Part shown: positions 1 through 64,000 of the stretch, one piece after another
How positions within the stretch are numbered: position 1 is the first letter of the stretch
Layout of the letters: the number at the start of each line of letters is the position of its first letter
Origin: Lusitaniella coriacea LEGE 07157
GTDB lineage: Bacteria > Cyanobacteriota > Cyanobacteriia > Cyanobacteriales > Spirulinaceae
Assembly: GCF_015207425.1 (NCBI RefSeq)
Contig: NZ_JADEWZ010000012.1
Span: 62,001-126,000, forward strand
Direction: 5' to 3'
Length of the DNA: 64,000 nucleotides
Translations under genes and position numbers: made by a program
Notes under the pieces: generated by a model
The model's database searches: none
Seen by the model: the letters and a program-made list of their open reading frames with translations, nothing else
Told to the model about the DNA's origin: nothing

Positions 1-522
1 CAAGAAATTGACTCGGTAGAATACGGTTTAACCGATATTCAAGAATACTACGCCAATACCGGTGCGCTCAAGCAAGCCGCAGAAAAACGCAGTGGGAAAA
101 AGGTCAACGCCTCATTTATCGAGAGTTTTTCCAAGGATACAACCCCGCGCAAACTCGAAGACCTGTTGCGTCTCGAATATCGTACCAAATTACTCAATCC
201 CAAATGGGCAAACGCAATGGCGGACCAAGGGAGTGGCGGTGCGTATGAAATTTCTCAGCGCATGACGGCGCTAATCGGTTGGGGAGGGACAGTCGATTTT
301 ACCGACTCCTGGGTTTACAACCAAGCGTCTGATACCTATGCATTGGATGCAGAAATGGCACAGAAGTTGAGACAGGCGAATCCCGAAGCCTTTCGCAACA
401 TCGTCGGACGAATGCTAGAAGCGCACGGACGGGGGTTTTGGGATGCGAGTGAGGAACGATTGCAGAAGTTGCGGGAGTTATACGAGTTGACGGATGAGGA
501 GTTGGAAGGGGTGACGAGGTGA
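1..522 (+). CDS. chlH: Magnesium chelatase subunit H, C-terminal part
   Basis: The open frame enters from the left edge and encodes the last 173 residues of ChlH, the large porphyrin-binding subunit that inserts Mg2+ into protoporphyrin IX at the start of chlorophyll synthesis. The visible part holds the conserved C-terminal block with LLNPKWANAMADQGSGGAYE and the ending YELTDEELEGVTR, which I recognise from cyanobacterial ChlH rather than from CobN. ChlH proteins are about 1,330 residues, so most of the gene lies outside the window. A GUN4 domain, the family that binds porphyrin and activates ChlH, occurs in the kinase at 6346-7779; that link is contextual only. Confidence 0.93.
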   Translation, partial: QEIDSVEYGLTDIQEYYANTGALKQAAEKRSGKKVNASFIESFSKDTTPRKLEDLLRLEYRTKLLNPKWANAMADQGSGGAYEISQRMTALIGWGGTVDFTDSWVYNQASDTYALDAEMAQKLRQANPEAFRNIVGRMLEAHGRGFWDASEERLQKLRELYELTDEELEGVTR

Positions 523-581
523 AAGCAAGCTGGGGGAGCTGGGGAAGACACGGAAGCACTATGCATTGAGATTAGAACATC

Positions 582-1088
582 TTGGAATTACTGAATGCTA
601 TTCACGATAATAATTTAGAAGAAGTTGAAAAGCTTTGTAAAAAAGGTGTGGATGAGTTTCGTTTCTTTTGTGATTTTGGCGATAGTATTCTTGAATATGC
701 CGTCCAAGAAGGTAACCTAGAGATCGTAAAAGTATTAATTGCGAGTGGCGTTGATATTAATTCTGGTCTTTCAAGTTCTCCTGCGAATATTGCTATTCAA
801 GCAGGTCGAAAGGATATTTTATTGGCTCTTCTTGAAGCAGGATTAGATGTCAATCAAAAGCTTTTGAATGCTTGGACTCCTTTGATGAGCGCTGCTAATT
901 CTGGAAAGCTCAGTATTATAAAGCTATTAGTTGAAAGAGGAGCCAATGTTAATGCAACAACAGAAGAAGGGTATAGCGCGGTCTGGTTTGCAGTAGAGGG
1001 AGCATGGTTACATATCTTTGACTATTTAAATCCCTTAACTGCCCCAGAATTGCAAGAAAAATGGTTTACTCTAAACAGTGATAAGTAA
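582..1088 (+). CDS. Ankyrin-repeat protein
   Basis: This 168-residue protein consists of about four ankyrin-type repeats; segments such as EGNLEIVKVLIASGVDINSG and GKLSIIKLLVERGANVNATT show the helix-helix-hairpin periodicity. Such proteins act through protein-protein contacts, and the partner cannot be read from the sequence. The start is a TTG at 582: the nearby ATG at 561 is followed immediately by a stop. The next gene overlaps its 3' end by 11 bp, so the two are probably translated together. Base composition is more AT-rich than chlH, which may mean later acquisition. Small ankyrin proteins often serve as immunity proteins, but no toxin gene is visible here. Confidence 0.75.
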   Translation: MELLNAIHDNNLEEVEKLCKKGVDEFRFFCDFGDSILEYAVQEGNLEIVKVLIASGVDINSGLSSSPANIAIQAGRKDILLALLEAGLDVNQKLLNAWTPLMSAANSGKLSIIKLLVERGANVNATTEEGYSAVWFAVEGAWLHIFDYLNPLTAPELQEKWFTLNSDK

Positions 1089-1539
1089 AGATATTAGCAA
1101 AATCCGCAAAAAAATCAATCCACTACTAGGAAAACAAGCATGGAATGTATCTTTAGGACACGGTAGTTTTATTACATTAGAATTTGGAAGACCTTGTTTA
1201 CCCGCAGAAAGTTCAGCCAAGATTCACGGGGAATGGCACTTGTGGGTTTACTGCTGTGCTTGGCGTTTAGAAAAAGAAAATAGAGTCATTGCTGCTTCAG
1301 AAGATCCTCGTTCAAAACTAGAAGAAGCAGTCAAAAACTTAGAAGGTCTTGTCATTCAGTCAATTAACCTATTAAATCCCGCGTTGGATACTGTATTTAT
1401 CTTTGAGCAGCAGATCGTTTTACGCTTATTCTCAATCCATTCACAAGATTATGAGCATTGGATGCTATTTACTCCTGATGAAAACGTTTTAACTATTGGT
1501 CCTGGAACCGATTGGTCTTATGAGAGCAGAACTGAATAG
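1078..1539 (+). CDS. Small conserved-type protein of unknown function
   Basis: A 153-residue soluble protein that starts with GTG inside the end of the ankyrin gene (11-bp overlap). Visible blocks include LGHGSFITLEFG, GEWHLWVYCCAWRL and HWMLFTPDENVLTIGPGTDW, with several Trp and Gly residues that look structurally conserved. It has no signal peptide, membrane segment or catalytic motif that I recognise. The tight overlap suggests it works with the ankyrin protein. An immunity-type role is possible but is inference from size and context only. About 250 bp without a convincing gene follow it. Confidence 0.65.
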   Translation: MISKDISKIRKKINPLLGKQAWNVSLGHGSFITLEFGRPCLPAESSAKIHGEWHLWVYCCAWRLEKENRVIAASEDPRSKLEEAVKNLEGLVIQSINLLNPALDTVFIFEQQIVLRLFSIHSQDYEHWMLFTPDENVLTIGPGTDWSYESRTE

Positions 1540-1791
1540 AATCGAAAACTTGGCGCTCAAATAATTTATTGACATTGGTATTGAAGTGATTGCCGATACT
1601 TTGGCTCTTGGATACAATTGTTCTATGGCAGGCTGTCGCTCTAAACCTTACCGGAGTCTAGGTGAAAGGAAGGATTGTGAGGAAATGAAACGATCGCGCC
1701 ATAATAAAATCACTTTTAGGATGCACTCTATTCCCATTATGAAATAATATCATTGAAAAATTATTTTGTCAACCAAAAATTGAGGTAAAAA

Positions 1792-3438
1792 ATGGAATTC
1801 AACTACTCCTATAAAGGCAATACGGCAATCAATGAAAATGGCACGAATACCCAAATGTCCTTTTCCCCAGACACCAAGCGACCGCCTACCTATTTTATTG
1901 GCGAACTGCGGCAAAATGTTGCCTTCCGCGAAGCTATTAGCGCCTTACATCGCGTCGTCGTTTCTGATTTGCGCTTTAAACCAAAAGATCGAACCGCCTA
2001 TAAAGAATGGCGAGCCAAACAAGACGAACTTGACTGGCAAATTATCGCCGCGCAAGACAAAGAAGTCTCTGGGAAAATTCAACAATTACAAACCGAACTA
2101 GACGAACTCAATCGACGCAATTCCAGTCGTCTGTCTCCGTATTACAAAGCGCAAAATAAATTTTACAAATACCTTTATAAACGAGATTATGATGCTTGGT
2201 TCGTCCTTGACCCGGTGATTACCGTCCATCCCGATGAAGTGTTTTTTGAATGTTTCAGTCAGGATGAATCTAGTTACGGACGAGTGAGCGCAAATTACGA
2301 AGTGTTCGAGAATATTAGCGAATTTGCCTGCGGAACCACGAATATCGACTACTCCGCCGCACTCTACGACGAGTTTCAGAAAATCCGCAGTTATAAGACC
2401 ACACAATTTCAAATTGACCCCTCTGGATTTGAAGTTCAAACCACTCAAGAAGAAGCCTTTAAAGAAGTCAAAATCGACCTTCCCGATAGTTGGGTGAGAG
2501 GTTTTTTACAAGTGAGTTCGGCGATGTCTCTCCCGACGATTCAATTCGATTTGCAACCGATGGACATTCATAATCTCTGCTTCGTCTTGCGCCGCCACAA
2601 AGAGAAAAAGGGACCCCGTAGTATGCGCTATCATCTTAAACCGGGGGAACCCGTGCGCGTGATTTTTGAACCGTGGGAGATTGAAATAGTTTGTCCCCGT
2701 TCGATTTATTTGGGGACTTCAGAACAAATCGTTCGGGTTTGGGGTCGCCGCCGCCTCCACATTCTCGAACGTCTGATTCCTATTGCTAAAAAGTTTACGG
2801 TTCATTTGTTGGGAACGGGAATGCCTTCCTTTTATGTGGCGGATTTGGGGGATATGTCCTTTACCTTGGGGTTGTCGGGATGGACGGCAAATGATTGGTC
2901 CCAGTCGGGGAATTTCGATTTAATGGCTCCTCGCGCGGATGTGGATGAATGGACGCAGAAGCAAGTGTTTGAGGCATTGCGAGAAAATTGGCTGGAAACG
3001 CCGGATTCCCTCGCTCAACGCTTGAATATGAGCCGGACAGTCGTTCTGGGTGTGTTGGGTGCATATACCCAAGCGGGACGCGCTATTTATGACCTTAATA
3101 AGGGAGTGTATCGCGTGCGGGAGTTGAGTCGCGAACCTTTGCCAATGGAACGGTTGCGCTTTGCGAACGATCGCGAGGATAATGCAACTCGGTTCTTAAA
3201 TGCCAATGCCGTGCGGGTTACAGCCGTCACGCAAGATAGCGCGAAAACGATTATCCTACAAGGAACGGTTGAAGATAAGGACAAAACCTACAACCCCTCT
3301 CTCACTGTCGATGCAGACGAACGAATGCTTAAAGCGGAGTGTACTTGTAATTGGTATCAACAAAATAAGCTCTATAAAGGGCCCTGCGAGCATATTCTTG
3401 CGTTGAGAATGCAACACGCGCGTCAGGTGAATGGGTAG
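1792..3438 (+). CDS. SWIM zinc-finger protein
   Basis: A 548-residue protein whose C-terminus carries a SWIM-type zinc finger: Cys517, Cys519, Cys532 and His534, the CxC...CxH pattern, in ECTCNWYQQNKLYKGPCEH. SWIM domains bind DNA or protein and occur in chromatin- and transposition-related proteins. Upstream of it, DSLAQRLNMSRTVVLGVLGA looks like a winged-helix segment and is followed by a YDLNKGVYRVRE strand, so a nucleic-acid-binding role is plausible. The first 430 residues match nothing I know. The ATG at 1792 has a GAGG-like ribosome site upstream. The MT-A70 methyltransferase follows 51 bp downstream on the same strand. Confidence 0.8.
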   Translation: MEFNYSYKGNTAINENGTNTQMSFSPDTKRPPTYFIGELRQNVAFREAISALHRVVVSDLRFKPKDRTAYKEWRAKQDELDWQIIAAQDKEVSGKIQQLQTELDELNRRNSSRLSPYYKAQNKFYKYLYKRDYDAWFVLDPVITVHPDEVFFECFSQDESSYGRVSANYEVFENISEFACGTTNIDYSAALYDEFQKIRSYKTTQFQIDPSGFEVQTTQEEAFKEVKIDLPDSWVRGFLQVSSAMSLPTIQFDLQPMDIHNLCFVLRRHKEKKGPRSMRYHLKPGEPVRVIFEPWEIEIVCPRSIYLGTSEQIVRVWGRRRLHILERLIPIAKKFTVHLLGTGMPSFYVADLGDMSFTLGLSGWTANDWSQSGNFDLMAPRADVDEWTQKQVFEALRENWLETPDSLAQRLNMSRTVVLGVLGAYTQAGRAIYDLNKGVYRVRELSREPLPMERLRFANDREDNATRFLNANAVRVTAVTQDSAKTIILQGTVEDKDKTYNPSLTVDADERMLKAECTCNWYQQNKLYKGPCEHILALRMQHARQVNG

Positions 3439-3489
3439 TTTGTACGCATTTAAATTAGGAACAAAAAAATCGAACACCAAGAAGAAACA

Positions 3490-4068
3490 TTGAAATCTGA
3501 AATCATAAAATCACCCCATCAAACCTATAGCTGCATTGCTATCGATCCTCCGTGGTTTTATAGACTTCGCAAAGATGACAAAACTCACAGAAATCGCATT
3601 CCTTATCCTCCGATGAAAATCGAAGAGATTTTGGCTTTACCGATTCCAGAACTCTGCGATACAAAGGGTGCGATACTGTGGTTGTGGTTCACTAACAATC
3701 ACGCAATCGAAGCCTGCGAGTGCATCAAACATTGGGGTTTTGAATTAAAAACTATTCTCACTTGGCTCAAAGTTAGTAAAGCTGGAAATCCGCGCATTGG
3801 AACGGGACATTGGCTGAGAAATTGTACGGAACATTGTATCCTTGCAACGCGAGGGAAAGTAACGAGTTTTTCCCACGCAAAAACCCTAACCAATGACTCA
3901 ACGATTCTTATGACTCCTCGGCGAGAACATTCGCGAAAACCTGATGAATTTTATCGGCTTGTTGAAAAGTTATGTCCCGGAAGTAAGTTGGAAATGTTCG
4001 CAAGAGAACGAAGATTAGGGTGGGATGCTTGGGGAAATGAGGTGGATAAATTTAATAATGGGGTTTGA
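3490..4068 (+). CDS. MT-A70 family adenine-N6 methyltransferase
   Basis: This 192-residue enzyme belongs to the MT-A70 family of S-adenosylmethionine-dependent N6-adenine methyltransferases. The catalytic DPPW motif is at residues 19-22, followed by family blocks GAILWLWFTNNH, TGHWLRNCTEHC and SKLEMFARERRLGWDAWGNE. Bacterial and phage members modify DNA, often without a cognate nuclease. The start used is TTG at 3490, because no in-frame ATG lies before the catalytic motif. It is close to the SWIM-finger gene and may share its transcript. A PD-(D/E)XK-like protein lies 1 kb downstream; no specificity or restriction subunit is visible. Confidence 0.88.
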   Translation: MKSEIIKSPHQTYSCIAIDPPWFYRLRKDDKTHRNRIPYPPMKIEEILALPIPELCDTKGAILWLWFTNNHAIEACECIKHWGFELKTILTWLKVSKAGNPRIGTGHWLRNCTEHCILATRGKVTSFSHAKTLTNDSTILMTPRREHSRKPDEFYRLVEKLCPGSKLEMFARERRLGWDAWGNEVDKFNNGV

Positions 4069-4158
4069 GGGTCTGGTTGATAGATTCGCGAGTTTAATTG
4101 GATTGAAGAGCCAGTCTTTTTTCTTCTGCTACATCCTAATAAGTTGCGCTTGAGGAAC

Positions 4159-4635
4159 TTAACCCAACAAATTGAATAGCGTATCGTCGAGATCGAAACC
4201 AAGAGATTGCGCGATCGCTTTTAATTTCAACGTACTGGTAATATTTTGCTGTTTCAACCAATTATGTAAAACAAATATCTTTTTCATCGCGAAAATTTCT
4301 AGGGCTTCTGGGTTGTACTGAATCCCTTCGGCGCGATTAAATTGGTGCGGAACCAACATGGCAATATAGCGGTATAGTTCCCCTGTTTTTCCATCGAGTA
4401 AATAAAGAAACCAAGGATAGCGCGCATCGAGACGAACAAACCACAATCGGATTTCTGGGATTTCTGACAGTTCTCTAGGATCGCTGGGGTCGCGCGGGTA
4501 ATTCAACTCGAAACTCACTTTTTGCTCGTAGTCCGCGATCCTGCCTTTCTCTAAATAATCCTCAATTTTCTCCTCCACTGGCGATATATCTAAGGCGTGA
4601 ATCTGTTCGGAGTTTAGATGAATTTTAACGCTCAT
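4159..4635 (-). CDS. crr6: CRR6-type NdhI maturation factor (DUF1817)
   Basis: The 158-residue protein matches the CRR6/DUF1817 family, needed to mature the NdhI subunit of the photosynthetic NDH-1 complex in plants and cyanobacteria. Recognisable blocks are LNSEQIHALDISP, ELNYPRDPSDPRELSEIPE, RLWFVRLDARYPWFLYLLD and FNRAEGIQYNPEALEIF. Length is normal for the family and there are no membrane segments, consistent with a soluble assembly factor. Its ATG overlaps the stop of the upstream 79-residue gene by 4 bp, so the two are translationally coupled. It is convergent with the MT-A70 gene. Confidence 0.88.
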   Translation of the reverse strand: MSVKIHLNSEQIHALDISPVEEKIEDYLEKGRIADYEQKVSFELNYPRDPSDPRELSEIPEIRLWFVRLDARYPWFLYLLDGKTGELYRYIAMLVPHQFNRAEGIQYNPEALEIFAMKKIFVLHNWLKQQNITSTLKLKAIAQSLGFDLDDTLFNLLG

Positions 4636-4871
4636 AAATCCTCAATTTGTTCGACAACAATTCCATCTGAAATTCTATAGCCCCAATCGGGAAAACGATT
4701 GGCAAGTTGCGTGGCTAGATCGTATTCTCCCAAACGACACAGCTCTCTCAATTGTTCGTATCCCTCTTCTTTTTGTTTCAGAGCATTCTGGGATTCGAGT
4801 TTTTCTCTCTTTGCATCGGGTAGCGGAGAGCGCCCCTTAGTCCAAGCATCAATTGCACCTATTTTTTCCAT
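4632..4871 (-). CDS. Small hypothetical protein preceding crr6
   Basis: A 79-residue soluble, charged protein with a Lys/Glu-rich helical middle (PDAKREKLESQNALKQKEEG) and a C-terminal block LATQLANRFPDWGYRISDG. I do not recognise a family. Its stop overlaps the crr6 start by 4 bp, so the two are probably one operon and it may assist the same NDH-1 assembly step; this is inference from position. The start ATG at 4871 follows an AT-rich leader. Confidence 0.6.
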   Translation of the reverse strand: MEKIGAIDAWTKGRSPLPDAKREKLESQNALKQKEEGYEQLRELCRLGEYDLATQLANRFPDWGYRISDGIVVEQIEDL

Positions 4872-5033
4872 TTTTATTATGGTTTTTAATTTTAAAGGAA
4901 ATGGGTTGAAAGGTTTACTTTTTAAGGCTTTTTTGGTATTATTTTATAATGAGAATATTTGCAATTTTTTAAAATCCGTTTATATTTCAATTATGAAATA
5001 ATAATATCATAAAAAACACCCTATTTTAAACCC

Positions 5034-5642
5034 ATGTCTCGCCACAAAATCCTTCAAGACGATTGCGCCTATACCTTCCGCTCCTACTTTGAAATGCCCT
5101 ACGAACCCGACGAAATTCTCGCCGAGTTTGGCTATGCTTTGATAGCAAAGCGAATGACCTTACCCAAAAGCGCTTCCTCATTACCACGACTCCTCGCTTT
5201 AAAACAACAAATTGAAGAAATTCTGCCCTTAGTCAGCCTCTCAAGCGAAACAGCTCGACGAGAATTATTAGTTGCACCTGTTATTACCGAAGTGGTGAGA
5301 TTGTGTCAGTGTCAATTGCGCATTGAATATCCCTTAAATGTAAATAACTGGCTCAAAGGAGAATTAGACTATTTGCTACGCGCCAAAAACAGTTTAACGG
5401 TGATTGAAGCGAAGCGAGACGATTTAACGCGAGGATTTACACAACTCGCAGTAGAATTAATGGCACTGTCTCAAGCAGAGGAAAAAGACTGTTTGTATGG
5501 TGCGGTAACCATTGGGGAAATTTGGCGATTTGGCAAGCTCGATACCCCTGCACGACAGATCGTGCAAGATTTAACTCTCTACCAAGTTCCCGATGACTTA
5601 GAAGAATTACTCTCAATTCTGATTGGGATTATCAATAATTGA
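5034..5642 (+). CDS. PD-(D/E)XK nuclease-like protein
   Basis: A 202-residue protein with a candidate nuclease core, KGELDYLLRAKNSLTVIEAKRDD. The Asp after GEL, followed about 12 residues later by EAK, reproduces the D...ExK arrangement of PD-(D/E)XK enzymes such as the N-terminal nuclease domain of type I HsdR. Helical residues before and after would complete the fold. It lacks helicase or recognition domains, so it is either a stand-alone nuclease or a defence or repair accessory. The MT-A70 methyltransferase 1 kb upstream is a possible partner, but the minus-strand crr6 pair lies between them. Confidence 0.65.
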   Translation: MSRHKILQDDCAYTFRSYFEMPYEPDEILAEFGYALIAKRMTLPKSASSLPRLLALKQQIEEILPLVSLSSETARRELLVAPVITEVVRLCQCQLRIEYPLNVNNWLKGELDYLLRAKNSLTVIEAKRDDLTRGFTQLAVELMALSQAEEKDCLYGAVTIGEIWRFGKLDTPARQIVQDLTLYQVPDDLEELLSILIGIINN

Positions 5643-5713
5643 TCCGTAACAGAAGGAACTCGAACCTTTTACAATCGGTCTGAGAGTGTAATTGATTTGT
5701 AATACGCTCTACT

Positions 5714-6349
5714 ATGTTCTCTCGCAAAATAGCTCTCGGTTTGATTGCCTTAACCCTAAGCCTCGTCACCGTTTTATTGCCAACCACAAACGCCTTTTCT
5801 CAGGATTCCCCTCCAGTAGAATCCCCAAATACATCTCAAGCTGAATTAATTGTCCGCGATCGCGGAAATATTGCAATCAATGAAGTAAAATTCACCCGCG
5901 TGGACTATGTAGGTCAATGTCCCGGCAATGCCTACCTTCCTGCAAAACTCGAAGCGCAATTCGTTTCCCATAACACCCCTCCCGCAGCGAATCGGCGAGT
6001 GGTCATTAAAAATGTCAGCAAAGGTTTAGCGAGCGATCCTTACCCCTTTACCGATCGCGAATACAGCCACGATCGCTACTCCGAAGGCTTTGGCATTAGA
6101 ATTAACTACGAACACAACTCGCGCAACTTCTCGATGATTGGCGGTAACAATCAATTAGAGTACGCAATTATCGATGCCAACAAAAATCCCATCGAACAGG
6201 GAAGCTTCGCCGTGCAAGTGTCCATCAACGATCGCGGTACGATTCAAAGAGATATGATATGTCGCGACGAATTTAAGTGCGAAATCGAACGGCGAGACGA
6301 TCGCGAAAATCGCATTTGTCGCACTCTAACAACCTGTAACTGCCCTTAG
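5714..6349 (+). CDS. Secreted cysteine-containing protein of unknown function
   Basis: The 211-residue product starts with a clear Sec signal peptide: positively charged MFSRK, a hydrophobic core through residue 24, and an Ala-containing cleavage region near TNAFSQ. The mature part is beta-rich, with a Cys in YVGQCPGNAY and a cluster of Cys at the C-terminus (ICRDEFKCE..., ICRTLTTCNCP) that could form disulfides in the periplasm. No enzyme motif is seen. It converges on the kinase gene, and the two ends overlap by 4 bp. Confidence 0.7.
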   Translation: MFSRKIALGLIALTLSLVTVLLPTTNAFSQDSPPVESPNTSQAELIVRDRGNIAINEVKFTRVDYVGQCPGNAYLPAKLEAQFVSHNTPPAANRRVVIKNVSKGLASDPYPFTDREYSHDRYSEGFGIRINYEHNSRNFSMIGGNNQLEYAIIDANKNPIEQGSFAVQVSINDRGTIQRDMICRDEFKCEIERRDDRENRICRTLTTCNCP

Positions 6350-7779
6350 AAAATTTCGCAGCGATTGAATGTCTGCATTAAAATATTCGCGTGCTTCCAC
6401 CAAGCATAACCCCCAATCCAGCGACGGGATGGGAGATGTCCCACGGGTGCGCGTAGAGAGAACTTCAGGGATTTATCCTCAAAAGGAAGTTGATGTGTCG
6501 TCCAACCCACGCGATCGCAGAATAGATGATATTCCTCCCCAACCTCTTGATAAATCTGCACTTGTACCCGAAAACCAAACTTCCCCTTACTGTATTGAAA
6601 CCAAAGACGATCGATTGTTTTTAAATCCTGGCAAGGTAAATATTGGATGTCGCTATTGAAGATGTAAGTTCCGCGATTTTTCCCTGCAAGCTGACACACA
6701 ATCGCCCAAGTTTCCTCATCTGCATCTCTCCATTTCCGTTTGGAGAGCAACAGTTGCAGTTGAGTGTAATCGATTTGAATGCTCGGTGCGGCAGTCGTTT
6801 CTGAAAAGAGCGTTGATTGTTGAGGGGTTCGCGTGAGAGAAGGAGGAGGTGAATTTGTTGTCGTCGCGCGCGACGGTTTTTCTTCTGTCGGAATTCCCAT
6901 TGCATCCATCTCTCGCAGCACCTCAAATGCCGACTGACTGCGCTGGCGTAAAGAGGGGTGTAGCAATTGATTGAGGATTTTTCCCAAACGCGGGCTAATC
7001 GTCGTTCCAGGGGGCAAATGGTCGCGCCACAGCCAACGTTCGTCCACGATATCAAACAGTTTTTCCGGGTCAGTGCCACACAGCAAATGAATGCAAGTTA
7101 CGCCCAAACTATAGAGATCGCTAGCGGGTAAAACCGTTCCGCGCAATTGTTCGGGTGCCATAAATCCCAGGGTTCCCACAACCGTTGCACCGCCCATGAG
7201 CGCTGTTTGGCTGAGTACGCGAGCAATTCCAAAATCAATCAAAACAAACGCCCTATCTTGCTGGCGTTGGATAATATTCTCCGGCTTAATATCCCGATGA
7301 ATCACCTTGCGTTCGTGGATAAATTGCAAAACGGGTAAAAGTCCCCGCAACAACTCCCAAATCCGCGCCTCTAAATCCTCCCGTTCCTGCCACAAATGGG
7401 GCGTTAAAGTTTGCCCTTCAATCCATTCTTGGATTAAATAAAGATCGCCATTTTGCTCGAAATGGGCAAACAATGTGGGAATTTGGGGATGATTGCCCAA
7501 CTCAAATAAACGAACCGCTTCTTGCTCGAATAATTGAATCGCTTTTTTGTGGGTTCCCACAGGAGACTGCTGGAGATATAGTTGTTTGATGACGCAGGAG
7601 GGAGCGTTGGGTAAATGGATATCTCGCCCCAAAAACGTGCGCCCAAATCCCCCTTGTCCCAAGGGTTTTCCCGCTTCGTAACGCTTTTTGAGCAAGAAAG
7701 GCAAACCACAAGAAGCGCAAAACTGACCTGAATGAAAATTTTCGGGTTTGAGACAATTTGGATTGAGACAATAAGCCAT
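6346..7779 (-). CDS. 4-Cys Ser/Thr protein kinase fused to GUN4 domain
   Basis: The 477-residue protein has three parts. An N-terminal zinc-ribbon-like element has Cys4, Cys9, Cys21 and Cys24, the 4-Cys signature of a cyanobacterial kinase class. A complete Hanks-type kinase domain follows, with glycine loop GQGGFG at 41-46, Lys65, catalytic HRDIKPEN with Asp163, DFG at 182-184 and MAPEQ. After a Ser/Thr/Pro linker the C-terminus is a GUN4 domain (from about 340; LLSKRKWRDADEETWAIV...). GUN4 binds porphyrins and stimulates Mg-chelatase, so this kinase may couple tetrapyrrole state to phosphorylation; that is inference. All catalytic residues are present and no transmembrane helix is seen. Confidence 0.9.
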   Translation of the reverse strand: MAYCLNPNCLKPENFHSGQFCASCGLPFLLKKRYEAGKPLGQGGFGRTFLGRDIHLPNAPSCVIKQLYLQQSPVGTHKKAIQLFEQEAVRLFELGNHPQIPTLFAHFEQNGDLYLIQEWIEGQTLTPHLWQEREDLEARIWELLRGLLPVLQFIHERKVIHRDIKPENIIQRQQDRAFVLIDFGIARVLSQTALMGGATVVGTLGFMAPEQLRGTVLPASDLYSLGVTCIHLLCGTDPEKLFDIVDERWLWRDHLPPGTTISPRLGKILNQLLHPSLRQRSQSAFEVLREMDAMGIPTEEKPSRATTTNSPPPSLTRTPQQSTLFSETTAAPSIQIDYTQLQLLLSKRKWRDADEETWAIVCQLAGKNRGTYIFNSDIQYLPCQDLKTIDRLWFQYSKGKFGFRVQVQIYQEVGEEYHLFCDRVGWTTHQLPFEDKSLKFSLRAPVGHLPSRRWIGGYAWWKHANILMQTFNRCEIF

Positions 7780-7850
7780 CTTGAGATTCTAGAATTCCCG
7801 GCAATACAGAATGGTTCCTTTGTCCACTGTAACCTGGGATATTTGAAGGA

Positions 7851-8026
7851 GTTATAGCAGTTATCAGTCATTAGAGGGAACAGGGAATAGGGAATAGGGA
7901 ACAGAGAATAGGTTTTTTCAGTTATCAATCATTCAGTCATCACTGTGTCACCGTTTCACCCGGTCACTGAGCGTGTCGAAGTGCCGCGTCTCCCCCAGCT
8001 CCCCCCAACTCCTGGCTATTGCTATA
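7851..8026. repeat. Repeat element with heptamer core, ends TATAGCA
   Basis: This element lies between the kinase and the aminotransferase. It begins TTATAGCAGTTATC and ends CCTGGCTATTGCTATA, so its ends are imperfect inverted repeats (TATAGCAG / TATAGCAA). Inside are GGGAACA/GGGAATA heptamers (about 7873-7912), a block with TCAGTTATCAATCATTCAG, and GGTCACTGAGCGTGTCGAAG. The same modules occur in opposite order and orientation at 30207-30400, and one end recurs at 38638. Its right end stops 3 bp before the stop codon of the aminotransferase gene. Confidence 0.8.
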
Positions 8027-8028
8027 TC

Positions 8029-9294
8029 TCATCTCCACACTTGCTCGACAACCGCAGCCAAACGCTCCATTCCCAGCGCAATTTCATCGGGAGTCGCCGT
8101 AAGACTAATCCGCAAACACTGTTCCTTGTGCGCCCATTCTTCCTGCAAACCGGGGAAGAACGATGAACCCGGAACTGCAATCACTCCCGCTTTTTTCAAG
8201 GCTTGATACAACTCCCAATCCGATTGGGGTAAATCGGGAAACCACAACCAGGCAAAAATCGCCCCTTCTCCCTGATGCAAAAACCAGGGAATATTTTTTG
8301 GCATTACAGCATCGAGGGTTGTTTCGAGGACGGTGAATTTATGTTGGTAGTGAGGGCGAACCACAGTTTCGGCAATATCAGCCAGTTTACCCGAAGCAAT
8401 TGCCCTAGCCGCGATCGCCTGTCCGTAACGAGGGGAATGAATGCAAGCATTGGTTTGAAAGGATTCCAGCACTTCAATTAATTCTGGGTTGCCAATGGCA
8501 ATTCCAATCCGTTCCCCCGGCAAACCTACCTTAGATAAACTCAAACAGTGAAGAATATTCTCCCCAAAAATGGGAGTCATCGGCGTGAAATTCAAAGACG
8601 GGTAAGGCGGTGCATAGGCAGAATCCACTAAAACGGGAACATTGAAGGGTTCTGCAAGAGTCGCAATTTTCCGCACCTCTTCATCGCTAAGAACATTTCC
8701 CGTCGGATTGCAGGGACGCGAAAAGATGACGCAACCCGTTTCTGGAGTCATTTGAAGTTGGTCAAAATCCGGACTGTATTTAAAACGATGAGTGGGTTCA
8801 TCAATTTCTATGAGCGGTTTGCACGCAACAACCGCTTCCGGAGTTAAACTAACGCCCCCATAACCCGTATATTCGGGACTTAGAGGGAGAAGAATTTGCT
8901 TCAATTTTCCATCTTCGCGATACCCTCCGAAGGCATTCGCTGCATAAAAATAAAGGGCTTGGGAACCGGGGGTAATTAAAATATTACGATCGCGTAAATG
9001 AACCCCATACCGTTGATTAAAATCCCGCGCGATCGCCTCAATCAAAGGCGCATAACCTTGAGAAGAACCGTAACGACAAACAACTTCGCCATACTCCGAG
9101 CTAGCTAGCAATTCCGCCGTACAATCGCGCCATAATGCCACAACTTCCGGTAAAATTGTCGGATTTCCCGCACTCAAATTAATGAACTCCTGCCCTCCAC
9201 CCCCGTGCAAGGTTTCAATAATATCTTTCATAATTGCCCGCACGCCCGTGCGTTTGGACATTTGTTTGCCTATCTGAGAAAGGTCGGGATTCAT
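8029..9294 (-). CDS. avtA: Valine-pyruvate-type aminotransferase (PLP-dependent)
   Basis: A PLP-dependent fold-type I aminotransferase of the valine-pyruvate transaminase type, interconverting branched-chain or alanine amino acids and keto acids. Motifs include LSAGNPTILPE, the cofactor-binding RPCNPTGNVLS, DSAYAPPYP and the PLP lysine in SLSKVGLPGERIG. I start at the ATG at 9294 (MNPDLSQIGKQMSKRTGVRA, 421 residues), which matches the family start. A longer frame running to 9381 would overlap ribH by 74 bp and add an atypical tail. It lies 13 bp downstream of ribH, so the two are probably cotranscribed. Confidence 0.85.
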   Translation of the reverse strand: MNPDLSQIGKQMSKRTGVRAIMKDIIETLHGGGGQEFINLSAGNPTILPEVVALWRDCTAELLASSEYGEVVCRYGSSQGYAPLIEAIARDFNQRYGVHLRDRNILITPGSQALYFYAANAFGGYREDGKLKQILLPLSPEYTGYGGVSLTPEAVVACKPLIEIDEPTHRFKYSPDFDQLQMTPETGCVIFSRPCNPTGNVLSDEEVRKIATLAEPFNVPVLVDSAYAPPYPSLNFTPMTPIFGENILHCLSLSKVGLPGERIGIAIGNPELIEVLESFQTNACIHSPRYGQAIAARAIASGKLADIAETVVRPHYQHKFTVLETTLDAVMPKNIPWFLHQGEGAIFAWLWFPDLPQSDWELYQALKKAGVIAVPGSSFFPGLQEEWAHKEQCLRISLTATPDEIALGMERLAAVVEQVWR

Positions 9295-9307
9295 ATCAGT
9301 CAACAGC

Positions 9308-9865
9308 TTACGAACTGGTTTCGACAGATTGAGCGGGTAACAATCCTTCTTCTTTAACTGGAAACACCGATTTCGTGGCAACTTCGCCGCGCAATTGATT
9401 CATTAAACTCGACATTTCCAGCGCACTCAAGGCATAATCCCAACCCAGATTACTTTTAATTCCCGCCCGTTCGAGAGCTTGTTGCATAGTATCGGTGGTT
9501 AAGACCCCGAAAACCACGGGAATCCCCGTCTGGAAACTCGCCGCAGCAACCCCTTTAGCCGCTTCAGAGGCAACATAGTCAAAATGAGGCGTTTGACCGC
9601 GAATCACCGCACCCAAGCAAATAATAGCGTTATAGCGCCCGGAGAGAGCGAGTTGTCGGGCAACCATCGCAACTTCAAAACTGCCCGGAACCCATACGTA
9701 ATCGACATTAGTACCGTGGGGATTGGTGTCAACGCCGTGGCGTTTGAGACAATCTTGACACCCCGCTAAAAGTTTGGTGGTGATTAAGTCATTAAAGCGA
9801 CCGATGACGATCGCGAACTTTAAGGAAGATGTATCCTGGGTGAAGGTTCCCTCAAAAACAGCCAT
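9308..9865 (-). CDS. ribH: 6,7-dimethyl-8-ribityllumazine synthase
   Basis: RibH catalyses the penultimate step of riboflavin synthesis, condensing 5-amino-6-ribitylamino-uracil with 3,4-dihydroxy-2-butanone 4-phosphate. Family motifs are [53 protein letters not shown] with the catalytic His, and [12 protein letters not shown] prefer the ATG at 9865 ([10 protein letters not shown]); an in-frame TTG two codons earlier is possible. The C-terminal tail after MNQL is longer and less conserved than in short homologues. No FMN riboswitch is recognisable in the upstream 100 bp. Confidence 0.93.
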
Positions 9866-9971
9866 TATCAATTATGAGTTATGAATTTATAAAGCGATGA
9901 AGAATGGGTCACTGAACTAAGCAGTTTTATTCCCACAATCCATCGCTTACCGCTTGTCGATCGCGTTTATC

Positions 9972-10160
9972 CTAGATCACAAAGAAGTTGAGGATACCCA
10001 CAAGAATCACCAGAATCGCCCAAGTACCAGACCCCAAGTAAATGAGTCCTTTGGCCTGATCCCAGTTCTGAGGAGAAGCGTAAGCAACGGGAACTCCAAT
10101 TACCATAGCGAAGGATAGAAAAACTAAAGCCGCGAGTGCAAGTTGAAAAAGGATAGACAT
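9972..10160 (-). CDS. psbZ: Photosystem II protein PsbZ (Ycf9)
   Basis: The 62-residue protein is PsbZ: two transmembrane helices (about 4-26 and 40-60) joined by the short segment [18 protein letters not shown]. PsbZ sits at the edge of the PSII core near CP43 and stabilises PSII and its supercomplexes. Length and sequence match the family throughout. GGGAGAA lies 8 bases before the ATG at 10160. Its transcript reads toward ribH, 106 bp away. Confidence 0.95.
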
Positions 10161-10422
10161 TTTGTAAGTTCTCCCAAAAATAGAAAATGTTTAGTCTGAA
10201 TTGAATTGAGATATTTTTAAAATTCTTCTTATCTTCCCGAACAGAAGAAAGCTTCCGCATAAGGTGCGGTCTTAAGAAACTCAAAAATAGGTTTCTCAAG
10301 AATTTAAATCGTGTCCCTAAGACACTGGGGCGGTTTTAGGAGTTTTCGCCACCTCCATAGCACAATTAATTGTATCAGAGACAGCGACTCAATCCGATCG
10401 ACGTTTTTTTACTCCAAATTTC

Positions 10423-13140
10423 ATGCTCGATTTAATTTTATGCCACCAAACGGCAGATTTCGACGCGCTAGGGGCAGCAGTGGGTTTAACGCGACTGAAA
10501 GTGGGGAGCAAAATCGTGCTGGCGGGAGGCGCGCATCCGGGAGTGCGGAATTTTTTAGCATTGCATCGGTACGAGTTAGCGCTCATCGAACGGCGCAGCG
10601 TCAATCCCCAGGAGATTCGGTCTTTAACCATTGTAGATACCCAAAAGCGCGATCGCGTGGGCAAAACTTCTGAGTGGTTGGATTTACCGCAGTTGGAGGC
10701 AATCGAAGTCTACGATCATCACTTAGACGCAGAAACCGATATTCCCGCAACCCACACCTATATCGAACCCGTGGGGGCGACAACCACCTTAATTGTCGAA
10801 CAGTTGCAACAACACCAGATTCAACTCACCCTTTGGGAAGCAACGGTGATGGCGTTGGGGATTCACGTGGATACAGGGTCTTTAACCTTTGACCAAACCA
10901 CGCCGCGCGATGTTCGGGCATTAGCCTGGTTAATGGAGGCGGGGGCGAGTTTGCCCAGTATTCGCGAGTACAGCGACCAAAGTTTATCGCCCCAACTGCA
11001 AGTATTGCTAACAACTGCACTGGAAAAGTTAGAAACCTCCAGGATTGAAGGATATGTTGTGGGGTGGGTTGTGCTGGAAACCGAGAAGTTCGTACCGGGA
11101 TTGTCGGGATTAACGATGCGCGTGCTGGATTTAACGGAAGTGAATGCGTTATTCCTGGTTCATCAATATTACCGTCGGGAAGGGGGCGAAAAGCACTTCG
11201 CTATTATTGGACGATCGCGCATTCCCCAAACAAACCTCAATACTATTTTTACACCCTTGGGGGGTGGGGGACATTCCCAAGCCGCTTCGGCGACAATTCA
11301 AGGAATTACAGCAGAGCAAATTTTAGAGGAGTTAGTCGCGCAACTCGAAGCGCAAATTCCCCTCTCCCTCACCGCGAGGGATTTGATGTCCTCTCCCGTG
11401 CGCACGATTCGCCCCAACACGACAATTGGAGAGGCGCAACGCATCCTTTTGCGTTACGGACATTCCGGACTTTCCGTTGTTAACAAAGCAGACGAACTGG
11501 TAGGAATTATTTCTCGCCGAGACTTAGATATTGCGCTGCATCACGGGTTTGCTCGCGCCCCGGTGAAAGGCTATATGAGTCAAAACCTCAAAACCATTAC
11601 CCCCGAAACCCCCCTACCGGAGATTGAATCGTTGATGGTGACCTACGATGTGGGACGCTTGCCAGTTTTGGAAGAGGGGCAATTAGTGGGAATTGTGACG
11701 CGCACTGATGTGTTGCGCCAGCGACATCCAGAGGGAGCAACGCCGTCCCAAAATGGGAAATTGGAACCCTCCGAATCGATCTCCATTCAAACCCTCAAAA
11801 CCGCGATTCCGCAAGCCATCTGGCAGTTTCTAGAACGTTCCGCGATCGCGTCCCAAGCGCGCGGTTGGCATCTATACGTGGTGGGGGGCGCAGTTCGGGA
11901 TTTACTCTTGGCACAGGGGGGGAGAGCTGCCAATGGGCGGTCATTTCTCCAGGATATCGATCTCGTGGTCGATGGATTTCACAATGCCGCCGATGCGGGG
12001 GCGGGAGTCGAGTTGGCGAAAGCCCTGCAACAGGAATATCCCCAAGCGCGGTTAGAGGTTCACGGAGCGTTCCAAACCGCCGCACTGCTGTGGCATAAAG
12101 ACCCCATTTTGCATTCCCTCGCAGTGGATATCGCCACGGCGCGCACGGAATTTTACCCCTACCCGGCGGCAAATCCGGAAGTGGAAGCCAGTTCGATTCG
12201 CCAAGACCTCTATCGACGAGACTTCACCATTAACGCTCTCGCCTTGCGCTTAACTGCGCCCCACAAAGGGGAATTGCTCGACTTTTTTGGGGGCATACTG
12301 GATTTGAAATCGCGTCAGGTTCGCGTCCTCCACGCCAACAGTTTTATTGAAGATCCCACGCGCATTTATCGAGCAGTGCGCTTTGCGGTGCGCCTCGGCT
12401 TTACCCTCGAACCCCAGACAGAACAGTACATTCGCTATGCCATTGAAAGCGGCGTGTACGATCGATTGAGACTCACCCACGATAAAGCCCCCGCCCTCAC
12501 CACGCGCCTGAAAAGCGAGCTGAAATATATTCTCGAAACCCATTATTGGAAACCCGCCCTGCAACTCCTTTCTTCGTTAGGGGCGTTGCGCTGTCTCCAT
12601 CCCCAATTAAAATTAACGCCCCAATTGTGGTGGCAAGTACGCTTTCTCGACCGATGTTTGCAACGTTTCGATCCCAATCGACGGATGATTCATTGGGAGA
12701 TGCGTTTGGAGGCTTTGATTGCGTCTCTTCCCTCCGAAGAACGCGCCCCCGTTGCCACCCATTTACAATTGAGCGGGGAAACCATCGAACGACTCAAACA
12801 GTTGGAAAAAAATCGGCAGAGGATCGCTCAATCCCTCTCAACTGACCTGCGTCCTAGCAAAATTGTGATGGCATTGCGTGCCTATAAATTACCCACTTTA
12901 GTATTGCTTGCGCTGAAGGGATCGCGAACCGTGCGGCAGCAAATTTGGCAATATTTAACCTGTTGGTCGCAAATTTCCGCACCATTGGATGGAAACGATC
13001 TCAAATCTCTTGGCTACAACCCCGGACCCCAATTTAAAGAAATGCTCGACGCGCTTTTATGGGCAAAACTCGACGGCGCGATCGCGGATCGTTCTGATGC
13101 GGAAGTATTTTTGCAAAAACACTACCCTGTATCGCAGTGA
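10423..13140 (+). CDS. DHH/CBS-domain tRNA nucleotidyltransferase (CCA/A-adding type)
   Basis: A 905-residue multidomain enzyme. Residues 1-190 form a DHH phosphoesterase domain ([19 protein letters not shown] and YDHHLD), followed by DHHA1 with the [13 protein letters not shown] motif near 290. Two CBS domains lie at about 315-430 ([27 protein letters not shown]). From about 475 comes a class II nucleotidyltransferase head with [11 protein letters not shown], the metal-binding DID of [11 protein letters not shown] and [11 protein letters not shown], then RNA-binding helices. This architecture is known in cyanobacteria, where such enzymes add A or CCA to tRNA 3' ends. The CBS pair could sense adenine nucleotides. 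It starts at ATG 10423, divergent from psbZ. Confidence 0.92.
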
Positions 13141-13269
13141 TATCTCTCGACGCTGATGGATAAATCTTTTTTAGCCGAAGCACCGCAAGCTTTGTATTCC
13201 AGGGATTGCAGCATTTCCGCACTCAACTAAAATCCCAGCGCTACACAGTTAAGAGTACACGATCCCACA

Positions 13270-13600
13270 AGCTATAACCTATAGCTGGTGGGCGTTGCCC
13301 GCCCTACGCGATGTCCTAGGACAAGGGAATAGGGAACAGCGCCTGACGGCAAGGCAGAGGGCAGAGGGCAGAGGTGCGACCCCGCGCCGCCGACAAGGCG
13401 CAAGGGAACGCGCGAGTAGCAAACGTCCGGCACAAGCATTTGAGGAGACCTCAAATGACGCGGACTTGGGAACGCGCACCAAGACAGGTGGCAGAAGGTT
13501 TCTCAATCTCCCCCAGCTCACCCCGTCTCCCCGTCCCCGTTTCTCCCGGTCACTGAGCGTGTCGAAGTGCCGTGTCATCAAAAGCGTCACCCTAAGTCAC
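13270..13600. repeat. Composite repeat block with nested hairpins
   Basis: The gap between the nucleotidyltransferase and the DUF427 gene contains no gene I can support. It holds a GGTGGGCG-TT-GCCCGCC hairpin (about 13290), heptamer units GGGAATA and GGGAACA, and a nested hairpin. The inner stem CATTTGAGG / CCTCAAATG with loop AGA is at 13437-13457, and an outer GTCCG/CGGAC pair flanks it. The module GGTCACTGAGCGTGTCGAAG follows near 13551. The same modules recur at 20-21.5, 22.4, 30.2, 31.4 and 33.6 kb in different orders. Confidence 0.8.
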
Positions 13601-13624
13601 AATTTAAACGCACAATACCTTACC

Positions 13625-14122
13625 TCACCATCCCCAAGTTCCCGCACTCCCCTTGAAGGGGCCGACAATATCGCGAGTGATCCAGCCGCCGTAGAAATCG
13701 CCTTCTTGACTTTGTACCCGTTCGCCATCGACGTAGCAAGCATCCATGCGACTGGGATAGAAAGCGATGTAATTTTGAAGGGCGGCAAAGTTGGGCGTAG
13801 GGTTGGGATAGCACCAAGCAGAATTGGGGGCTTCTCGCTCTACAACTTTCAAACTGTAGTATTGGGCAACTCCTTTCCACTCGCAAAAGGTTTGCTGGCG
13901 AGTGAGGGTGAGATATTCCATTTTGATGTCCTGGGGTGGAATATAGTAGACGGGAGGATGGCTGGTTTCTAAGACTCGGTACGTTTGCGTGCTATCCGCG
14001 AGGGTAATTTCATTGAAGACGACTTGTATTCGTTTGGTTGAGGGTTCGGTTTGGGCGGGACGGGGATAGTCCCACACCGATTCTTGACCGGGTTCGGGTT
14101 CGATCCGTTGGGGTTTGAACAT
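13625..14122 (-). CDS. DUF427 family protein
   Basis: The 165-residue protein carries the DUF427 fold: IQVVFNEITLADSTQTYRVLETSHPPVYYIP, then EWKGVAQYYSLKV and WCYPNPTPNFAALQNYIAFYP. Members are small beta-rich proteins, widespread in cyanobacteria, with no firmly assigned reaction. There is no signal peptide. It is last in a same-strand series after the two DUF928 genes, 34 bp behind the nearest, so it may be cotranscribed with them or simply adjacent. Confidence 0.82.
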   Translation of the reverse strand: MFKPQRIEPEPGQESVWDYPRPAQTEPSTKRIQVVFNEITLADSTQTYRVLETSHPPVYYIPPQDIKMEYLTLTRQQTFCEWKGVAQYYSLKVVEREAPNSAWCYPNPTPNFAALQNYIAFYPSRMDACYVDGERVQSQEGDFYGGWITRDIVGPFKGSAGTWGW

Positions 14123-14156
14123 GGGGTTGAGGAATTTTGCGAGCGGTTAGTTAGGG

Positions 14157-14984
14157 TTATTCCGGGCGACAGCAGTCCAAAATAGGTTTGTCGATCGCGC
14201 TATTGAGTCGAACGGCTTCGCTACTGAGTAAGTCTCTCCAGTCTTGAGGATCGCCAGAACCATTATGTTGCAAGGTTGCGAGTTGGGTGAGGGCATCGTA
14301 CCAAAAGCCATTACGGGCATAAATAACGGCTTGTTCGCGACCTGAATTTGCTGCGGCAATTTCCCCTGCAACTTCTAGGGAGGGGTCTTTGCGTTGGATA
14401 AAACCGCTTGCCCATCGATTTTGTTGTAGTTCTTCTCGATAAACAAATACAGACCATTGATATTCTCCATCGACCTCAAGGGGATCGACCGTTGAGGGGA
14501 GTGTAATTCCCATAATACCTGGGTTTATCTCGCTGGCTTCAAGGAAGGTGTAGTGAATTTCGTTCCCGTCCTTATCGGCGAGGACAAATTCAATTTCCGT
14601 CACATCATCCGTACTGCCGTCAATGCGAAACCAGAAGGTGGGATGAGCTTCTGCGGTCAATCCTCGATTGCTGCGGGGGATCAGGAGTTGGATGGATTCT
14701 TTTCGATTTCCGAGAGTGCCTCGCGAAGCCGCACCGCCTCCGGATGTTTGAGGTCTTCCCCCGCTAGAAAGATCGGGGGTATTGCGAGGGGGTTCGATGA
14801 AAATGACGGCTTGAGCGGCCGCGCCGCTACGATCGTCCGGTCTTCCGCCGCCCGAAAGGTCGGGATGAGCTTCATTCCTAATGGGGTTAGAGGGGATTTG
14901 GGCAAAAAGAGGGGGAAGAAAACCCACAGAAATAGCGATCGCGATCGCTATTTCAAGCAGGCGTAGATAACGAACAAACAACAT
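14157..14984 (-). CDS. DUF928 family secreted protein, second copy
   Basis: A DUF928 protein of about 275 residues with an N-terminal hydrophobic export segment (LRLLEIAIAIAISVGFLPPLFAQ). Between the signal and the core it has two copies of a Gly-rich motif, PDLSGGGRPDDRSGAA and PDLSSGGRPQTSGGGAA. The core (from about residue 85) contains LTAEAHPTFWFRIDG, EIEFVLADKDGNE and YQWSVFVYREE; a helical tail follows, with YDALTQLATLQ. It is a close paralogue of the upstream gene, 78 bp away. I use the ATG at 14984; an in-frame ATG at 15011 is also possible. Function is unknown; a periplasmic or cell-surface role is inferred from the signal. Confidence 0.8.
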   Translation of the reverse strand: MLFVRYLRLLEIAIAIAISVGFLPPLFAQIPSNPIRNEAHPDLSGGGRPDDRSGAAAQAVIFIEPPRNTPDLSSGGRPQTSGGGAASRGTLGNRKESIQLLIPRSNRGLTAEAHPTFWFRIDGSTDDVTEIEFVLADKDGNEIHYTFLEASEINPGIMGITLPSTVDPLEVDGEYQWSVFVYREELQQNRWASGFIQRKDPSLEVAGEIAAANSGREQAVIYARNGFWYDALTQLATLQHNGSGDPQDWRDLLSSEAVRLNSAIDKPILDCCRPE

Positions 14985-15062
14985 GAGTTTATGAAATTCC
15001 GATCTGTCCATCTGTTATAGCAATTCTCCAAATTGCCGCGATCGCGTCTTTCAACGAGAATT

Positions 15063-15860
15063 TTATTCTTCAGTTGGGGCCAAATCGACGATCGCTTGAG
15101 AAGATAATTCTTCTAGTTCGACGGCCTCAAGAACTTTTTGCCAATTTTCTTCCGCCTGTCCTTGGCGGCGCAGGGTGACGAGTTGGTCGAGCATTTCGTA
15201 CCACAACCCATGTTTGCCGAAGAGAACGGCTTTTTGTTGTTCATTGGCGGTGGCAAGTTCTCGCGCGATCGCGGGATCGAGTTCGATTCGCTCAATGGCA
15301 CCCTTGGCAAAAATTCGCTGGGGTTCGTCTTGTTGCGGATCTTCGCAATAGACGGTGACAAACCAATTGTAAGTCCGGTTGGTTTCCAATTCCGGAGCGG
15401 TTTGGGGTAAGGTGACGCTGACGAGTCCGGGAAGTTCCTCTGTTTGGGGAATTTGGGTGCGATAAACGTCTTCGTCGTTATCGTCTACAAGTACAAATTC
15501 AATGGTGTGATAATCGCCTGCGGAATAGGGGACGGCGAACCAGAAGGTGGGGAATTTTTCTGCGGTTAAACCCTTGATGGTTTTGGGAACCAAGGTCACG
15601 AGGCGTTCGGGATTGACATTGCTCGAACAGATACCTCGACCCGCCGCACCCCTTCGATCTCCGGGTCTTCCCCCCTGGCTCAAATCCGGAGGCGTGTTGT
15701 AAATGACAGAAAAGGATGCGCCAGAATCGCGATCGCCGGGACTTCCTTTGCCGCTTAGATCGGGACTGGCTTGAACCGGGCAAAACAGGCTACCCGCGAT
15801 CGCCCACGCAACCGCGATCGCGGCAATTTTTCTTTGAGGTAAGGAATGAATCTTATACAT
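15063..15860 (-). CDS. DUF928 family secreted protein, first copy
   Basis: A 265-residue DUF928 protein with a signal peptide (MYKIHSLPQRKIAAIAVAWA..., cleavage near VQASPD). It carries two copies of the Gly-rich motif, PDLSGKGSPGDRDSGA and PDLSQGGRPGDRRGAA, then the core block LVPKTIKGLTAEKFPTFWF, EFVLVDDNDED and YNWFVTVYCEDP, and a C-terminal helical region with GLWYEMLDQLVTLR. The ATG at 15860 is preceded by AGAAG; a longer frame to 15911 would put 17 polar residues before the signal. In cyanobacteria DUF928 genes often neighbour CHAT and DUF1822 genes, as here. Confidence 0.82.
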   Translation of the reverse strand: MYKIHSLPQRKIAAIAVAWAIAGSLFCPVQASPDLSGKGSPGDRDSGASFSVIYNTPPDLSQGGRPGDRRGAAGRGICSSNVNPERLVTLVPKTIKGLTAEKFPTFWFAVPYSAGDYHTIEFVLVDDNDEDVYRTQIPQTEELPGLVSVTLPQTAPELETNRTYNWFVTVYCEDPQQDEPQRIFAKGAIERIELDPAIARELATANEQQKAVLFGKHGLWYEMLDQLVTLRRQGQAEENWQKVLEAVELEELSSQAIVDLAPTEE

Positions 15861-16156
15861 GATCGAACTTCTAAATAAGAGTCTGGCTTGGCTATTTTTA
15901 TGACTTGGCAATGCCCGTTGAAAATTTATCTGAAGTTAAAAATAATCAAAACTTGCATCTCAGATGGCAAGCAATTGTCGAGGGACATCCGCAGAAATAC
16001 CCAAAATTCTGCAAGAGATTCTCTCTATAATCCTCTTACAGGGCTAATGCACCAAAAACAGAACGTTTCGCATTTTTTATCTGGAAAATTGCGTTGAATA
16101 TTTTTTCCCTGATTCCCAATCCCTTAAATTTTTGGTTTAAACCCCATCAATCCCAC

Positions 16157-18520
16157 TCAACTAAGACGTTGATAAATAGATACAGTTCCAATGGTGGCAA
16201 TTACGGCAAAAGCAGGGGGAATTAAAGGAATCCATCCACCCCGAACGAGAAGGACGTAACAGGAGCCACAGAGGGCAATTAGGACGAGTCCTCCGGTGAA
16301 TCCCGCGATCGCGGCAGATTTGAATCGCCAAACAACCAAGCCCCCAAAAATAGACCAACCACAGATCCAAAGGGCTTCATAACCCTTCGACCACCACCAC
16401 AACAAAGGTCGTTCGTCGAGAACCGCACCGAGAATTTGACCGATCGCGTGGGCTTGAACGATAACCCCTGGAGTGTACTCGAGATAGCCGCGATCGTAGG
16501 GCGTATGGTGCAAATCCCGAAACGTTTTATCCGTCGTGCCAATCAAAACAATGCGATCCCTCACCAATTCGGGGGTGAGTTTATTGCCCTCAAGCGCCTC
16601 CGCTAAGGTCAATTGCGGGGCAATTCGATCGGTCGAGCGATAATTAAGCGGGATTTGAAACCCCCCCGCATCCAGATGATGATAGCCCCCGCTATTTTTA
16701 TCGAGAGTGAGCAGGAGCGTATCTTGAATCCTTAAATCTCGGCGACCCTCAAGTTCGAGTTCCATCCCCTCATCCGCCAGATAGCGCAGTGCCACTTGCA
16801 GGCTGAGGGACACTTGAGTTTGGCACAAAGATTTCCTCGGCGGCCCCAGGGCGAGGAGATGGCGGCGGAGAATGCCGTCGGGGTCGGTCACAACATCGCT
16901 AAACCCCACTCGTTCGAGAATTTTGTCTTTGGGAATGGGATTGGGCGGAGGAATGCCGGGATTGTCTGCATCGTCAGCCACTTTACACACGTTGATGAAA
17001 CGATCGTCATTGCGAAAGCGCTCGATTAAGCGATTGTATTTCGGTTCGACTGGAGCGGCGCGATAAATATCCAAACCCACGACGCGGGGTTCGTATTGGT
17101 CGAGTTGGTCGAGGAGTTGTTCTAAGGCGTTGTTGGAGAGAGAAGAACTTTTTCGTTCTTGGGCGGGTTGAGCTTGTACGTCGGTTCCGGTAACGGTAAT
17201 CAGGAGGAGGCGGGGATCGGGTCCCTCGTCAGGACGCAGGCGCATCAGGCGATCGAAGGCTTTAAGTTCTATGGGTTCGAGCAATCCCAAAGAGCGCAAA
17301 CCCACAATCGACCCGGCAATAATCAGGCTAATGGCGAGGATCGATCCCAAAGAGAGTTGAATTTTGGATTTTTTCCGGGGTTGGAGTGGAGTTGGAGGTG
17401 CGAGGGTTGGGCGATTGCAGAGTTCCCACCAAGTGGGGGGCGTTGCGGTGGGATTTTGGCAAATGAGGGGCAACCAACAGGCACAGGGAAATTCTTTTTC
17501 TAAGCCTTGCAGTTTTTCCCGCGCTTCTCGCACTGCGAGGTAAAAGGAGTTGCCCCCAGAGAAGGTGGTGAGGAAGTTTTTGAGAAATTCTTGGGCGACC
17601 AAATCGGGAACGGGTTCGCGCATGACAATCAGTTGCGGGAGGTCTAAGTCGCCGAGTTCGCGCGCGAGTCCCAAGCCATCGCAGGAGTTGAAAATTGCTA
17701 ATTGGAGTCCCCGATCGATCGCGGCGGTTAAGGCGTGTCTGAGTTGGGGAATGGTCAGGCTATCGCTGCCGTTGATTTCCAACTGACCCGTTGCCCCATC
17801 CGCCCGCGAGGAACTGTGTCCGGCAAAAAACAAAATATCCCAACCGCGCTCGTCCCAAAGGAATTTGTGTAGTTCTTTGGTTGTGGGTTCGACCAAAAAA
17901 ACGGTTTCGGCGTAGGGTAACTTTTCTAATAGCGCGCGATCGCTTCGGAGGTCGATACCGAGAGCATTGCCCAGAATTGCCAAAATTCGTACCTTTTTTG
18001 TGGATTTGGGGCGAAGGGGGACAGATTCGTATTCTTGGGTACTCAGGGCAATTTCTGCTTTGGGGAAATCTTCAAAGAAGTTCCAGAGGTGCCAGGGAAG
18101 TTGCCGCAGTTGCTCGTCTTCGACTTCAAGGATGATGCGAATCTCGTCAGACCAACTCAGCTTGGCGCGTAATTGCCGTTCGATGCGTCCGAAACCGGAG
18201 TCCAACCAGCGATTGAGCTGTTGCTTGAGCTGCTTGCACAAATCCTCAAACTCTACATCCGAAACCGCATCCGGCGTTCCGTCTTCTTCAAACTCAATCT
18301 CCATCTCCAGGCTGTATTGGCGCAAGCGCAACCGTTCGGAAAGGGCTTGATAGAGCGCTCGCCATTGTTGATAGAGTTCGGGCAGTTGTGGTGCTGGGGG
18401 CAAACGCCCGGTGAATTGGGTTGGGTGTCGGTTTTCGTTTTCCCACAATCGTGCTGTAACCGAGGGAAAACCGTCTTTCCAGCTTCCTTCTCCAAAGTTT
18501 AAGACGACTAATTGGCTCAT
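16157..18520 (-). CDS. CHAT caspase-like protease fused to CHASE2 sensor
   Basis: A 787-residue membrane protein. The N-terminal half is a CHAT (caspase-like) domain with both dyad residues in place: His235 in FFAGHSSS and Cys280 in AIFNSCDGLG. A transmembrane helix at about 391-411 is followed by a CHASE2 extracellular sensor domain (about 415-690; ELKAFDRLMRLRPDEGPDPR, VVGLDIYRAAPVEP, DRIVLIGTTDKTFRD) and three C-terminal membrane helices. The topology suggests a periplasmic CHASE2 that senses a signal and a cytoplasmic CHAT protease. The gene lies 22 bp behind DUF1822 and upstream of two DUF928 genes. No kinase or cyclase output is attached. Substrate unknown. Confidence 0.9.
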   Translation of the reverse strand: MSQLVVLNFGEGSWKDGFPSVTARLWENENRHPTQFTGRLPPAPQLPELYQQWRALYQALSERLRLRQYSLEMEIEFEEDGTPDAVSDVEFEDLCKQLKQQLNRWLDSGFGRIERQLRAKLSWSDEIRIILEVEDEQLRQLPWHLWNFFEDFPKAEIALSTQEYESVPLRPKSTKKVRILAILGNALGIDLRSDRALLEKLPYAETVFLVEPTTKELHKFLWDERGWDILFFAGHSSSRADGATGQLEINGSDSLTIPQLRHALTAAIDRGLQLAIFNSCDGLGLARELGDLDLPQLIVMREPVPDLVAQEFLKNFLTTFSGGNSFYLAVREAREKLQGLEKEFPCACWLPLICQNPTATPPTWWELCNRPTLAPPTPLQPRKKSKIQLSLGSILAISLIIAGSIVGLRSLGLLEPIELKAFDRLMRLRPDEGPDPRLLLITVTGTDVQAQPAQERKSSSLSNNALEQLLDQLDQYEPRVVGLDIYRAAPVEPKYNRLIERFRNDDRFINVCKVADDADNPGIPPPNPIPKDKILERVGFSDVVTDPDGILRRHLLALGPPRKSLCQTQVSLSLQVALRYLADEGMELELEGRRDLRIQDTLLLTLDKNSGGYHHLDAGGFQIPLNYRSTDRIAPQLTLAEALEGNKLTPELVRDRIVLIGTTDKTFRDLHHTPYDRGYLEYTPGVIVQAHAIGQILGAVLDERPLLWWWSKGYEALWICGWSIFGGLVVWRFKSAAIAGFTGGLVLIALCGSCYVLLVRGGWIPLIPPAFAVIATIGTVSIYQRLS

Positions 18521-18542
18521 TTATAGGGTCGCTTGGGGTGGC

Positions 18543-19712
18543 TCACACCACAAAATCTTCAGTTACACTTACCTTGTCTAGTTTAACTTGCACCCTAAAG
18601 CGAAATCCGGGAAAACACTTGAAACTGGGAATTTGAACAAAGTTATCGCGCGATCGCGCTTCTACCTGCTTCAACACTTTTCCCTCTTCCGATTGTAAAA
18701 CCAATCGAACGCCAGTGGGAAGATAATCGTTGCCCCGTTGGGGATGGAGTTGCAGGCGCACTCTCACGCGATCGTCGTCGGTTTCGCTCAATCCCATAGA
18801 GAGAACGACCGTTTGCCCCTCTGATTCTGAGTCTAAGGCGATTAACTTCACTCGCTCGACTTCTGCTTCGCTTGCAGCGCGTCGAAAGCGCGTCGCCAAG
18901 TTCCGGGATTCGGGGAAAACGCTTTCTACCGACTGCCAACCTGTCTCGAAGAGATCCCCAAACCACTGACCCAACTGAGCGGCTTGGGAAACGCGACCCA
19001 AACGCTTTTGGTAAAACTGTTTCCGCCAATTTTCATTTTCGAGCAATGCTCCCCAAAGCTTAAAGGGAACAGCCAGATGAGGAAAGGTCACTTCCGGATT
19101 GCCCAAACGCTGAATGAGGTTTTCTGCCTGTACTTTGGGTAAAGTGGGAAGCGGCGCGATCGCGGCTTGAGTGGTTTCTTGCGGGCAATGTTGCTGGGCG
19201 ACCCAAAGGACGCTTAAATCGCAGATCAGTTCGTCTTTATCAAGAGAGTACACGCGATCGCGCGCATCGTAGCATCCCTCTTGTTTCAGTTTCTCGTGGG
19301 TGGTATATCCCCAAACTCGAATCCACTGCTCGTCAGGATTGACCTGCACTGCTAGATAATAATCCCCTGCCCAACTGGGAATATCCAGCCATTCTTGCGG
19401 TACGCGCAACTCGCCATCATCAACAGCTTCTGTGGGAATTAAAACCAATCGCTTCTCTCCCACTGTGATTGCCGTCCCGTTGGTCGCTTCCCACACGCTT
19501 TCTAGCGCCTTTACATTGGGAAAAACCTTTGCGTTTGGCGCGTATTCTTCTTGCAACCACGGCAGAAATACATCGAGACAGACTCGATTGAGATACGCGC
19601 GCCAGCGACGACTGGGCGAAGAAAATGGTTGGCTTTGCTGCCAAGACTTCTCTTGGATTTGAGTGGGAATTTCTAGCCACAGTTGCGAGGGATCGGCAAA
19701 GACAAACATCAT
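18543..19712 (-). CDS. DUF1822 family protein
   Basis: The 389-residue protein belongs to DUF1822, a family I know only from cyanobacteria. Characteristic parts are RAYLNRVCLDVFLPWLQEEY, TAITVGEKRLVLIPTEA, DYYLAVQVNPDEQWIRVWGYTTH and DLSVLWVAQQ. The C-terminal 90 residues (VVLSMGLSETDDDRVRVRLQ...) resemble the DUF1822 tail that precedes CHAT genes. It has no signal peptide or membrane helix, so it is probably cytoplasmic. It is the first gene of the minus-strand cluster, 22 bp before the CHAT-CHASE2 gene, and may be its substrate or regulator (inference). Confidence 0.85.
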   Translation of the reverse strand: MMFVFADPSQLWLEIPTQIQEKSWQQSQPFSSPSRRWRAYLNRVCLDVFLPWLQEEYAPNAKVFPNVKALESVWEATNGTAITVGEKRLVLIPTEAVDDGELRVPQEWLDIPSWAGDYYLAVQVNPDEQWIRVWGYTTHEKLKQEGCYDARDRVYSLDKDELICDLSVLWVAQQHCPQETTQAAIAPLPTLPKVQAENLIQRLGNPEVTFPHLAVPFKLWGALLENENWRKQFYQKRLGRVSQAAQLGQWFGDLFETGWQSVESVFPESRNLATRFRRAASEAEVERVKLIALDSESEGQTVVLSMGLSETDDDRVRVRLQLHPQRGNDYLPTGVRLVLQSEEGKVLKQVEARSRDNFVQIPSFKCFPGFRFRVQVKLDKVSVTEDFVV

Positions 19713-20036
19713 CGAAATAACTCCTTTGAGGGCAGAGGGGAGAGTTGGAATCCAAACGACTTCTATTGATGAGCGGTCATCAAGATTGCCCTAGCAATCA
19801 GAAAAACTCGTTCTTTTGAATGTTTGGAAATTTTACTTCTATTTTTCAATACGTGGGGTATTCCAAAAGTATGCACTTTTCTGACAAATTTCTTTTTCGA
19901 CTATCGAAGGAGATGAAAATTGTCAAGGATAGTTTCTGCCAGATTATCATCTTAAACTGATGTCTGTGTGCCTAACGCGATACAGAGTGTTAGACACTGG
20001 ATCTAGATGTGTTTTCGCTTAGACGATTAAGCAATT

Positions 20037-20290
20037 ACGCCTGATGTGAACACCCTGAAACCCCTGCTAGGACAAGGGAATAGCGCCGAGACCCCGCGTC
20101 GCACGGGGCGTATAAACTTTGGAGGAAACCTCCAAAGACAGCCCCTCCGAAAGAGGTCGGGGGATGCTGAGGCTCCCTCAGCTTATCCAACCGACCTAGC
20201 AAGGGAACGCTCGGCAAGACAGGGAATAGGGAACAGTTAGAAGAAATTACCGCAGAGTAAGGGCTTTAGCTTCTAATACACATTAAGCGT
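20037..20290. mobile_element. Small non-autonomous element with 5-bp target duplication
   Basis: A 254-bp element lies alone in the 677-bp gap between DUF1822 and the glycosylase gene. Its ends are inverted repeats: ACGCCTGATGTG at 20037-20048 and the complement of ACGCTTAATGTG at 20279-20290 (10 of 12 match). It is flanked by a perfect 5-bp direct duplication CAATT (20032-20036 and 20291-20295). The interior contains GGGAATA units and two nested hairpins: CTTTGGAGG/CCTCCAAAG within GGGGC/GCCCC (20105-20145), and GCTGAGG/CCTCAGC within AGGTCGG/CCGACCT (20154-20197). There is no coding capacity for a transposase. The rest of the gap shows nothing I recognise. Confidence 0.82.
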
Positions 20291-20389
20291 CAATTAGCAA
20301 TTAGCAGGCAATTTTATATCAGGAGTGCGTGCGCGGGAAAAATTTCGATTTAATGGATTTAGAGTGCGAAACAGTTTCTATCCCCCCTA

Positions 20390-21016
20390 ATGAAAACACT
20401 CCATCACCCCTTCTCTAAACCATCCCTTGACGCACTCAAAGCTTCAGACCCCATTCTGGGCAAGCTCATCGAACAGTTAGGCGCTCGCAACTTGCCCCCT
20501 CCAAAGCAGAATCCCGATATCTTCTCCGTCCTGGTTCGCGCGATTATCGGTCAGCAAATTTCGGCGGCAGCGGCGAAAACTATCTATCAGCGATTGCTCA
20601 ACTGTTATAAGGGTTCTTCCTTCACCCCTCAAACCCTCTACGATACGCCAGAAGAACGTCTGCGTAGTGTGGGAATTTCCCAGAAAAAGATCGTCTATCT
20701 CAAGGATTTAGCAGCAAAAATGCTGGATGGATTGCCCACATTTGGCCAATTAGAGGCGATGGAGGACGAAGCGATTATCGAGACGCTCACCCAGGTTAAA
20801 GGAGTTGGTCGCTGGACGGTGCAGATGTTGCTAATTTTCACCCTCGGTCGATTAGACGTACTGCCTGTTGGCGACCTGGGACTTCGCAAGGCAATTCAGC
20901 AGTTATACGCTTTGGAAACGCTGCCCAAACCCAAAATGGTGGAAGAAATCGCTCAACCGTGGCAGCCCTACCGCAGCATTGCATTTTGGTATCTGTGGCG
21001 CAGTTTGGGAATTTAG
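20390..21016 (+). CDS. DNA-3-methyladenine glycosylase II (AlkA-type, HhH-GPD)
   Basis: A 208-residue base-excision repair glycosylase that removes alkylated purines from DNA. It has the HhH-GPD architecture: SVLVRAIIGQQISAAAAKTIYQRL, a helix-hairpin-helix with LTQVKGVGRWTVQMLLIF (134-151), and catalytic Asp162 in VLPVGDLGLRKAI. It lacks the Cys-rich iron-sulfur cluster of the Nth/MutY branch and the N-terminal Ada-like domain of E. coli AlkA, matching the short AlkA-like class. It stands alone between repeats. Confidence 0.9.
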   Translation: MKTLHHPFSKPSLDALKASDPILGKLIEQLGARNLPPPKQNPDIFSVLVRAIIGQQISAAAAKTIYQRLLNCYKGSSFTPQTLYDTPEERLRSVGISQKKIVYLKDLAAKMLDGLPTFGQLEAMEDEAIIETLTQVKGVGRWTVQMLLIFTLGRLDVLPVGDLGLRKAIQQLYALETLPKPKMVEEIAQPWQPYRSIAFWYLWRSLGI

Positions 21017-21103
21017 CCCTCTCTGGGAGTACCCCAAGAAAAAAGTGGTTCGATCTGCCGAGTAGAAACGGTGACGGGGGACAATTACCAATTACCAATT
21101 ATA

Positions 21104-21517
21104 TAAAATCCGGTTGAATGCTCTCAGTGAGGATTGATACGGAGAGGAGGGAGCAGAGGAAGCTGGGGAAGCTGGGGGAGACACGGTGACACAGTGATGA
21201 CTGAATGATTGATAACTGAAAAAACCTATTCCCTGTTCCCTGTCTTGCCGAGCGTTCCCAAGTCCGCGTCATTTGACGGGGCGTACAGGGTTTCGAGGAA
21301 ACACGGTGGTCACAAGCATCTGAGGTTCCCTCAGATGTCGCCACCTTCTCGAAACACAGCCCCTCAGTTTTCCTCAAATGCTTGTGCCGGACGTTTGCTA
21401 CTCGCGCGTTCCCTTGCGCCTTGTCGGCGGCGCGGGGTCGCTCGTCTTTCGCCGACGCGGGGTCTCGGCGCTATTCCCTTGTCCTAGCAGGGGTTTCAGG
21501 GTGTTCACATCAGGCGT
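21104..21517. repeat. Composite repeat block with deeply nested hairpin
   Basis: This gap between the glycosylase and Uma2 genes is repeat DNA without a supported gene. It starts with the end module TATAAAATCCGGTTGAATGC, continues with the GATGACTGAATGATTGATAAC module and GTTCCCT units, then a multi-level palindrome. Outer GGGGC/GCCCC, middle TTTCGAG/CTCGAAA and GGTGG/CCACC arms surround the inner stem CATCTGAGG/CCTCAGATG (21317-21337). It ends at 21517 with CACATCAGGCGT, the same end as the element at 20037. Both ends belong to different repeat families, so it is a composite of nested insertions. Confidence 0.78.
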
Positions 21518-21594
21518 TAATGTACAATTAGGAGGATTTGATATCACCTCTTCGTGCGGCAGAGTTGTTGAGCGGCATCCCGATTTTCGCAATT

Positions 21595-22290
21595 CTACAA
21601 CGTCTCTGGATCGATCCCTAATTCTCGTAGCTTGTCTGCTAACACAGCGAGGCGAGATTCCGCCATTTCTGCTCTTTCTTCTGCCAGTTCCGCTCGTTGG
21701 TTCAACTCCACGGAAGTGAGAAATTTGCGCCCGTTGGGGTAGTAAAGGGTTAACCCTTCCTCTCCTTCCTCGAATCGAATTGCCAACCGGGGACTTATCC
21801 AACCATTCATCTCTTCAATTGCTTCTAACCCTTCTTCCCCGCGCAACCATCCGGCTAAATCCACGCGATCGGGGTCGTAAATATAGTACTCTTCCACGCC
21901 ATAGCGCTCGTAGAATTTGAACTTTTTGGTCATTTCTTTGAGACGATTTCCCGGCGAGAGAATTTCAAAAACTACTTGGGGTGCAATATCTCCTTCTTCC
22001 CATTGTCGGTAAGAGCCGCGATCGCCTTTCGGACGACCGATCGCGACCATGATATCGGGAGCCTGACGGGTTTTATTATCGCCCTCTACGGGATACCACA
22101 ACAAATCCCCCGCAACGAAAACCTTGGGATTATCCGCAAACAAAATTTCTAGATTCTCTTTGATGACGACAATCCATTGAAATTGTTGGGTATTATCTGA
22201 CATCGGTTGTCCGTCGCTGTCGGGATAGATAATTTTGGAGGGATTGAGTTGTTGAACCATTGTCCCTGGGGGTGGGTGTTCTGTTGTCAT
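21595..22290 (-). CDS. Uma2 family endonuclease-like protein (DUF820)
   Basis: A 231-residue member of the Uma2/DUF820 family, which has a PD-(D/E)XK fold and is greatly expanded in cyanobacteria. Family features are VAGDLLWYPVEGDNKTRQAPDIMVAI, VVFEILSPGNR and KFKFYERYGVEEYYIYDPD. The C-terminus is a coiled coil (ELNQRAELAEERAEMAESRL) ending in LRELGIDPETL, which is usual for the family. I prefer the ATG at 22290 (MTTEHPPPGTM); a 30-residue extension to 22380 reaches into repeat sequence. Some members are suspected to be linked to mobile elements, and this copy is flanked by repeats on both sides. Biological role uncertain. Confidence 0.85.
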   Translation of the reverse strand: MTTEHPPPGTMVQQLNPSKIIYPDSDGQPMSDNTQQFQWIVVIKENLEILFADNPKVFVAGDLLWYPVEGDNKTRQAPDIMVAIGRPKGDRGSYRQWEEGDIAPQVVFEILSPGNRLKEMTKKFKFYERYGVEEYYIYDPDRVDLAGWLRGEEGLEAIEEMNGWISPRLAIRFEEGEEGLTLYYPNGRKFLTSVELNQRAELAEERAEMAESRLAVLADKLRELGIDPETL

Positions 22291-22384
22291 TATAGGTAAT
22301 TGCTCGGTTTTCCTCTCTGAGAGCGGAGCGACGGGAAAGCTCTTTACGCGATCGGATATAAAGGAGCTAGGAAAATTCACCGTG

Positions 22385-22670
22385 TCATATCAAATCTTTT
22401 GAATTGCCCATCATAAAAATTCACCGTGTCACCCACTCTCCGCGTCACCGCTAGGTCGGCTTGCGTCCTCAGCGCGAGGCACTCTGAGGTCTCCTATCGG
22501 ACGGCTGAAATGCCGGAAAAGGTTCCGGCATCGCGTTCTCCAGATTGTGCAATCGCGCTGCAAGAGGAGGTGGCGACATTCGAGGTTTCCTCGAATGCTT
22601 GTGACCGCCGTAGAAACCTCAGAGGCGTTCCGACCTCAATCCTCACCGAGGGCATTCAACCGGATTTTAT
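22385..22670. repeat. Repeat element with ATATCAAATC / AAAATCCGG ends
   Basis: The interval between Uma2 and the cyclase gene is a repeat element. It begins CATATCAAATC and ends CAACCGGATTTTATTTA, so its ends are similar inverted repeats (ATATCAAATC versus ATAAAATCC). It contains the modules AATTGCCCATC and CTAGGTCGGCTTGCG, a TGCCGGAA/TTCCGGCA hairpin (about 22511-22530), and the inner stem CATTCGAGG/CCTCGAATG with loop TTT at 22577-22597. Its right end supplies the stop codon of the cyclase gene (22667-22669). A shorter relative lies at 38701-38800. Confidence 0.75.
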
Positions 22671-24598
22671 TTAATGGGAACTTGATAAACATTCATCGGC
22701 TGTTTCCGTCCTTTGAGTTGTGCCAAACCAATCAATTGAGAGGGAAATTGAGCGTGAAGATAGTCGTGAGTTTGCTCGCTAATAAGAATGCGACAAATTC
22801 CGCCATCAAGGGATTTATCAAAACTTTCCAACCGCGCGGCAACATTGGCGCTATCGCCAACGATCGTATAATTCAAGCGCTGCTGGCTGCCCAAACTTCC
22901 CGCCACGACAACTCCAGTGGCAATCCCAATTCGCATTGCGGTTGTGGGAAATCCTTTCTCGTACCATTCTTGATTGAGCTGTTTGAGTTTCTCTGCCATC
23001 TTCATAGCGCAGCACACGGCGTTTTGAGCATCTTGGGCGATTTCTTCTTCTGTGGTGCGGGGAATGGGAACGCCAAAAACAGCCATGATGGCATCGCCGA
23101 TAAACTTGTCGATAATTCCGTCGCAATCAAGAACGATTTGGGACATGGCTTTCATGTAGTCGTTGAGCCAGAACATTAAGGTTTCGGGATCGATGTTTTC
23201 GGTGATGGTGGTAAAGCCTTTGAGATCGCTAAAGAGAACGGTGACAACCATTTTCTGACCGAGGATTTGTCCTTCTTTGAGCAATTGTTCGCGATCGCGC
23301 CATACCTGTTGGGCAATTTTAGGGGAAACTTGCTGTCCCAAAAGATTCATCATGGTTTGACGCTCTTTTTGTTCGAGATAAAGTTGATAGCCCGCGATCG
23401 CGATTCCCGAACCCATAAACCCCATCAGCGCAGGCACCACTGGCAGCCACCACCCTGCTTGGAATGCTCCAAAAGAACCCAACGCAAGACCGCCCCCCAA
23501 TGCGACAAAACCAACCAGTTTCCAGCGCATTCGCCGCAAAACCCAAATCGAAATTGCCCCAACTCCCGACCAAACAACAATCCACAACACCTCCAACGGT
23601 TCCGACCACATCTGCATTAAAGGTCGTCCGTCTAAGGCAGCACTGAGAATGAGATCGGTCAGTTCTCCGTGAATTTCAACCCCCGCTAAGGGATTCTCAT
23701 AGACCGTGAAAAAGCGATCCTGAAGGCTAGGAGCTGTCGAACCGATCAAAACGATCCGCCCCTCAAATCCTGTCCCTCCCGTCTCAGCCAGGAAATCTGG
23801 GGGCAATCGATCCTCTAACACCTCGCTCATAGAAACCGTGGGAAACCGAGAACAGGGTTCCTGCGTGCAAGAACGACGGCGAAAATTCAACAATAATTGA
23901 TAACCTCGTGGGTCAATACGCACATAGCCACCATCGTTGGCATTGAGGGGGGTAAAGAGGGCTTTCCCTAACTTCACCTCCCCCGCGTCCCCATCAACGA
24001 CTTCTTGCTCGATACCTCGATCTTCAAGATATTTCAGCGCCAATCGCGCCGCTAAACTCTCTTTGGTTTGACCGTCTTCTAGGGTGATGGCGAGCAATCC
24101 TCGACGCACTTTCCCATCTCTATCGAGCAACAGATCGATCGCGCCCACTCGATTTTGTTCTGCTAATTGAGGCGGCGGGGCAATCGTTGCGCCGTAAGCA
24201 CCGCCAATCACTTTTTCAATACCAAATAAATTAGGAGTCGAGGCAAAGACCTCGTTTAATTCCTCATTTCCCGGTTCGACGGGTAAATCGCGAATCAGAT
24301 CCAACCCAATGGCGCTGGGATTCTTGGATTTAATTTTATCGAGCAATTGCGCGATCGCGCGATCGGGAATCGGCCACTTTCCTTGGGCTTGAATATCCGC
24401 TTCCTCAATGGCAACAATAACAACGCGCGACTCCACCGCTTCGGGCAAACGCCAGCGAAAAAATCGATCTAATGCCGTTAACTCCAAAAACTGCAACCCC
24501 CCCGCCCAACGCAATGCCAGAACGAAGCCTGCAATACTAAAGGTTGTGAGAGCGACAGCGCGCCCTTGCCAAAATTGCTGTTTCAATTGCGTCCACAC
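22667..24598 (-). CDS. CHASE2-domain adenylate cyclase
   Basis: A 643-residue membrane receptor. After a first helix (about 15-32) comes a CHASE2 sensor domain (LELTALDRFFRWRLPE, AIGLDLIRDLPVEPG, GRIVLIGSTAPSLQDRF), then three membrane helices (about 330-400) and a class III nucleotide cyclase domain. The cyclase has both metal-binding Asp (VLFSDLKGFT and DKFIGDAIMAVFG), the adenine-selecting Lys in DKFIGD, and the transition-state Asn/Arg of ANVAARLE, so it should make cAMP. CHASE2 also occurs in the CHAT protein 4 kb away. The stop codon lies in the end of a repeat. Confidence 0.93.
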   Translation of the reverse strand: MWTQLKQQFWQGRAVALTTFSIAGFVLALRWAGGLQFLELTALDRFFRWRLPEAVESRVVIVAIEEADIQAQGKWPIPDRAIAQLLDKIKSKNPSAIGLDLIRDLPVEPGNEELNEVFASTPNLFGIEKVIGGAYGATIAPPPQLAEQNRVGAIDLLLDRDGKVRRGLLAITLEDGQTKESLAARLALKYLEDRGIEQEVVDGDAGEVKLGKALFTPLNANDGGYVRIDPRGYQLLLNFRRRSCTQEPCSRFPTVSMSEVLEDRLPPDFLAETGGTGFEGRIVLIGSTAPSLQDRFFTVYENPLAGVEIHGELTDLILSAALDGRPLMQMWSEPLEVLWIVVWSGVGAISIWVLRRMRWKLVGFVALGGGLALGSFGAFQAGWWLPVVPALMGFMGSGIAIAGYQLYLEQKERQTMMNLLGQQVSPKIAQQVWRDREQLLKEGQILGQKMVVTVLFSDLKGFTTITENIDPETLMFWLNDYMKAMSQIVLDCDGIIDKFIGDAIMAVFGVPIPRTTEEEIAQDAQNAVCCAMKMAEKLKQLNQEWYEKGFPTTAMRIGIATGVVVAGSLGSQQRLNYTIVGDSANVAARLESFDKSLDGGICRILISEQTHDYLHAQFPSQLIGLAQLKGRKQPMNVYQVPIK

Positions 24599-24890
24599 GG
24601 TTGATGCTGGGGTTTATCTCTATTGTTTTTTCTCCAACTGACTCACCCTCTCCGGGAACTTTCCGATCGAATAGAGAAAGCCATCCCCAAAGAATTGACG
24701 CATCCTGTATAGATAAAATGTCTGTAATCTCTCGCTTCTTGTTCCCCATCTTAGAAACCCTTTAATCCCGATGGCAAATTCTGAATTTTGGATTCCGTTG
24801 CTACTCTGTGAAAAGATGGAATAAGTCGAACATTAGCAAGCAATTTCGATTCCCGATTTACAGTTTCAATTTCCCCGTTTCCTCTGTCCT

Positions 24891-25649
24891 ATGAATGAAG
24901 ACGATCTCAGCGTACTCGATTTCGATCTGGATGCCGACTTTGAAAGCCCGCTTGATGAGATAGAGCCAATTGAGTCGGAACCAGCCGCCGAACCTGACCC
25001 TGATGCAATGCTGGCTCTGTTGTCCTCCGAAGACATATCGCAACGGATTGTTGCCGCGCGAGCATTCAGCGAAATTCAGGACGAGCGAGCAATTGTACAC
25101 CTCATTCGTTTGCTGAGGGATGTTTGTCCCCTCGTTCGGGTCAGCGCTGCCTATGGTTTAGGGCGCAACCCCAGTTTTGACGCGGCAGAAGCCTTGATCC
25201 ATCAGCTTGAGAAAGACTGGAATGGCTATGTTCGCAAAGGGATTGTTTGGGCGTTAGGGAATTGTGGGGACCGCGCGGCAATTGCACCCCTAACACAAGC
25301 CTTGAGAATGGATATTCCCGCAGTCCGCCTTTGGAGTGCCAGCGCCCTCGCACAATTGGCAAAACTTGAATACAACGACATCATTGCCGCAATTCCGCCC
25401 CTCATTTACGGGTTGCGACGCGATCCCATTGCCGCAGTTCGGGGAAACTGCGCTTGGGCGATTGGCAAACTCTGTCGAGAACTCCCCTCCAACGTCGTTT
25501 ATGCCACCGCAATCGATGCCCTCCTTGAAACCCTCGTAGAAGATGAAGATATGGGCGTAACCGAAGATGCTCGCTCATCGCTATTGAGTGTCGGCGATCC
25601 CCGTGGCTTGCAAATGATTGAAACCTTAGAGAAAGAAGGATTAGTTTGA
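24891..25649 (+). CDS. HEAT-repeat protein
   Basis: A 252-residue protein with an acidic N-terminus (residues 1-40, rich in Asp/Glu) followed by five or six HEAT-like repeats, for example RIVAARAFSEIQDERAIVHL, DGYVRKGIVWALGNC-type units and AVRGNCAWAIGKL. The pattern resembles the CpcE/NblB group of phycobilisome-associated HEAT proteins (bilin lyase or degradation factors), but I cannot assign it to either. It is upstream of petM and psb28 on the same strand, a photosynthetic context. No catalytic residues are expected in such scaffolds. Confidence 0.75.
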   Translation: MNEDDLSVLDFDLDADFESPLDEIEPIESEPAAEPDPDAMLALLSSEDISQRIVAARAFSEIQDERAIVHLIRLLRDVCPLVRVSAAYGLGRNPSFDAAEALIHQLEKDWNGYVRKGIVWALGNCGDRAAIAPLTQALRMDIPAVRLWSASALAQLAKLEYNDIIAAIPPLIYGLRRDPIAAVRGNCAWAIGKLCRELPSNVVYATAIDALLETLVEDEDMGVTEDARSSLLSVGDPRGLQMIETLEKEGLV

Positions 25650-25728
25650 GCGATCCCCCGCCATTTTGCTAAACTGAACTCCGACAGCAATTATGAAATA
25701 ACGCGATCGCGCGAGGAGCATCAAGATT

Positions 25729-25842
25729 ATGACCGCAGACGAACTTCTCTTTAATTCCGCCCTCTTATCTTCCACTCTCGTTATGATTGGTTTGGGACTC
25801 GGTTTTTTGATTCTTAAAATTCAAGGCGGCGAAGCAGAATAA
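25729..25842 (+). CDS. petM: Cytochrome b6-f complex subunit 7 (PetM)
   Basis: A 37-residue protein, [20 protein letters not shown] followed by a membrane helix and the conserved ending LKIQGGEAE, identical in layout to cyanobacterial PetM. PetM is a one-helix subunit at the rim of the cytochrome b6-f complex, which carries electrons from plastoquinol to plastocyanin or cytochrome c6. The ATG at 25729 follows a GAGGAG ribosome site 10 bases upstream, and the stop TAA is at 25840-25842. It is too short for routine ORF calling. The HEAT-repeat gene ends 79 bp upstream. Confidence 0.93.
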
Positions 25843-25965
25843 GAGTTTGAGATAATTTCAGCATCGGGCGCGATTCCCCAAGAATCTGTCTTTAGCAGCA
25901 CGCGCCCCGCTCTCCTTCGAGAAATATAACATTTGATAAAAAATAAATTTAATTAACCCATTTGA

Positions 25966-26337
25966 ATGACAAATCCCACCCCTTCTATTGAGTTTTTTTC
26001 AGGTGTTTCTGAAGAATTAAGCAATGTTCGCTTACGTCGCAATAAAAACACGGGGGTTCGCGGCGTATTAATGATTTTTGAAAAGCTCAAAGCTCTAGAA
26101 CGATTCAACAGTTTTAGAAAAGAATCCACCGGAGACTTACGCCTTATTGACGCTGAAGGCGAAATTAGCGTCGCGCCCTCTGGAGTTCGATTCATTTTTG
26201 GGGGAGATGAAGGAGACGAACTTCAGCGTGTCGAGTGCGATTTTGAAATCGAACGGGACGATCATTGGCAGCGATTTATGCGGTTTATGAACCGCTACGC
26301 TGAAGCAAATGGCATGGAATATAGCGATAAAAAATAA
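25966..26337 (+). CDS. psb28: Photosystem II assembly protein Psb28
   Basis: The 123-residue protein is Psb28, a cytoplasmic-side assembly factor that binds PSII intermediates near the CP47/D1-D2 surface. Family blocks are IEFFSGVSEELSNVRLRR, VLMIFEKLKAL, DAEGEISVAPSGVRFIFG and FMRFMNRYAEANG. Length matches other Psb28 proteins and there is no membrane segment. It follows petM on the same strand after 123 bp. The stop codon is immediately followed by a small repeat element. Confidence 0.94.
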   Translation: MTNPTPSIEFFSGVSEELSNVRLRRNKNTGVRGVLMIFEKLKALERFNSFRKESTGDLRLIDAEGEISVAPSGVRFIFGGDEGDELQRVECDFEIERDDHWQRFMRFMNRYAEANGMEYSDKK

Positions 26338-26340
26338 CTT

Positions 26341-26506
26341 ACTTCTGATGTAGATTAGGCGCTCAAACACTTATCCTATTCCCTGTTCCCTCACTCTAGC
26401 AAAAGTTTTAGAAATCTCGTAGGGTGGGCAGCGCCCACCAGCCTTAAGTCAGTGACATTCAACCATAGTAAAGTCAGGTTTCGAGCGCCTAATACACATT
26501 GAGTGT
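26341..26506. mobile_element. Small non-autonomous element with AACTT duplication
   Basis: A 166-bp element between psb28 and the epimerase gene. It starts ACTTCTGATGTAG..., and the complement of its end reads ACACTCAATGTG...; both ends continue into ATTAGGCGCTC, giving about 17 of 24 matching terminal positions. A perfect 5-bp direct repeat AACTT flanks it (26336-26340 and 26507-26511). The interior has GTTCCCT units and the hairpin GGTGGGC-AGC-GCCCACC (about 26424-26440), a motif that also occurs near 13290 and 31225. It has no open frame of interest. Confidence 0.75.
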
Positions 26507-26548
26507 AACTTCTAAAAGTAGAATCAATAACGGAGTTGAAAGTATTTA

Positions 26549-27466
26549 ATGAAAGTCGTCGTAACGGGTGCAACAGGATTTGTCGGCAGTCGTTTAGTAG
26601 AAAAATTACAAGCTAACGGAGATCGCGTTCTCGTCCTGACCCGCAACCCCCAAAAAGCCCAAAAAGTGTTTCCCCCTGCTGCATTTCCCCAGGTAGAAAT
26701 TGCTAGTTATAGCCCAACAGAATCGGGAAATTGGCAAAGCGCGATCGCGGGTTACGATGGAGTCGTTCACCTTGCAGGACATCCCATCGCAGAAGATCGT
26801 TGGACTCCGGAAGTCAAAGAAAAAATTCTCAAAAGTCGCCAACTCGGCACTCAAAAAATTGTCGAAGCCATTGCCCAGGCGAATCCTAAACCCCAAGTTC
26901 TCGTCAACGCTTCCGCCGTTGGTTACTACGGAACCAGCGAAACCGCAACTTTCGACGAAACCAGTTCCCCCGGTAACGATTTTCTCGCCGAAGTGTGCCA
27001 AACCTGGGAAGCTAAAGCCCAAAAAGTAAAAGATTCAGGCGTTCGCCTCGTCATCCTGCGCTTTGGCATCGTCCTTGGAGATGGCGGCGCATTGGCAAAA
27101 ATGCTTCCCCCCTTCAAACTCTTTGCTGGCGGGCCCCTCGGAAGCGGACGGCAATGGTTTTCCTGGATTCACCGAGAGGACTTAGTTGACCTCATCCTAG
27201 AAGCCCTCAAAAACCCCAGCATGGCTGGAATATTCAACGGAACCGCCCCCAACCCCGTGCGCGTGACTCAACTCTGTGAAACCCTTGGAGAGGTCTTGAA
27301 TCGCCCTTCGTGGTTGCCCGTTCCCAGTTTTGCCCTCGAACTCCTCCTTGGAGATGGCGCAAAAGTCGTGCTAGAAGGTCAAAACGTCTTGCCAAAAGCA
27401 ACCCAAGCAACGGGTTTCAAGTATCAATATCCCACCCTAAAATCTGCTCTAAAAGAGATTGTGTAG
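26549..27466 (+). CDS. TIGR01777-type NAD(P)-dependent epimerase (SDR39U1-like)
   Basis: A 305-residue extended short-chain dehydrogenase-like protein with the Rossmann motif [10 protein letters not shown] (residues 7-16). Family blocks are [38 protein letters not shown] with the Tyr of the active-site region, [30 protein letters not shown] and [14 protein letters not shown]. Members bind NAD(P) but their substrate is unknown; a plant homologue affects chloroplast division. Small genes follow closely: the next begins 18 bp downstream. Confidence 0.9.
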
Positions 27467-27484
27467 CGAACGCTTAAACAAGTT

Positions 27485-27694
27485 ATGACAATTTGGGTAA
27501 ACGAACAACTCGATCCTTCTGGTTTAATGTACGCTTGCATTGCTTGCTGTAATGAAGCCGTTGCCAAGGAATGTCACCAATCCTTTGAGAACAACCTAAC
27601 CTCAGTGCAAAAGGAACAAGGCTGGATTGCGCGGTTGAGGGTAGTTGAATCCTGGGATGAGGTTCCTGTTAATTCTTTGAAATTGAGTTTTTAA
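27485..27694 (+). CDS. Small hypothetical protein after the epimerase
   Basis: A 69-residue soluble protein, MTIWVNEQLDPSGLMYACIA..., with a Cys-rich stretch (CIACCNEAVAKECHQSF) and a C-terminal block GWIARLRVVESWDEVP. It reads like a small conserved cyanobacterial protein, but I cannot name a family or function. The start follows the epimerase stop by 18 bp, so cotranscription is likely. The three or four Cys residues could bind a metal; this is speculation. Confidence 0.6.
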   Translation: MTIWVNEQLDPSGLMYACIACCNEAVAKECHQSFENNLTSVQKEQGWIARLRVVESWDEVPVNSLKLSF

Positions 27695-27869
27695 GTGCTA
27701 ATTCCGAAAGGAAAGATTAAATGCTCGTTGACCTTGGTCTTCACCGTAACCCACCAAAACCCAGGCTTTCAAGCAACTTTAAGATGAATTTTAGAAACAA
27801 GCTCCAACACTACTGATACCCATCGCTAGAATTGAGTTGGTTGTAAATGTTCAGGAGATACGCTGAACG

Positions 27870-28283
27870 ATGAACACTATCAAAAAGATTCTCTCTGGTC
27901 TGTTGATTACCGGGGGAGCAGTGTTTTTGTTCGTCGCTGCTTCGGTGGTGCTGACTCCTGCTGAGGAACGAACAGATTGGGAGATTGATGCAGCCATCGG
28001 TTGTATCATTTTAGGGTTACCGCCTGTTGTTGCAGGGAGTTGGTTGGGGTTATCAACCTATCGGCAAACGAAGACCCAGAAGCGAGCGCAAGAGGATTTA
28101 CGTTCGACTTTCTTCCGATTGCTCGAACAAAACCAAGGGCAGATTACCGTACTTCGTTTGGCAATGGAAGCTCAAATTCCCGCAGAGCAAGCCAAGGAAT
28201 TTTTAGATCGTAACGCTCAAGATTTTAATGCTACGTTTGAAACGGATGAGAATGGTGGCATTGTTTATCTTTTTAGCCTTTAA
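27870..28283 (+). CDS. Small membrane protein with two N-terminal helices
   Basis: A 137-residue protein with two predicted membrane helices (about 8-28 and 42-62), then a basic stretch (TYRQTKTQKRAQEDLRS) and a soluble C-terminal domain. That domain, FRLLEQNQGQITVLRLAMEAQIPAEQAKEFLDRNAQDFNA, looks like a small winged-helix or helical domain. No function is known to me. It stands alone on the plus strand with its own upstream region. Confidence 0.65.
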   Translation: MNTIKKILSGLLITGGAVFLFVAASVVLTPAEERTDWEIDAAIGCIILGLPPVVAGSWLGLSTYRQTKTQKRAQEDLRSTFFRLLEQNQGQITVLRLAMEAQIPAEQAKEFLDRNAQDFNATFETDENGGIVYLFSL

Positions 28284-28433
28284 TCGATACGAGAAATGCC
28301 AGTACGATAAAATTAATATTGCGCGATCGCGCGGGCATTGAAAACGACTATCAAACGTTGCTCAATTGCAGAAGAAGGAACTCAAGAATTTTCTTAAAAT
28401 GAGTGTAACTTACCGTTTTGCTCGGTTAAGTGT

Positions 28434-28652
28434 TTAAACCACATTCTCGGAGCGATAATTGGGATTTAACCAACAAACAGGTAACGGTTCGCCAGAGGGA
28501 AAAATTAACTCGGTTTTGTCAAAACTTTCGGGGTCTTGCATCTCTTCTCCTGCGTGAAGTTGCCCCGCGATTTTATCTTGGCAAGGGTCGCATAAGCGAT
28601 CGAGTGTTAAGATTTCCACTAATCCGCCACTGGGTTTGTGCTGTAAGAACAT
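28434..28652 (-). CDS. Small conserved-type cyanobacterial protein
   Basis: A 72-residue soluble protein: MFLQHKPSGGLVEILTLDRL, CDPCQDKIAGQLHAGEEMQ, then KTELIFPSGEPLPVCWLNPN. The compact conserved-looking block with HAGEEMQDPE and FPSGE is one I associate with small cyanobacteria-specific proteins without assigned function. The ATG lies at 28652 on the minus strand and the gene is isolated from its neighbours, which are on the plus strand. Confidence 0.65.
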   Translation of the reverse strand: MFLQHKPSGGLVEILTLDRLCDPCQDKIAGQLHAGEEMQDPESFDKTELIFPSGEPLPVCWLNPNYRSENVV

Positions 28653-28713
28653 AATTGCCTCCTAAGTCATCAAACCTCGACAATTCTGTTTTAGCACAAA
28701 GCATTCATTCACA

Positions 28714-29286
28714 ATGTCAAATAGTGTAAAGGAATCTAACGTTAAAGTCATGTTTTCTATTTTCCGAATTTCTCCCATTATTCGCATCACTTTATTAACT
28801 TTTTATACTGCTTTAACACTCCCACTTCCTTTTCTTGCAAAAGCCTCTGCTTCGCCAATTCCCGCTTCATTTCTTTGGGGAGGGATTGCCCTAGGAGGAG
28901 TACTTTTGTATGGTTTGCTGGGGGAACGAACCATCTTAGATGAGGAAAAAATTCAGGTGGTTTATCCTCAATGGTTTCCTGGATTTTTGCGTCAAGGTTG
29001 GGAGTTAAAATGGACGGAAATTAAGAACCTAAAACTGCGCACGACAGGACAAGGGGGATTGGTTTATTATTTTGTGAGTCACGCAGAAGATCGAGCTTAT
29101 TTATTACCCGCGCGCGTCGCAGGGTTTGCGCGTTTGGTTCGACAGGTTGAAGAAAAGACGGGGATTGATACGAAGGATATTCGCCCAATGCCTCAACCTT
29201 GGATGTATTTTATCCTGTGCGCGATCGCGCTGCTTCTCTTACTCGTCGATTTTTGGACGATTGGAACGGCACTCAGTTTGGGATGA
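28714..29286 (+). CDS. Membrane protein with PH-like domain
   Basis: A 190-residue protein with two N-terminal membrane helices (about 20-40 and 50-65) and one at the C-terminus (about 166-188). The middle (TILDEEKIQVVYPQWFPGFLRQGWELKWTEIKNLKLR) has the beta pattern of bacterial PH-like domains, including a Trp-containing strand. Function unknown. The ATG at 28714 could be replaced by the one at 28750 (MFSIFRISP), which would start directly before the first helix. It converges on the ABC ATPase gene. Confidence 0.65.
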   Translation: MSNSVKESNVKVMFSIFRISPIIRITLLTFYTALTLPLPFLAKASASPIPASFLWGGIALGGVLLYGLLGERTILDEEKIQVVYPQWFPGFLRQGWELKWTEIKNLKLRTTGQGGLVYYFVSHAEDRAYLLPARVAGFARLVRQVEEKTGIDTKDIRPMPQPWMYFILCAIALLLLLVDFWTIGTALSLG

Positions 29287-29297
29287 GTTCGATTCAC

Positions 29298-30194
29298 TCA
29301 TTCTTTAGTCACTTCAAGGTAAATATGTTCCAAGCGCACGGGTTGTCGAGAAATCGAATCCAATGGGATTCCCTCAAAGCAGGAAATAATTTCTGCTAAC
29401 TCCAAATGTTTGGGCATCCAGAAGCTCAAATCGTCGCTATAGTAGCGATGTACAAATCCTAATTCATTTGCGCGATCGATAAGTACTTTTTCATCTGCTG
29501 CTTTGAGGGTAACAATTTCTTCTGCCTTTACTCGCGTTTTCAGCGCTTCTAATGTGCCTTCCGCTAAGATATTGCCATTTTTTAAAATCCCAATTCGCTG
29601 ACAGAGGCGTTCGGCTTCATCCAACAAATGAGTTGTCAACAAAATCGTAATTCCTTGGCGTTGCAATCGCCGAATTAAATCCCAAATTTCATACCGCGCT
29701 TCAATATCTAAACCTGTTGTTGGTTCGTCTAAAATAATCAGTTTGGGTTGGTGAACCAGAGCCACCGCAATATTCAACCGACGCTGCATTCCGCCACTCA
29801 GTGTTTCAACAACACTATTCGCTCGTTGCCCTAAATTCACTGCTTCCAAACTCAGGACAACCTGTTGTTGCAAATGCTTGCCTTTCAAGCCGTAAATTTT
29901 TCCGTAAAACCGCAGATTTTCCGCGCAGGAAAGGCTTTTGTAGAGTAAATTTTCTTGGGGTGCAATGCCAATGAGCGATCGCGTGGCTTTAGAAACTGGT
30001 TGATTGTTAATCGCAATCGTACCGCTATCTGCATTTAATAAGTTGCACAGAATATTAATTGTAGTGGTTTTACCCGCACCATTAGAACCCAGCAACCCGT
30101 AAATCTCCCCCACTCGAACGTGCAAATTCAATCCTTGTAAAACAAGGCGCGAACCGTAAGACTTTGTAAGGTTTTCAATACGCAGCACGATCAA
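29298..30194 (-). CDS. ABC transporter ATP-binding protein
   Basis: A 298-residue ATPase subunit of an ABC exporter: Walker A GLLGSNGAGKTTTIN, signature LSGGMQRRLNIAVAL, Walker B LIILDEPTTGLD and the switch His in LLTTHLLDEAERL. The C-terminal 70 residues (VKAEEIVTLKAADEKVL...) are the extension typical of the CcmA/DrrA-like class, which pairs with a separate permease gene. No permease is adjacent: upstream is a repeat and downstream an unrelated membrane protein. Substrate unknown. Confidence 0.9.
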   Translation of the reverse strand: MIVLRIENLTKSYGSRLVLQGLNLHVRVGEIYGLLGSNGAGKTTTINILCNLLNADSGTIAINNQPVSKATRSLIGIAPQENLLYKSLSCAENLRFYGKIYGLKGKHLQQQVVLSLEAVNLGQRANSVVETLSGGMQRRLNIAVALVHQPKLIILDEPTTGLDIEARYEIWDLIRRLQRQGITILLTTHLLDEAERLCQRIGILKNGNILAEGTLEALKTRVKAEEIVTLKAADEKVLIDRANELGFVHRYYSDDLSFWMPKHLELAEIISCFEGIPLDSISRQPVRLEHIYLEVTKE

Positions 30195-30206
30195 AATGCA
30201 AGAGAG

Positions 30207-30400
30207 TTATAGCAATAGCCAGGAGTATTAGGACAATGGTGAAGGTGAGTGGGGGGAGCTTTTGGATGACACGGCACTTCGACACGCTCAGTGACCAGGA
30301 GACACGGTGATGACTGAATGATTGATAACTGAAAAAACCTATTCCCTGTTCCCTATTCCCTATTCCCTATTCCCTCTGATGACTGATAACTGTTATGGCA
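30207..30400. repeat. Repeat element with heptamer core, inverse of the 7.9-kb copy
   Basis: This occupies the gap between the divergent ABC ATPase and clpP genes. It opens with TTATAGCAATAGCCAGGAGT and contains CACTTCGACACGCTCAGTGACC and GATGACTGAATGATTGATAAC. Five heptamer units (GTTCCCT/ATTCCCT) follow at about 30345-30378, and it ends near ACTGTTATGGCAACTGC. It is the same element as 7851-8026 in reversed orientation. The clpP promoter must lie in it or in the 110 bp to its right. Confidence 0.78.
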
Positions 30401-30510
30401 ACTGCTGTAATTGCTAGGATCGCGCGATCGCGCCCAAAAAGCAACCGAACAACCCGTTTATCCCCCAGACTCGTTACAATCAGAAGGAAACCGGACAGGA
30501 TGTAAACCCC

Positions 30511-31110
30511 ATGATACCTACCGTTATTGAAACCTCTGGTCGTGGCGAACGCGCCTTTGACATCTACTCTCGACTCCTCAGAGAACGCATTGTGTTTCTC
30601 GGACAGCAAGTCAACGACGAAATCGCCAACTTAATTGTCGCTCAACTCCTCTTCCTCGAAGCCGAAGACCCAGAAAAAGACATTTACCTCTACATCAACT
30701 CTCCTGGAGGCTCTGTTTACGCAGGATTGGGAATTTTTGATACTATGAATCAGATTCGTCCCGATGTTTCCACCATTTGTGTGGGTTTAGCTGCCAGTAT
30801 GGGCGCTTTTCTGCTCAGTGCAGGAGAAAAAGGCAAGCGTATGAGTCTTCCCCACTCCCGCATCATGATTCACCAACCCCTCGGCGGCGCACAAGGACAA
30901 GCCACCGATATTGAAATCCAAGCCAAAGAAATTCTCTACCTCAAAGACTTACTCAACGGACATCTTGCTACCGCCACTGAACAACCGTTAGAACGTATTG
31001 AAGTCGATACAGACCGCGATTTCTTCATGTCTTCTGAAGAAGCAAAAGACTACGGGTTAGTTGACCAGGTGATTAATCGTCGTCCTTCAGCGACGAATCC
31101 ACCGCAATAG
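30511..31110 (+). CDS. clpP: ATP-dependent Clp protease proteolytic subunit
   Basis: A 199-residue ClpP with the complete catalytic triad: Ser96 in GLAASMGAF, His121 in IMIHQPLGG and Asp170 in DTDRDFFMS. ClpP forms the barrel-shaped tetradecameric peptidase that works with ClpC or ClpX unfoldases in cytoplasmic protein turnover. The start [22 protein letters not shown] is standard. Cyanobacteria carry several clpP genes; this one has no clpX next to it, and I cannot say which paralogue it is. Confidence 0.95.
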
Positions 31111-31336
31111 AAGCAATTACCAATTGGGGTGACGGGGTGACGGGGAGAGATTAAAGGTTGGTATATAACTGAATGGTACTGAAATAAGCTTTGAAAAATG
31201 CCTGAAAGCCTTGGTATTTCGTAGGGTGGGCATCGCCCACAAGCTTTAAGTCAGCGCCATTCGTCTATAACTCTATTCCCTGTCACCACGTCTTTAGGAC
31301 TGTGAGTATATCAACTGTCGCCTAAATTCATAACTC

Positions 31337-31544
31337 ACGCTTATGTAGATTAGGCACTCAAACACCTATCCTATTGCTGTTTCTTCTTACTATTCCCTGT
31401 CTTGCCGAGCGTTCCCTTGCTAGGTCGGTTGGATAAGCTGAGGGAGCCTCAGCATCCCCCGACCTCTTCCGGCGGCGCGGGGTCTCGGCGCTATTCCCTA
31501 TTCCCTCACCCTAGCAAGGGTTTTAGGTAATCCACATCAGGCGT
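31337..31544. mobile_element. Small non-autonomous element with AACTC duplication
   Basis: A 208-bp element between clpP and the M16 protease gene. It starts ACGCTTATGTAG and ends CACATCAGGCGT (complement ACGCCTGATGTG), and it is flanked by a perfect 5-bp direct repeat AACTC (31332-31336 and 31545-31549). The interior holds heptamer units and the nested hairpin AGGTCGG/CCGACCT around GCTGAGG/CCTCAGC (31422-31465), which is the exact reverse complement of 20154-20197. The left end shares TGTAGATTAGGC and AAACAC with the element at 26341. The preceding stretch 31111-31336 contains a GTGGGC-ATC-GCCCAC hairpin (about 31225) and no gene. Confidence 0.82.
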
Positions 31545-31563
31545 AACTCATAACTCTTATCTA

Positions 31564-32862
31564 ATGACTGCTATACAAACCCAAAATCCAGCATTGAATG
31601 CTCCAAGGGTTCGCAAATTCCCCAACGGATTGACCGTGGTTGCCGAACAAATGCCCGTCGATGCTGTTAATCTCAACGTTTGGCTAAATGTTGGTTCTGC
31701 TCTCGAACCGGATTCGATTAATGGGATGGCGCACTTCCTCGAACATATGGTTTTTAAGGGTACGCCGAGGCTAGAAATTGGGGAATTCGAGCGGTTAATT
31801 GAAGAACGCGGCGCTCGTACCAACGCCGCAACCAGTCAAGAATATACCCATTACTACATCACGACAGCACCCCAGGATTTTGCGACATTAGCGCCTTTAC
31901 AAATGGATGTTGTCCTCAATCCCAGCATTAATGATGAGGCATTTGAGCGAGAGCGCTTTGTAGTTCTTGAAGAAATTCGCCGTTCTGAAGATAGTCCCAG
32001 TCGTCGTACTTTTTACCGCGCAATGGAAACCTGTTTTGAGCGGTTACCCTATCGCCGTCCTGTATTGGGACCCGCCGATGTGATTGAACGGTTAGTACCG
32101 CAGCAAATGCGAGACTTCCACACGCAATGGTATCAACCCACTTCAATGACCGCTGCGGTTGTGGGAAATTTATCGGCTGAGGAGTTAATTGGGATTGTCA
32201 GCGATGCGTTTGAAGAGTTGCATCAACCTAAAGCAAATGTTGCCTCTGTCTCTCCCTTTGCTCAAACCTTGAATTCAGAACCCGCCTTTCCGGAAATTGT
32301 ACGGCGAGAATATGAAGATTCGCAGTTGCAGCAAGCGCGTTTGGTGATGATGTGGCGCGTGCCGGGAATGGGTCAGCTTGAGGAAACCTATGCACTCGAT
32401 GTACTCGCAGCGATTTTAAGTGGCGGTAAGATGTCGCGATTGTTCCGCGATTTGCGCGAGGAGCGAAAGTTGGTGACTTCTATTGGGGTCAGCAATATGA
32501 CGAAAGGACTCCAGGGTGCGTTTTATATTAGCGCGCGCTTGCAGGCGGAGAATCTTGCGGTAGTGGAACAGGCAATTATCGAGCATATTCGTCGCTGCCA
32601 AGAGGAATTGGTGGATTCTTCGGAAATCAAGCGGATTCGGACTCAGGTGGCAAACCGTTTTATTTTTGGCAACGAACGACCCAGCAGTCGCGCCAATCTT
32701 TATGGCTACTATCATTCTCAACTGGGAGATTTGGAACCCGCATTCACATATCCAACTCGCATTCAGTCCGTTGAGGCAACTGACGTGCAAGCGGCAGCAC
32801 GGCGCTATCTTTCTCCTGAAGCTTATGGGGTGGTCATTTTGCGACCGAAAACGCAGTCTTGA
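31564..32862 (+). CDS. M16 family zinc metallopeptidase
   Basis: A 432-residue M16 peptidase (pitrilysin/processing-peptidase group) with the inverted zinc motif HFLEH (His57, Glu60, His61) and a distal Glu in the helix after it. Both halves of the M16 fold are present, including the R/Y region (FYRAMETCFERLPYRRPVLG) and the inactive-like C-terminal half. Cyanobacterial M16 genes often come as an active/inactive pair; only this one is here. It has no signal peptide. Its start is 15 bp after the duplication flanking the upstream element, so its promoter may include element DNA. Confidence 0.9.
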   Translation: MTAIQTQNPALNAPRVRKFPNGLTVVAEQMPVDAVNLNVWLNVGSALEPDSINGMAHFLEHMVFKGTPRLEIGEFERLIEERGARTNAATSQEYTHYYITTAPQDFATLAPLQMDVVLNPSINDEAFERERFVVLEEIRRSEDSPSRRTFYRAMETCFERLPYRRPVLGPADVIERLVPQQMRDFHTQWYQPTSMTAAVVGNLSAEELIGIVSDAFEELHQPKANVASVSPFAQTLNSEPAFPEIVRREYEDSQLQQARLVMMWRVPGMGQLEETYALDVLAAILSGGKMSRLFRDLREERKLVTSIGVSNMTKGLQGAFYISARLQAENLAVVEQAIIEHIRRCQEELVDSSEIKRIRTQVANRFIFGNERPSSRANLYGYYHSQLGDLEPAFTYPTRIQSVEATDVQAAARRYLSPEAYGVVILRPKTQS

Positions 32863-32873
32863 AGGGTTCAAAT

Positions 32874-33509
32874 TTAAGCGAAAGGTTCGATACGCAAGTC
32901 TTTGAGGGTGACAGTATAACTGCATTGTCGCTCAGTTGCGACAAATTCCGCGATCGCTTCGCAAGCGACAGCAACGGTTAACAGGACGAGGTTCCGCGCG
33001 AGAGGATAGTCGCAAATGTCGTCATTGGCGGGGGAAGGAACTCGATAGTTGTCGTTCCAAATGATTTCTGCGTAGTCGCTGGCGAGTCCCACATGGAGAC
33101 AGGGAAGGGTGTTGGCGTGGCAGTGGTCTTTGATGATTTGGCGGGAGGTGCTGTTGTCAAAGGTTTCTACAATTAAATGACTTTCTTTGAGAAGGGAGGA
33201 ACAGTTGGAGGCGGTGAGTTCTTTGGTTTGCGCGTTGATGGCAATTCCCAAGGCGCGATAGAGGCTGTTGGCGAGAATTTTGGCTTTATAAGCTCCAATA
33301 TCGGATTGATAGTAGGGTTGGGTGGAAAGGTTGCGTTCTTCCACGCGATCGCGGTCTATAATATTTAAACACCCAAATCCACTACGGGCAAGAGTTTCAG
33401 TTATATTTGCACCTAATGCTCCCGCACCGCAAATCGCGACGGGAAAATCCCGCATTCGTGTCATGAGTTCGGGGGTGCGATAGAGTTGTTCGTGGAAAAA
33501 GATTGTCAT
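32874..33509 (-). CDS. ThiF/MoeB-type adenylyltransferase-like protein
   Basis: A 211-residue E1-like protein with the nucleotide-binding motif ICGAGALGANITETLARSG and the Asp-containing strand NIIDRDRVEERNLSTQPYY. A Cys in NTLPCLHVGL sits where E1 enzymes often have a conserved Cys, but the usual paired CxxC zinc motifs are absent. The family adenylates C-termini of ubiquitin-like sulfur carriers; the substrate here is unknown and no carrier gene is adjacent. I start at ATG 33509 (MTIFFHEQLYR): GAGG lies 8 bases upstream. That site and the ATG are at the edge of a repeat. Confidence 0.8.
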   Translation of the reverse strand: MTIFFHEQLYRTPELMTRMRDFPVAICGAGALGANITETLARSGFGCLNIIDRDRVEERNLSTQPYYQSDIGAYKAKILANSLYRALGIAINAQTKELTASNCSSLLKESHLIVETFDNSTSRQIIKDHCHANTLPCLHVGLASDYAEIIWNDNYRVPSPANDDICDYPLARNLVLLTVAVACEAIAEFVATERQCSYTVTLKDLRIEPFA

Positions 33510-33534
33510 ATCAAATCCTCTTAATTGCACATCA

Positions 33535-33840
33535 ACGCCTGATGTGAACGCCCTGAAACCCTTGCTAGGTTGAGGGAACAGGGAATAGGGAATAGGGAAC
33601 AGGGAACAGGGAACAGGGAACAGGGAATAGGGAACAGGGAACAGTGAACAGGGAACAGGGAACAGGGAACAGAGAATAGGTTTTTTCAGTTATCAATCAT
33701 TCAGTCATCACTGTGTCACCGTGTCTCCGCGTCACCGTCTCCCCCTCACCGTGTCTCCCGGTCACTGAGCGTGTCGAAGTGCCGTGTCATCCAAAAACTC
33801 CCCCAGCTTCCCCTGCTCCCCCAGCTTCCCTATCATAGGT
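33535..33840. repeat. Composite repeat block with 15-unit heptamer array
   Basis: The gap between the ThiF gene and the next minus-strand gene is repeat DNA. It begins with the element end ACGCCTGATGTG (33535-33546) and the CCCTGAAACCC module. Fifteen tandem heptamers follow at 33574-33678, mostly GGGAACA with GGGAATA, GTGAACA and GAGAATA variants. Next come TCAGTTATCAATCATTCAG, several GTGTCTCC/CGTCACC units, GGTCACTGAGCGTGTCGAAG and CCCCCAGCTTCCC. No gene is supported on either strand. Confidence 0.85.
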
Positions 33841-33842
33841 CG

Positions 33843-34727
33843 CTACCATTCATCGCTTTGCTCAATGACACCCACAAGGGATTGTAAGTCAAAATCGCGA
33901 TCGCGTCCGCTCAAACAAATCCCCGAACTAATCACCGTCAGGTCATTTTTATCGATGGCGGAGGTATGGCGTTCGCCGTTGGAGGTCGTCCATTCCACTT
34001 GCCAAAAATCCCCTCTATCGCGGAAATCTTGCAATTCTCCGCCGCCTTGTTGCAATGCCTCCTGCAATTGCCGTTCTTCACTTCTGGTATTAATTCGTCG
34101 CGGGGGACGGTTCCGAACTTGCCGTTGTCGCCGTTGTTGCTGACCCGCGTCGGTTTGCTGCCATGCGAGGTCGTATGCCGTTCGCTGTTCTGGGGTCATG
34201 CCAGGAAAACGCACATTCTCTGGCAACATTTCGCCACGCAAACATTCTCTCAATTGTACGGTGATTTGCGGGTCAGCACGACGATCGCGCGCTTCAAACC
34301 AACACCCACCGCCGCCAATCCGCGCAATAATTCCCTCAAACTGACCTCCCTCGCTGACTAAATGGACGGGGAGGGGTTTCGCTTCTCCAAAACGCTGTTG
34401 CACATCGGATTCGTTGACGGGATAGGCTAACCAGGTTTGTCCGCGCAAGGGATACAGTAAATTGAGTCGCACGGGTTTGAGCAATCCTAAATATTCCACC
34501 CATTGCGGTAAACTGGGTTCGTCGATAACTTCCGCCACGCGATCGTTAATCGGTTGAAAGATACCCCACCCTTCAAAATCTCTTGGTTGCGGTTGAAAGG
34601 TATAAATGAGGTTCGCAACGACCGCACGAACGGTTCCGCCACCCACGCAGGGCGCAATAAATTCGGTATCGTAGAGTTTAGCTTCTTCTTTGGCAATTTG
34701 TTGGAGAAGCTTGCGGATATCTGCCAC
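33843..34727 (-). CDS. Conserved-type hypothetical protein
   Basis: A 294-residue soluble protein: MADIRKLLQQIAKEEAKLYD..., then FIAPCVGGGTVRAVVANLIYTF, NLLYPLRGQTWLAYPVNE and FEGIIARIGGGGCWFEARD. A Gln/Arg-rich linker follows (QQTDAGQQQRRQRQVRNRPP), and the C-terminal domain has DFWQVEWTTSNGERHTS. The two-domain pattern with a basic linker may suit nucleic-acid or protein binding, but I do not recognise the family. It is divergent from the pterin dehydratase gene. Confidence 0.7.
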   Translation of the reverse strand: MADIRKLLQQIAKEEAKLYDTEFIAPCVGGGTVRAVVANLIYTFQPQPRDFEGWGIFQPINDRVAEVIDEPSLPQWVEYLGLLKPVRLNLLYPLRGQTWLAYPVNESDVQQRFGEAKPLPVHLVSEGGQFEGIIARIGGGGCWFEARDRRADPQITVQLRECLRGEMLPENVRFPGMTPEQRTAYDLAWQQTDAGQQQRRQRQVRNRPPRRINTRSEERQLQEALQQGGGELQDFRDRGDFWQVEWTTSNGERHTSAIDKNDLTVISSGICLSGRDRDFDLQSLVGVIEQSDEW

Positions 34728-34836
34728 GGTGCGCTCGAATCGGATAAGATTTCTTTAATTGTATTACTTGTATTACTTTTTGTCATCTCTTCGGAATCTC
34801 GTACTATAAAAAGCGAACCACTACCCAGAATTGAGT

Positions 34837-35118
34837 ATGAGCGCCGAAAAGTTGAGCCATGATGACATTTTACGCGCGATCGCGCACCTTGAAGGTTGGG
34901 CAATTGTTGAAGGAAAACTCCACAAAGACTTCAAGTTTGACAACTTCATTAAAGCTTTCGGATTTATGAGTCAAGTTGCCATTCTTGCCGAAAAAATGGA
35001 GCATCACCCAGAATGGTCTAATGTCTACAATAAAGTCACGATCGATTTAACGACTCACGATGCTGATGGAATTAGCCAAAAAGACCTTGATTTAGCAAAA
35101 CAGATTAACGAATTGTAG
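34837..35118 (+). CDS. 4a-hydroxytetrahydrobiopterin dehydratase (PCD/DCoH)
   Basis: A 93-residue pterin-4a-carbinolamine dehydratase. It has the family signature with the catalytic His pair region [20 protein letters not shown], followed by [20 protein letters not shown]. The reaction dehydrates 4a-hydroxytetrahydrobiopterin to quinonoid dihydropterin after pterin-dependent hydroxylation; in bacteria without such hydroxylases the role is less clear. The ATG at 34837 is preferred over the in-frame TTG at 34831. A small repeat element begins exactly at its stop codon. Confidence 0.92.
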
Positions 35119-35224
35119 GCTTAATGTGTATTAGAAGCTAAAACCCTTACTCTGCGGTAATTTCTTTTTACTATTCCCTCTTCCCTTGTCCTAGCAAGGG
35201 TTTTAGGGTGTTTATATCAGGCAT
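35117..35224. mobile_element. Short non-autonomous element between convergent genes
   Basis: A 108-bp relative of the element at 20037. It starts AGGCTTAATGTG and ends TATATCAGGCAT, corresponding to the two ends of that family, and contains the TATTAGAAGCTAAAACCC and CTCTGCGGTAATTTC blocks also found at 20245-20280. The flanks AATTGT and AATTTG are only partly alike, so the target duplication has decayed or the boundaries are slightly off. It fills the gap between the pterin dehydratase and the CHAT gene. Confidence 0.7.
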
Positions 35225-35241
35225 AATTTGGATTATTCCAT

Positions 35242-37608
35242 CTACTTTTTCCCATTCGTTGAAATCAATGCTTGCCAATCTTTAATGGCTTGAGGCGACC
35301 ACAACCAATTATTGGCGAGTGCGTCGGGTTGGAAGTTGATGGGGTTTTCTGTCATCACCAATTCTCGCAATTTAATCGCTTTTGTCCCAAGGGTTTGATA
35401 ACCACGGATTGATGGGTCTTGGGACCATTTTTTGACAACGAGGGCAATTCCCGCGTAGGTATTAAAAATTTCTGGATTATTGGTTTGTTCTTGATTGAGT
35501 TCGAGTGCATCTGCCCAAGCTTCATTAGCAAGATTGTATTTCCCTTCTTGATAATAGGCAAATCCCAAAGCGTTGCGATAGAGAATGGAGTTTGGGTCGG
35601 CATCTGCTGCGGATTTCCAATAGTTTTGCACGTCTCCAATGGTGTAAAGATCGCTGTTGGGGTCTTGAGTGTCTTGAAGCAACGTTTGCCATGCTAAACG
35701 ACCTTTGAGGAAAAGAATCTGTGCGTTGTCTGCTTGGGTTGCAGGAACGGTTTCGAGGGCTGCTTGGGCGCGGGTTAATACGTTACGATCGAGAAGTTCG
35801 GTGACCGCGATCGCGCCCTGGTCGAATTCCCCTTGATTAAACCGTTCGATCGCGAGACTGAGTAGTTTATCCGTACCAATTTGTTTGACATCCGTCAGAT
35901 CGATGTCTTCTGGGGACGTTGGCGTGACGCTTAGGGGTTGTTGAATCTCCGGGGTGGGGGAGACTGAAGGGTTAGGACGGACGCGGAAAAACCACCATCC
36001 CAATAGCGCGATCGCGCCCAAGCTAATTGCCCCTAAAATCAACGCAAGGGGTAGGAGAGATCGCTTTTGGGGGGTTGAGGCGGCTGGCGGATTGCGAGGC
36101 GGGGCGACTACTTCAGGCGGGGAAACAGTTTCGGGCGTTTCGGGTTCGGATAAGTCCTGCATGATATCCCGAATAAAAGATTCGTCGTCATCCGCAAACT
36201 CATTCGGGGAATCGTCGCCTTCCTCAAACTCGCCGAGGAAATCGTCATCTTCCCTCGAAAGCGTACCGTTTTGTTCAAAGGCTGGAAATTCCGATTCTTC
36301 TCCTTCGGTTTCCCAGTCCAATCCGCGAAAATCCCCACTCAACACTTCCAAGGGAATTTCATCGGTTTCAGACAGTTCCAGGAGTTCTTCCGTCACATCA
36401 GAACCTTCCGCCCAATCCATCAAAATGCCGTCAAATTGCGAGTGGAGATATAGTACGGGCAGCGCCCAGTACAATTGGTTTGAACCGTAGGCAGAAATCA
36501 ATCCTTGACGCGATCGCGATAGGCTAGAGTCGATGGGATAGCCTTGATTGAGATTGCGATAAAACAAGCGCGTCAGGGTTAGCGCCACTTCATCGGGAAT
36601 TTGCTCTGCCATCGCTAAAACGGCGGGAATGCCGCATTTCACCAATGCTTGCGCTAAAGTACTTTCTGATGGGTTACCCGAACTTTCACCCAAAACCGTA
36701 TCCGCACCGCGACAGGAATTAAACACGGCTAATTGAATGCCATTGTTCGCCAACAATCCCGCTAAATCTTCGCCCAATAATTGTTCGGTTAATCCGGTGG
36801 TGGGGTGGACCAAGCTGACATTCCCTCCAGAATCGCCCAAATTGCTGTGACCCGCATAATGAAAGACTTGGTACTGTCCTTGTTCGAGGGCTTGGGTTAA
36901 TTCTTCTCGTCCGGGATGGGATAAAATCGTCAGGTCGATAACCGGATCGCGTCCTTCAATTTCTTTATCTAATTCGGCTTTGAGGGCTTGTGCTTCTTGT
37001 TGCAATTCCAAACTGTCGAGATCGTTAGGGCCCGCGATCGCCATTAAAATTTTCAAGGGTCGATCTTTAACTTTCGCGATCGGTAAAGTGGGACTGCCCA
37101 GAGGGGCATTGATTTGGTAGCGAGAAAAGGCAATATCTGTTCCCGTCGCCAAAGGGCGATAGCAAGCGTTCAAACTCTCCTTTCCCCCGGTATGCAGCAC
37201 TTCCCAAGGTAAACGAGGCAGCAGCGTTCCTTTAAGTCCCAAACGCAATCGCAGAACCGCCCGTTGATTGTGAGCGATCCCTTGCGCCATAATCCAACTA
37301 TCCCGCAGACTACCTTGAAACAGGGCATCGTATAATTGCTGACCCAGAGAGATGAGATTGGTGGTTGAGGGGCGATTGGGCAGTTGTCCCGGCAAAAAGA
37401 GAGGAGGATCTTCAGGCAGTGCTTCTCCCCCTTGCAGGAGGCGAGACAGGGGGTCGTTCATGAGCGATCGCGCCTGTTCTAACCAATCTTCCACCGACCA
37501 ATGCACCTGTTCTTCAGCGAGGGGAACCCCTGGGGCAACTTTTTCGGTTCGCACCAAATATCGATTGGAGTCTAACGGCGTGACGGATAGCTGGAATTCC
37601 TGAAACAT
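35242..37608 (-). CDS. CHAT domain protein with membrane helix and TPR tail
   Basis: A 788-residue protein when started at ATG 37608 (MFQEFQLSVTPLDSNRYLVR); a longer frame to 37830 adds a low-complexity leader. The CHAT caspase-like domain spans about 60-400 with the dyad His254 (VFHYAGHSN) and Cys299 (AVFNSCRGAD). An acidic linker, a single membrane helix (LLPLALILGAISLGAIALLG) and a C-terminal TPR-like region (LGFAYYQEGKYNLANEAWAD) follow. The order CHAT-membrane-TPR suggests a cytoplasmic protease and a periplasmic interaction domain. It is monocistronic; no DUF928 or DUF1822 gene is adjacent, unlike at 13.6-19.7 kb. Confidence 0.9.
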   Translation of the reverse strand: MFQEFQLSVTPLDSNRYLVRTEKVAPGVPLAEEQVHWSVEDWLEQARSLMNDPLSRLLQGGEALPEDPPLFLPGQLPNRPSTTNLISLGQQLYDALFQGSLRDSWIMAQGIAHNQRAVLRLRLGLKGTLLPRLPWEVLHTGGKESLNACYRPLATGTDIAFSRYQINAPLGSPTLPIAKVKDRPLKILMAIAGPNDLDSLELQQEAQALKAELDKEIEGRDPVIDLTILSHPGREELTQALEQGQYQVFHYAGHSNLGDSGGNVSLVHPTTGLTEQLLGEDLAGLLANNGIQLAVFNSCRGADTVLGESSGNPSESTLAQALVKCGIPAVLAMAEQIPDEVALTLTRLFYRNLNQGYPIDSSLSRSRQGLISAYGSNQLYWALPVLYLHSQFDGILMDWAEGSDVTEELLELSETDEIPLEVLSGDFRGLDWETEGEESEFPAFEQNGTLSREDDDFLGEFEEGDDSPNEFADDDESFIRDIMQDLSEPETPETVSPPEVVAPPRNPPAASTPQKRSLLPLALILGAISLGAIALLGWWFFRVRPNPSVSPTPEIQQPLSVTPTSPEDIDLTDVKQIGTDKLLSLAIERFNQGEFDQGAIAVTELLDRNVLTRAQAALETVPATQADNAQILFLKGRLAWQTLLQDTQDPNSDLYTIGDVQNYWKSAADADPNSILYRNALGFAYYQEGKYNLANEAWADALELNQEQTNNPEIFNTYAGIALVVKKWSQDPSIRGYQTLGTKAIKLRELVMTENPINFQPDALANNWLWSPQAIKDWQALISTNGKK

Positions 37609-37847
37609 AATATCGGTAAACCACAATTGAGGGTTAATGGTTTGCACGTAACCCCGATTGGCAAAACCCTTAACCGCACTCTTATAAGGGATAGAAGAAT
37701 TGTCTGGGCAGAAAGTTTCCTCATACTCTGATTTTAGCGGGGTTCGCGATCGCGCAGGGTCGCACCTTCGATGCGGTCGCGGGAAAATTTTGAATTTGAG
37801 AAAAATATTTTGAAATTGTCCGGATCGCACTCCTTAATTGGGGAAAA

Positions 37848-37970
37848 GTGAAGTGGTAGATGCACCCTGATTTGCTCTCCCTGGCTCGCTTTTTCGAGTC
37901 GGGGATTTTTTTTTGCCTGCTATTTTCAATCAAGGAATGGATTGCAAGCATTACATCTTTACCACTTCAC
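37848..37970 (+). other. Structured intergenic element, possible small RNA
   Basis: An 11-bp perfect inverted repeat, GTGAAGTGGTA at 37848-37858 and TACCACTTCAC at 37960-37970, encloses a strong hairpin with a T-tract (37878-37914). It lies in a 414-bp gap between the CHAT gene start and the ridA stop, in which I find no gene. The layout could be a plus-strand small RNA whose 3' end is the inner terminator, a larger folded RNA closed by the outer arms, or a small palindromic repeat. I could not match it to a known RNA family. Confidence 0.5.
37878..37914 (+). terminator. Strong intrinsic terminator without an upstream gene
   Basis: An 11-bp stem (TCCCTGGCTCG with CGAGTCGGGGA, two G-U pairs) and a 6-base loop are followed directly by nine T on the plus strand. 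This is a textbook rho-independent terminator. The flanking genes are on the minus strand, so it must serve a plus-strand transcript that is not a protein gene, or be part of a repeat. Confidence 0.75.
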
Positions 37971-38022
37971 AGAATTATATTCCCGAACTCAGAATAAGGT
38001 CGGAAAAACCTTATCGCGATCG

Positions 38023-38412
38023 CTAAACCACTGCAATACATTCAATCTCAACTAATGCACCTTTCGGCAAACGAGAAACTTCAACTGTTGCCCGTGCGGG
38101 AGCAGTTGCTTCGTCAAAGGATTGAGCATAAACTTGATTCATTGACGCAAAATCATTTAAATTTGCTAAAAACACGGTAGTTTTTACCACATCACTAAAT
38201 CCTGCACCCGCTTTAGCCAGAATTGCTTGCAGGTTTGCCATCACCTGTTGGGTTTGTGCTTCAATATCGCCAGTCCCTACCATTTCACCCGTTTTAGGGT
38301 TTAGGGGGATTTGTCCGGCAACAAATAGTAAGGTTCCGGTGGCTGCAATCGCCTGATTGTAAGGACCAACGGGTGCAGGTGCATCCTGAGTTTGAACGAT
38401 TGTTTTTGCCAT
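38023..38412 (-). CDS. ridA: RidA family enamine/imine deaminase
   Basis: A 129-residue RidA (YjgF/YER057c/UK114) protein that hydrolyses reactive 2-aminoacrylate and related enamines. Family blocks are [48 protein letters not shown] and [23 protein letters not shown] with the substrate-binding Arg. The length is typical of the trimeric cytoplasmic enzyme. It is monocistronic. Confidence 0.94.
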
Positions 38413-38501
38413 TAATTCTTCTTTCTCCCCATCAATTTTAAAGTTGCGTACTTGAATTTTAATATTGTCGCGCGTACCGTCGCAGGCAAGCGAGAAGGAA
38501 A

Positions 38502-38527
38502 CCCCCTAGCTGAGATAACCTAGGGGG
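38502..38527. other. Perfect 8-bp hairpin upstream of ridA
   Basis: CCCCCTAG (38502-38509) and CTAGGGGG (38520-38527) form a perfect 8-bp stem around a 10-base loop, 90 bp upstream of the ridA start. No T-tract follows on either strand, so it is not a standard intrinsic terminator. It could be a protein-binding site, an RNA leader hairpin or a short repeat. Confidence 0.5.
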
Positions 38528-38637
38528 AGAACATCAGGATGCATCTACTGGGGTTTAACTACTCCGTATAATTGCTGATTTCCGGAAAAAGTCGAGAAGA
38601 AAGAGATTGACCTCCATAACCTCGCTCAATGCCGTGA

Positions 38638-38800
38638 TATAGCAATAGCCAGGAGTATTAGGACGTTGGTGAAGGTGAGCCGGGGGAGTTGGGAAACTGT
38701 GATATCAAATCCTCCCAATTGCCCATCCTAAAAATTCACTGCTAGGTCGGCTTGCGACCTCAGCCCTAACTAAGGCGATTCAACCAAATTTTATAGGGGA
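38638..38800. repeat. Two truncated repeat elements in tandem
   Basis: The aroF-ridA gap holds the left end of the TATAGCAATAGCCAGGAG family (38638-38700), seen also at 30207 and in reverse at 8026. Directly after it comes a short copy of the ATATCAAATCC family (38701-38800) with AATTGCCCATC, CTAGGTCGGCTTGCG and the end CAACCAAATTTTATAG. No gene is visible in this 459-bp interval. Confidence 0.72.
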
Positions 38801-38812
38801 GATTCAATTGAA

Positions 38813-38841
38813 TAAGGGGTATAGCCGTGCTACACCCCTTA
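38813..38841 (-). terminator. Hairpin after aroF, probable terminator
   Basis: TAAGGGGT (38813-38820) pairs with ACCCCTTA (38834-38841), and inside it TAGC pairs with GCTA, giving a near-continuous hairpin 31 bp beyond the aroF stop. Only a short T-rich tract (TTATTCAATT) follows on the minus strand. It probably terminates or stabilises the aroF transcript. Confidence 0.55.
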
Positions 38842-38871
38842 AGATTTTATTGAAACGATCGCGCGATTCTT

Positions 38872-39933
38872 TTAAACCAACGCAACAGCAGGTTCAGACC
38901 AGCGTTCGACTGCCTTCCCAATGATGCTGAGTTCTTCTTTAACAAGTCGATCGAAGCGATCGGGGGTAAGGGATTGTGGCCCGTCGGAGAGGGCTTTTGC
39001 CGGGTTGGGATGAACTTCAATCATCAAAGCATCGGTTCCCGCCGCGATCGCGGCTTTTGCCATTGCAGGGACGTATTCCGAGCGTCCAGTACCGTGGCTG
39101 GGATCGATCATTAAGGGTAAGTGGGTTAGCTCTCGCAGGACGGGAATCACCGCCAAATCCAGCGTATTTCGGGCATAGGAGCGCTCGAAGGTGCGAATTC
39201 CGCGCTCGCAGAGAATGACATTGGGATTGCCTGCCGCGAGGATATACTCAGCCGCCATCAACCACTCATCAATCGTGGCGGACATTCCTCGCTTCAAGAG
39301 GACGGGTTTATCCTGCGCCCCAACTTTTTTCAGGAGGGAAAAATTGTGCATATTTCTTGCCCCAATTTGCAGCACGTCTGCAACTGCTCCCACTTTTGCC
39401 ACATCAGCCGTGTCCATGACTTCGGTAATGATGCCCAATCCAGATGCTTCTCTCGCCGCCGCCAGCAATCCTAACGCACTTTCTCCGTGACCCTGGAAGG
39501 CGTAGGGCGAGGTACGTGGTTTGTAGGCTCCACCGCGCAGAAATTGAGCGCCAGCCGCTTTAACTCGCTTTGCGGTTTCAACGATCATTTCCTCATTTTC
39601 GACCGAACAAGGGCCGGCAACAATCACCACGGGATGGTTTTGTCCGAAGGGAACTTTTCCATTGGGGGTGTCAATCCAAACTTCGCTGGGTTCTCCGTGG
39701 CGAAATTCCAGACTCGCGCGCTTGTAGGGACGTTCGACCCGCAGCACTTTCTCAATCCAAGGGCTAAATTCCTGAATCTGCCGTTCGTCAAGAGAAGCCG
39801 TTTCTCCGACTAATCCAATCACGACTTTATGCTTCCCGACAATTTTTTCGGGAGAGAGTCCCTCTTCCTCAAATTCTTTACTAAGGCGAGTAATTTCGGC
39901 TTCTGGGGAGCCGACTTTCATAACAACAATCAT
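38872..39933 (-). CDS. aroF: 3-deoxy-7-phosphoheptulonate synthase
   Basis: A 353-residue DAHP synthase of the AroA-beta (Thermotoga/Bacillus-like) class, which joins phosphoenolpyruvate and erythrose 4-phosphate at the entry of the shikimate pathway. Residues 1-70 form the N-terminal ferredoxin-like regulatory domain. The barrel shows [53 protein letters not shown] and [11 protein letters not shown]. The regulatory domain implies feedback control by aromatic end products, known for the class but not visible here as to ligand. Confidence 0.94.
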
Positions 39934-39959
39934 TTTTAAAAGTCCCTGTTAGTTTGACG

Positions 39960-39988
39960 TATAGCAATTCTCGCTCTGGTGAGGTGCA
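39960..39988. repeat. Isolated repeat end TATAGCAATTCTC...GGTGAGGTGCA
   Basis: This 29-bp segment upstream of aroF is the same terminal sequence (in reverse) as the right end of the element at 59607-59727. No matching second end is visible nearby, so it is a solo end or a remnant. A shorter match, TATAGCAATTCTC, lies at about 15013 in front of the second DUF928 gene. Confidence 0.65.
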
Positions 39989-40060
39989 TCGACCCCAGGC
40001 TTGGATGAAGGGGAATTTTTCTGTCCCTGATGAGATAGAGAGAAGTTTTAGGGTTCATCT

Positions 40061-40534
40061 CTAATCTCCCCTGGCTTCCTGTTTTGCAGAACGCCATGCC
40101 GCGATCGCGCGCCCAAGGTTACGTTGAAACTCATCGAAACCCAACCAACTGCCGGGGCGTTCCTCATCCCACGAGGTCGAAAAAAGACCGTAGCTCAACC
40201 CAATGACTCCCACGCCAAACAAGCCTAAACTGACGAACAAAACTACTACTGTTGGTAAGTTAAACCATTCTTGCCGCACAATCCAGTAGAAGATAAAAAA
40301 ACTTGATATTCCCAATGCGGTCGGAATGCCAGAAAAGAGCGCCATCCGGCGAACCATCCGTTTGCTGACGCGATCGGGAATGGCAGCAAGACTGCTGTCG
40401 TTTGGGTTCCGTCTAGAACTGTTTTGGGGTTCTGGGGGAACGGATTGAGCGGTTGCGGGAGCTTTGGGAGGCTCTTTTTTCCGTTTTCTCCGGGGTTCAA
40501 AGGGAAGGCGATCGCGTTTTTCTTCAGAAGACAT
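40061..40534 (-). CDS. PAM68-like photosystem II assembly protein (DUF3464)
   Basis: A 157-residue PAM68 homologue. The N-terminal third is charged and Pro-rich (RLPFEPRRKRKKEPPKAP). It is followed by IPDRVSKRMVRRMALFSGIPT, two membrane helices (about 70-90 and 97-119) and the conserved loop GLFSTSWDEERPGSWLGFDEF. PAM68 assists early PSII assembly, including ribosome-associated CP47 insertion, in plants and cyanobacteria. It lies 13 bp downstream of rpsO on the same transcript, an arrangement that fits its ribosome link. Confidence 0.9.
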   Translation of the reverse strand: MSSEEKRDRLPFEPRRKRKKEPPKAPATAQSVPPEPQNSSRRNPNDSSLAAIPDRVSKRMVRRMALFSGIPTALGISSFFIFYWIVRQEWFNLPTVVVLFVSLGLFGVGVIGLSYGLFSTSWDEERPGSWLGFDEFQRNLGRAIAAWRSAKQEARGD

Positions 40535-40547
40535 AATCGAGAAGGGT

Positions 40548-40817
40548 TTAGCGACGAATACCGAGGCGTTTGATCAATTGCTGATAATGTTCAAAATCGT
40601 GCTTTTGAATGTAAACCAACAAACGCCGACGACGACCGATCAGTTTGAGCAAACCCCGTCGAGAGGAATGATCTTTTTTATTGACTTTCAGGTGTGTCGT
40701 CAGTTGGTTGATGCGTTTGGTGAGCATCGCCACTTGAACGTCGGACGATCCCGTGTCAGTTTCGTGGACTTGGTATTCTGAGATGATTTCTTGCTTGCGC
40801 TCTTGGGTCAGAGACAT
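40548..40817 (-). CDS. rpsO: 30S ribosomal protein S15
   Basis: The 89-residue S15 protein binds 16S rRNA in the central domain and nucleates assembly of the platform. The whole length matches: [55 protein letters not shown] and the C-terminal [12 protein letters not shown]. It is followed by the PAM68 gene after 13 bp. Confidence 0.97.
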
Positions 40818-40922
40818 GGTTTAGAAGTAAATTGGAATAATACACAGCAATCTCCAATTTTATCTCATTCGCGCTCAATGTCACGGGCAATTCCGATTGG
40901 TGGGTGGAGGATCGGGTTGCAC

Positions 40923-42095
40923 TCAACGCGCCGCAACCGCTTCAGGCATCAGACGCTTGAGAATTTGTTGCAGCACCATTGCCGTCCAGTCAATATCTTC
41001 CACAGTCGTATGACGACCGAGGGTTAAGCGGATTCCTGCTAGGGCGGAAATTTTCGGATAGCCCATTGCCGTTAAAATTGGGCTGGGACTCAGTTTTCCA
41101 CTGTGACAAGCCGAACCCGCACTGATGCCAATTCCCGCAAGGTTGAGCTGGCGAACGAGGGTTTTTCCCGTCACCTGAGTGGCATTTGCCCAAGATTCCC
41201 CCAAACAAAAACTAACGTGGTGGGGCAAGCGGTACAAGCGATCTCCTGTGGGCGTGAGGTAGGGGGAATCGGCGAGGAGATCGAAGAGGCGATCTCGCAT
41301 TTCGCGCGATCGCGCGGTTTGTATTGCCATTTCCGAAGCCGCCAATTCTGCCGCCACCCCAAACCCCGCGATAATGGGGACGGCTTGGGTTCCAGAACGC
41401 AATTTTCCTTCCTGTCCGCCTCCCCCAAACAAAGGAACTAACTCAACCCCACGGCGACAGTAGAGCGCCCCTGCGCCTTGAGGACCGTAGAGTTTGTGAC
41501 TCGATAGGGAGAGCAAATCCACACCCAATTCCCCCACATCCAAAGGCAAGCGTCCCGCGACTTGCACCGCGTCAGTGTGAAACAAAATTCCTTGTTGGCG
41601 GGCGATTTGCGCGAGTTCTGCGATGGGTTGCAGGGTTCCCACTTCGCTTTGTCCGTAGATAATGGAAATCAATACCGTATTGGGTTGAAGGGCGTTAGCG
41701 AGGTCTGTGGGGTTCGCTCGTCCGTAGCGATTGACTGGCAAACAAGTCACTTGCCATCCCCGTTGTTCGAGGCGTTGCACGGGTTCTGAGATGGCGGAAT
41801 GCTCGACGCTGGAGATAATCAAATGTTGTGGCGTGGAATACTGTTGCACTACGCCCATAATGGCGAGATTGTTCGCTTCGGTTCCCCCAGAGGTAAAGAC
41901 AATCTCATCGGGACTCGGCGCATTAATCAGACGAGCAACCTGCATTCTTGCCTCTTCTAGCACCATTGCCGAACGCTGTCCCCAATCGTGCAAACTCGAT
42001 GGATTTCCCCACTGTTTGCTTAGTATTTCTTGCATTTTCGCGATCGCTTCTGTGCGAGGGGGAGTTGTAGCACTATAGTCGAGATAAATTTGCAT
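40923..42095 (-). CDS. Cysteine desulfurase (IscS/NifS type)
   Basis: A 390-residue PLP enzyme that takes sulfur from cysteine for iron-sulfur clusters and thiolation. It has LDYSATTPPR at the N-terminus, SGGTEANNLAIM, the PLP lysine Lys201 in SLSSHKLYGPQ and the catalytic Cys330 on the mobile loop GISAGSACHSGKLSPS. The loop places it in the IscS/NifS group rather than the SufS group. No iscU or nif gene is adjacent. Confidence 0.92.
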   Translation of the reverse strand: MQIYLDYSATTPPRTEAIAKMQEILSKQWGNPSSLHDWGQRSAMVLEEARMQVARLINAPSPDEIVFTSGGTEANNLAIMGVVQQYSTPQHLIISSVEHSAISEPVQRLEQRGWQVTCLPVNRYGRANPTDLANALQPNTVLISIIYGQSEVGTLQPIAELAQIARQQGILFHTDAVQVAGRLPLDVGELGVDLLSLSSHKLYGPQGAGALYCRRGVELVPLFGGGGQEGKLRSGTQAVPIIAGFGVAAELAASEMAIQTARSREMRDRLFDLLADSPYLTPTGDRLYRLPHHVSFCLGESWANATQVTGKTLVRQLNLAGIGISAGSACHSGKLSPSPILTAMGYPKISALAGIRLTLGRHTTVEDIDWTAMVLQQILKRLMPEAVAAR

Positions 42096-42139
42096 AGCAA
42101 TGGGGGACTAGAATTCGAGATTCCCAATTTAATTGTTGC

Positions 42140-42520
42140 TTAACCGCCCGGTTTACAGACATTGTAATCTTCATGGGAAATGACTGCTTCGGGAACGAGA
42201 AGGCTTCCGTAATCGCGGCAGATTAGGCGATAATTCCGCGTGACTGGAATACTGATAATAAAGCGGTCGTGGCGCAAGCGCTTGCCGCGAAAGGCTCGAT
42301 AATCATTTTCTTTGGCAATTCCCGTCATGATTTTACGCGCTTTAATCACGACATTCTTCGGGAGAGCGCTTAAATCAATTGGATCTTCCTCAAACGTTGC
42401 TTCCCATTGTTGTTTTTCTTCTTTCTTCCTTGCCACATTCTCTTGTTTCTGCGCACATCGGTGGCAGATTTGACCGTACCCTTTATGACCGCAGGGAAAT
42501 TTCTTTTTTCGTCTAGCCAT
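42140..42520 (-). CDS. Zinc-ribbon protein with RelE/ParE-like C-terminus
   Basis: A 126-residue protein with an N-terminal Cys/His cluster (CGHKGYGQICHRCAQK, residues 10-25, a likely zinc site) and a Lys/Glu-rich helix. The C-terminal 75 residues (LPKNVVIKARKIMTGI, RAFRGKRLRHDRFIISIPV, RNYRLICRDYG, HEDYNVCK) have the pattern of a RelE/ParE-type small toxin or a related RNA-binding fold. I infer the relation from pattern only. No partner antitoxin is adjacent. It marks the beginning of the accessory island of small genes. Confidence 0.6.
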   Translation of the reverse strand: MARRKKKFPCGHKGYGQICHRCAQKQENVARKKEEKQQWEATFEEDPIDLSALPKNVVIKARKIMTGIAKENDYRAFRGKRLRHDRFIISIPVTRNYRLICRDYGSLLVPEAVISHEDYNVCKPGG

Positions 42521-42761
42521 ACCACACAGTGCGGGTCAAGCCCACATCCTTGAACGTTGTGCTTAGGCAATTGGCGGGTGGCGATCGCGGTCACAATTTG
42601 GCAAAATCTTTGCTCCCATTGGGTAGACGCAAACCGCGCTACTCCAACCAATGTCTCCCTCAATCTTTAGGATATTACAGAATCGCTCGGCTGACCAAGC
42701 ACTTTATCTGAGGAGTCAATTCACTGTTGATTTTCATCCAGTGACCCGTTCAATTCCTTTT

Positions 42762-43208
42762 TTAAGGTTCTGAAAACATAGAACGATGCGATCCATCAAT
42801 TGCCCAATCTTCATTCTCTCCACCAAAGATTAATGTTTGGATTTGTACGAACTCTTTACTTAATTGTGTTAGAGCATTGATCAATACATCAATCGCAATT
42901 AAATCGCTCGTTCCTAAATCGATCCAACAGCGTCCCCAAGTTCCCAGGTATTCAAAATCGCTCATATTGTGCATGGGAGCCATCAATGTCTCCTCTGAAA
43001 TTCCGCGATCGTATTCCATATAGCTAATATCAACCCCTGCATCGGAAACCCGTAAGTTTTCTGCATTAAAGCCGCCCAATTTTCCCAGGTAATACCAAGA
43101 ATCAAACACCTCTTCAATATATTGTTGTTCCATTGGGGAAGGTGTCGTTTCAAACTCCAACCAGATCCAGAGATCGAAAGGGTTGAACTCTCTAAATTGA
43201 ATATTCAT
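42762..43208 (-). CDS. DUF3531 family protein
   Basis: A 148-residue acidic protein whose blocks MNIQFREFNPFDLWIWLEFE, IEEVFDSWYYLGKLGGFNAEN and EYLGTWGRCWIDLGTSDLIA match DUF3531, a family conserved in cyanobacteria and plastids with no established function. No membrane segment or signal is present. It appears to be a core gene sitting in the otherwise accessory 42-46 kb interval. Confidence 0.82.
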   Translation of the reverse strand: MNIQFREFNPFDLWIWLEFETTPSPMEQQYIEEVFDSWYYLGKLGGFNAENLRVSDAGVDISYMEYDRGISEETLMAPMHNMSDFEYLGTWGRCWIDLGTSDLIAIDVLINALTQLSKEFVQIQTLIFGGENEDWAIDGSHRSMFSEP

Positions 43209-43410
43209 TCAGATTGAAAATAAAGAACTAATCTTGCTCTAAATATTATAGGTTAAAGCATACAAAATTAGTGAGTTCAAACAAAGTTTCTACGCCCAAA
43301 ATACCACGATCGCTTAGAGAGATCGAAAGTTGATCGTACAATATTGATTTTCCGTGTTCTAGTTCTTTTAATATCTACTTTTATTATTCTATTTCATGGG
43401 TTTTTTAAGC

Positions 43411-43498
43411 GCGATCGCCATTTTTGTCCGGGAAAATCAGGAAATCCCACCAAAAACAGTTGTCTTCCTCAGACCATTGAATACTTTAATTTCTTCAT
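43411..43498 (-). pseudogene. hicB fragment (relic)
   Basis: This 88-bp stretch is closely similar to the first third of the intact hicB gene at 45515-45739, read on the same strand. Shared segments are CGCCATTTTTGTCCGGG and ACAGTTGTCTTCCTCAGACC. Relative to the intact gene it lacks 11 bp, lost between two CCATTG copies, and 3 bp near the start codon, so the frame is broken. The remainder of the gene is missing. Confidence 0.75.
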
Positions 43499-43719
43499 TG
43501 TTGAGAAATATTGGCTGTTGCTACCTCTATTTTTGAAGCAGGTACAGCAATAACATCAAAAGCTAGATTGTTTGCATCTAAAACTTCTAAAAGATATCCA
43601 TCTTCCTGTCCTCCATATCTGGAACAATAATCGATGATAATTGCTGAAGTTCCCTGATGCAAATTGTGTGCGGGGATATCCTCTTCGAGTTGCACTTCTG
43701 AAAATAGTTCAAATTTCAT
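43495..43719 (-). CDS. DUF4926 family protein
   Basis: A 74-residue protein of the DUF4926 type: FELFSEVQLEEDIPAHNLHQ, GTSAIIIDYCSRYGGQEDGYLLEVLD and a short C-terminal strand. Members are small beta-barrel-like proteins often found among toxin-antitoxin and immunity genes. Its ATG overlaps the end of the frameshifted PIN-like gene by 4 bp, so the three genes DUF433, PIN-like and DUF4926 form one unit. Confidence 0.75.
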   Translation of the reverse strand: MKFELFSEVQLEEDIPAHNLHQGTSAIIIDYCSRYGGQEDGYLLEVLDANNLAFDVIAVPASKIEVATANISQQ

Positions 43720-44079
43720 TTCATAAAGTTTCCCAGGAATTCGTGCTGATTTTTCATCTCTTCAAAAGATTTTGTTGACAGCAAGTAAAGAAAGCCTTGC
43801 AGTTGTTGACCGATAGAGTAAGTCTGTTTACCTAAAACGATTCCGGTATGTTGTCGTCCTTGCATCACGTAGATTTTATGCAAGTTGCAGAAATCGCCCA
43901 CATTTAAGGTGTAAATGGTTCTTCCTTGTTGTGTTGACCATTGCAATTGTTCCTCATCCGAACGACCTAAATTGTTTGGCTTCTGCTGTAGTAACAATAT
44001 CAATTTCAGCTTTCCGTAATGCTTTAACGAGAGAACGCTCCAAAATATCCTCGTCCAAGTACAAGCGAATCTGACTCAT
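43716..44079 (-). pseudogene. DUF5615 PIN-like toxin gene with frameshift
   Basis: From ATG 44079 the first frame reads MSQIRLYLDEDILERSLVKA...DIVTTAEA, the normal DUF5615 start with its acidic LDED motif, and then runs into a stop after 41 codons. The second frame continues with NNLGRSDEEQLQWSTQQGRT, IYTLNVGDFCNLH and GIVLGKQTYSIGQQ, the rest of the family. The switch occurs at GCCAAACAATT: one extra A would explain it. DUF5615 proteins are PIN-like nucleases that pair with DUF433, the gene 5 bp upstream. This is either an inactivated toxin or a sequencing error; programmed frameshifting is less likely. Confidence 0.85.
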
Positions 44080-44084
44080 CGCAT

Positions 44085-44369
44085 TTATCCTGCTGTCGCT
44101 TGTGCGGATAAACGGTTGTATTCTTCTGCTTCTTTCGCAATTGCAACATCAATCTGCTCTCGATTCGCGTAATAGTAGGCAAGAGCCGCATAAATTTGTG
44201 CCAGATTTAAGTGGGGAATTTCGGCTGTGATGGCTTCTACACTCATTCCCATTTGATGCCAAACAACAATCCGTTGAACGGTTATTCGAGTTCCGGCGAT
44301 ACGAGGGCGATTGCTACAAATATCTGGAGTAGAAACAATTAGGGTTCCAATGTCTGTAATTGTCGGCAT
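44085..44369 (-). CDS. DUF433 family antitoxin-type protein
   Basis: A 94-residue DUF433 protein with a small helix-turn-helix-like fold: STPDICSNRPRIAGTRITVQ, VVWHQMGMSVEAITAEIPHL and NLAQIYAALAYYYANREQID. DUF433 typically precedes a DUF5615 PIN-like gene and is regarded as the antitoxin of that pair. Here the partner, 5 bp downstream, carries a frameshift, so the antitoxin has outlived an intact toxin frame. It probably also represses its own promoter (inference). Confidence 0.85.
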   Translation of the reverse strand: MPTITDIGTLIVSTPDICSNRPRIAGTRITVQRIVVWHQMGMSVEAITAEIPHLNLAQIYAALAYYYANREQIDVAIAKEAEEYNRLSAQATAG

Positions 44370-44739
44370 GGAATTATTTTGAATGCTCTTGTTATTCTAT
44401 TTTATAGAGTAGAGTCTGCATAACTCAGAATGATAGGAATTGTAGGTAACGTTTCATCTGTCCACAATTACCTCCCTCGGATTACCTTGGCATTTTCGTG
44501 ACATTGGCACTTTAGGCGATGGGAGTGAGGTCGTTCAGCGCAAAACCCTGACGCTATCTTTCGCGAGGGGGTATAAAAGGCGCGTTTCCGGAGATCGCGC
44601 ACAGTATGAGTTTGAATCCAATCAAAAGTCTGTACTTCCATCTGCAAACTGCTCGCGCACTGCACAACACCCAATAATACAAATGTGGTGTTAGAATCCC
44701 AAATATCTCCATATCTCGGTCATTGCGCGACATTCTATT
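44370..44739. other. Intergenic region with no supported gene
   Basis: A 370-bp gap between the DUF433 gene and the next plus-strand gene. It contains only short overlapping frames. One stretch, around 44547-44610 (GCGAGGGGGTATAAAAGG...GCGTTTCCGGAGAT), resembles 46400-46460 (GCGAGCGGGTACAAAGACG...GTTTCCAGAGAT) and may be an old shared relic. I see no hairpin terminator or recognisable RNA. Confidence 0.5.
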
Positions 44740-44949
44740 ATGACTCTGACAGAACTGCTCCCTGCCGTAAAGCAACTTTCAATCCTTGAGAAAATCAAGC
44801 TTATTCGTTTGCTTGCAGAAGACCTAGAATTGCAAGAAGATATTGCCCCCCTAGAACCTTCTAAAACATACAACTTGCCAACTCCGTATAATACATTTGG
44901 AGCAGATGCTGTTCTAATGCAGGCAATGGAATCTATAGATCGCGCTTGA
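44740..44949 (+). CDS. Small antitoxin-like protein
   Basis: A 69-residue protein with an N-terminal helix pair (MTLTELLPAVKQLSILEKIK, LIRLLAEDLELQEDI) and a short disordered tail (LPTPYNTFGADAVLMQAMES). This pattern resembles small cyanobacterial antitoxin or add-on proteins of toxin modules, but no toxin follows: the next gene encodes a SMI1/KNR4-like protein 7 bp downstream. Function not established. Confidence 0.6.
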   Translation: MTLTELLPAVKQLSILEKIKLIRLLAEDLELQEDIAPLEPSKTYNLPTPYNTFGADAVLMQAMESIDRA

Positions 44950-44956
44950 TTGTTAA

Positions 44957-45496
44957 ATGAATAATCTTGAAAAAATAAAAACTATTTGTGCCAGTATCAG
45001 ATCTGTGAATAAGGAAACGCGAGTTCGACGAGGCATTTCTAAAAAAAAGATTTTTAGCTCTTTTAAGTCAGTGGGTCTAACACCACCTTCTGAACTTGTG
45101 GAACTGTATAACTGGCATAATGGTATCTATGGCTTAAATCCTTTTTTGGAGTTTTATTCTTTAGAAGATTCTCTAGAACAATATTGCTTTAATAAGCAGC
45201 TCAAAAGTGATATTCCTGATTTTCAATGGAAAAAAAATTGGCACACTGTTCTAGATCAGAATGCTGACATACAAATATGTTTGGATTTAAAGACGCTAGA
45301 ACTCTATTCAGTGGACGTTGAGTGTAGCGCAACAACAAAAATTGCGGAACACTACAGTCACTATTTGGATGCAATGCTATTCCTTTTCCAGTCGGGTCAA
45401 TACACATTTAACACAGAATGCAAGTATTTCGAGGTACGGGAAGAAGTATGGAAAGAGATTGCGGAAAAATATAAAATCAAAAGTATTTGGGTGTAG
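44957..45496 (+). CDS. SMI1/KNR4 (SUKH) family protein
   Basis: A 179-residue protein with SUKH-type features: GLTPPSELVELYNWHNGIYG near residue 40, then LNPFLEFYSLEDSLEQY, and a C-terminal region with HYSHYLDAMLFLFQSGQYTF. In bacteria many SUKH proteins are immunity proteins against polymorphic toxins; others act in stress responses. Low GC and many Lys/Ser codons, unlike neighbouring core genes, suggest acquisition. No toxin gene is visible in the island. Confidence 0.75.
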   Translation: MNNLEKIKTICASIRSVNKETRVRRGISKKKIFSSFKSVGLTPPSELVELYNWHNGIYGLNPFLEFYSLEDSLEQYCFNKQLKSDIPDFQWKKNWHTVLDQNADIQICLDLKTLELYSVDVECSATTKIAEHYSHYLDAMLFLFQSGQYTFNTECKYFEVREEVWKEIAEKYKIKSIWV

Positions 45497-45514
45497 ATAT
45501 ATTAACTAGCTTTG

Positions 45515-45739
45515 TCATTCTGCCACTTTGAAAAATGTGGGTTTGGGCAAGGGTTCACTCACTGCTTCATAACTGATAATCAAAGATTCTAAAGCTTCGA
45601 TACCATTTGCAACGGCTTCCTCATAAGAATCTCCGTGCGAGCGCCATTTTTGTCCGGGGAAGTCCGGAAATCCCACTAAAAAACAGTTGTCTTCCTCAGA
45701 CCATTGAATGACCATTGGATACTTTAATTTATTCTTCAT
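45515..45739 (-). CDS. hicB: HicB family antitoxin
   Basis: A 74-residue HicB antitoxin with the partial RNase H-like fold: YPMVIQWSEEDNCFLVGFPDFPG, then SYEEAVANGIEALESLI. It lacks a C-terminal DNA-binding domain, as is usual for the short class. I start at ATG 45739; an in-frame ATG lies 5 codons upstream (45754). HicB normally sits next to hicA; here hicA lies 340 bp upstream on the same strand, so the pair looks split by inserted DNA. A relic of the same gene lies at 43411. Confidence 0.85.
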   Translation of the reverse strand: MKNKLKYPMVIQWSEEDNCFLVGFPDFPGQKWRSHGDSYEEAVANGIEALESLIISYEAVSEPLPKPTFFKVAE

Positions 45740-46093
45740 TCGATCTCCCTTCAATTCTACATTTCGCAGGTTGACAGACTAACTTTGGGATTTCATTGAA
45801 GAGGCTAAAATCTTTATACTATAAGCATTTTACCCTTTTTCAGTTCAGGAGCAATTGTGTCGATCGAGAACTTTGCCGAATCAGGACTTTGGGTTATCTT
45901 GAGAATGTTGGGGCTGCTCGCTCCGCAAGGGCGCGATCTTGGTTGAGGGTTGCGAGCGCTGCTAGGGCAGCAACGGCAGAAGGGAAGTTTCTCATCGAAT
46001 CAGTGGGGTTAGAGTATCTTCGGCTCAGCGCGATCGCAAATCGGGTTCGGGCGGACTAATCACTGAAAGTCTTGTCTAGCAAGGATTTAGAAA

Positions 46094-46321
46094 TTATTCA
46101 GAGCGCTGAGACGACCTGCGGAATGTGAGTTCAATTTCAAAAATTGCTTGTTTTACTACTTTCTCTTGATAGCGTTTCGCATCCGATCCATCCTTCCCAG
46201 AAATTGTAAGCTTTCCTTCGTACAAAGGATGTATCCAGTTCGTATGACTTCCTTTTCCTGGGAGTTCTGTAAAACCTGCTTTGCGAAGTATTTGTTTCAG
46301 TTCTCGTATTTTTTTGGGCAT
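46094..46321 (-). CDS. hicA: HicA family toxin
   Basis: A 75-residue HicA mRNA interferase with the catalytic His26 in GKGSHTNWIHP and the downstream SGKDGSDAKRYQEKVVKQAI helix. HicA proteins cleave mRNA and are neutralised by HicB. The last 10-12 residues (LTFRRSSQRSE) do not resemble the usual C-terminus, consistent with insertion of foreign DNA just behind the gene and read-through into it. Its antitoxin gene is 340 bp downstream. Confidence 0.85.
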   Translation of the reverse strand: MPKKIRELKQILRKAGFTELPGKGSHTNWIHPLYEGKLTISGKDGSDAKRYQEKVVKQAIFEIELTFRRSSQRSE

Positions 46322-46534
46322 ATCTGGTGCAATCTTAATCCCTTTGAAATAAATAAAGGGTGCAAGTTATGCCCCCTAACAAAACTACCCCGCTCCTTCA
46401 ATGTATCTTTCTTTTGCGAGCGGGTACAAAGACGTGTTTCCAGAGATTACGAATCGCGGAAACGTAGATCTAGCAATCGTTTTATTGATAATCTTCGAAG
46501 TCGTGTCAGTCAACCAGTCCACACAGTCCCGCTA

Positions 46535-47731
46535 CTATTGTTTGGGGTTCTTTTTCTTTTGCTTGTATTGCTCTAAATCGTTAGGGAAAAAATCATTCAT
46601 GTCGTAGAGCCTGAAAGGATTAGGGTGATTATCTAAGAGACTCCATCCCCGATTGCTGGCTTCCCCGTCAACATAGCAGGTAAACCATGACTGTTCCCAC
46701 TTCATAGGTAATACCTCGATTCGCTTACCCTTCTCAACATACACCGTCGCATTAGGATTGGTTTCGATTGTGCTGCTAGCGCTCTCACTAAGAAATCTTG
46801 CCGGTGAAAAAATAGCTTCATATCCAAAGTGCCGACCAAAAATGCACCCCAGTTCGTAAAAATCTAGATCTTGTTGTTCCTCTGTCCACCCGTCACACAG
46901 ACATCGATACCGATGATGTAGTAAATCTCGATCGACAACTAGCACTCCAGAACGGACTAAAACTTCTACGCCATATTTTTTTGTTGTGGTTGCAAGGGAA
47001 GACGGTTTCAACCCTACGAGTGCATGAGAATAGTCGATATACCGCGTATCTTTTACTTCAAACCCCTTATAGGGAGTAGTATCAGCTTCCCAATCTAAAT
47101 CCCAGGTACATGAAGTTTTCCCACCCCCACCGCCAAACAAGTAGCTTTCATCCTGAAAAAACGCGCTAGCCATTTCATCAAGGGGTGGGACATAATCGCG
47201 AATGGATTTTTGCCCCCATCCTTTCCCAAACGGATTAGCGTAAATAACATTAAAGCGAAGATCGTCGCGATGTTGGTTGAAATCTAGTACAAGCAGTGTC
47301 AAGCACTCCTCAAAAAACGACCCATCAGTTGCGATATGGATAAATTCAAAATCAGTAAATCCGCGTCCCTTCAAAACGAAGGTATAGACGGGCTTCTTCC
47401 CCCGCGAAATGTAATCCATAAACTCATCATCTTCATTGTCAATATGCGCGAAAATGGCGGCGATGCGGTTAAAATTCCGAGTAAGAAACTGGAAGATTCC
47501 GGTTTCATAGGTTACACCCCTTGTTCTCACAATTGTCATGCCGTAGGGGGTTCGATAGTTGGCTTGTCGGGGCTTGTCTGACTCTAAAGCAAGCGCATAT
47601 TCCACCAAAGCCGATGTCACCACCATCGAATCATTAATAAGTCCGGGGCGGTGTTTGCGAATTGTCGCAATTGCCTTGGCAATCTCGTCATTCTGGACAA
47701 CCTGTAAGCGAGGGCGTGAACGTACCATCAC
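46535..47731 (-). CDS. Unknown 398-residue protein with RHH-like N-terminus
   Basis: I do not recognise a family for most of this protein. Its first 50 residues (RPRLQVVQNDEIAKAIATIR, then LINDSMVVTSALVEYALALE) have the strand-helix-helix pattern of a ribbon-helix-helix DNA-binding domain. The rest contains conserved-looking stretches: YRTPYGMTIVRTRGVTYETG, FLFGGGGG-type glycine run SYLFGGGGGKTSC, ALVGLKPSSLATTTKKYG, and a Trp-rich C-terminus (WEQSWFTCYVDGEASNRGW). No membrane helices. Its start lies 28 bp from a perfect palindrome, so autoregulation is plausible. It could be a regulator, a stress effector or the core of an accessory system. Confidence 0.65.
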   Translation of the reverse strand: MMVRSRPRLQVVQNDEIAKAIATIRKHRPGLINDSMVVTSALVEYALALESDKPRQANYRTPYGMTIVRTRGVTYETGIFQFLTRNFNRIAAIFAHIDNEDDEFMDYISRGKKPVYTFVLKGRGFTDFEFIHIATDGSFFEECLTLLVLDFNQHRDDLRFNVIYANPFGKGWGQKSIRDYVPPLDEMASAFFQDESYLFGGGGGKTSCTWDLDWEADTTPYKGFEVKDTRYIDYSHALVGLKPSSLATTTKKYGVEVLVRSGVLVVDRDLLHHRYRCLCDGWTEEQQDLDFYELGCIFGRHFGYEAIFSPARFLSESASSTIETNPNATVYVEKGKRIEVLPMKWEQSWFTCYVDGEASNRGWSLLDNHPNPFRLYDMNDFFPNDLEQYKQKKKNPKQ

Positions 47732-47759
47732 AATAACTTATTTTTTGTACTCAACTTTA

Positions 47760-47788
47760 GCCATTATACTCAAAATGAGTATAATGGC
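47760..47788. promoter_or_regulatory. Perfect 13-bp-arm palindrome, candidate operator
   Basis: GCCATTATACTCA (47760-47772) and TGAGTATAATGGC (47776-47788) are exact reverse complements around AAA. The site sits 28 bp upstream of the start of the 398-residue gene, in the promoter position. The arms contain TATACT/AGTATA, so they could overlap a -10 box. The symmetry and size suit a dimer or tetramer of an RHH protein such as that gene's own N-terminal domain (inference). Confidence 0.7.
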
Positions 47789-47899
47789 AAGAAAAGTGAA
47801 AATAATCTCTCTCAGGAATAAAGAAAAATGGTATTGGGCTGAAGAATCGCAATCCATAATCGGTTGTGGCGAAACGGAAATCGGCGAAACAGGACAATA

Positions 47900-50857
47900 C
47901 TATTCCGCCCCTTCAATGGGTGCAAACCCCTGACGCTGAATATTCTCCGTGACGTGGCGGGGTTCGAGGAACTGCAAGAGGTAGTCGGGGCCGCCAGCTT
48001 TGGAACCCACGCCGGAGAGTTTGAAACCCCCAAAGGGTTGGCGAGAGACGATCGCGCCCGTAATGGTTCGATTAATATACAAGTTACCCACCTCAAACCG
48101 TTTGTAGGCTTGTTCGATATGGGAGGGGGTACGGGAGTATAAGCCTCCGGTGAGGGCGTAATTTGTGCCGTTGGCGATGTCTAAGGCTTCCTCGAAGGTT
48201 TTGGCTTTGATGATGGCGACGACGGGGCCGAAAATTTCCTCTTGGGCGATGGTTGCGTTGGGGGAAACGTCGGTGAAAAGGGTGGGGGAAACGAAGTATC
48301 CGGTGTCGGGAATGGGAAGTTCGAGGGCAAGGGTGGATTCTTGTTTTCCTTGTTCGATGTATTGTAGGACGCGATCGCGCGCTTTCTCATCCACAACGGG
48401 ACCCACTGTCGTACTGGGGTTTTCCGCCGAACCAATATTCAAGGATTTTGTCGCCTCAATCAAACGCTGCACAAAGGCATCGTATGCGGGTTCGAGGACA
48501 ACGACTCGCGAACAGGCGGAACATTTCTGTCCCGTATAGCCGAACGCTGAGTAGACAACGCCTGCAACGGCTTGGTCTAAATCCGCACTCTCATCGATAA
48601 TAATTCCATTCTTGCCCCCCATCTCTGCAATGACGCGCTTGAGGTGTTTTTGTCCTGGTTGCAACTTTGCAGCTTCGGCGTAGATGTGACAGCCGACTTC
48701 CTGGGAACCGGTGAAGGCGATGAGGTGAACGTCGGGATGTTGTACGAGGTGGTTTCCCACGGTGGAACCCTTACCGGGAACGTATTGGAATGCACCTTTG
48801 GGGATGCCTGCTTCCACGAGAATTTCGGCGATTTTGGCGGCGATAACGGAGGAAGGGGCTGCGGGTTTTAATAAGGTACAATTGCCTGTAGCGAGGGCTG
48901 CAACGGTCATTCCGGTGGCAATGGCGAGGGGGAAATTCCAGGGAGAAATAACCACAGCGATTCCGCGCGGTTGGTAAAAGTAGCGGTTCGTTTCCCCAGC
49001 GAGATCGTAATTGTAACCTTTCTCCAGCCGTTCCATTTCGTCGGCGTAGTAGCGACAAAAATCAATAGCTTCGGAGACTTCTGCATCGGCTTGGGGGATA
49101 ATTTTTCCCACTTCTAAACAAGTCCAAGCGGATAGTTCGTGGCGGCGAGATTCCATGATTTCGGCGGCTTTGCGTAGGATTCTCGCACGTTCTTGAACTG
49201 GGGTGTCGCGCCATGCGGGAAATGCGGCTTTTGCAGCAGCGATGGCTTCATCGGCTTGGGAAAGGTCGATTTGTCCGATGGTTCCCACAATTTCAGTAGG
49301 GTTGGAGGGGTTAACGGAGTCTAAGGTTGACTCGGTTTGAACGTATTCGCCGTTGATTAAGGGGAGGTAGGTTTTTCCCAAGGAATTGCGAACTTGAACT
49401 AAGGCTTGTTTGGCTTTACTGCGCAAGTCTGCATTGGCGTAGTCGGTATCGGCTGCGTTGGGGAAGGCGGTTTTGGCAACGAGGGGGGATTCTTCTTCAA
49501 CTTTCGGGGGTGCAATCAGTTCTTCAATGGGGCGTTCTTCCATATTTTGCCGCAGGAAGGAGGAATTTGCCGTATTTTCGAGCAAGCGGCGAATCAGGTA
49601 GGACATTCCCGGTAATAAGTCGCCGTAGGGTGCGTACACTCTGACGCGGTGTCCCCGTTTCACCAAGGCTTTCGCGAGGCGATCGCCCATGCCGTACAAT
49701 ACTTGCATTTCAAAACGACGCGGGGGAATCTGCAAGGTTTCGGCGATGGCTGCGGCTTTGGCTTGGGTTCGGACGTTATGGGAACCGATAGCGGCGTACA
49801 AATACTCGTGATTTTCGAGCAGGAGTTCCATTAAAGCTTCGTAGTTGGCATCGGTTGCAGCTTTTTGGTTATAAACGGGCTGTTTCCAATGATTTTGAAT
49901 CGATTGAATCGTTTCCTGATCCCAATAGGCTCCTTTTACCAAGCGAATCGTAATGGGATTTCCCCGTTTTTTCGCCCATTCAATCAATCCTTGCAAATCT
50001 TCTTGAGAATCGCGCAAATACCCTTGAATCGTCATGCCGATATCGGTACGATCGCGAAATTCCTCTTCCATTAACAATTCCTTGAGAATGGCAAGAGTCA
50101 TGTCCTTATATTCGTATTGTTCCATATCGAAGTGGATCGCGGCTCCCAAGGTTTTGGCGTGGCGCAAAAGAGAACGCACGCGATCGCGCACCTTAACTTT
50201 ACTCCCTTCCGGATCGAAGGGATCGAATTGAGAGTAAAATGCAGTTAACTTCACCGAAACCTGAACTTTAGGTAAGGCTTCCCCTTCTGCTTCGTCAATT
50301 TGAGGAATCGTTGACCAACCCTTTGCCGCATCACTTAACGCTTCAATCAGTTCCGCGTAGCGTTGTTGATACGATTGCGCTTCCGACTCCGTAATCACTG
50401 CCTCTCCAAGCAAATCGATCGTAAACGCCATCTTATCCTTGCGCAACCGTTCGATGGTTTTAATCACCTTGGGAATACTTTCTCCGGCAATATATTTATA
50501 CGCCAGCGTCTTCACCGCCTGTTCCACCGTCGTTGCAGCAATTTGTGCGGGGGGAGAACTCGCATCGGCAAAATTGAGAATCTTTTTGAGCGCATTGGGC
50601 AATTCCACCGATTCATCGCTCATATACTCTTGAAAATGTCGCGCAATCTCCGTCTTAGAGCGCAATGCAGGCAAACAGTCGATGAAGCTAAACAATTGAT
50701 AGCGCAAACCCGGATTGCCCATCGCCCAGTCTAGCAACTTTTCCTCGAGGCGCATTTGGTCGCGCATCTGGCTAAACAGAGAACGCTTTTCTCGCGTCGC
50801 AGCAATCAGTTCTTTCGCAATTTCCTGGGTTTTGGCTTCATACTCTCGAACAACCAC
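47900..50857 (-). CDS. putA: Bifunctional proline dehydrogenase / glutamate-semialdehyde dehydrogenase
   Basis: A 985-residue enzyme that oxidises proline to glutamate in two steps. The FAD-dependent proline dehydrogenase barrel spans about 120-460 (PKVQVSVKLTAFYSQFDP, ITIRLVKGAYWDQET, YAPYGDLLPGMSYLIRRLLE). The NAD-dependent aldehyde dehydrogenase follows at about 510-975, with ISPWNFPLAIATG, FTGSQEVG, EMGGKNGIIIDE and the catalytic Cys in GYTGQKCSACSRVV. The DNA-binding RHH domain of E. coli-type PutA is absent, so it is a plain catalytic fusion. Confidence 0.95.
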   Translation of the reverse strand: MVVREYEAKTQEIAKELIAATREKRSLFSQMRDQMRLEEKLLDWAMGNPGLRYQLFSFIDCLPALRSKTEIARHFQEYMSDESVELPNALKKILNFADASSPPAQIAATTVEQAVKTLAYKYIAGESIPKVIKTIERLRKDKMAFTIDLLGEAVITESEAQSYQQRYAELIEALSDAAKGWSTIPQIDEAEGEALPKVQVSVKLTAFYSQFDPFDPEGSKVKVRDRVRSLLRHAKTLGAAIHFDMEQYEYKDMTLAILKELLMEEEFRDRTDIGMTIQGYLRDSQEDLQGLIEWAKKRGNPITIRLVKGAYWDQETIQSIQNHWKQPVYNQKAATDANYEALMELLLENHEYLYAAIGSHNVRTQAKAAAIAETLQIPPRRFEMQVLYGMGDRLAKALVKRGHRVRVYAPYGDLLPGMSYLIRRLLENTANSSFLRQNMEERPIEELIAPPKVEEESPLVAKTAFPNAADTDYANADLRSKAKQALVQVRNSLGKTYLPLINGEYVQTESTLDSVNPSNPTEIVGTIGQIDLSQADEAIAAAKAAFPAWRDTPVQERARILRKAAEIMESRRHELSAWTCLEVGKIIPQADAEVSEAIDFCRYYADEMERLEKGYNYDLAGETNRYFYQPRGIAVVISPWNFPLAIATGMTVAALATGNCTLLKPAAPSSVIAAKIAEILVEAGIPKGAFQYVPGKGSTVGNHLVQHPDVHLIAFTGSQEVGCHIYAEAAKLQPGQKHLKRVIAEMGGKNGIIIDESADLDQAVAGVVYSAFGYTGQKCSACSRVVVLEPAYDAFVQRLIEATKSLNIGSAENPSTTVGPVVDEKARDRVLQYIEQGKQESTLALELPIPDTGYFVSPTLFTDVSPNATIAQEEIFGPVVAIIKAKTFEEALDIANGTNYALTGGLYSRTPSHIEQAYKRFEVGNLYINRTITGAIVSRQPFGGFKLSGVGSKAGGPDYLLQFLEPRHVTENIQRQGFAPIEGAE

Positions 50858-50912
50858 GGCTTTGTAACTCCTCTGGCAGGGGACAGATACACAGACTTTT
50901 CACTATATCTTT

Positions 50913-50976
50913 TATTGTCGCGGTTTTTTGTTAGAGATGGCGCGCGATCGCGCTTCACACTCCATAAAATAGAATA
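50913..50976. repeat. 64-bp direct repeat, left copy flanking vapBC
   Basis: This 64-bp segment (beginning TATTGTCGCGGTTTTTTGTT, ending CTCCATAAAATAGAATA) differs from 51784-51847 at only 4 positions. It contains the HIP1-related core CGCGCGATCGCGC. The two copies, in direct orientation, bracket the vapBC genes. Confidence 0.85.
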
Positions 50977-51007
50977 ACGGTAGCATTCAAATACAGGAGA
51001 TAGCACC

Positions 51008-51268
51008 ATGCTTGCGGTTAATCTTGATGACGAAGCAGAAAAATACTTAATCGAGATATTATCCCAAGAGAAAATGACAAGCCAAGAGTTAGTCAAAAAG
51101 CTATTGCGGAACCATTTAAGATCGCTCAAACCCTCTCCAACTATCTTAGAAAGAATGGGCGGCTATCCAAAAGAATTGTTAGAAGGAGAAGTGGATTTAT
51201 CAGATCGAAAGACTCGCAAACAAAAAATTTCCGAACATCTGAGCGCGAGAAGTGAGATGTGCGACTAG
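51008..51268 (+). CDS. Antitoxin of a VapBC-type pair
   Basis: An 86-residue protein with an N-terminal strand-helix element (MLAVNLDDEAEKYLIEILSQ, TSQELVKKLLRNHL) like an RHH/AbrB-type antitoxin and a C-terminal tail (MGGYPKELLEGEVDLSD) that would wrap the toxin. AGGAG lies 8 bases before the ATG. It ends 2 bp before the PIN-domain gene, so the two are cotranscribed. Confidence 0.8.
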   Translation: MLAVNLDDEAEKYLIEILSQEKMTSQELVKKLLRNHLRSLKPSPTILERMGGYPKELLEGEVDLSDRKTRKQKISEHLSARSEMCD

Positions 51269-51270
51269 CC

Positions 51271-51696
51271 ATGAACACTCCCCATACTTTTATTCTAATT
51301 GATAGTGGCATTATGGTCGCTTTTTATAATCGAAAAGATCGTTATCATCAACAAGTCGTTCGTTTTTTTAGCACTTGTACCAGTCAGTTAATTACAACCG
51401 TTAGTTGTGTTACTGAGGTGATGTGGTTGCTTGCACCCAATATTAGCGTGCAAAACAATTTTCTATCAGCATTAGAGATAGGGGTTTTCAGTGCAGAGCA
51501 TTTAACTTCTGAAGATTATCAACGAATTCGGATACTCAATTCAAACTATCAGGATCTGCCAGCAGATTTTACAGATCTATCATTGGTTGCAATTTCCGAG
51601 CGTTTAAATATTCCAGCAATTGCTACGCTGGATAAAGATTTCGATGTTTATCGTCGCTATCGCAGTCAACCTTTTATCCGTGTTTTCTATCCCTAG
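51271..51696 (+). CDS. PIN-domain toxin (VapC-like)
   Basis: A 141-residue PIN ribonuclease. Acidic active-site residues are visible: Asp10 in ILIDSGIMVAFY, Glu in VSCVTEVMWLL, Asp in LPADFTDLSLVAISE and Asp in IATLDKDFDVY. The start is ATG 51271, 2 bp after the antitoxin stop; a GTG at 51259 is less likely. VapC toxins cut tRNA or rRNA; the target here is unknown. Confidence 0.85.
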   Translation: MNTPHTFILIDSGIMVAFYNRKDRYHQQVVRFFSTCTSQLITTVSCVTEVMWLLAPNISVQNNFLSALEIGVFSAEHLTSEDYQRIRILNSNYQDLPADFTDLSLVAISERLNIPAIATLDKDFDVYRRYRSQPFIRVFYP

Positions 51697-51783
51697 TATT
51701 TGAATAATTTGGCTCATCATAAAACCAGCCTTCTTCAGAAGATAACTACATCGTCCAGCGCTAGAGTCGTAATGTATCTTTAG

Positions 51784-51847
51784 TATTGTCGCGGTTTTTT
51801 GTCAGAGGCGGCGCGCGATCGCGCGTCACACTCCATAAAATAGAATA
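51784..51847. repeat. 64-bp direct repeat, right copy flanking vapBC
   Basis: Right-hand partner of 50913-50976, 60 of 64 bases identical, same orientation. It begins 87 bp after the vapC stop. The remaining sequence up to 51963 has no gene that I can support. Confidence 0.85.
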
Positions 51848-51963
51848 TAGACTACGAAAAAAATCTCCGTTTCTTCGCGTTTGGTGTGTCTCCATGTCGC
51901 AAGGAACCTTTCCCCATCTTCTGTGCTGATGGGGTGTTGGAGGGCATTCAATCAAGTCTTCAA

Positions 51964-52158
51964 TTACGAACGGCTACCGATACCATATAAAAGCCCGCAG
52001 CCAACAGCTAATAGAACCAGTGCCACATAAACAATATTCGGAACACTAGAAATAACTCCTGCTGCTTGTAGCAGCAGTAAAGCGGCAAAGGTAATCAGGA
52101 GCAAGCCTCCTGCGTAAAGACCAATTGTTGTTATAAGGTTAGGTTTTCTGCGACTCAT
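51964..52158 (-). CDS. Small membrane protein with two helices
   Basis: A 64-residue protein with a basic N-terminus (MSRRKPNL) and two membrane helices (about 11-34 and 40-60), ending GIGSRS. No family is recognised. It could be a small subunit or a membrane stress protein. A weak ribosome site (TAAAGGTAAA) precedes the ATG at 52158. Confidence 0.6.
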   Translation of the reverse strand: MSRRKPNLITTIGLYAGGLLLITFAALLLLQAAGVISSVPNIVYVALVLLAVGCGLLYGIGSRS

Positions 52159-52439
52159 CTTTTTTTACCTTTAGAGATAGCGATCTAAAATATACACTGT
52201 TCCGAATCTGGTATTGATGAGTTTTGCGGATGTTTATTTCCGACGAGGACAGAACCATTCTGTTGCGAAGTTTATAACTCAGCAGCATAATTCTAGAAAA
52301 ATTTCTTCTGGGTCGATACGCGATTTAGGACACTTCACAAAGCTATAAGTTAGCAAGAGTAAGGTTTTGACCGACACTTGACTGTTATCAAGCTGAGACT
52401 GCGGCACAATAAGAGAAGTCAGTTAAAACTGGAGTAGCA

Positions 52440-53015
52440 ATGTCTAAGCGGAAAAAAAGTAATCTCCAATGGATTAAAGAAACTCTAGAGCTAGAAGAAG
52501 ACCATAACTGGAAATCCGAGGAAGGAAATCGAATCTTTGTGGCAGGGAGAGGAGCGCTACGCTTTGATGTTCCAGGCGATTGGCATTTTTCACCGCAGGA
52601 GAAATCTTTTCAATTTCTCGATAAAAATCCCCCAGATGATAATTGCCGCTTAGAAGCCTCTTTTAATTTACTGCCTCCGGCGGATTGGTCGGAATTTCCC
52701 CTCGTTCCGCTTTTAAAAAAAGTCGTTAAGGATGACGAACGAAACGTCATTGAGCGTGGAAAAGTGGTCAAACTTAAGCGCCAAACGGCTCGTATTGTTT
52801 GGATGCATATTAAATTTATCGACGAACCCGAAAACCGCGAAGCTTATTCCCGAATTTGTATTGGCTTGGGTTCGGGCGTTCAATGCTTGATTACAATGGA
52901 TTACTGGGCAGATGATGCGGAACGAGTGATTCCTGTTTGGGATACGGTGATGGATTCTCTTGTTTTGGGTTTGTATATTCGCGACCCGCGCACGGGATTT
53001 GCTTTCCCGGATTAG
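52440..53015 (+). CDS. Conserved-type cytoplasmic hypothetical protein
   Basis: A 191-residue soluble protein, MSKRKKSNLQWIKETLELEE, then GALRFDVPGDWHFSPQEKSF, ARIVWMHIKFIDEPENREAY and CLITMDYWADDAERVIPVWD. The pattern of a compact alpha/beta domain with a GDWHF block and MDYWADD strand resembles small cyanobacterial proteins of unknown function. It converges on the WD40 gene with a 4-bp overlap of the ends. Confidence 0.68.
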   Translation: MSKRKKSNLQWIKETLELEEDHNWKSEEGNRIFVAGRGALRFDVPGDWHFSPQEKSFQFLDKNPPDDNCRLEASFNLLPPADWSEFPLVPLLKKVVKDDERNVIERGKVVKLKRQTARIVWMHIKFIDEPENREAYSRICIGLGSGVQCLITMDYWADDAERVIPVWDTVMDSLVLGLYIRDPRTGFAFPD

Positions 53016-54688
53016 GGGGTTTCTGTTGTTTCTGAAACGGGATACTGCCAGAATTTAACGCAACTATCGCTACTGCCGCTTGCGAGGAGGGGTTGGTTGG
53101 GGCTAAACGCGATCGCGTTGATTTTACCGCGATGTCCTGTGAAAGTTTCTCGAACTGCGACTGTTTTTAAATCCCAAAGGTTAATGGTTTTGTCGCTACT
53201 CCCGCTTGCCAAAAAGTTTCCGTCGGGACTAAATGCCAAGGCGCACACGCCGAAGGTATGTTGCTTGAGCGCCTGCTGTTCGGTTAGTTGGGGAACGTTC
53301 CAGATATAAATGGTAGGATCGTCACCGCCACTGGCGAGGTGGTTTCCGTCTGGACTGAACGCGATCGCGCGCAGGCTTTGTTTAAACTCAATGAATTGAT
53401 GCTCTGCTACCTTCTTCCCCGTTTGCAGGTTCCACAATTGAAGTCGCCCCTCTTGAGTTCCCACCGCGAGAATTTCTCCTTGAGGATGAAAAGATAGGGT
53501 TGTAATTCCGTCATTATCGTTGCTTAGGGTTTGTTTCTCTGTTCCGGTTTCAACATCCCAAAACTTGATGGTTGCATCGGGACTGCCACTGGCGAGAGTG
53601 GTTCCGTCTGGACTAAACGCGATCGCGATTGCGCGGTGTCCCCTTAAGGTTTTTCGCACTTCCTTCGTCTCCACATCCCACAATTTAATCGTGCCATCGG
53701 CGCTACCGCTTGCAAGGAGAAGGGTTTTGGGGTGAAATGCCAGGGCATCGACATAATCGGAGTGTCCCTCAAGCACGCCCAATTCCTTGCCGCTTCCCAC
53801 TTCCTGCAATGCGATCTTATAAGAACTGCTATCCCTGGCGAGAATTTTGCCGTCTGCACTAATCGCGAGGGTATGGATTCCGTGGGCGGCGTTGTAGGCA
53901 CTCGATTTATCCTGGAATTGCCCATCTGCACTTTCTCCTTCTGGGGTTGCCAGTTGAGAAAAGAGGGTTTTTAGGGAAATGCCGAGGTTGAGCAGGTTTT
54001 CGCGAACTTGCCCAAAGTTTCCGTCTTCTGTTGTGGGAGTGGGAGAAGAGGAATTATTTTCCTGAGATTTTTGTTGCAATTGCGCGATCGCGCTTTGTAA
54101 TTCTTCAATTTGATTGCGAGGGGGAATCTGCTTTTGCAGTTGGGAAAGAGCAACCAGCAATCCGTCCGCTTCTGCGCGCGGGAGACTGCTTTGTTGCAAC
54201 CGCACGATCGCGCGCTGGATATTTTCAATCTGTTCGCGATCGGGAATTTCCTGTTGCAATTGCTTAACCGTCGGTTCCAAGGGAGCGAGCAATTCTATTT
54301 GTTGGTACAGTTGCTCCATCTCTCCGTGCCGTTCCTTACGATTTAGCTCCCAGAAGCGCTGTCGATTGTAAAAATTCAACCCCAACCCAATCGTTAGGGG
54401 AGTCGCCACCCACGCCACCTGCTGAGTCACCGCAGCAAATCCCGTTCCCAGAACTGAGGCAACAATGGCAACGAATTCTGCAATTTCTAACTCGCGAGCA
54501 TTAGACATGGCAAGGGTTCCCCGCACAATTGGATTGTTCCTATGATAGAAGATTTGGTTCCGTTCTTCCTGGGTTAAATCTTTCCTTCGAGCGAGTTCGC
54601 CCCGGCGCGATCGATATACAGTCTGAATGAGTTGCAAATCGAACGTTACAGCATCCCATCGCGGGGATAATTTTCTAGCGAGTTGCAA
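53012..54688 (-). CDS. WD40-repeat protein with N-terminal membrane anchor
   Basis: A 558-residue protein. The N-terminal 130 residues contain a basic segment and a hydrophobic pair of helices (about 73-105; EFVAIVASVLGTGFAAVTQQ). A Gln-rich coiled coil of repeating units (EQIENIQRAIVRLQQSSLPR, NQIEELQSAIAQLQQ) spans about 135-225. From about 265 to 555 there are six WD40 repeats, recognised by units such as LAFHPKTLLLASGSADGTIK and LWDVET. WD40 propellers mediate protein contacts; the partner is unknown. It is divergent from ocp. Confidence 0.85.
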   Translation of the reverse strand: MQLARKLSPRWDAVTFDLQLIQTVYRSRRGELARRKDLTQEERNQIFYHRNNPIVRGTLAMSNARELEIAEFVAIVASVLGTGFAAVTQQVAWVATPLTIGLGLNFYNRQRFWELNRKERHGEMEQLYQQIELLAPLEPTVKQLQQEIPDREQIENIQRAIVRLQQSSLPRAEADGLLVALSQLQKQIPPRNQIEELQSAIAQLQQKSQENNSSSPTPTTEDGNFGQVRENLLNLGISLKTLFSQLATPEGESADGQFQDKSSAYNAAHGIHTLAISADGKILARDSSSYKIALQEVGSGKELGVLEGHSDYVDALAFHPKTLLLASGSADGTIKLWDVETKEVRKTLRGHRAIAIAFSPDGTTLASGSPDATIKFWDVETGTEKQTLSNDNDGITTLSFHPQGEILAVGTQEGRLQLWNLQTGKKVAEHQFIEFKQSLRAIAFSPDGNHLASGGDDPTIYIWNVPQLTEQQALKQHTFGVCALAFSPDGNFLASGSSDKTINLWDLKTVAVRETFTGHRGKINAIAFSPNQPLLASGSSDSCVKFWQYPVSETTETP

Positions 54689-54852
54689 TACTTTGTAAAT
54701 TTTTGTATATTTATTGATGTAGATTTGTAACGCTTCTTAAGGAAATCAAAGATCGACCTCAGAGATAAAGTATCCCAAATGTCCCCTCCGCGCTCGATCT
54801 CCAGAAGCGTTTCATATCATTTCTAATTAACCTAGTTTAGTACACTTAACCT

Positions 54853-55812
54853 ATGCCATTTACAATCGATACTGCTCGCAATATCTTTCCGAATACTCTA
54901 GCTGCTGATGCAGTTCCCGCAACCATCGCTCGGTTCAATCAACTGAGTCCTGAAGACCAACTCGCCCTCATTTGGTTTGCTTACCTCGAAATGGGTAAAA
55001 GCATCACGATTGCTGCTCCGGGTGCAGCGAACATGGCGCTAGCAGAAAGAACGCTGAACGACCTTCGCAACATGACCCCCCAAGAGCAAACCCAAGCCAT
55101 GTGTGACTTAGCGAATCGGGCTGATACCCCATTCTGTCGCACCTATGGCGTTTGGTCGCCCAACATTAAACTCGGTTTCTGGTATCAGCTAGGACAGTGG
55201 ATGGATGAAGGAGTTGTCGCACCCATTCCCGAAGGCTACAAACAATCTGCTAATGCCAAATCCGTATTAGCCGCCATTGAAAAATTAGAACCCGGTCAAC
55301 AAATTACCGTTCTGCGTAACGCCGTTGTTGATATGGGTTACGACCCCAGTAAATTAGGTCAATACACTTCTGTTTCCGAACCCGTTGTCGCACCGAAAGA
55401 AATGTCGCAACGGACAAAAGTCAGCATCGAAGGTATCGATAATCCAACTGTATTAAGTTACATGGATAACTTAAATGCTAATGACTTTGATGCCTTAATT
55501 GACTTATTTGCAGCCGATGGCGGTTTGCAACCCCCTTTCAAACGCCCGATTGTTGGCAAAGACAATATTCTGCGCTTTTTCAAAGAAGAATGCCAAAATC
55601 TGAAACTTTCTCCAGAACGCGGCGTTGTCGAACCCCCCGAAGATGGGTTTACCCCCATTAAAGTCACGGGTAAAGTGCAAACCCCTTGGTTCGGCGCTGG
55701 TGTTGGCATGAACGTTGCTTGGCGTTTCTTGGTCAATCCGGACGGTAAAATTTTCTTTGTTGCCATTGACTTGTTAGCTTCTCCTAAAGAACTATTGAAT
55801 TTTGCTCGATAG
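54853..55812 (+). CDS. ocp: Orange carotenoid protein
   Basis: The 319-residue OCP is the blue-light sensor that quenches phycobilisome excitation. The N-terminal helical domain and C-terminal NTF2-like domain are both complete. Key residues are present: Trp41, Tyr44, Trp110 and Arg155 in the N-domain, and Tyr203 and Trp290, which hold the keto-carotenoid, in the C-domain, with a Glu near 246 for the salt bridge to Arg155. The presence of frp next to it fits the OCP1 type. A terminator separates it from frp, so the two are transcribed independently. Confidence 0.97.
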   Translation: MPFTIDTARNIFPNTLAADAVPATIARFNQLSPEDQLALIWFAYLEMGKSITIAAPGAANMALAERTLNDLRNMTPQEQTQAMCDLANRADTPFCRTYGVWSPNIKLGFWYQLGQWMDEGVVAPIPEGYKQSANAKSVLAAIEKLEPGQQITVLRNAVVDMGYDPSKLGQYTSVSEPVVAPKEMSQRTKVSIEGIDNPTVLSYMDNLNANDFDALIDLFAADGGLQPPFKRPIVGKDNILRFFKEECQNLKLSPERGVVEPPEDGFTPIKVTGKVQTPWFGAGVGMNVAWRFLVNPDGKIFFVAIDLLASPKELLNFAR

Positions 55813-55953
55813 ACCGCTCTAATACCAATTTCCAATGATGTTGCATCAAATCGGTTTTCTGAGTACTTCGATCTCGATTATTCATTTAGTGCAGGCTCTC
55901 TAAGAATTGGTATAAGAAGCAACTGTCAATTTCATTGAAAAATTTTCAATGCG

Positions 55954-55984
55954 GGCGCTCTTAAAAAATAGAGCGCTTTCTTTT
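55954..55984 (+). terminator. Intrinsic terminator between ocp and frp
   Basis: The 7-bp stem GCGCTCT / AGAGCGC (55955-55961 and 55970-55976) with an A-rich loop is followed by TTTCTTTT on the plus strand. It lies 140 bp after the ocp stop and 40 bp before the frp start. A longer weak inverted repeat (TACCAATT / AATTGGTA) precedes it at about 55824-55911. Confidence 0.78.
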
Positions 55985-56025
55985 GACTATCAAAATAAGG
56001 AAACATTATTAGGAAGATAATTGAG

Positions 56026-56352
56026 ATGAATGAAAGTGAAACCCAGTGGTCAAAAACAGAAAAAAATATTGCTCGTCAAGCTTTTGATAAAGCCCATCAA
56101 CTCGAAATAGAAAAATTGATTGAGGAGGTGAAAGAAAGGGCGAGAAACATCTCTAAAGTAGAAGATATGTGGAAGTTACACGATTTTCTTAGTGCAAAGA
56201 GATACGATATAGACGGGAAATATGACGATCGCGATTCTTCGTTGATTTTTGTTTTTGCTCAACTGGTTCGGGAAAAGCTATTATCAATGGATGAGTTGGA
56301 TGGTTTAGCGCCAGAAAAACGGGCGAAAATTGTAGCGCTTTCAAGAATGTAG
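56026..56352 (+). CDS. frp: Fluorescence recovery protein
   Basis: The 108-residue FRP is helical and binds the C-domain of active OCP, speeding its return to the inactive orange form and releasing it from phycobilisomes. The family blocks are WSKTEKNIARQAFDKAHQLE, KVEDMWKLHDFLSAKRYDID with the functional W/H/D surface, and FVFAQLVREKLL. The start ATG at 56026 follows AGGAAG. Gene order ocp-frp is typical. Confidence 0.95.
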   Translation: MNESETQWSKTEKNIARQAFDKAHQLEIEKLIEEVKERARNISKVEDMWKLHDFLSAKRYDIDGKYDDRDSSLIFVFAQLVREKLLSMDELDGLAPEKRAKIVALSRM

Positions 56353-56408
56353 GTCATACTGAACTCAGTTCTTAAGAGCAAGAACGCCTAATGTGAATTA
56401 GGATTTTG

Positions 56409-56485
56409 TAGGTTGGTTTAAAGAATGAAATTCAACAGGAGCAAGGGTTTCGTTGGGTTTCACTCGCGTTCAACACCAACCTACT
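56409..56485. repeat. Short palindromic repeat GTAGGTTGGT...ACCAACCTAC
   Basis: A 77-bp element in the gap after frp with exact 10-bp inverted ends (56409-56418 and 56476-56485) and an inner TTGGGTTTC block. Repeats of this kind (GTAGGTTGG with TTGGGTTTCG) are common in cyanobacterial genomes. Directly before it lies CGCCTAATGTGAATTAGG, similar to the end of the element at 20037. Confidence 0.75.
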
Positions 56486-56561
56486 CGTGCGATCTTATCT
56501 CAAAATATAAGAGAAGGTTTCTGAGAGAGTGCTTAAACTATCGTAATAATAAAACCTCGTG

Positions 56562-58742
56562 CTACTCGCGTGTTTCTAATTTCTGTGCGACTTCAGGATC
56601 GTACAGGCGCAGATAGTTCCAGTAGTTGCCAAAGACCGATTCAACATATCCTTTCGTCTCCCCAAAGGGGATTTGTTCCACAAAGCGATCGGAATCGTTA
56701 AACCCGTAGCGCTTTAACCAGGTTGCCACATTTCCGGGACCAGCGTTATAGCCCGCGATCGCGAGAAGGGAATTATCGTTATTCTCCCGGTGCGTGAAAT
56801 CGAGATACCACGTGCCGATCGCGATATTATCTTCAGGATTGGTTAATTTGTAATCGGTGATTCCGCTCTTTTGCGCCACTTCTTTCCCCGTTGCAGGCAT
56901 CACCTGCATTAACCCCGTCGCCCCCACCGGAGAGCGAATTTCCTCCTCAAAGCGGGATTCCTGGCGCATCAGCGAAACCACCAAAAGGGGATTGAGTTGC
57001 CGCTCTTGCGACCATTCGAGGATCGAGTCTTTGTAAGGGAAGGGGAAGAGGGCGTGCCAATATTCGGGGGTTTGTCGCAAGGCTTGCCATTCTTCCGTTG
57101 CGCCGTCTCCTTCAGCGTTTTTGAGCGCCCAAATCTGATTAATCCCTTTGAGATACTCTTCTTGAGCGAGGAGGAGTAGCGCTTCTGTGAAATGTTCGGG
57201 TACCGAAGGCTCTGCTTTATTGCCGAGTTCTGCGTCCCATTGGATCTCTGCGTCGCGATCTTGACCGAGTTGGTAGAGTTCTTTGAACGCCTCAGAACCC
57301 GCCGGGGGAACCGGACGCTGCTGGGGAGTTTCAATGGGGGGATTCATTTGGCGCAGGGTGGCGAAGTCGCCCACATCCCAACCGAGGCGAACCGCCGAAC
57401 GCCAAGCGTAGTAGGATTCTGGGTAGTTGGTGAGGACGTATTCGTATGCGGCTTTGGCATCGCGGGAGAGGTTGAGTTGCGTTGCCCATTTCCCCACCCA
57501 AAACGCGGCTTTGGGGGCGAGACTGCTATCGGGATTGTCCTGAGCGATGGGATGCGCCCATTTCCAAGCATCGGCGTATTTGCCTTTTTCTGCGAGTTTT
57601 TTGGCACTTTCCCAACGGTATTTGGAGGCTTCGTCGGAATTGCTGTATTGGTCTAGGAGTGTTTGTCGTGCTTGACCGGCTAATTTGCCTTGTCTCAACT
57701 TTTCGTGGAGATTGGCTTTGCGAATTAGGGCATCTGGCGCGCGATCGCGGAAATTTTCAATAATCCGATCGAGATAGCCCAAAGCCTCTTGGGGAGGGGA
57801 GAGTTGGGCTAGGCGACTGAGGGCTAATCCGGTTTCTTCGGCTTCGGGGAAGGCTTGCACCAGCGTTTGATATGCCGCTTTGGCTTGAGTGTTATTCCCA
57901 CTCAATTGGCGACCCCTACCCACGCGATAGAGGGACTTGGGCGCGCGATCGGTTTTGCTGTAGGCTTCAGCCGCTGGGCCGTATTCCCCTTGTTCCCAAT
58001 ATGCGTCCGCGATCGCGCCCCAATCTTCCGGGGTCAGTTGCAGGGCATATTTTTTAACCACGCGATCGCGAATAGCGCTCATTCCATCTGCGGTTGGCGT
58101 TTGTCGCACTAAAAATAAGAGTAAATTTGCCTGATTGGGATCTTTGTCCAGGCGATCGCGCGCGATCTGATGAGTCAGGGGATGATTGGGGAAGCGGGTT
58201 AGGGCTGTGTCGTGGTATTCCGGGTTCGACTTGCCCAAAAGGTACAAAGCCTGGGCGGCTGCATTTGCCTCTGGATGCTGCTCTAGCAACTGTTCGAGAG
58301 TTTGTCGCGATTTTGTCAATTCGTTGGTTAACTCGTAGGCGCGGGCGCGTTTGAGGAGGATGTGCGGCGCTAGGACGGGATATTCATTTTCCAACCCCTC
58401 CAACAGGCGCAAGGCTTTCCCCCCTTCCAATTCCTCAATCCAGTCGCTGGCGAGGAGGTAACGGGCGCGATTGCGGTCGTAAGAAGCTTTATCTTGAGTC
58501 GCAATTTCTTCCAGGCGCGATCGTCGCTCCTCCGGCGCTTGCAACGTCAATGGCAGCACCAACGACTCTGAATCATCTTCCGGTTTGGATGGCGTTTCGC
58601 CAGAAGCAAAGAACTGACGCTGAAGTTGCGCCACCCACCCTTTCTCCATTGCCACATATAACGTAGCACCCAGCAACACCGAGATCATGGTTGCCAAGCT
58701 AACCGTTAAGATGGTTTGGATTGTTCGTCCCTTCGCCATCAC
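56562..58742 (-). CDS. Soluble/membrane-anchored lytic transglycosylase (Slt70-like)
   Basis: A 726-residue protein with an N-terminal membrane anchor (TILTVSLATMISVLLGATLYVAM, residues 10-32). A long helical, TPR-like superhelix follows (about 60-560), then a C-terminal SLT domain with the catalytic Glu in VSLMRQESRF, GATGLMQVMPATGKEVAQ and AGYNAGPGNVATWLKRYG. It cleaves peptidoglycan glycan strands with 1,6-anhydro product formation. The order helical doughnut plus catalytic domain matches Slt70. The anchor places it in the periplasm. Confidence 0.92.
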   Translation of the reverse strand: MMAKGRTIQTILTVSLATMISVLLGATLYVAMEKGWVAQLQRQFFASGETPSKPEDDSESLVLPLTLQAPEERRSRLEEIATQDKASYDRNRARYLLASDWIEELEGGKALRLLEGLENEYPVLAPHILLKRARAYELTNELTKSRQTLEQLLEQHPEANAAAQALYLLGKSNPEYHDTALTRFPNHPLTHQIARDRLDKDPNQANLLLFLVRQTPTADGMSAIRDRVVKKYALQLTPEDWGAIADAYWEQGEYGPAAEAYSKTDRAPKSLYRVGRGRQLSGNNTQAKAAYQTLVQAFPEAEETGLALSRLAQLSPPQEALGYLDRIIENFRDRAPDALIRKANLHEKLRQGKLAGQARQTLLDQYSNSDEASKYRWESAKKLAEKGKYADAWKWAHPIAQDNPDSSLAPKAAFWVGKWATQLNLSRDAKAAYEYVLTNYPESYYAWRSAVRLGWDVGDFATLRQMNPPIETPQQRPVPPAGSEAFKELYQLGQDRDAEIQWDAELGNKAEPSVPEHFTEALLLLAQEEYLKGINQIWALKNAEGDGATEEWQALRQTPEYWHALFPFPYKDSILEWSQERQLNPLLVVSLMRQESRFEEEIRSPVGATGLMQVMPATGKEVAQKSGITDYKLTNPEDNIAIGTWYLDFTHRENNDNSLLAIAGYNAGPGNVATWLKRYGFNDSDRFVEQIPFGETKGYVESVFGNYWNYLRLYDPEVAQKLETRE

Positions 58743-58848
58743 CGCTCCTAAAAGTCAACAGTTGCCATCATACTCTGTTGATAGGAAATTGGGGATCGCA
58801 AATTTGTAAGAAACTGACAACTGAAGGCTGAATGCTAGATGCTGACGA

Positions 58849-59280
58849 TTAATGAACCAGAAAACTAAACCATTTAAGCGAACTGTCTGACTCGTCCATT
58901 TCCTTTTTTAACCAGCGCCAGGTTTTGCCTTCCTTTTGCCGTTGGAGATAAAGCTCGAACTCATTATTTTTTTGTTTGACCTTTTGATTGGGCAGATTGA
59001 GATTAAGTTCGTAGGTTCCCAAAAGATGGTAGGTTGCAAGTTTTCCGATATAAAGCGGTTCGACTTGTTTGAGATGAATTTTTACGATCTTAAATTCAGA
59101 ATTTTTGACCTGTAGTTGTTGGCTGACTTGCTGTTGAGTTCGTTCGACCTGGAGCGCGATCGCTTTTTTGATAATATCAGTATTTGGTGCGAGTCCAATC
59201 GGTGGCGCGGACGCACCGCAAGCGGTTAGAAAAATAACCAGACTCACAGCGATAAGTTGTCGTATCCAACGTTGGATCAT
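58849..59280 (-). CDS. Lipoprotein of unknown function
   Basis: A 143-residue lipoprotein with a lipobox LTAC at residues 18-21 after the hydrophobic stretch LIAVSLVIFLTA. The rest (SEFKIVKIHLKQVEPLYIGK, TYHLLGTYELNLNLPNQKVK, ELYLQRQKEGKTWRWLKKEM) is beta-rich and Lys/Gln-rich. It may sit on the periplasmic face. No family recognised. It follows the transglycosylase in the same direction but is separated by 107 bp. Confidence 0.72.
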   Translation of the reverse strand: MIQRWIRQLIAVSLVIFLTACGASAPPIGLAPNTDIIKKAIALQVERTQQQVSQQLQVKNSEFKIVKIHLKQVEPLYIGKLATYHLLGTYELNLNLPNQKVKQKNNEFELYLQRQKEGKTWRWLKKEMDESDSSLKWFSFLVH

Positions 59281-59351
59281 TAGTTGATTTCACCCAATAA
59301 TTTCTATTTTTCTTTTCAGATAATTATAAGCACTCAGCCTTCAGCTTCTTA

Positions 59352-59393
59352 CGCGATCGGATAAGGTGAGGGAACCTCGCCATCCCCCACGCG
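59352..59393. repeat. Nested hairpin, variant of the 20.2/31.4-kb module
   Basis: Inner stem GGTGAGG/CCTCGCC (59365-59381, loop GAA) and outer CGCG/CGCG, with the constant GGATAA and ATCCCCC between them. The constant parts equal those at 31430-31460, but the stem bases differ in a paired way. It lies in a 697-bp interval without genes between the lipoprotein and the amidase. Confidence 0.72.
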
Positions 59394-59606
59394 CTTTCAG
59401 CTTTTGAATAAAAAAGGTCAGGATGAGACATCTTCAATAATAAACTTGAAACTCTGATGACAGGGCGCGCGAAACCTGATTCCTGGAGATTCCTATTCAT
59501 TTTAATCTTTGTTGTGCCTGCCAATATCAAAATACTCTTATTCGCTAATGACCAAGCACTTACAGAATAGCAAGCTTTTGGCTGTTAGCTGAGAGCCAAG
59601 CGCTTA

Positions 59607-59727
59607 TATAGCGTTTCTCGGACTCATGAGGTACATTCATCTGTTCCCTGTTCCCTGTTCCCTGTTCCCTGTTCCCTGTTCCCTTAAGCTTCAAGCTTTG
59701 TACCTCACCAGAGTGAGAATTGCTATA
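59607..59727. mobile_element. Small element with 29-bp inverted ends and heptamer core
   Basis: A 121-bp element. Its left end TATAGCGTTTCTCGG and the complement of its right end TATAGCAATTCTCACTC both continue to TGAGGTACA, so the ends match at most of 29 positions. Between them are six tandem GTTCCCT units (59643-59684) and a short TTAAGCTTCAAGC segment. No open frame. A solo end of the family lies at 39960-39988. Confidence 0.78.
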
Positions 59728-59977
59728 GATAATTTTATTCAAAATTTGAATTTACTGCAATTGACACAAGATAACCTCAAAAAGTTTCCTGTTTTTTCCG
59801 GAATCTTCCTGAACGCTCGTGCGTCTTTTTGTAATAACGGACAGCGAGGTCTGGAGTCTCACTTCTTTGACTATCTATTGGCTTAAACAGCCTCAATTTG
59901 AGGTGTTTTTGCTGAAGTGAGATGTGCCTGAAAATATCCTCGCTAGATTGCTGTTTTCAAGCATATAGGTAAAGATT

Positions 59978-61489
59978 ATGCGAAATTGTTGGCTCCTCCT
60001 CAGTGTTTTAGGTACGATTATTTCTGCGCTTCCGGCTGAAGCGGCAAAACTGACCTCTTGGCAATTTGATACGAATCAAAATAAACTAGTTTTCTCCACC
60101 AATGATGGCGTTCAACCCACCGCAAAATTAATTTCTAATCCCAGTCGCGTTGTCATCGATTTGCCAGGAACGCAGTTAGGTAAACCCACCACGCATAAGC
60201 AAATTGGCAGTGCTGTTAAAAGCGTTCGTGCCGGACAGTTTAACGCACAAACCGCTCGCTTGGTAGTTGAATTGGAAGCGGGTTATACCATCGATCCCCA
60301 ACAAGTTCGGGTGGTGGGAAATACGCCCAATCAATGGTCGGTACAACTTCCCAATCCCCAACGTGCGCCAGGTTCGACAACTCGCGCGATCGCGGCAACC
60401 TCAAATCCGAACTTCCAAATTACCCAAAACGGTCTATACGTGCGTTTAGACGCGCAACAAACTGGAACCCTGCAAACCCAACGCAGCAAAGATGGTCGTC
60501 AGATTGCCATTGACCTGCCAGGAATTGCCTTACCTTCTGCTCTCGCCGCGCAAAACCTCGCAGTCAGCCGTTATGGGGTTAGTTCCGTTCAATTTACTCA
60601 AATTTCCCCTTCAATGGCTCGCATGACCCTGAATGTGACCGCAGATAGCCCAGACTGGCAAGCTTCGTTCAGCCGTTTTGGGGGATTGGTTCTCGTTCCA
60701 ATGGGTGGAATGCGCTCGATTCGCGACAGCAATCCAAAACCAGAATTTTCTACCCCCGTTGCAAATACCCCCCCTTCAGTCGTTAATATTCCCGTTCCGC
60801 CTCCCCGAAACCCCTTACCGCCTCGCGTATCGACTCCAACTCCCCCACGGGTATCAACCCCAACTCCCCCACGGGTATCGCCTCCAGCTCCTCCGCAGGT
60901 GTCGCCTCCGACTAGAACGCCGTCTCCTTCCTTACCCACAATCCCCAATAGTCGCGTGCTGGTGACGATCGATCCCGGACACGGGGGACGCGATCCGGGG
61001 GCGATTGGTCGCGGTGGATTGCGGGAAATAGATGTGGTTTTGCCAATTTCTAAGGATGTGGCTCGCATTCTGGAACAACAGGGGGTGAAAGTGCAGATGA
61101 CGCGCTCTGACGATCGCTTTATTTCGTTAGGCGGGCGTACTAGGATGGCGAATGGCGCGCGATCGGATTTATTTGTCAGCATTCATGCCAATGCATCAAG
61201 CACTTCTGGGGGAAATGGACTGGAAACCTTCTACTACGCAACGGGTAAAGGGTTAGCCCAAAGCATTCAAACAAGCATTGTGCGGCGCACGGGAATGAAG
61301 AATCGAGGGGTAAAGCAAGCTCGCTTCTATGTCCTGAAAAATACAGCAATGCCCGCGGCGTTAGTAGAAGTGGGTTTTGTAACCGGAAGTTCCGATGCGG
61401 CGAAGTTGTCTAATCCAGCCTTCCGGCGACAGATGGCGGAGGCGATCGCGGAAGGCATTCTCAACTACGTCAAACGCAATAACCTCTAG
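59978..61489 (+). CDS. N-acetylmuramoyl-L-alanine amidase with AMIN domains
   Basis: A 503-residue secreted cell-wall amidase. After a signal peptide (MRNCWLLLSVLGTIISALPAEA) come two AMIN domains (about 25-115 and 140-230), which target it to septal or outer-membrane-linked peptidoglycan. A Pro/Thr-rich linker (about 258-322) has tandem TPTPPRVS units. The catalytic Amidase_3 domain has zinc ligands in TIDPGHGG, REIDVVLP and VSIHANA, and the catalytic Glu in ALVEVGFVT. It removes stem peptides from glycan strands and in filamentous strains contributes to septal junctions. The linker repeats are tandem in the DNA (about 60830-60910). Confidence 0.94.
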   Translation: MRNCWLLLSVLGTIISALPAEAAKLTSWQFDTNQNKLVFSTNDGVQPTAKLISNPSRVVIDLPGTQLGKPTTHKQIGSAVKSVRAGQFNAQTARLVVELEAGYTIDPQQVRVVGNTPNQWSVQLPNPQRAPGSTTRAIAATSNPNFQITQNGLYVRLDAQQTGTLQTQRSKDGRQIAIDLPGIALPSALAAQNLAVSRYGVSSVQFTQISPSMARMTLNVTADSPDWQASFSRFGGLVLVPMGGMRSIRDSNPKPEFSTPVANTPPSVVNIPVPPPRNPLPPRVSTPTPPRVSTPTPPRVSPPAPPQVSPPTRTPSPSLPTIPNSRVLVTIDPGHGGRDPGAIGRGGLREIDVVLPISKDVARILEQQGVKVQMTRSDDRFISLGGRTRMANGARSDLFVSIHANASSTSGGNGLETFYYATGKGLAQSIQTSIVRRTGMKNRGVKQARFYVLKNTAMPAALVEVGFVTGSSDAAKLSNPAFRRQMAEAIAEGILNYVKRNNL

Positions 61490-61491
61490 CA

Positions 61492-62292
61492 TTACGAGCG
61501 TTTCCGATTTGCACCGATTCCGAAGATCCCAAGGGCAAATAATCCAAGGATTGAAGTCGGTTCGGGGACGCTTGTCTCGTTCGAGGGAGTTTCCCCATTG
61601 GTATTACCATCGGAACTATTGTTTCCCCCAGAGGAAGAATCGCCGCTCTCCTCTGTATTCGAATTGCCCGAATCGGAACCGCTTTCCGGAATAAAAGCAT
61701 AATTCAGCGCTTCAACTGCATCGAGATCGTAAGCTTCAGGGAAAAAAGGCAAACTATAGGGTGCTGCGGTAATCCGAATAAATTTCGCAGAGGTCAATCC
61801 AGCAGAAGCAATATCAACCTCAGTGATGTAGGTTCGCCAATCTAAAAAAGGTTGGGTAATGGCGGAAGAACCATCAAAAGTGCTGACATTAAACCAGTTG
61901 GAACCATCATTCCCAATATCCAGGGTAAATCCTTCAGATAAGCCAAAACTGTCGTAGAGTTTCAGATCGACTCCATCGCCATCGATCAGGGAACTGCCAT
62001 CACTAAAGCCTAAGATAATCGAACCGGGTTGCTCGACCGCGCCGCCAAGTCCTAAGCTTGCACCATCCAAAGAAGTGACAACAAAGGGATCGTAAGTTCC
62101 AGGTCCATTAGAACCGTCGTAGGAACTCCCGTTGATGACACCAATGCCAGAACCGCTTCCGGGCGTAAAATTAATTACGCTGTCGAAAAACTTTGCCGCC
62201 TGGACATCTGCACCCATCGTTCCAAACGCTAACGTTATTGCACCCGTTACCACGATTGAAGTTTGTTTGAGAATGTTCGAGAAAGTAACCAT
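61492..62292 (-). CDS. PEP-CTERM sorting-domain protein, first
   Basis: A 266-residue secreted protein from ATG 62292, which has a strong ribosome site (GGAGGT 9 bases upstream); a longer frame to 62472 is unlikely. It has a signal peptide (MVTFSNILKQTSIVVTGAIT), a beta-rich mature region with NGSSYDGSNGPGTYDPFVVT and a Gly/Asp/Ser-rich linker. The C-terminal PEP-CTERM tag VPEPTSILGLFALGIFGIG is followed by a basic RKRS end. Tagged proteins are cut and anchored by exosortase; no exosortase gene is in the window. Its stop lies 2 bp from the convergent amidase stop. Confidence 0.85.
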   Translation of the reverse strand: MVTFSNILKQTSIVVTGAITLAFGTMGADVQAAKFFDSVINFTPGSGSGIGVINGSSYDGSNGPGTYDPFVVTSLDGASLGLGGAVEQPGSIILGFSDGSSLIDGDGVDLKLYDSFGLSEGFTLDIGNDGSNWFNVSTFDGSSAITQPFLDWRTYITEVDIASAGLTSAKFIRITAAPYSLPFFPEAYDLDAVEALNYAFIPESGSDSGNSNTEESGDSSSGGNNSSDGNTNGETPSNETSVPEPTSILGLFALGIFGIGANRKRS

Positions 62293-62778
62293 AAAGTCCG
62301 TACCTCCAAAAAATAAATTGTTTGATAGTGCGAACCCTGAAGTTATAAATATGCACGCCTCAAATAGCACTTTCTGGATAAAGTGCTTGTGGGAATCAAT
62401 GGAAAGGGAATAGTAGAATCGCGATCGCGAACAAATGCACGTATCGATTCCAATTTCAGCGCGAGCGCCCATTAACTAAAATTCGTACCTGCCCGACTTC
62501 GAGTAGGTACTGTCGTGAATGTATTTAAATTAACCAAATTTTCATAAAACCTGTTAGCCCCTTTACCCCTTCTTCATCAAATCTTTAAAAAACTCTGGTC
62601 GTAGTTTAAAGATTGTGTAAAGATGACTTGCGTATTTTGCCTCAATTTCGTAAAAGTGAATTCACTATGCTACACGCAAAACTTAAAACTTCAAGGGGAA
62701 ACCTTATATCCCAAAACAAATGATAGGAGCGTTATCTGCCAACACCCCTACCACAATCAAGAATTAGAGCTTGAAAAA

Positions 62779-63573
62779 TTAAAACCTTTCTCCTTTCCGC
62801 TTCAGTGCCAAAGCTGCCACAGCCGTCCCAATCCCTAAAATACCCAGCATCGAACTCGGTTCGGGAACGGAAGAACTTGGAGAAGAAGCCGCAACAAAAC
62901 GAACGTCGTCAATGGCAAAAATATCACGACTTCCCATCACACTCGTCAATCGCAGCGAAACACTAGCAATGGATTTTCCCGCATCCGTAAAGCCGAAGAA
63001 TAGCGAACCGCCGCTTGAATCCCCGACAACAGATAACATCTGACTCGTCCCGTCATCAAACAACACGTTCAAATCTCCATTCGCCGTCCCCAAACCCGTG
63101 AGATAGGAACCAAAGGCTTGAATCGGTTCGGCAAAAGAGAAATCTACGCTCATCGTCCCGATATCGTGAACGGGGACAACTCCCAAAAACTTTTCCCCTC
63201 CCGATGTTGTGTTGTAACCGAGCGTGTTAGGGGTAGTTCCTCCAAACAAGGTGGGTGTAGTGACAATTCCACCCTCAGTATCAGTTCCGGTGAGGGTTGC
63301 GGTTACTCCCGGTGCAATATTAAGAGCGGCGAAATTACCAAGAGGTGCATCCTCAAAATCGATAACATTCACCGCACCCAAGACCCCTGCGGCAGTGTCA
63401 AAATTCGCGGCGGCTACATCGGAGTTGGGACGTGGATCTGCGGGAGTTGCACCAACATCTTGACCCGTAAATGTGAGGATGGCTGCACTCGCAGGTTGAG
63501 TTCCGATTCCTATTGCAAGTAATGCAATACTAGCCGCAGATATCAATGATTTTTTGCGTGTAATAACAGACAT
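62779..63573 (-). CDS. PEP-CTERM sorting-domain protein, second
   Basis: A 264-residue secreted protein with signal peptide (MSVITRKKSLISAASIALLA) and a beta-sandwich-like mature part (VNVIDFEDAPLGNFAAL..., FAIDDVRFVA). The PEP-CTERM tag VPEPSSMLGILGIGTAVAALALKRKGERF consists of VPEP, a hydrophobic stretch and basic residues. It resembles cyanobacterial cell-surface proteins of unknown role. The 486 bp before the first PEP-CTERM gene show no gene; a GTACCT/AGGTAC palindrome is at 62485-62510. Confidence 0.85.
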   Translation of the reverse strand: MSVITRKKSLISAASIALLAIGIGTQPASAAILTFTGQDVGATPADPRPNSDVAAANFDTAAGVLGAVNVIDFEDAPLGNFAALNIAPGVTATLTGTDTEGGIVTTPTLFGGTTPNTLGYNTTSGGEKFLGVVPVHDIGTMSVDFSFAEPIQAFGSYLTGLGTANGDLNVLFDDGTSQMLSVVGDSSGGSLFFGFTDAGKSIASVSLRLTSVMGSRDIFAIDDVRFVAASSPSSSVPEPSSMLGILGIGTAVAALALKRKGERF

Positions 63574-63675
63574 AATAACTTTCTTTCTCTTGAGACTTCT
63601 ACAGTATTACTACGGTTTGGTGTTTAAGTTAATGCAATTATTTTCAGTGTCTTTATATATCTTCATGTTTTGAGT

Positions 63676-63712
63676 GAAAAAAAATGCCATGTCCCTAAAA
63701 AGACATAGCATT
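63676..63712 (-). terminator. Intrinsic terminator reading leftward
   Basis: On the minus strand the stem AATGCTATGTC / GACATGGCATT (one mismatch) is followed by eight T. It sits 44 bp beyond the stop of the PEP-CTERM tail at 63756, to which it presumably belonged, and upstream of the second PEP-CTERM gene. Confidence 0.78.
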
Positions 63713-63755
63713 GCGCCAATCGTGCTTAGTTATTACTACGGACTAGAGTTGAGTT

Positions 63756-63808
63756 TTATGCATTCTTCTGTTTGCGAAGAATACCAAAACCCAACGAACC
63801 GTCTGATA
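63756..63808 (-). pseudogene. Tail of a third PEP-CTERM gene cut by a repeat
   Basis: Reading the minus strand toward the stop at 63756-63758, the frame encodes SDGSLGFGILRKQKNA, which looks like the hydrophobic-plus-basic end of a PEP-CTERM tag (compare LGIFGIGANRKRS). Immediately before it, in the gene direction, lies the repeat end TATAAAATCCGGTTGAATGC, and no VPEP motif precedes. The gene was probably interrupted by that element, leaving only the last residues and its terminator. Confidence 0.6.
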
Positions 63809-63845
63809 TAAAATCCGGTTGAATGCCCGAGAGTGAGGTTCTGCG
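63805..63845. repeat. Repeat end TATAAAATCCGGTTGAATGC
   Basis: This is the same terminal sequence as at 21104-21130 and, reversed, at 22650-22670. It adjoins the truncated PEP-CTERM tail. The second end of the element is not seen before the window ends. Confidence 0.7.
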
Positions 63846-63873
63846 CGATCTCGCATTCTTTCCAAAATAAACG

Positions 63874-63907
63874 AAAAAAGCAGCGCTAACCAAAAGAAAG
63901 CACTGCT
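63874..63907 (-). terminator. Intrinsic terminator of a gene beyond the right edge
   Basis: On the minus strand AGCAGTGCT pairs with AGCGCTGCT (one mismatch) around an 11-base loop and is followed by six T. No gene lies to its right within the window, so it probably ends a minus-strand gene outside. The sequence from 63908 to 64000 shows no frame I can assign. Confidence 0.65.
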
Positions 63908-64000
63908 CTATTCCATTTGATTGGGTGCTACTGCAAATGGAAATCTTTAAAGTCTAAGCTAAAACACATCTAAATTTGGTATTGGGCGCTCTGTATAAAA

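Follow-up and report, generated by a model that had tools for sequence, protein, structure and literature searches.

The genes described here probably encode a membrane-bound caspase-like switch that controls a sigma factor, and the new element is that DUF928 proteins accompany its CHASE2 sensor (one such cluster, in Nostoc punctiforme, was already noted in PMC5587647). The module was found in a 64,000-nucleotide stretch of DNA from Lusitaniella coriacea LEGE 07157, referred to as the window. Gene content and order, conservation of the catalytic dyad, predicted topology, the family of the upstream sigma factor and the specificity of DUF928 for CHASE2 form the computed basis, from which we infer sensing, binding, cleavage and sigma inhibition.

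The gene row and its membrane-bound CHAT protein

Five genes form a row on the minus strand, and coordinates and Pfam matches confirm the arrangement given in the first-pass annotation: DUF1822 (18543..19712, 389 aa, predicted cytoplasmic; PF08852, 5.4e-117), CHAT-CHASE2 (16157..18520, 787 aa; PF12770 and PF05226), DUF928 A (15063..15911; PF06051, 8.1e-50), DUF928 B (14157..15011; PF06051, 2.8e-41) and DUF427 (13625..14122; PF04248, 4e-36). The 22-bp gap reported between DUF1822 and CHAT-CHASE2 is exact, and the subsequent gaps measure 245, 51 and 34 bp. DUF928 A may have its own promoter inside the 245-bp gap that separates it from CHAT-CHASE2; a promoter scan of the region returned five sites versus a mean of 4.8 in shuffled DNA, i.e. 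no excess. The DUF427 gene, previously counted as part of the cluster, adjoins the module but is a bystander. A tblastn search on the DNA of 215 other loci, some of them overlapping, gave a single weak homologue, with 32% identity and about 2.3 kb upstream of the DUF1822 gene of locus L055, on the opposite strand.

The fusion of CHAT to CHASE2 in one membrane protein is borne out by Pfam domains and predicted topology. PF12770 matches residues 208–343 (1e-11, above cut-off), covering only profile positions 126–272 of 289, and PF05226 matches residues 403–728 (16335..17314, minus strand; 3.4e-59). By hydropathy alone, CHAT is placed ahead of the first membrane segment (~387–415), and CHASE2 between this segment and the C-terminal membrane segments (~733–783); CHAT is predicted to be a cytoplasmic caspase-like protease and CHASE2 a periplasmic sensor of the outside. 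The dyad, described earlier as intact, is indeed present and near-invariant: His235 (codon 17816..17818, minus strand) is retained in 142 and Cys280 (codon 17681..17683, minus strand) in all of 143 aligned related CHAT domains, and both residues occur in each of the 107 CHASE2-bearing domains among them. Residues 1–200 matched no Pfam model at E 0.001, and a profile search with the CHAT domain against solved structures gave no meaningful match. The CHASE2 of the window protein shares 32% identity with that of a CHASE2-cyclase encoded at 22667–24598, over 421 alignment columns that include membrane segments.

Sigma factors, DUF1822 and the putative output

Gene neighbourhoods were counted in two sets, with an ORF overlap filter that may have hidden short genes. 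The first comprises the best 80 of at least 563 confirmed loci. The second holds 80 loci from 38 relatives (G001–G038), a non-random selection of mostly best-ranked matches (15 obtained via a sigma search, 25 CHAT-CHASE2, 20 CHAT without CHASE2 and 20 CHASE2 without CHAT). The conserved neighbourhood on which the first-pass annotation had made its proposal depend was found, as DUF1822, CHAT-CHASE2 and DUF928 follow one another in many relatives, usually with a sigma gene at the head of the row. Among genes not cut off upstream, DUF1822 lies directly upstream of CHAT-CHASE2 in 60 of 73 cases (best 80 of at least 563 loci) and in 21 of 26 (38-relative set), and the gene ahead of DUF1822 is of sigma type in 55 and 21 cases, respectively. 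This upstream gene, present in most relatives, had been overlooked. With a sigma factor in the module, transcription becomes the likely output, in place of a cleavage left unspecified.

The sigma-type genes fall into a long class (at least 350 aa; 45 in the best 80 of at least 563 loci and 5 in the 38-relative set) and a short, ECF-like class (10 and 16, respectively). In the long class, L073 matches TIGR02937 (4.3e-26) and Pfam region 4 (2.3e-8), and a 530-aa sigma group aligns with a 400-aa group (E 2.6e-41). TIGR02937 is matched by 5/12 members of the short class (best 8.9e-6), for which the best solved chains are, weakly, the ECF factors SigE and SigK (E 0.009 and 0.036). As the profiles of the two classes fail to align (hhalign probability 0.7%), two kinds of sigma factor occupy one slot. 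A Pfam scan of 12 upstream genes gave a sigma family match of their own for four, the remaining upstream genes being called sigma-type through similarity to members that match sigma models; in both classes, some members match such models by themselves and others do not.

No sigma gene adjoins DUF1822 in the window. The genome has its long sigma on contig C16, where neither DUF1822 nor CHAT accompanies it, and this sigma is sister to the lone sigma of relative G004 (100/91); the DUF1822 proteins of the window and G004 are also sisters (99/98), and in the CHAT tree the two are not paired. The sigma of locus L191 joins the lone sigmas of this genome and G004 (87/90), with the G007 sigma outside this group, and the L191 DUF1822 groups elsewhere. 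G007 itself carries sigma, DUF1822 and CHAT-CHASE2-DUF928 at three separate places on one contig.

The AF2 model of DUF1822 (pLDDT 88.4) combines alpha/beta and helical parts with a C-terminal beta-sandwich. Arg277 (codon 18882..18884, minus strand) is Arg in 97% of 70 aligned DUF1822 sequences and lies in the linker ahead of this sandwich, where residues 277–280 have a pLDDT below 50; its conservation and the low pLDDT make the linker a candidate CHAT cleavage site. Compared with known folds, the best score was Z 6.7 for a Holliday junction resolvase, the level of unrelated folds, and the resemblance of residues 41–176 to Hjc was set aside as background. A profile search of PDB sequences returned nothing below E 0.13. 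Hence no likeness of DUF1822 to Csx30 was found by fold or sequence, an absence from match lists that excludes nothing.

We tentatively propose, with a confidence somewhat short of even, that the module is an envelope-to-transcription switch in which a signal causes CHAT to cut DUF1822 and the sigma factor is freed. Periplasmic CHASE2 and exported DUF928 would receive the envelope signal, which would be relayed via the membrane segments and activate the CHAT protease in the cytoplasm. DUF1822 would otherwise bind a sigma-70-family factor and keep it inactive; active CHAT would cut DUF1822, probably in the flexible linker near Arg277, and leave the sigma factor free to act. In this genome, the sigma factor of contig C16 would work in trans. 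The proposal is supported by the precedent of type III-E CRISPR, where Csx29 cuts Csx30 and cutting is proposed to relieve the inhibition of CASP-sigma (PMC10028731). Both systems have the CHAT His/Cys dyad and a sigma factor, as well as a two-domain sigma-inhibitor substrate if DUF1822 plays the role assumed here. Conversely, Csx29 is fused to TPRs and activated by an RNA-guided effector, whereas the present protein is membrane-bound and carries CHASE2. Further support comes from the recurrent gene order, the parallel sisterhood of sigma and DUF1822, the conserved dyad and Arg277, and the tie of DUF928 to CHASE2; the sigma-type genes without a family match, the lack of a clear fold for DUF1822, the missing sigma neighbour in the window, the discordant L191, G007 and CHAT groupings and the CHAT-CHASE2 genes without DUF928 speak against the proposal.

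In 11 of 70 long-sigma rows, sigma is followed by DUF1822 with no CHAT immediately after, and eight of these 11 have no CHAT of the present type within the fetched 9–12 kb. The eight pairs thus point to a sigma/DUF1822 relation of its own, open to the action of CHAT. This argues against autoproteolysis, an unlikely though not negligible alternative in which CHAT would cut itself and release the N-terminal part from the membrane, to act alone or with DUF1822 and the sigma factor. In its favour, autopeptidase activation was proposed for such proteins by Kaur et al. 2021 (PMC8195603). Moreover, an N-terminal unit is common to seven proteins of this genome (chosen by similarity), in which the C-termini behind unit and caspase vary between CHASE2 and nSTAND1-WD40, as expected of a unit released whole.

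Operonic sigma factors frequently switch on their own operon. This textbook behaviour would suit a reading in which DUF1822 serves CHAT as an adaptor or carries substrates to it, instead of inhibiting the sigma factor, and the sigma factor only drives expression of the operon, as would the C-terminal beta-sandwich of the model, a feature of many binding modules. We consider this improbable, since the pairs of sigma and DUF1822 without nearby CHAT would then represent an adaptor lacking a local protease. A conflict device, directed against invaders or serving cell death, in which released CHAT kills the cell, would accord with Kaur et al., who group such caspase proteins with predicted conflict systems. 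It appears decidedly improbable: the six proteins scanned matched no PADLOC model at E 0.001 (PADLOC covers described systems only), and envelope sensing would better account for a periplasmic sensor that comes with a sigma factor and an exported partner.

DUF928 and its tie to CHASE2

Computation shows DUF928 to be specific to the CHASE2-bearing versions of CHAT. For 25 of 27 CHAT-CHASE2 genes, a DUF928 gene follows downstream within 2.5 kb, versus none of 23 sister CHAT genes without CHASE2 (Fisher 5.6e-12, in one non-random sample). Linkage to CHASE2 reaches 11/14 in this genome, compared with 0.32 expected under random placement (ignoring contig ends), and 9 of 20 CHASE2 genes without CHAT are linked to DUF928. 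The CHASE2 and DUF928 profiles gave 142 and 104 matches, respectively. A systematic sample of 34 DUF928 loci was drawn as every fourth non-own row up to row 136, among the matches listed; CHASE2 was linked in 20 of them and not seen within 3 kb in 14, one being on a cut contig. The sample includes two same-cluster pairs (L269/L283 and L282/L286), and L265, which lies on a short contig and lost its target frame, is scored as a miss. The earlier suggestion that DUF928 acts as a partner of CHASE2 is upheld as far as the export-like N-terminus and the tie to CHASE2 versions go, but DUF928 does not follow every CHAT-CHASE2 gene: it is missing downstream of 23/67 in the best 80 of at least 563 loci and of three of the six in this genome.

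The two DUF928 proteins of the window are 37% identical. C95 and C189 are co-conserved, both being present in 47/52 DUF928 sequences and both absent in two, one of which is DUF928 B. The annotated start of DUF928 A is perhaps too far upstream, as an ATG at 15860 precedes a hydrophobic stretch. Its AF2 model shows a sandwich (113–208) and four helices (213–263), and aligns with MtxA of magnetotactic bacteria (4Z29) at a VIA-align Z of 9.1 (rmsd 3.6, 144 residues, 103–272, both domains covered), a modest margin given that the next entry has Z 6.9 and the usual best Z without a clear match is 7 to 8. MtxA was absent among the 50 Foldseek matches listed for the model, and in a DUF928 profile search of PDB sequences it was not listed up to E 10. 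Like DUF928, MtxA has a signal peptide, an Ig-like and a TPR-like C-terminal region and a CHASE2 gene beside it, in its case that of a CHASE2-adenylate cyclase, which follows the MtxA gene (PMC4439547); it differs in sequence, with 15% identity, and in its output, a cyclase and not a protease.

In many relatives, a TPR-CHAT gene with a signal-peptide-like start converges on DUF928; no such gene adjoins DUF928 in the window. A two-protease relay can be imagined, and seems distinctly improbable, in which exported TPR-CHAT would cut DUF928 in the periplasm, within its disordered, Arg-bearing N-terminal part; CHASE2 would change, CHAT would be switched on, DUF1822 cut and the sigma factor freed. 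The window's TPR-CHAT would then act from elsewhere in the genome. If true, CHAT enzymes would work on either side of the inner membrane, making the relay the caspase-like equivalent of the DegS/RseP pathway. That DUF928 is an envelope protein merely co-expressed with CHASE2 proteins and no sensor partner is highly doubtful: the sampled DUF928 genes without CHASE2 and the CHAT-CHASE2 genes without DUF928 would fit, but the tie to CHASE2 holds regardless of the cytoplasmic domain, and the structural look-alike MtxA also adjoins a CHASE2 cyclase.

Relation to known systems and significance

The protease/DUF1822/sigma core was predicted by Kaur et al. 2021 (PMC8195603), so that the module is not categorically new, and the label “undescribed” in the first-pass annotation is only partly apt, the DUF928-CHASE2 tie being what is added here. 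Their EACC2-caspase systems likewise have a constant N-terminal unit and caspase with variable C-termini, including CHASE2, and often ECF sigma and DUF1822 as neighbours, a match in architecture and neighbours; in the window, DUF1822 is present and the sigma factor only in trans. The passages concerned name neither DUF928 nor a convergent TPR-CHAT gene, and call DUF1822 a TPR protein, whereas its AF2 model displays no TPR solenoid. In PMC9679502, DUF1822 is named only in a table of differences. PMC5587647 was the sole mention of DUF928 found in the open PMC literature, where no mention of “CHAT domain” together with “CHASE2” was found.

A Trichodesmium erythraeum protein likewise combines a caspase-type domain with CHASE2 in a cyanobacterium, but is termed a metacaspase (PMC2853523) and is likened here from its published description. 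In Burkholderia, a LysM-FecR protein with a predicted signal peptide is encoded with a CHASE2 histidine kinase (PMC5192318), although partner family and output differ. HetF of Anabaena is another CHAT protein from a cyanobacterium, for which a single membrane segment is predicted; the passages on it (PMC8406250) do not name CHASE2 and describe a role in cell division and heterocyst formation.

A 2016 paper (PMC5192318) describes recognition by CHASE2 domains as unknown, and an exported DUF928 partner, together with the MtxA look-alike beside CHASE2, offers a handle on the CHASE2 signal. The order of sigma, DUF1822 and CHAT points to a substrate that can be tested directly for a large set of caspase-like proteins in cyanobacteria. 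In summary, the module suggests that a signal from outside is turned into gene expression via protein cutting; if true, sigma release under the control of a Csx29-type protease would extend beyond CRISPR.

The five-gene locus and its CHAT protease

The source genome comprises 5.86 Mb on 114 contigs, with the window located on contig C12; the window is taken to be cyanobacterial from the relatives of its CHAT part. All five genes of the cluster proposed in the first-pass annotation were confirmed by Pfam on the minus strand, i.e. DUF1822 (18543-19712), CHAT-CHASE2 (16157-18520), two DUF928 genes (15063-15911 and 14157-15011) and DUF427 (13625-14122). The spacing between DUF1822 and CHAT-CHASE2 is 22 bp. 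The catalytic dyad described as intact is likewise retained: in the loci studied, His235 is conserved in 142/143 and Cys280 in 143/143 CHAT domains, and each of the 107 that carry CHASE2 keeps both residues. Seven CHAT proteins of this type in the source genome have an N-terminal unit in common and show invariant GHS and NSC motifs. Hydropathy puts membrane segments on both sides of CHASE2 (one ahead, more behind), which predicts a cytoplasmic location for CHAT and a periplasmic one for CHASE2. A sister protein (L051:2553-7334) carries the same CHAT unit, with an nSTAND1 NTPase and WD40 repeats replacing CHASE2, and has DUF1822 and a sigma-like gene upstream. The window also holds a second CHASE2 protein (22667-24598, minus strand), fused to a guanylate/adenylate cyclase domain and showing 32% identity to the CHAT-linked CHASE2 region, and a further CHAT domain (36451-37347, minus strand, 96 bits) within an 863-aa frame, one of 42 CHAT matches in the source genome.

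A genome-collection scan with the CHAT part gave at least 572 stretches, and 563 of the 572 listed encode a relative; the best 80 of 563 were kept, and loci were annotated by profiles built in this analysis. The scan records carry cyanobacterial names with a single exception, L071, a CHAT-CHASE2 locus on a contig labelled Bacteroidota (Crocinitomicaceae). As its proteins adjoin those of the cyanobacterial locus L073 in three trees, this contig is probably a binning error. The co-occurrence and order of DUF1822, CHAT-CHASE2 and DUF928 suggested earlier were found in relatives, where the recurring arrangement is X, DUF1822, CHAT-CHASE2, DUF928, with X denoting the gene slot upstream of DUF1822. 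Excluding genes cut off upstream, the next gene upstream of CHAT-CHASE2 is DUF1822 in 60/73 cases of the 80-locus set and in 21/26 of a second set of 38 relatives, and an X gene precedes that DUF1822 in 55 and 21 cases, respectively.

Sigma factors upstream of DUF1822 and in trans

Judged by sequence similarity, position X belongs to predicted sigma factors, and two kinds of them occupy it; many single genes are named by their similarity to others. Long X genes (at least 350 aa) account for 45/55 cases in the 80-locus set and 5/21 in the 38-relative set, short ones for 10/55 and 16/21. The long X of L073 matches TIGR02937 at 4.3e-26 and Pfam sigma region 4 at 2.3e-8; the 530-aa and 400-aa long groups align (hhalign 2.6e-41), and three of seven members of the 530-aa group match TIGR02937 themselves. 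Among 12 short members, five match TIGR02937 (best 8.9e-6) and five the ECF SigK model (8.9e-7), and the best solved chains, ECF SigE and SigK, are matched weakly (E 0.009 and 0.036). A Pfam scan of 12 X genes gave a sigma match in four. No alignment was obtained between the long and the short class (hhalign probability 0.7%). L116:8293-8934 and L073:7217-8407 are examples of the non-aligning classes in one slot upstream of DUF1822, at different loci.

The fetched loci contain 70 long-sigma genes of 350–620 aa. These are followed by DUF1822 and CHAT-CHASE2 in 51 cases, by DUF1822 and another CHAT in five, and by DUF1822 without CHAT directly behind in 11; three stand alone. In eight of the 11, all from loci picked via the sigma search, no CHAT of this type lies within the fetched 9–12 kb, and in the other three (L107, L120, L196) CHAT is found elsewhere in the locus. 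The occurrence of sigma-DUF1822 pairs without CHAT suggests that DUF1822 acts on the sigma factor itself. The AlphaFold2 model of DUF1822 (70 sequences, pLDDT 88.4) consists of an alpha/beta plus helical N-terminal part and a C-terminal beta-sandwich (residues 284–388), with a low-confidence linker near 277–280; comparison with solved structures gave no clear match. At linker position 277, 97% of the sequences have Arg; we propose Arg277 as a candidate cut site, a structural role being equally possible.

In the window, no sigma gene is present beside DUF1822 (19713-20389). With the L073 sigma as query, the whole source genome yielded one homologue on contig C16 (48% identity; Pfam sigma region 4 at 2.5e-6), adjoined by neither DUF1822 nor CHAT. 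The same split of sigma from module is seen in G004, a genome of the same family (L190, L197). The lone sigmas of both genomes are sisters (100/91), as are their DUF1822 proteins (99/98); in the CHAT tree, the window protein and that of G004 are not paired. Another genome, G007, has its sigma in one place, its best-matching DUF1822 (46%) in a second and CHAT-CHASE2-DUF928 in a third, and the sigma tree puts the G007 sigma outside the clade of the two lone sigmas. Repeat copies flank the window locus (inverted arms 13370-13488, 20032-20236 and 21226-21522) and may represent the route by which the sigma gene moved away.

DUF928 as candidate partner of CHASE2

In the non-random 38-relative set, 25/27 CHAT-CHASE2 genes are followed by DUF928 within 2.5 kb, vs 0/23 same-type CHAT genes with another C-terminus (Fisher 5.6e-12; one further such gene, too near a contig edge, was left out). 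The corresponding downstream counts are 44/67 vs 0/9 in the 80-locus set and 3/6 vs 0/2 in the source genome. For four of ten other-type CHAT genes in the 80-locus set (L084, L091, L095, L148), the locus does include a DUF928, each time adjoining a CHAT-CHASE2 gene of that locus. The link between DUF928 and CHASE2 extends beyond CHAT proteins: among sampled CHASE2 genes lacking CHAT, 9/20 have a DUF928 no more than 3 kb away. In the source genome, 11 of 14 DUF928 genes have a CHASE2 gene at a distance of 3 kb or less (expected 0.32; maximum of four in 20,000 random placements), and DUF928 stands beside 9/18 CHASE2 genes. A systematic DUF928 sample gave CHASE2 within 3 kb for 20/34 among the matches listed. 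The remaining 14/34 speak against the link, however, as do 23/67 CHAT-CHASE2 genes with no downstream DUF928, many of which come from loci of Nostoc, Scytonema and Brasilonema.

A hydrophobic N-terminal stretch is present in 89/103 DUF928 proteins. The model (pLDDT 78) shows a beta-sandwich with four helices and a low-confidence N-terminal part, which bears a conserved Arg/Cys motif (Arg92 in 50/52, Cys95 in 48/52). Of 52 sequences, 47 have Cys95 as well as Cys189, two have neither (one being the second DUF928 of the window, 14157-15011) and three have a single one of them, a co-conservation that fits a putative disulphide. The top VIA-align entry is magnetobacterial MtxA (4Z29), with Z 9.1 for 144 aligned residues that span both parts, against 6.9 for the runner-up. 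MtxA was not among the best 50 Foldseek matches listed, where RoxP was top (E 1.5e-4), and a profile search of PDB sequences found no sequence relation; the likeness is one of predicted fold, known from the model. According to the MtxA paper, the protein combines a signal peptide with Ig-like and TPR domains, and the gene that follows mtxA encodes cyclase and CHASE2 domains (PMC4439547).

A TPR-CHAT gene adjoins DUF928 on the opposite strand in 15/25 loci of the 38-relative set, 9/45 of the 80-locus set and 1/3 in the source genome. Its dyad is conserved (His 67/69, Cys 69/69), and 54/72 proteins show a hydrophobic N-terminus, as read from uncurated start codons. Beside three sampled DUF928 genes, a two-partner-secretion domain is fused to a C-terminal CHAT (L268:5568-9341, L273:5801-9508, L292:1139-4951), possibly forming surface-delivered proteases. 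Together, these N-termini and fusions suggest CHAT export by more than one route. In the source genome, TPS proteins (L058:1239-3863, L060:1540-4146, L049:6575-10612) adjoin DUF928-CHASE2 or DUF1822 loci.

A possible signalling route

The reading we favour, tentatively and at somewhat less than even odds, is that an envelope signal would be received by CHASE2 together with DUF928 and would activate CHAT; active CHAT would then cut DUF1822, and this cut would free the sigma factor. Cleavage by Csx29 of Csx30, an inhibitor of CASP-sigma, has been described (PMC10028731); that system serves as a template for the proposed working mode, and the present module does not belong to it. Kaur et al. 2021 had already predicted the core as EACC2-caspase systems (PMC8195603). 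Beyond that core, the analysis adds the general DUF928-CHASE2 link, the model-based likeness of DUF928 to MtxA, and the predicted two sigma classes, sigma in trans and outer TPR-CHAT neighbour, albeit the supplements of that paper may list some of the neighbours.
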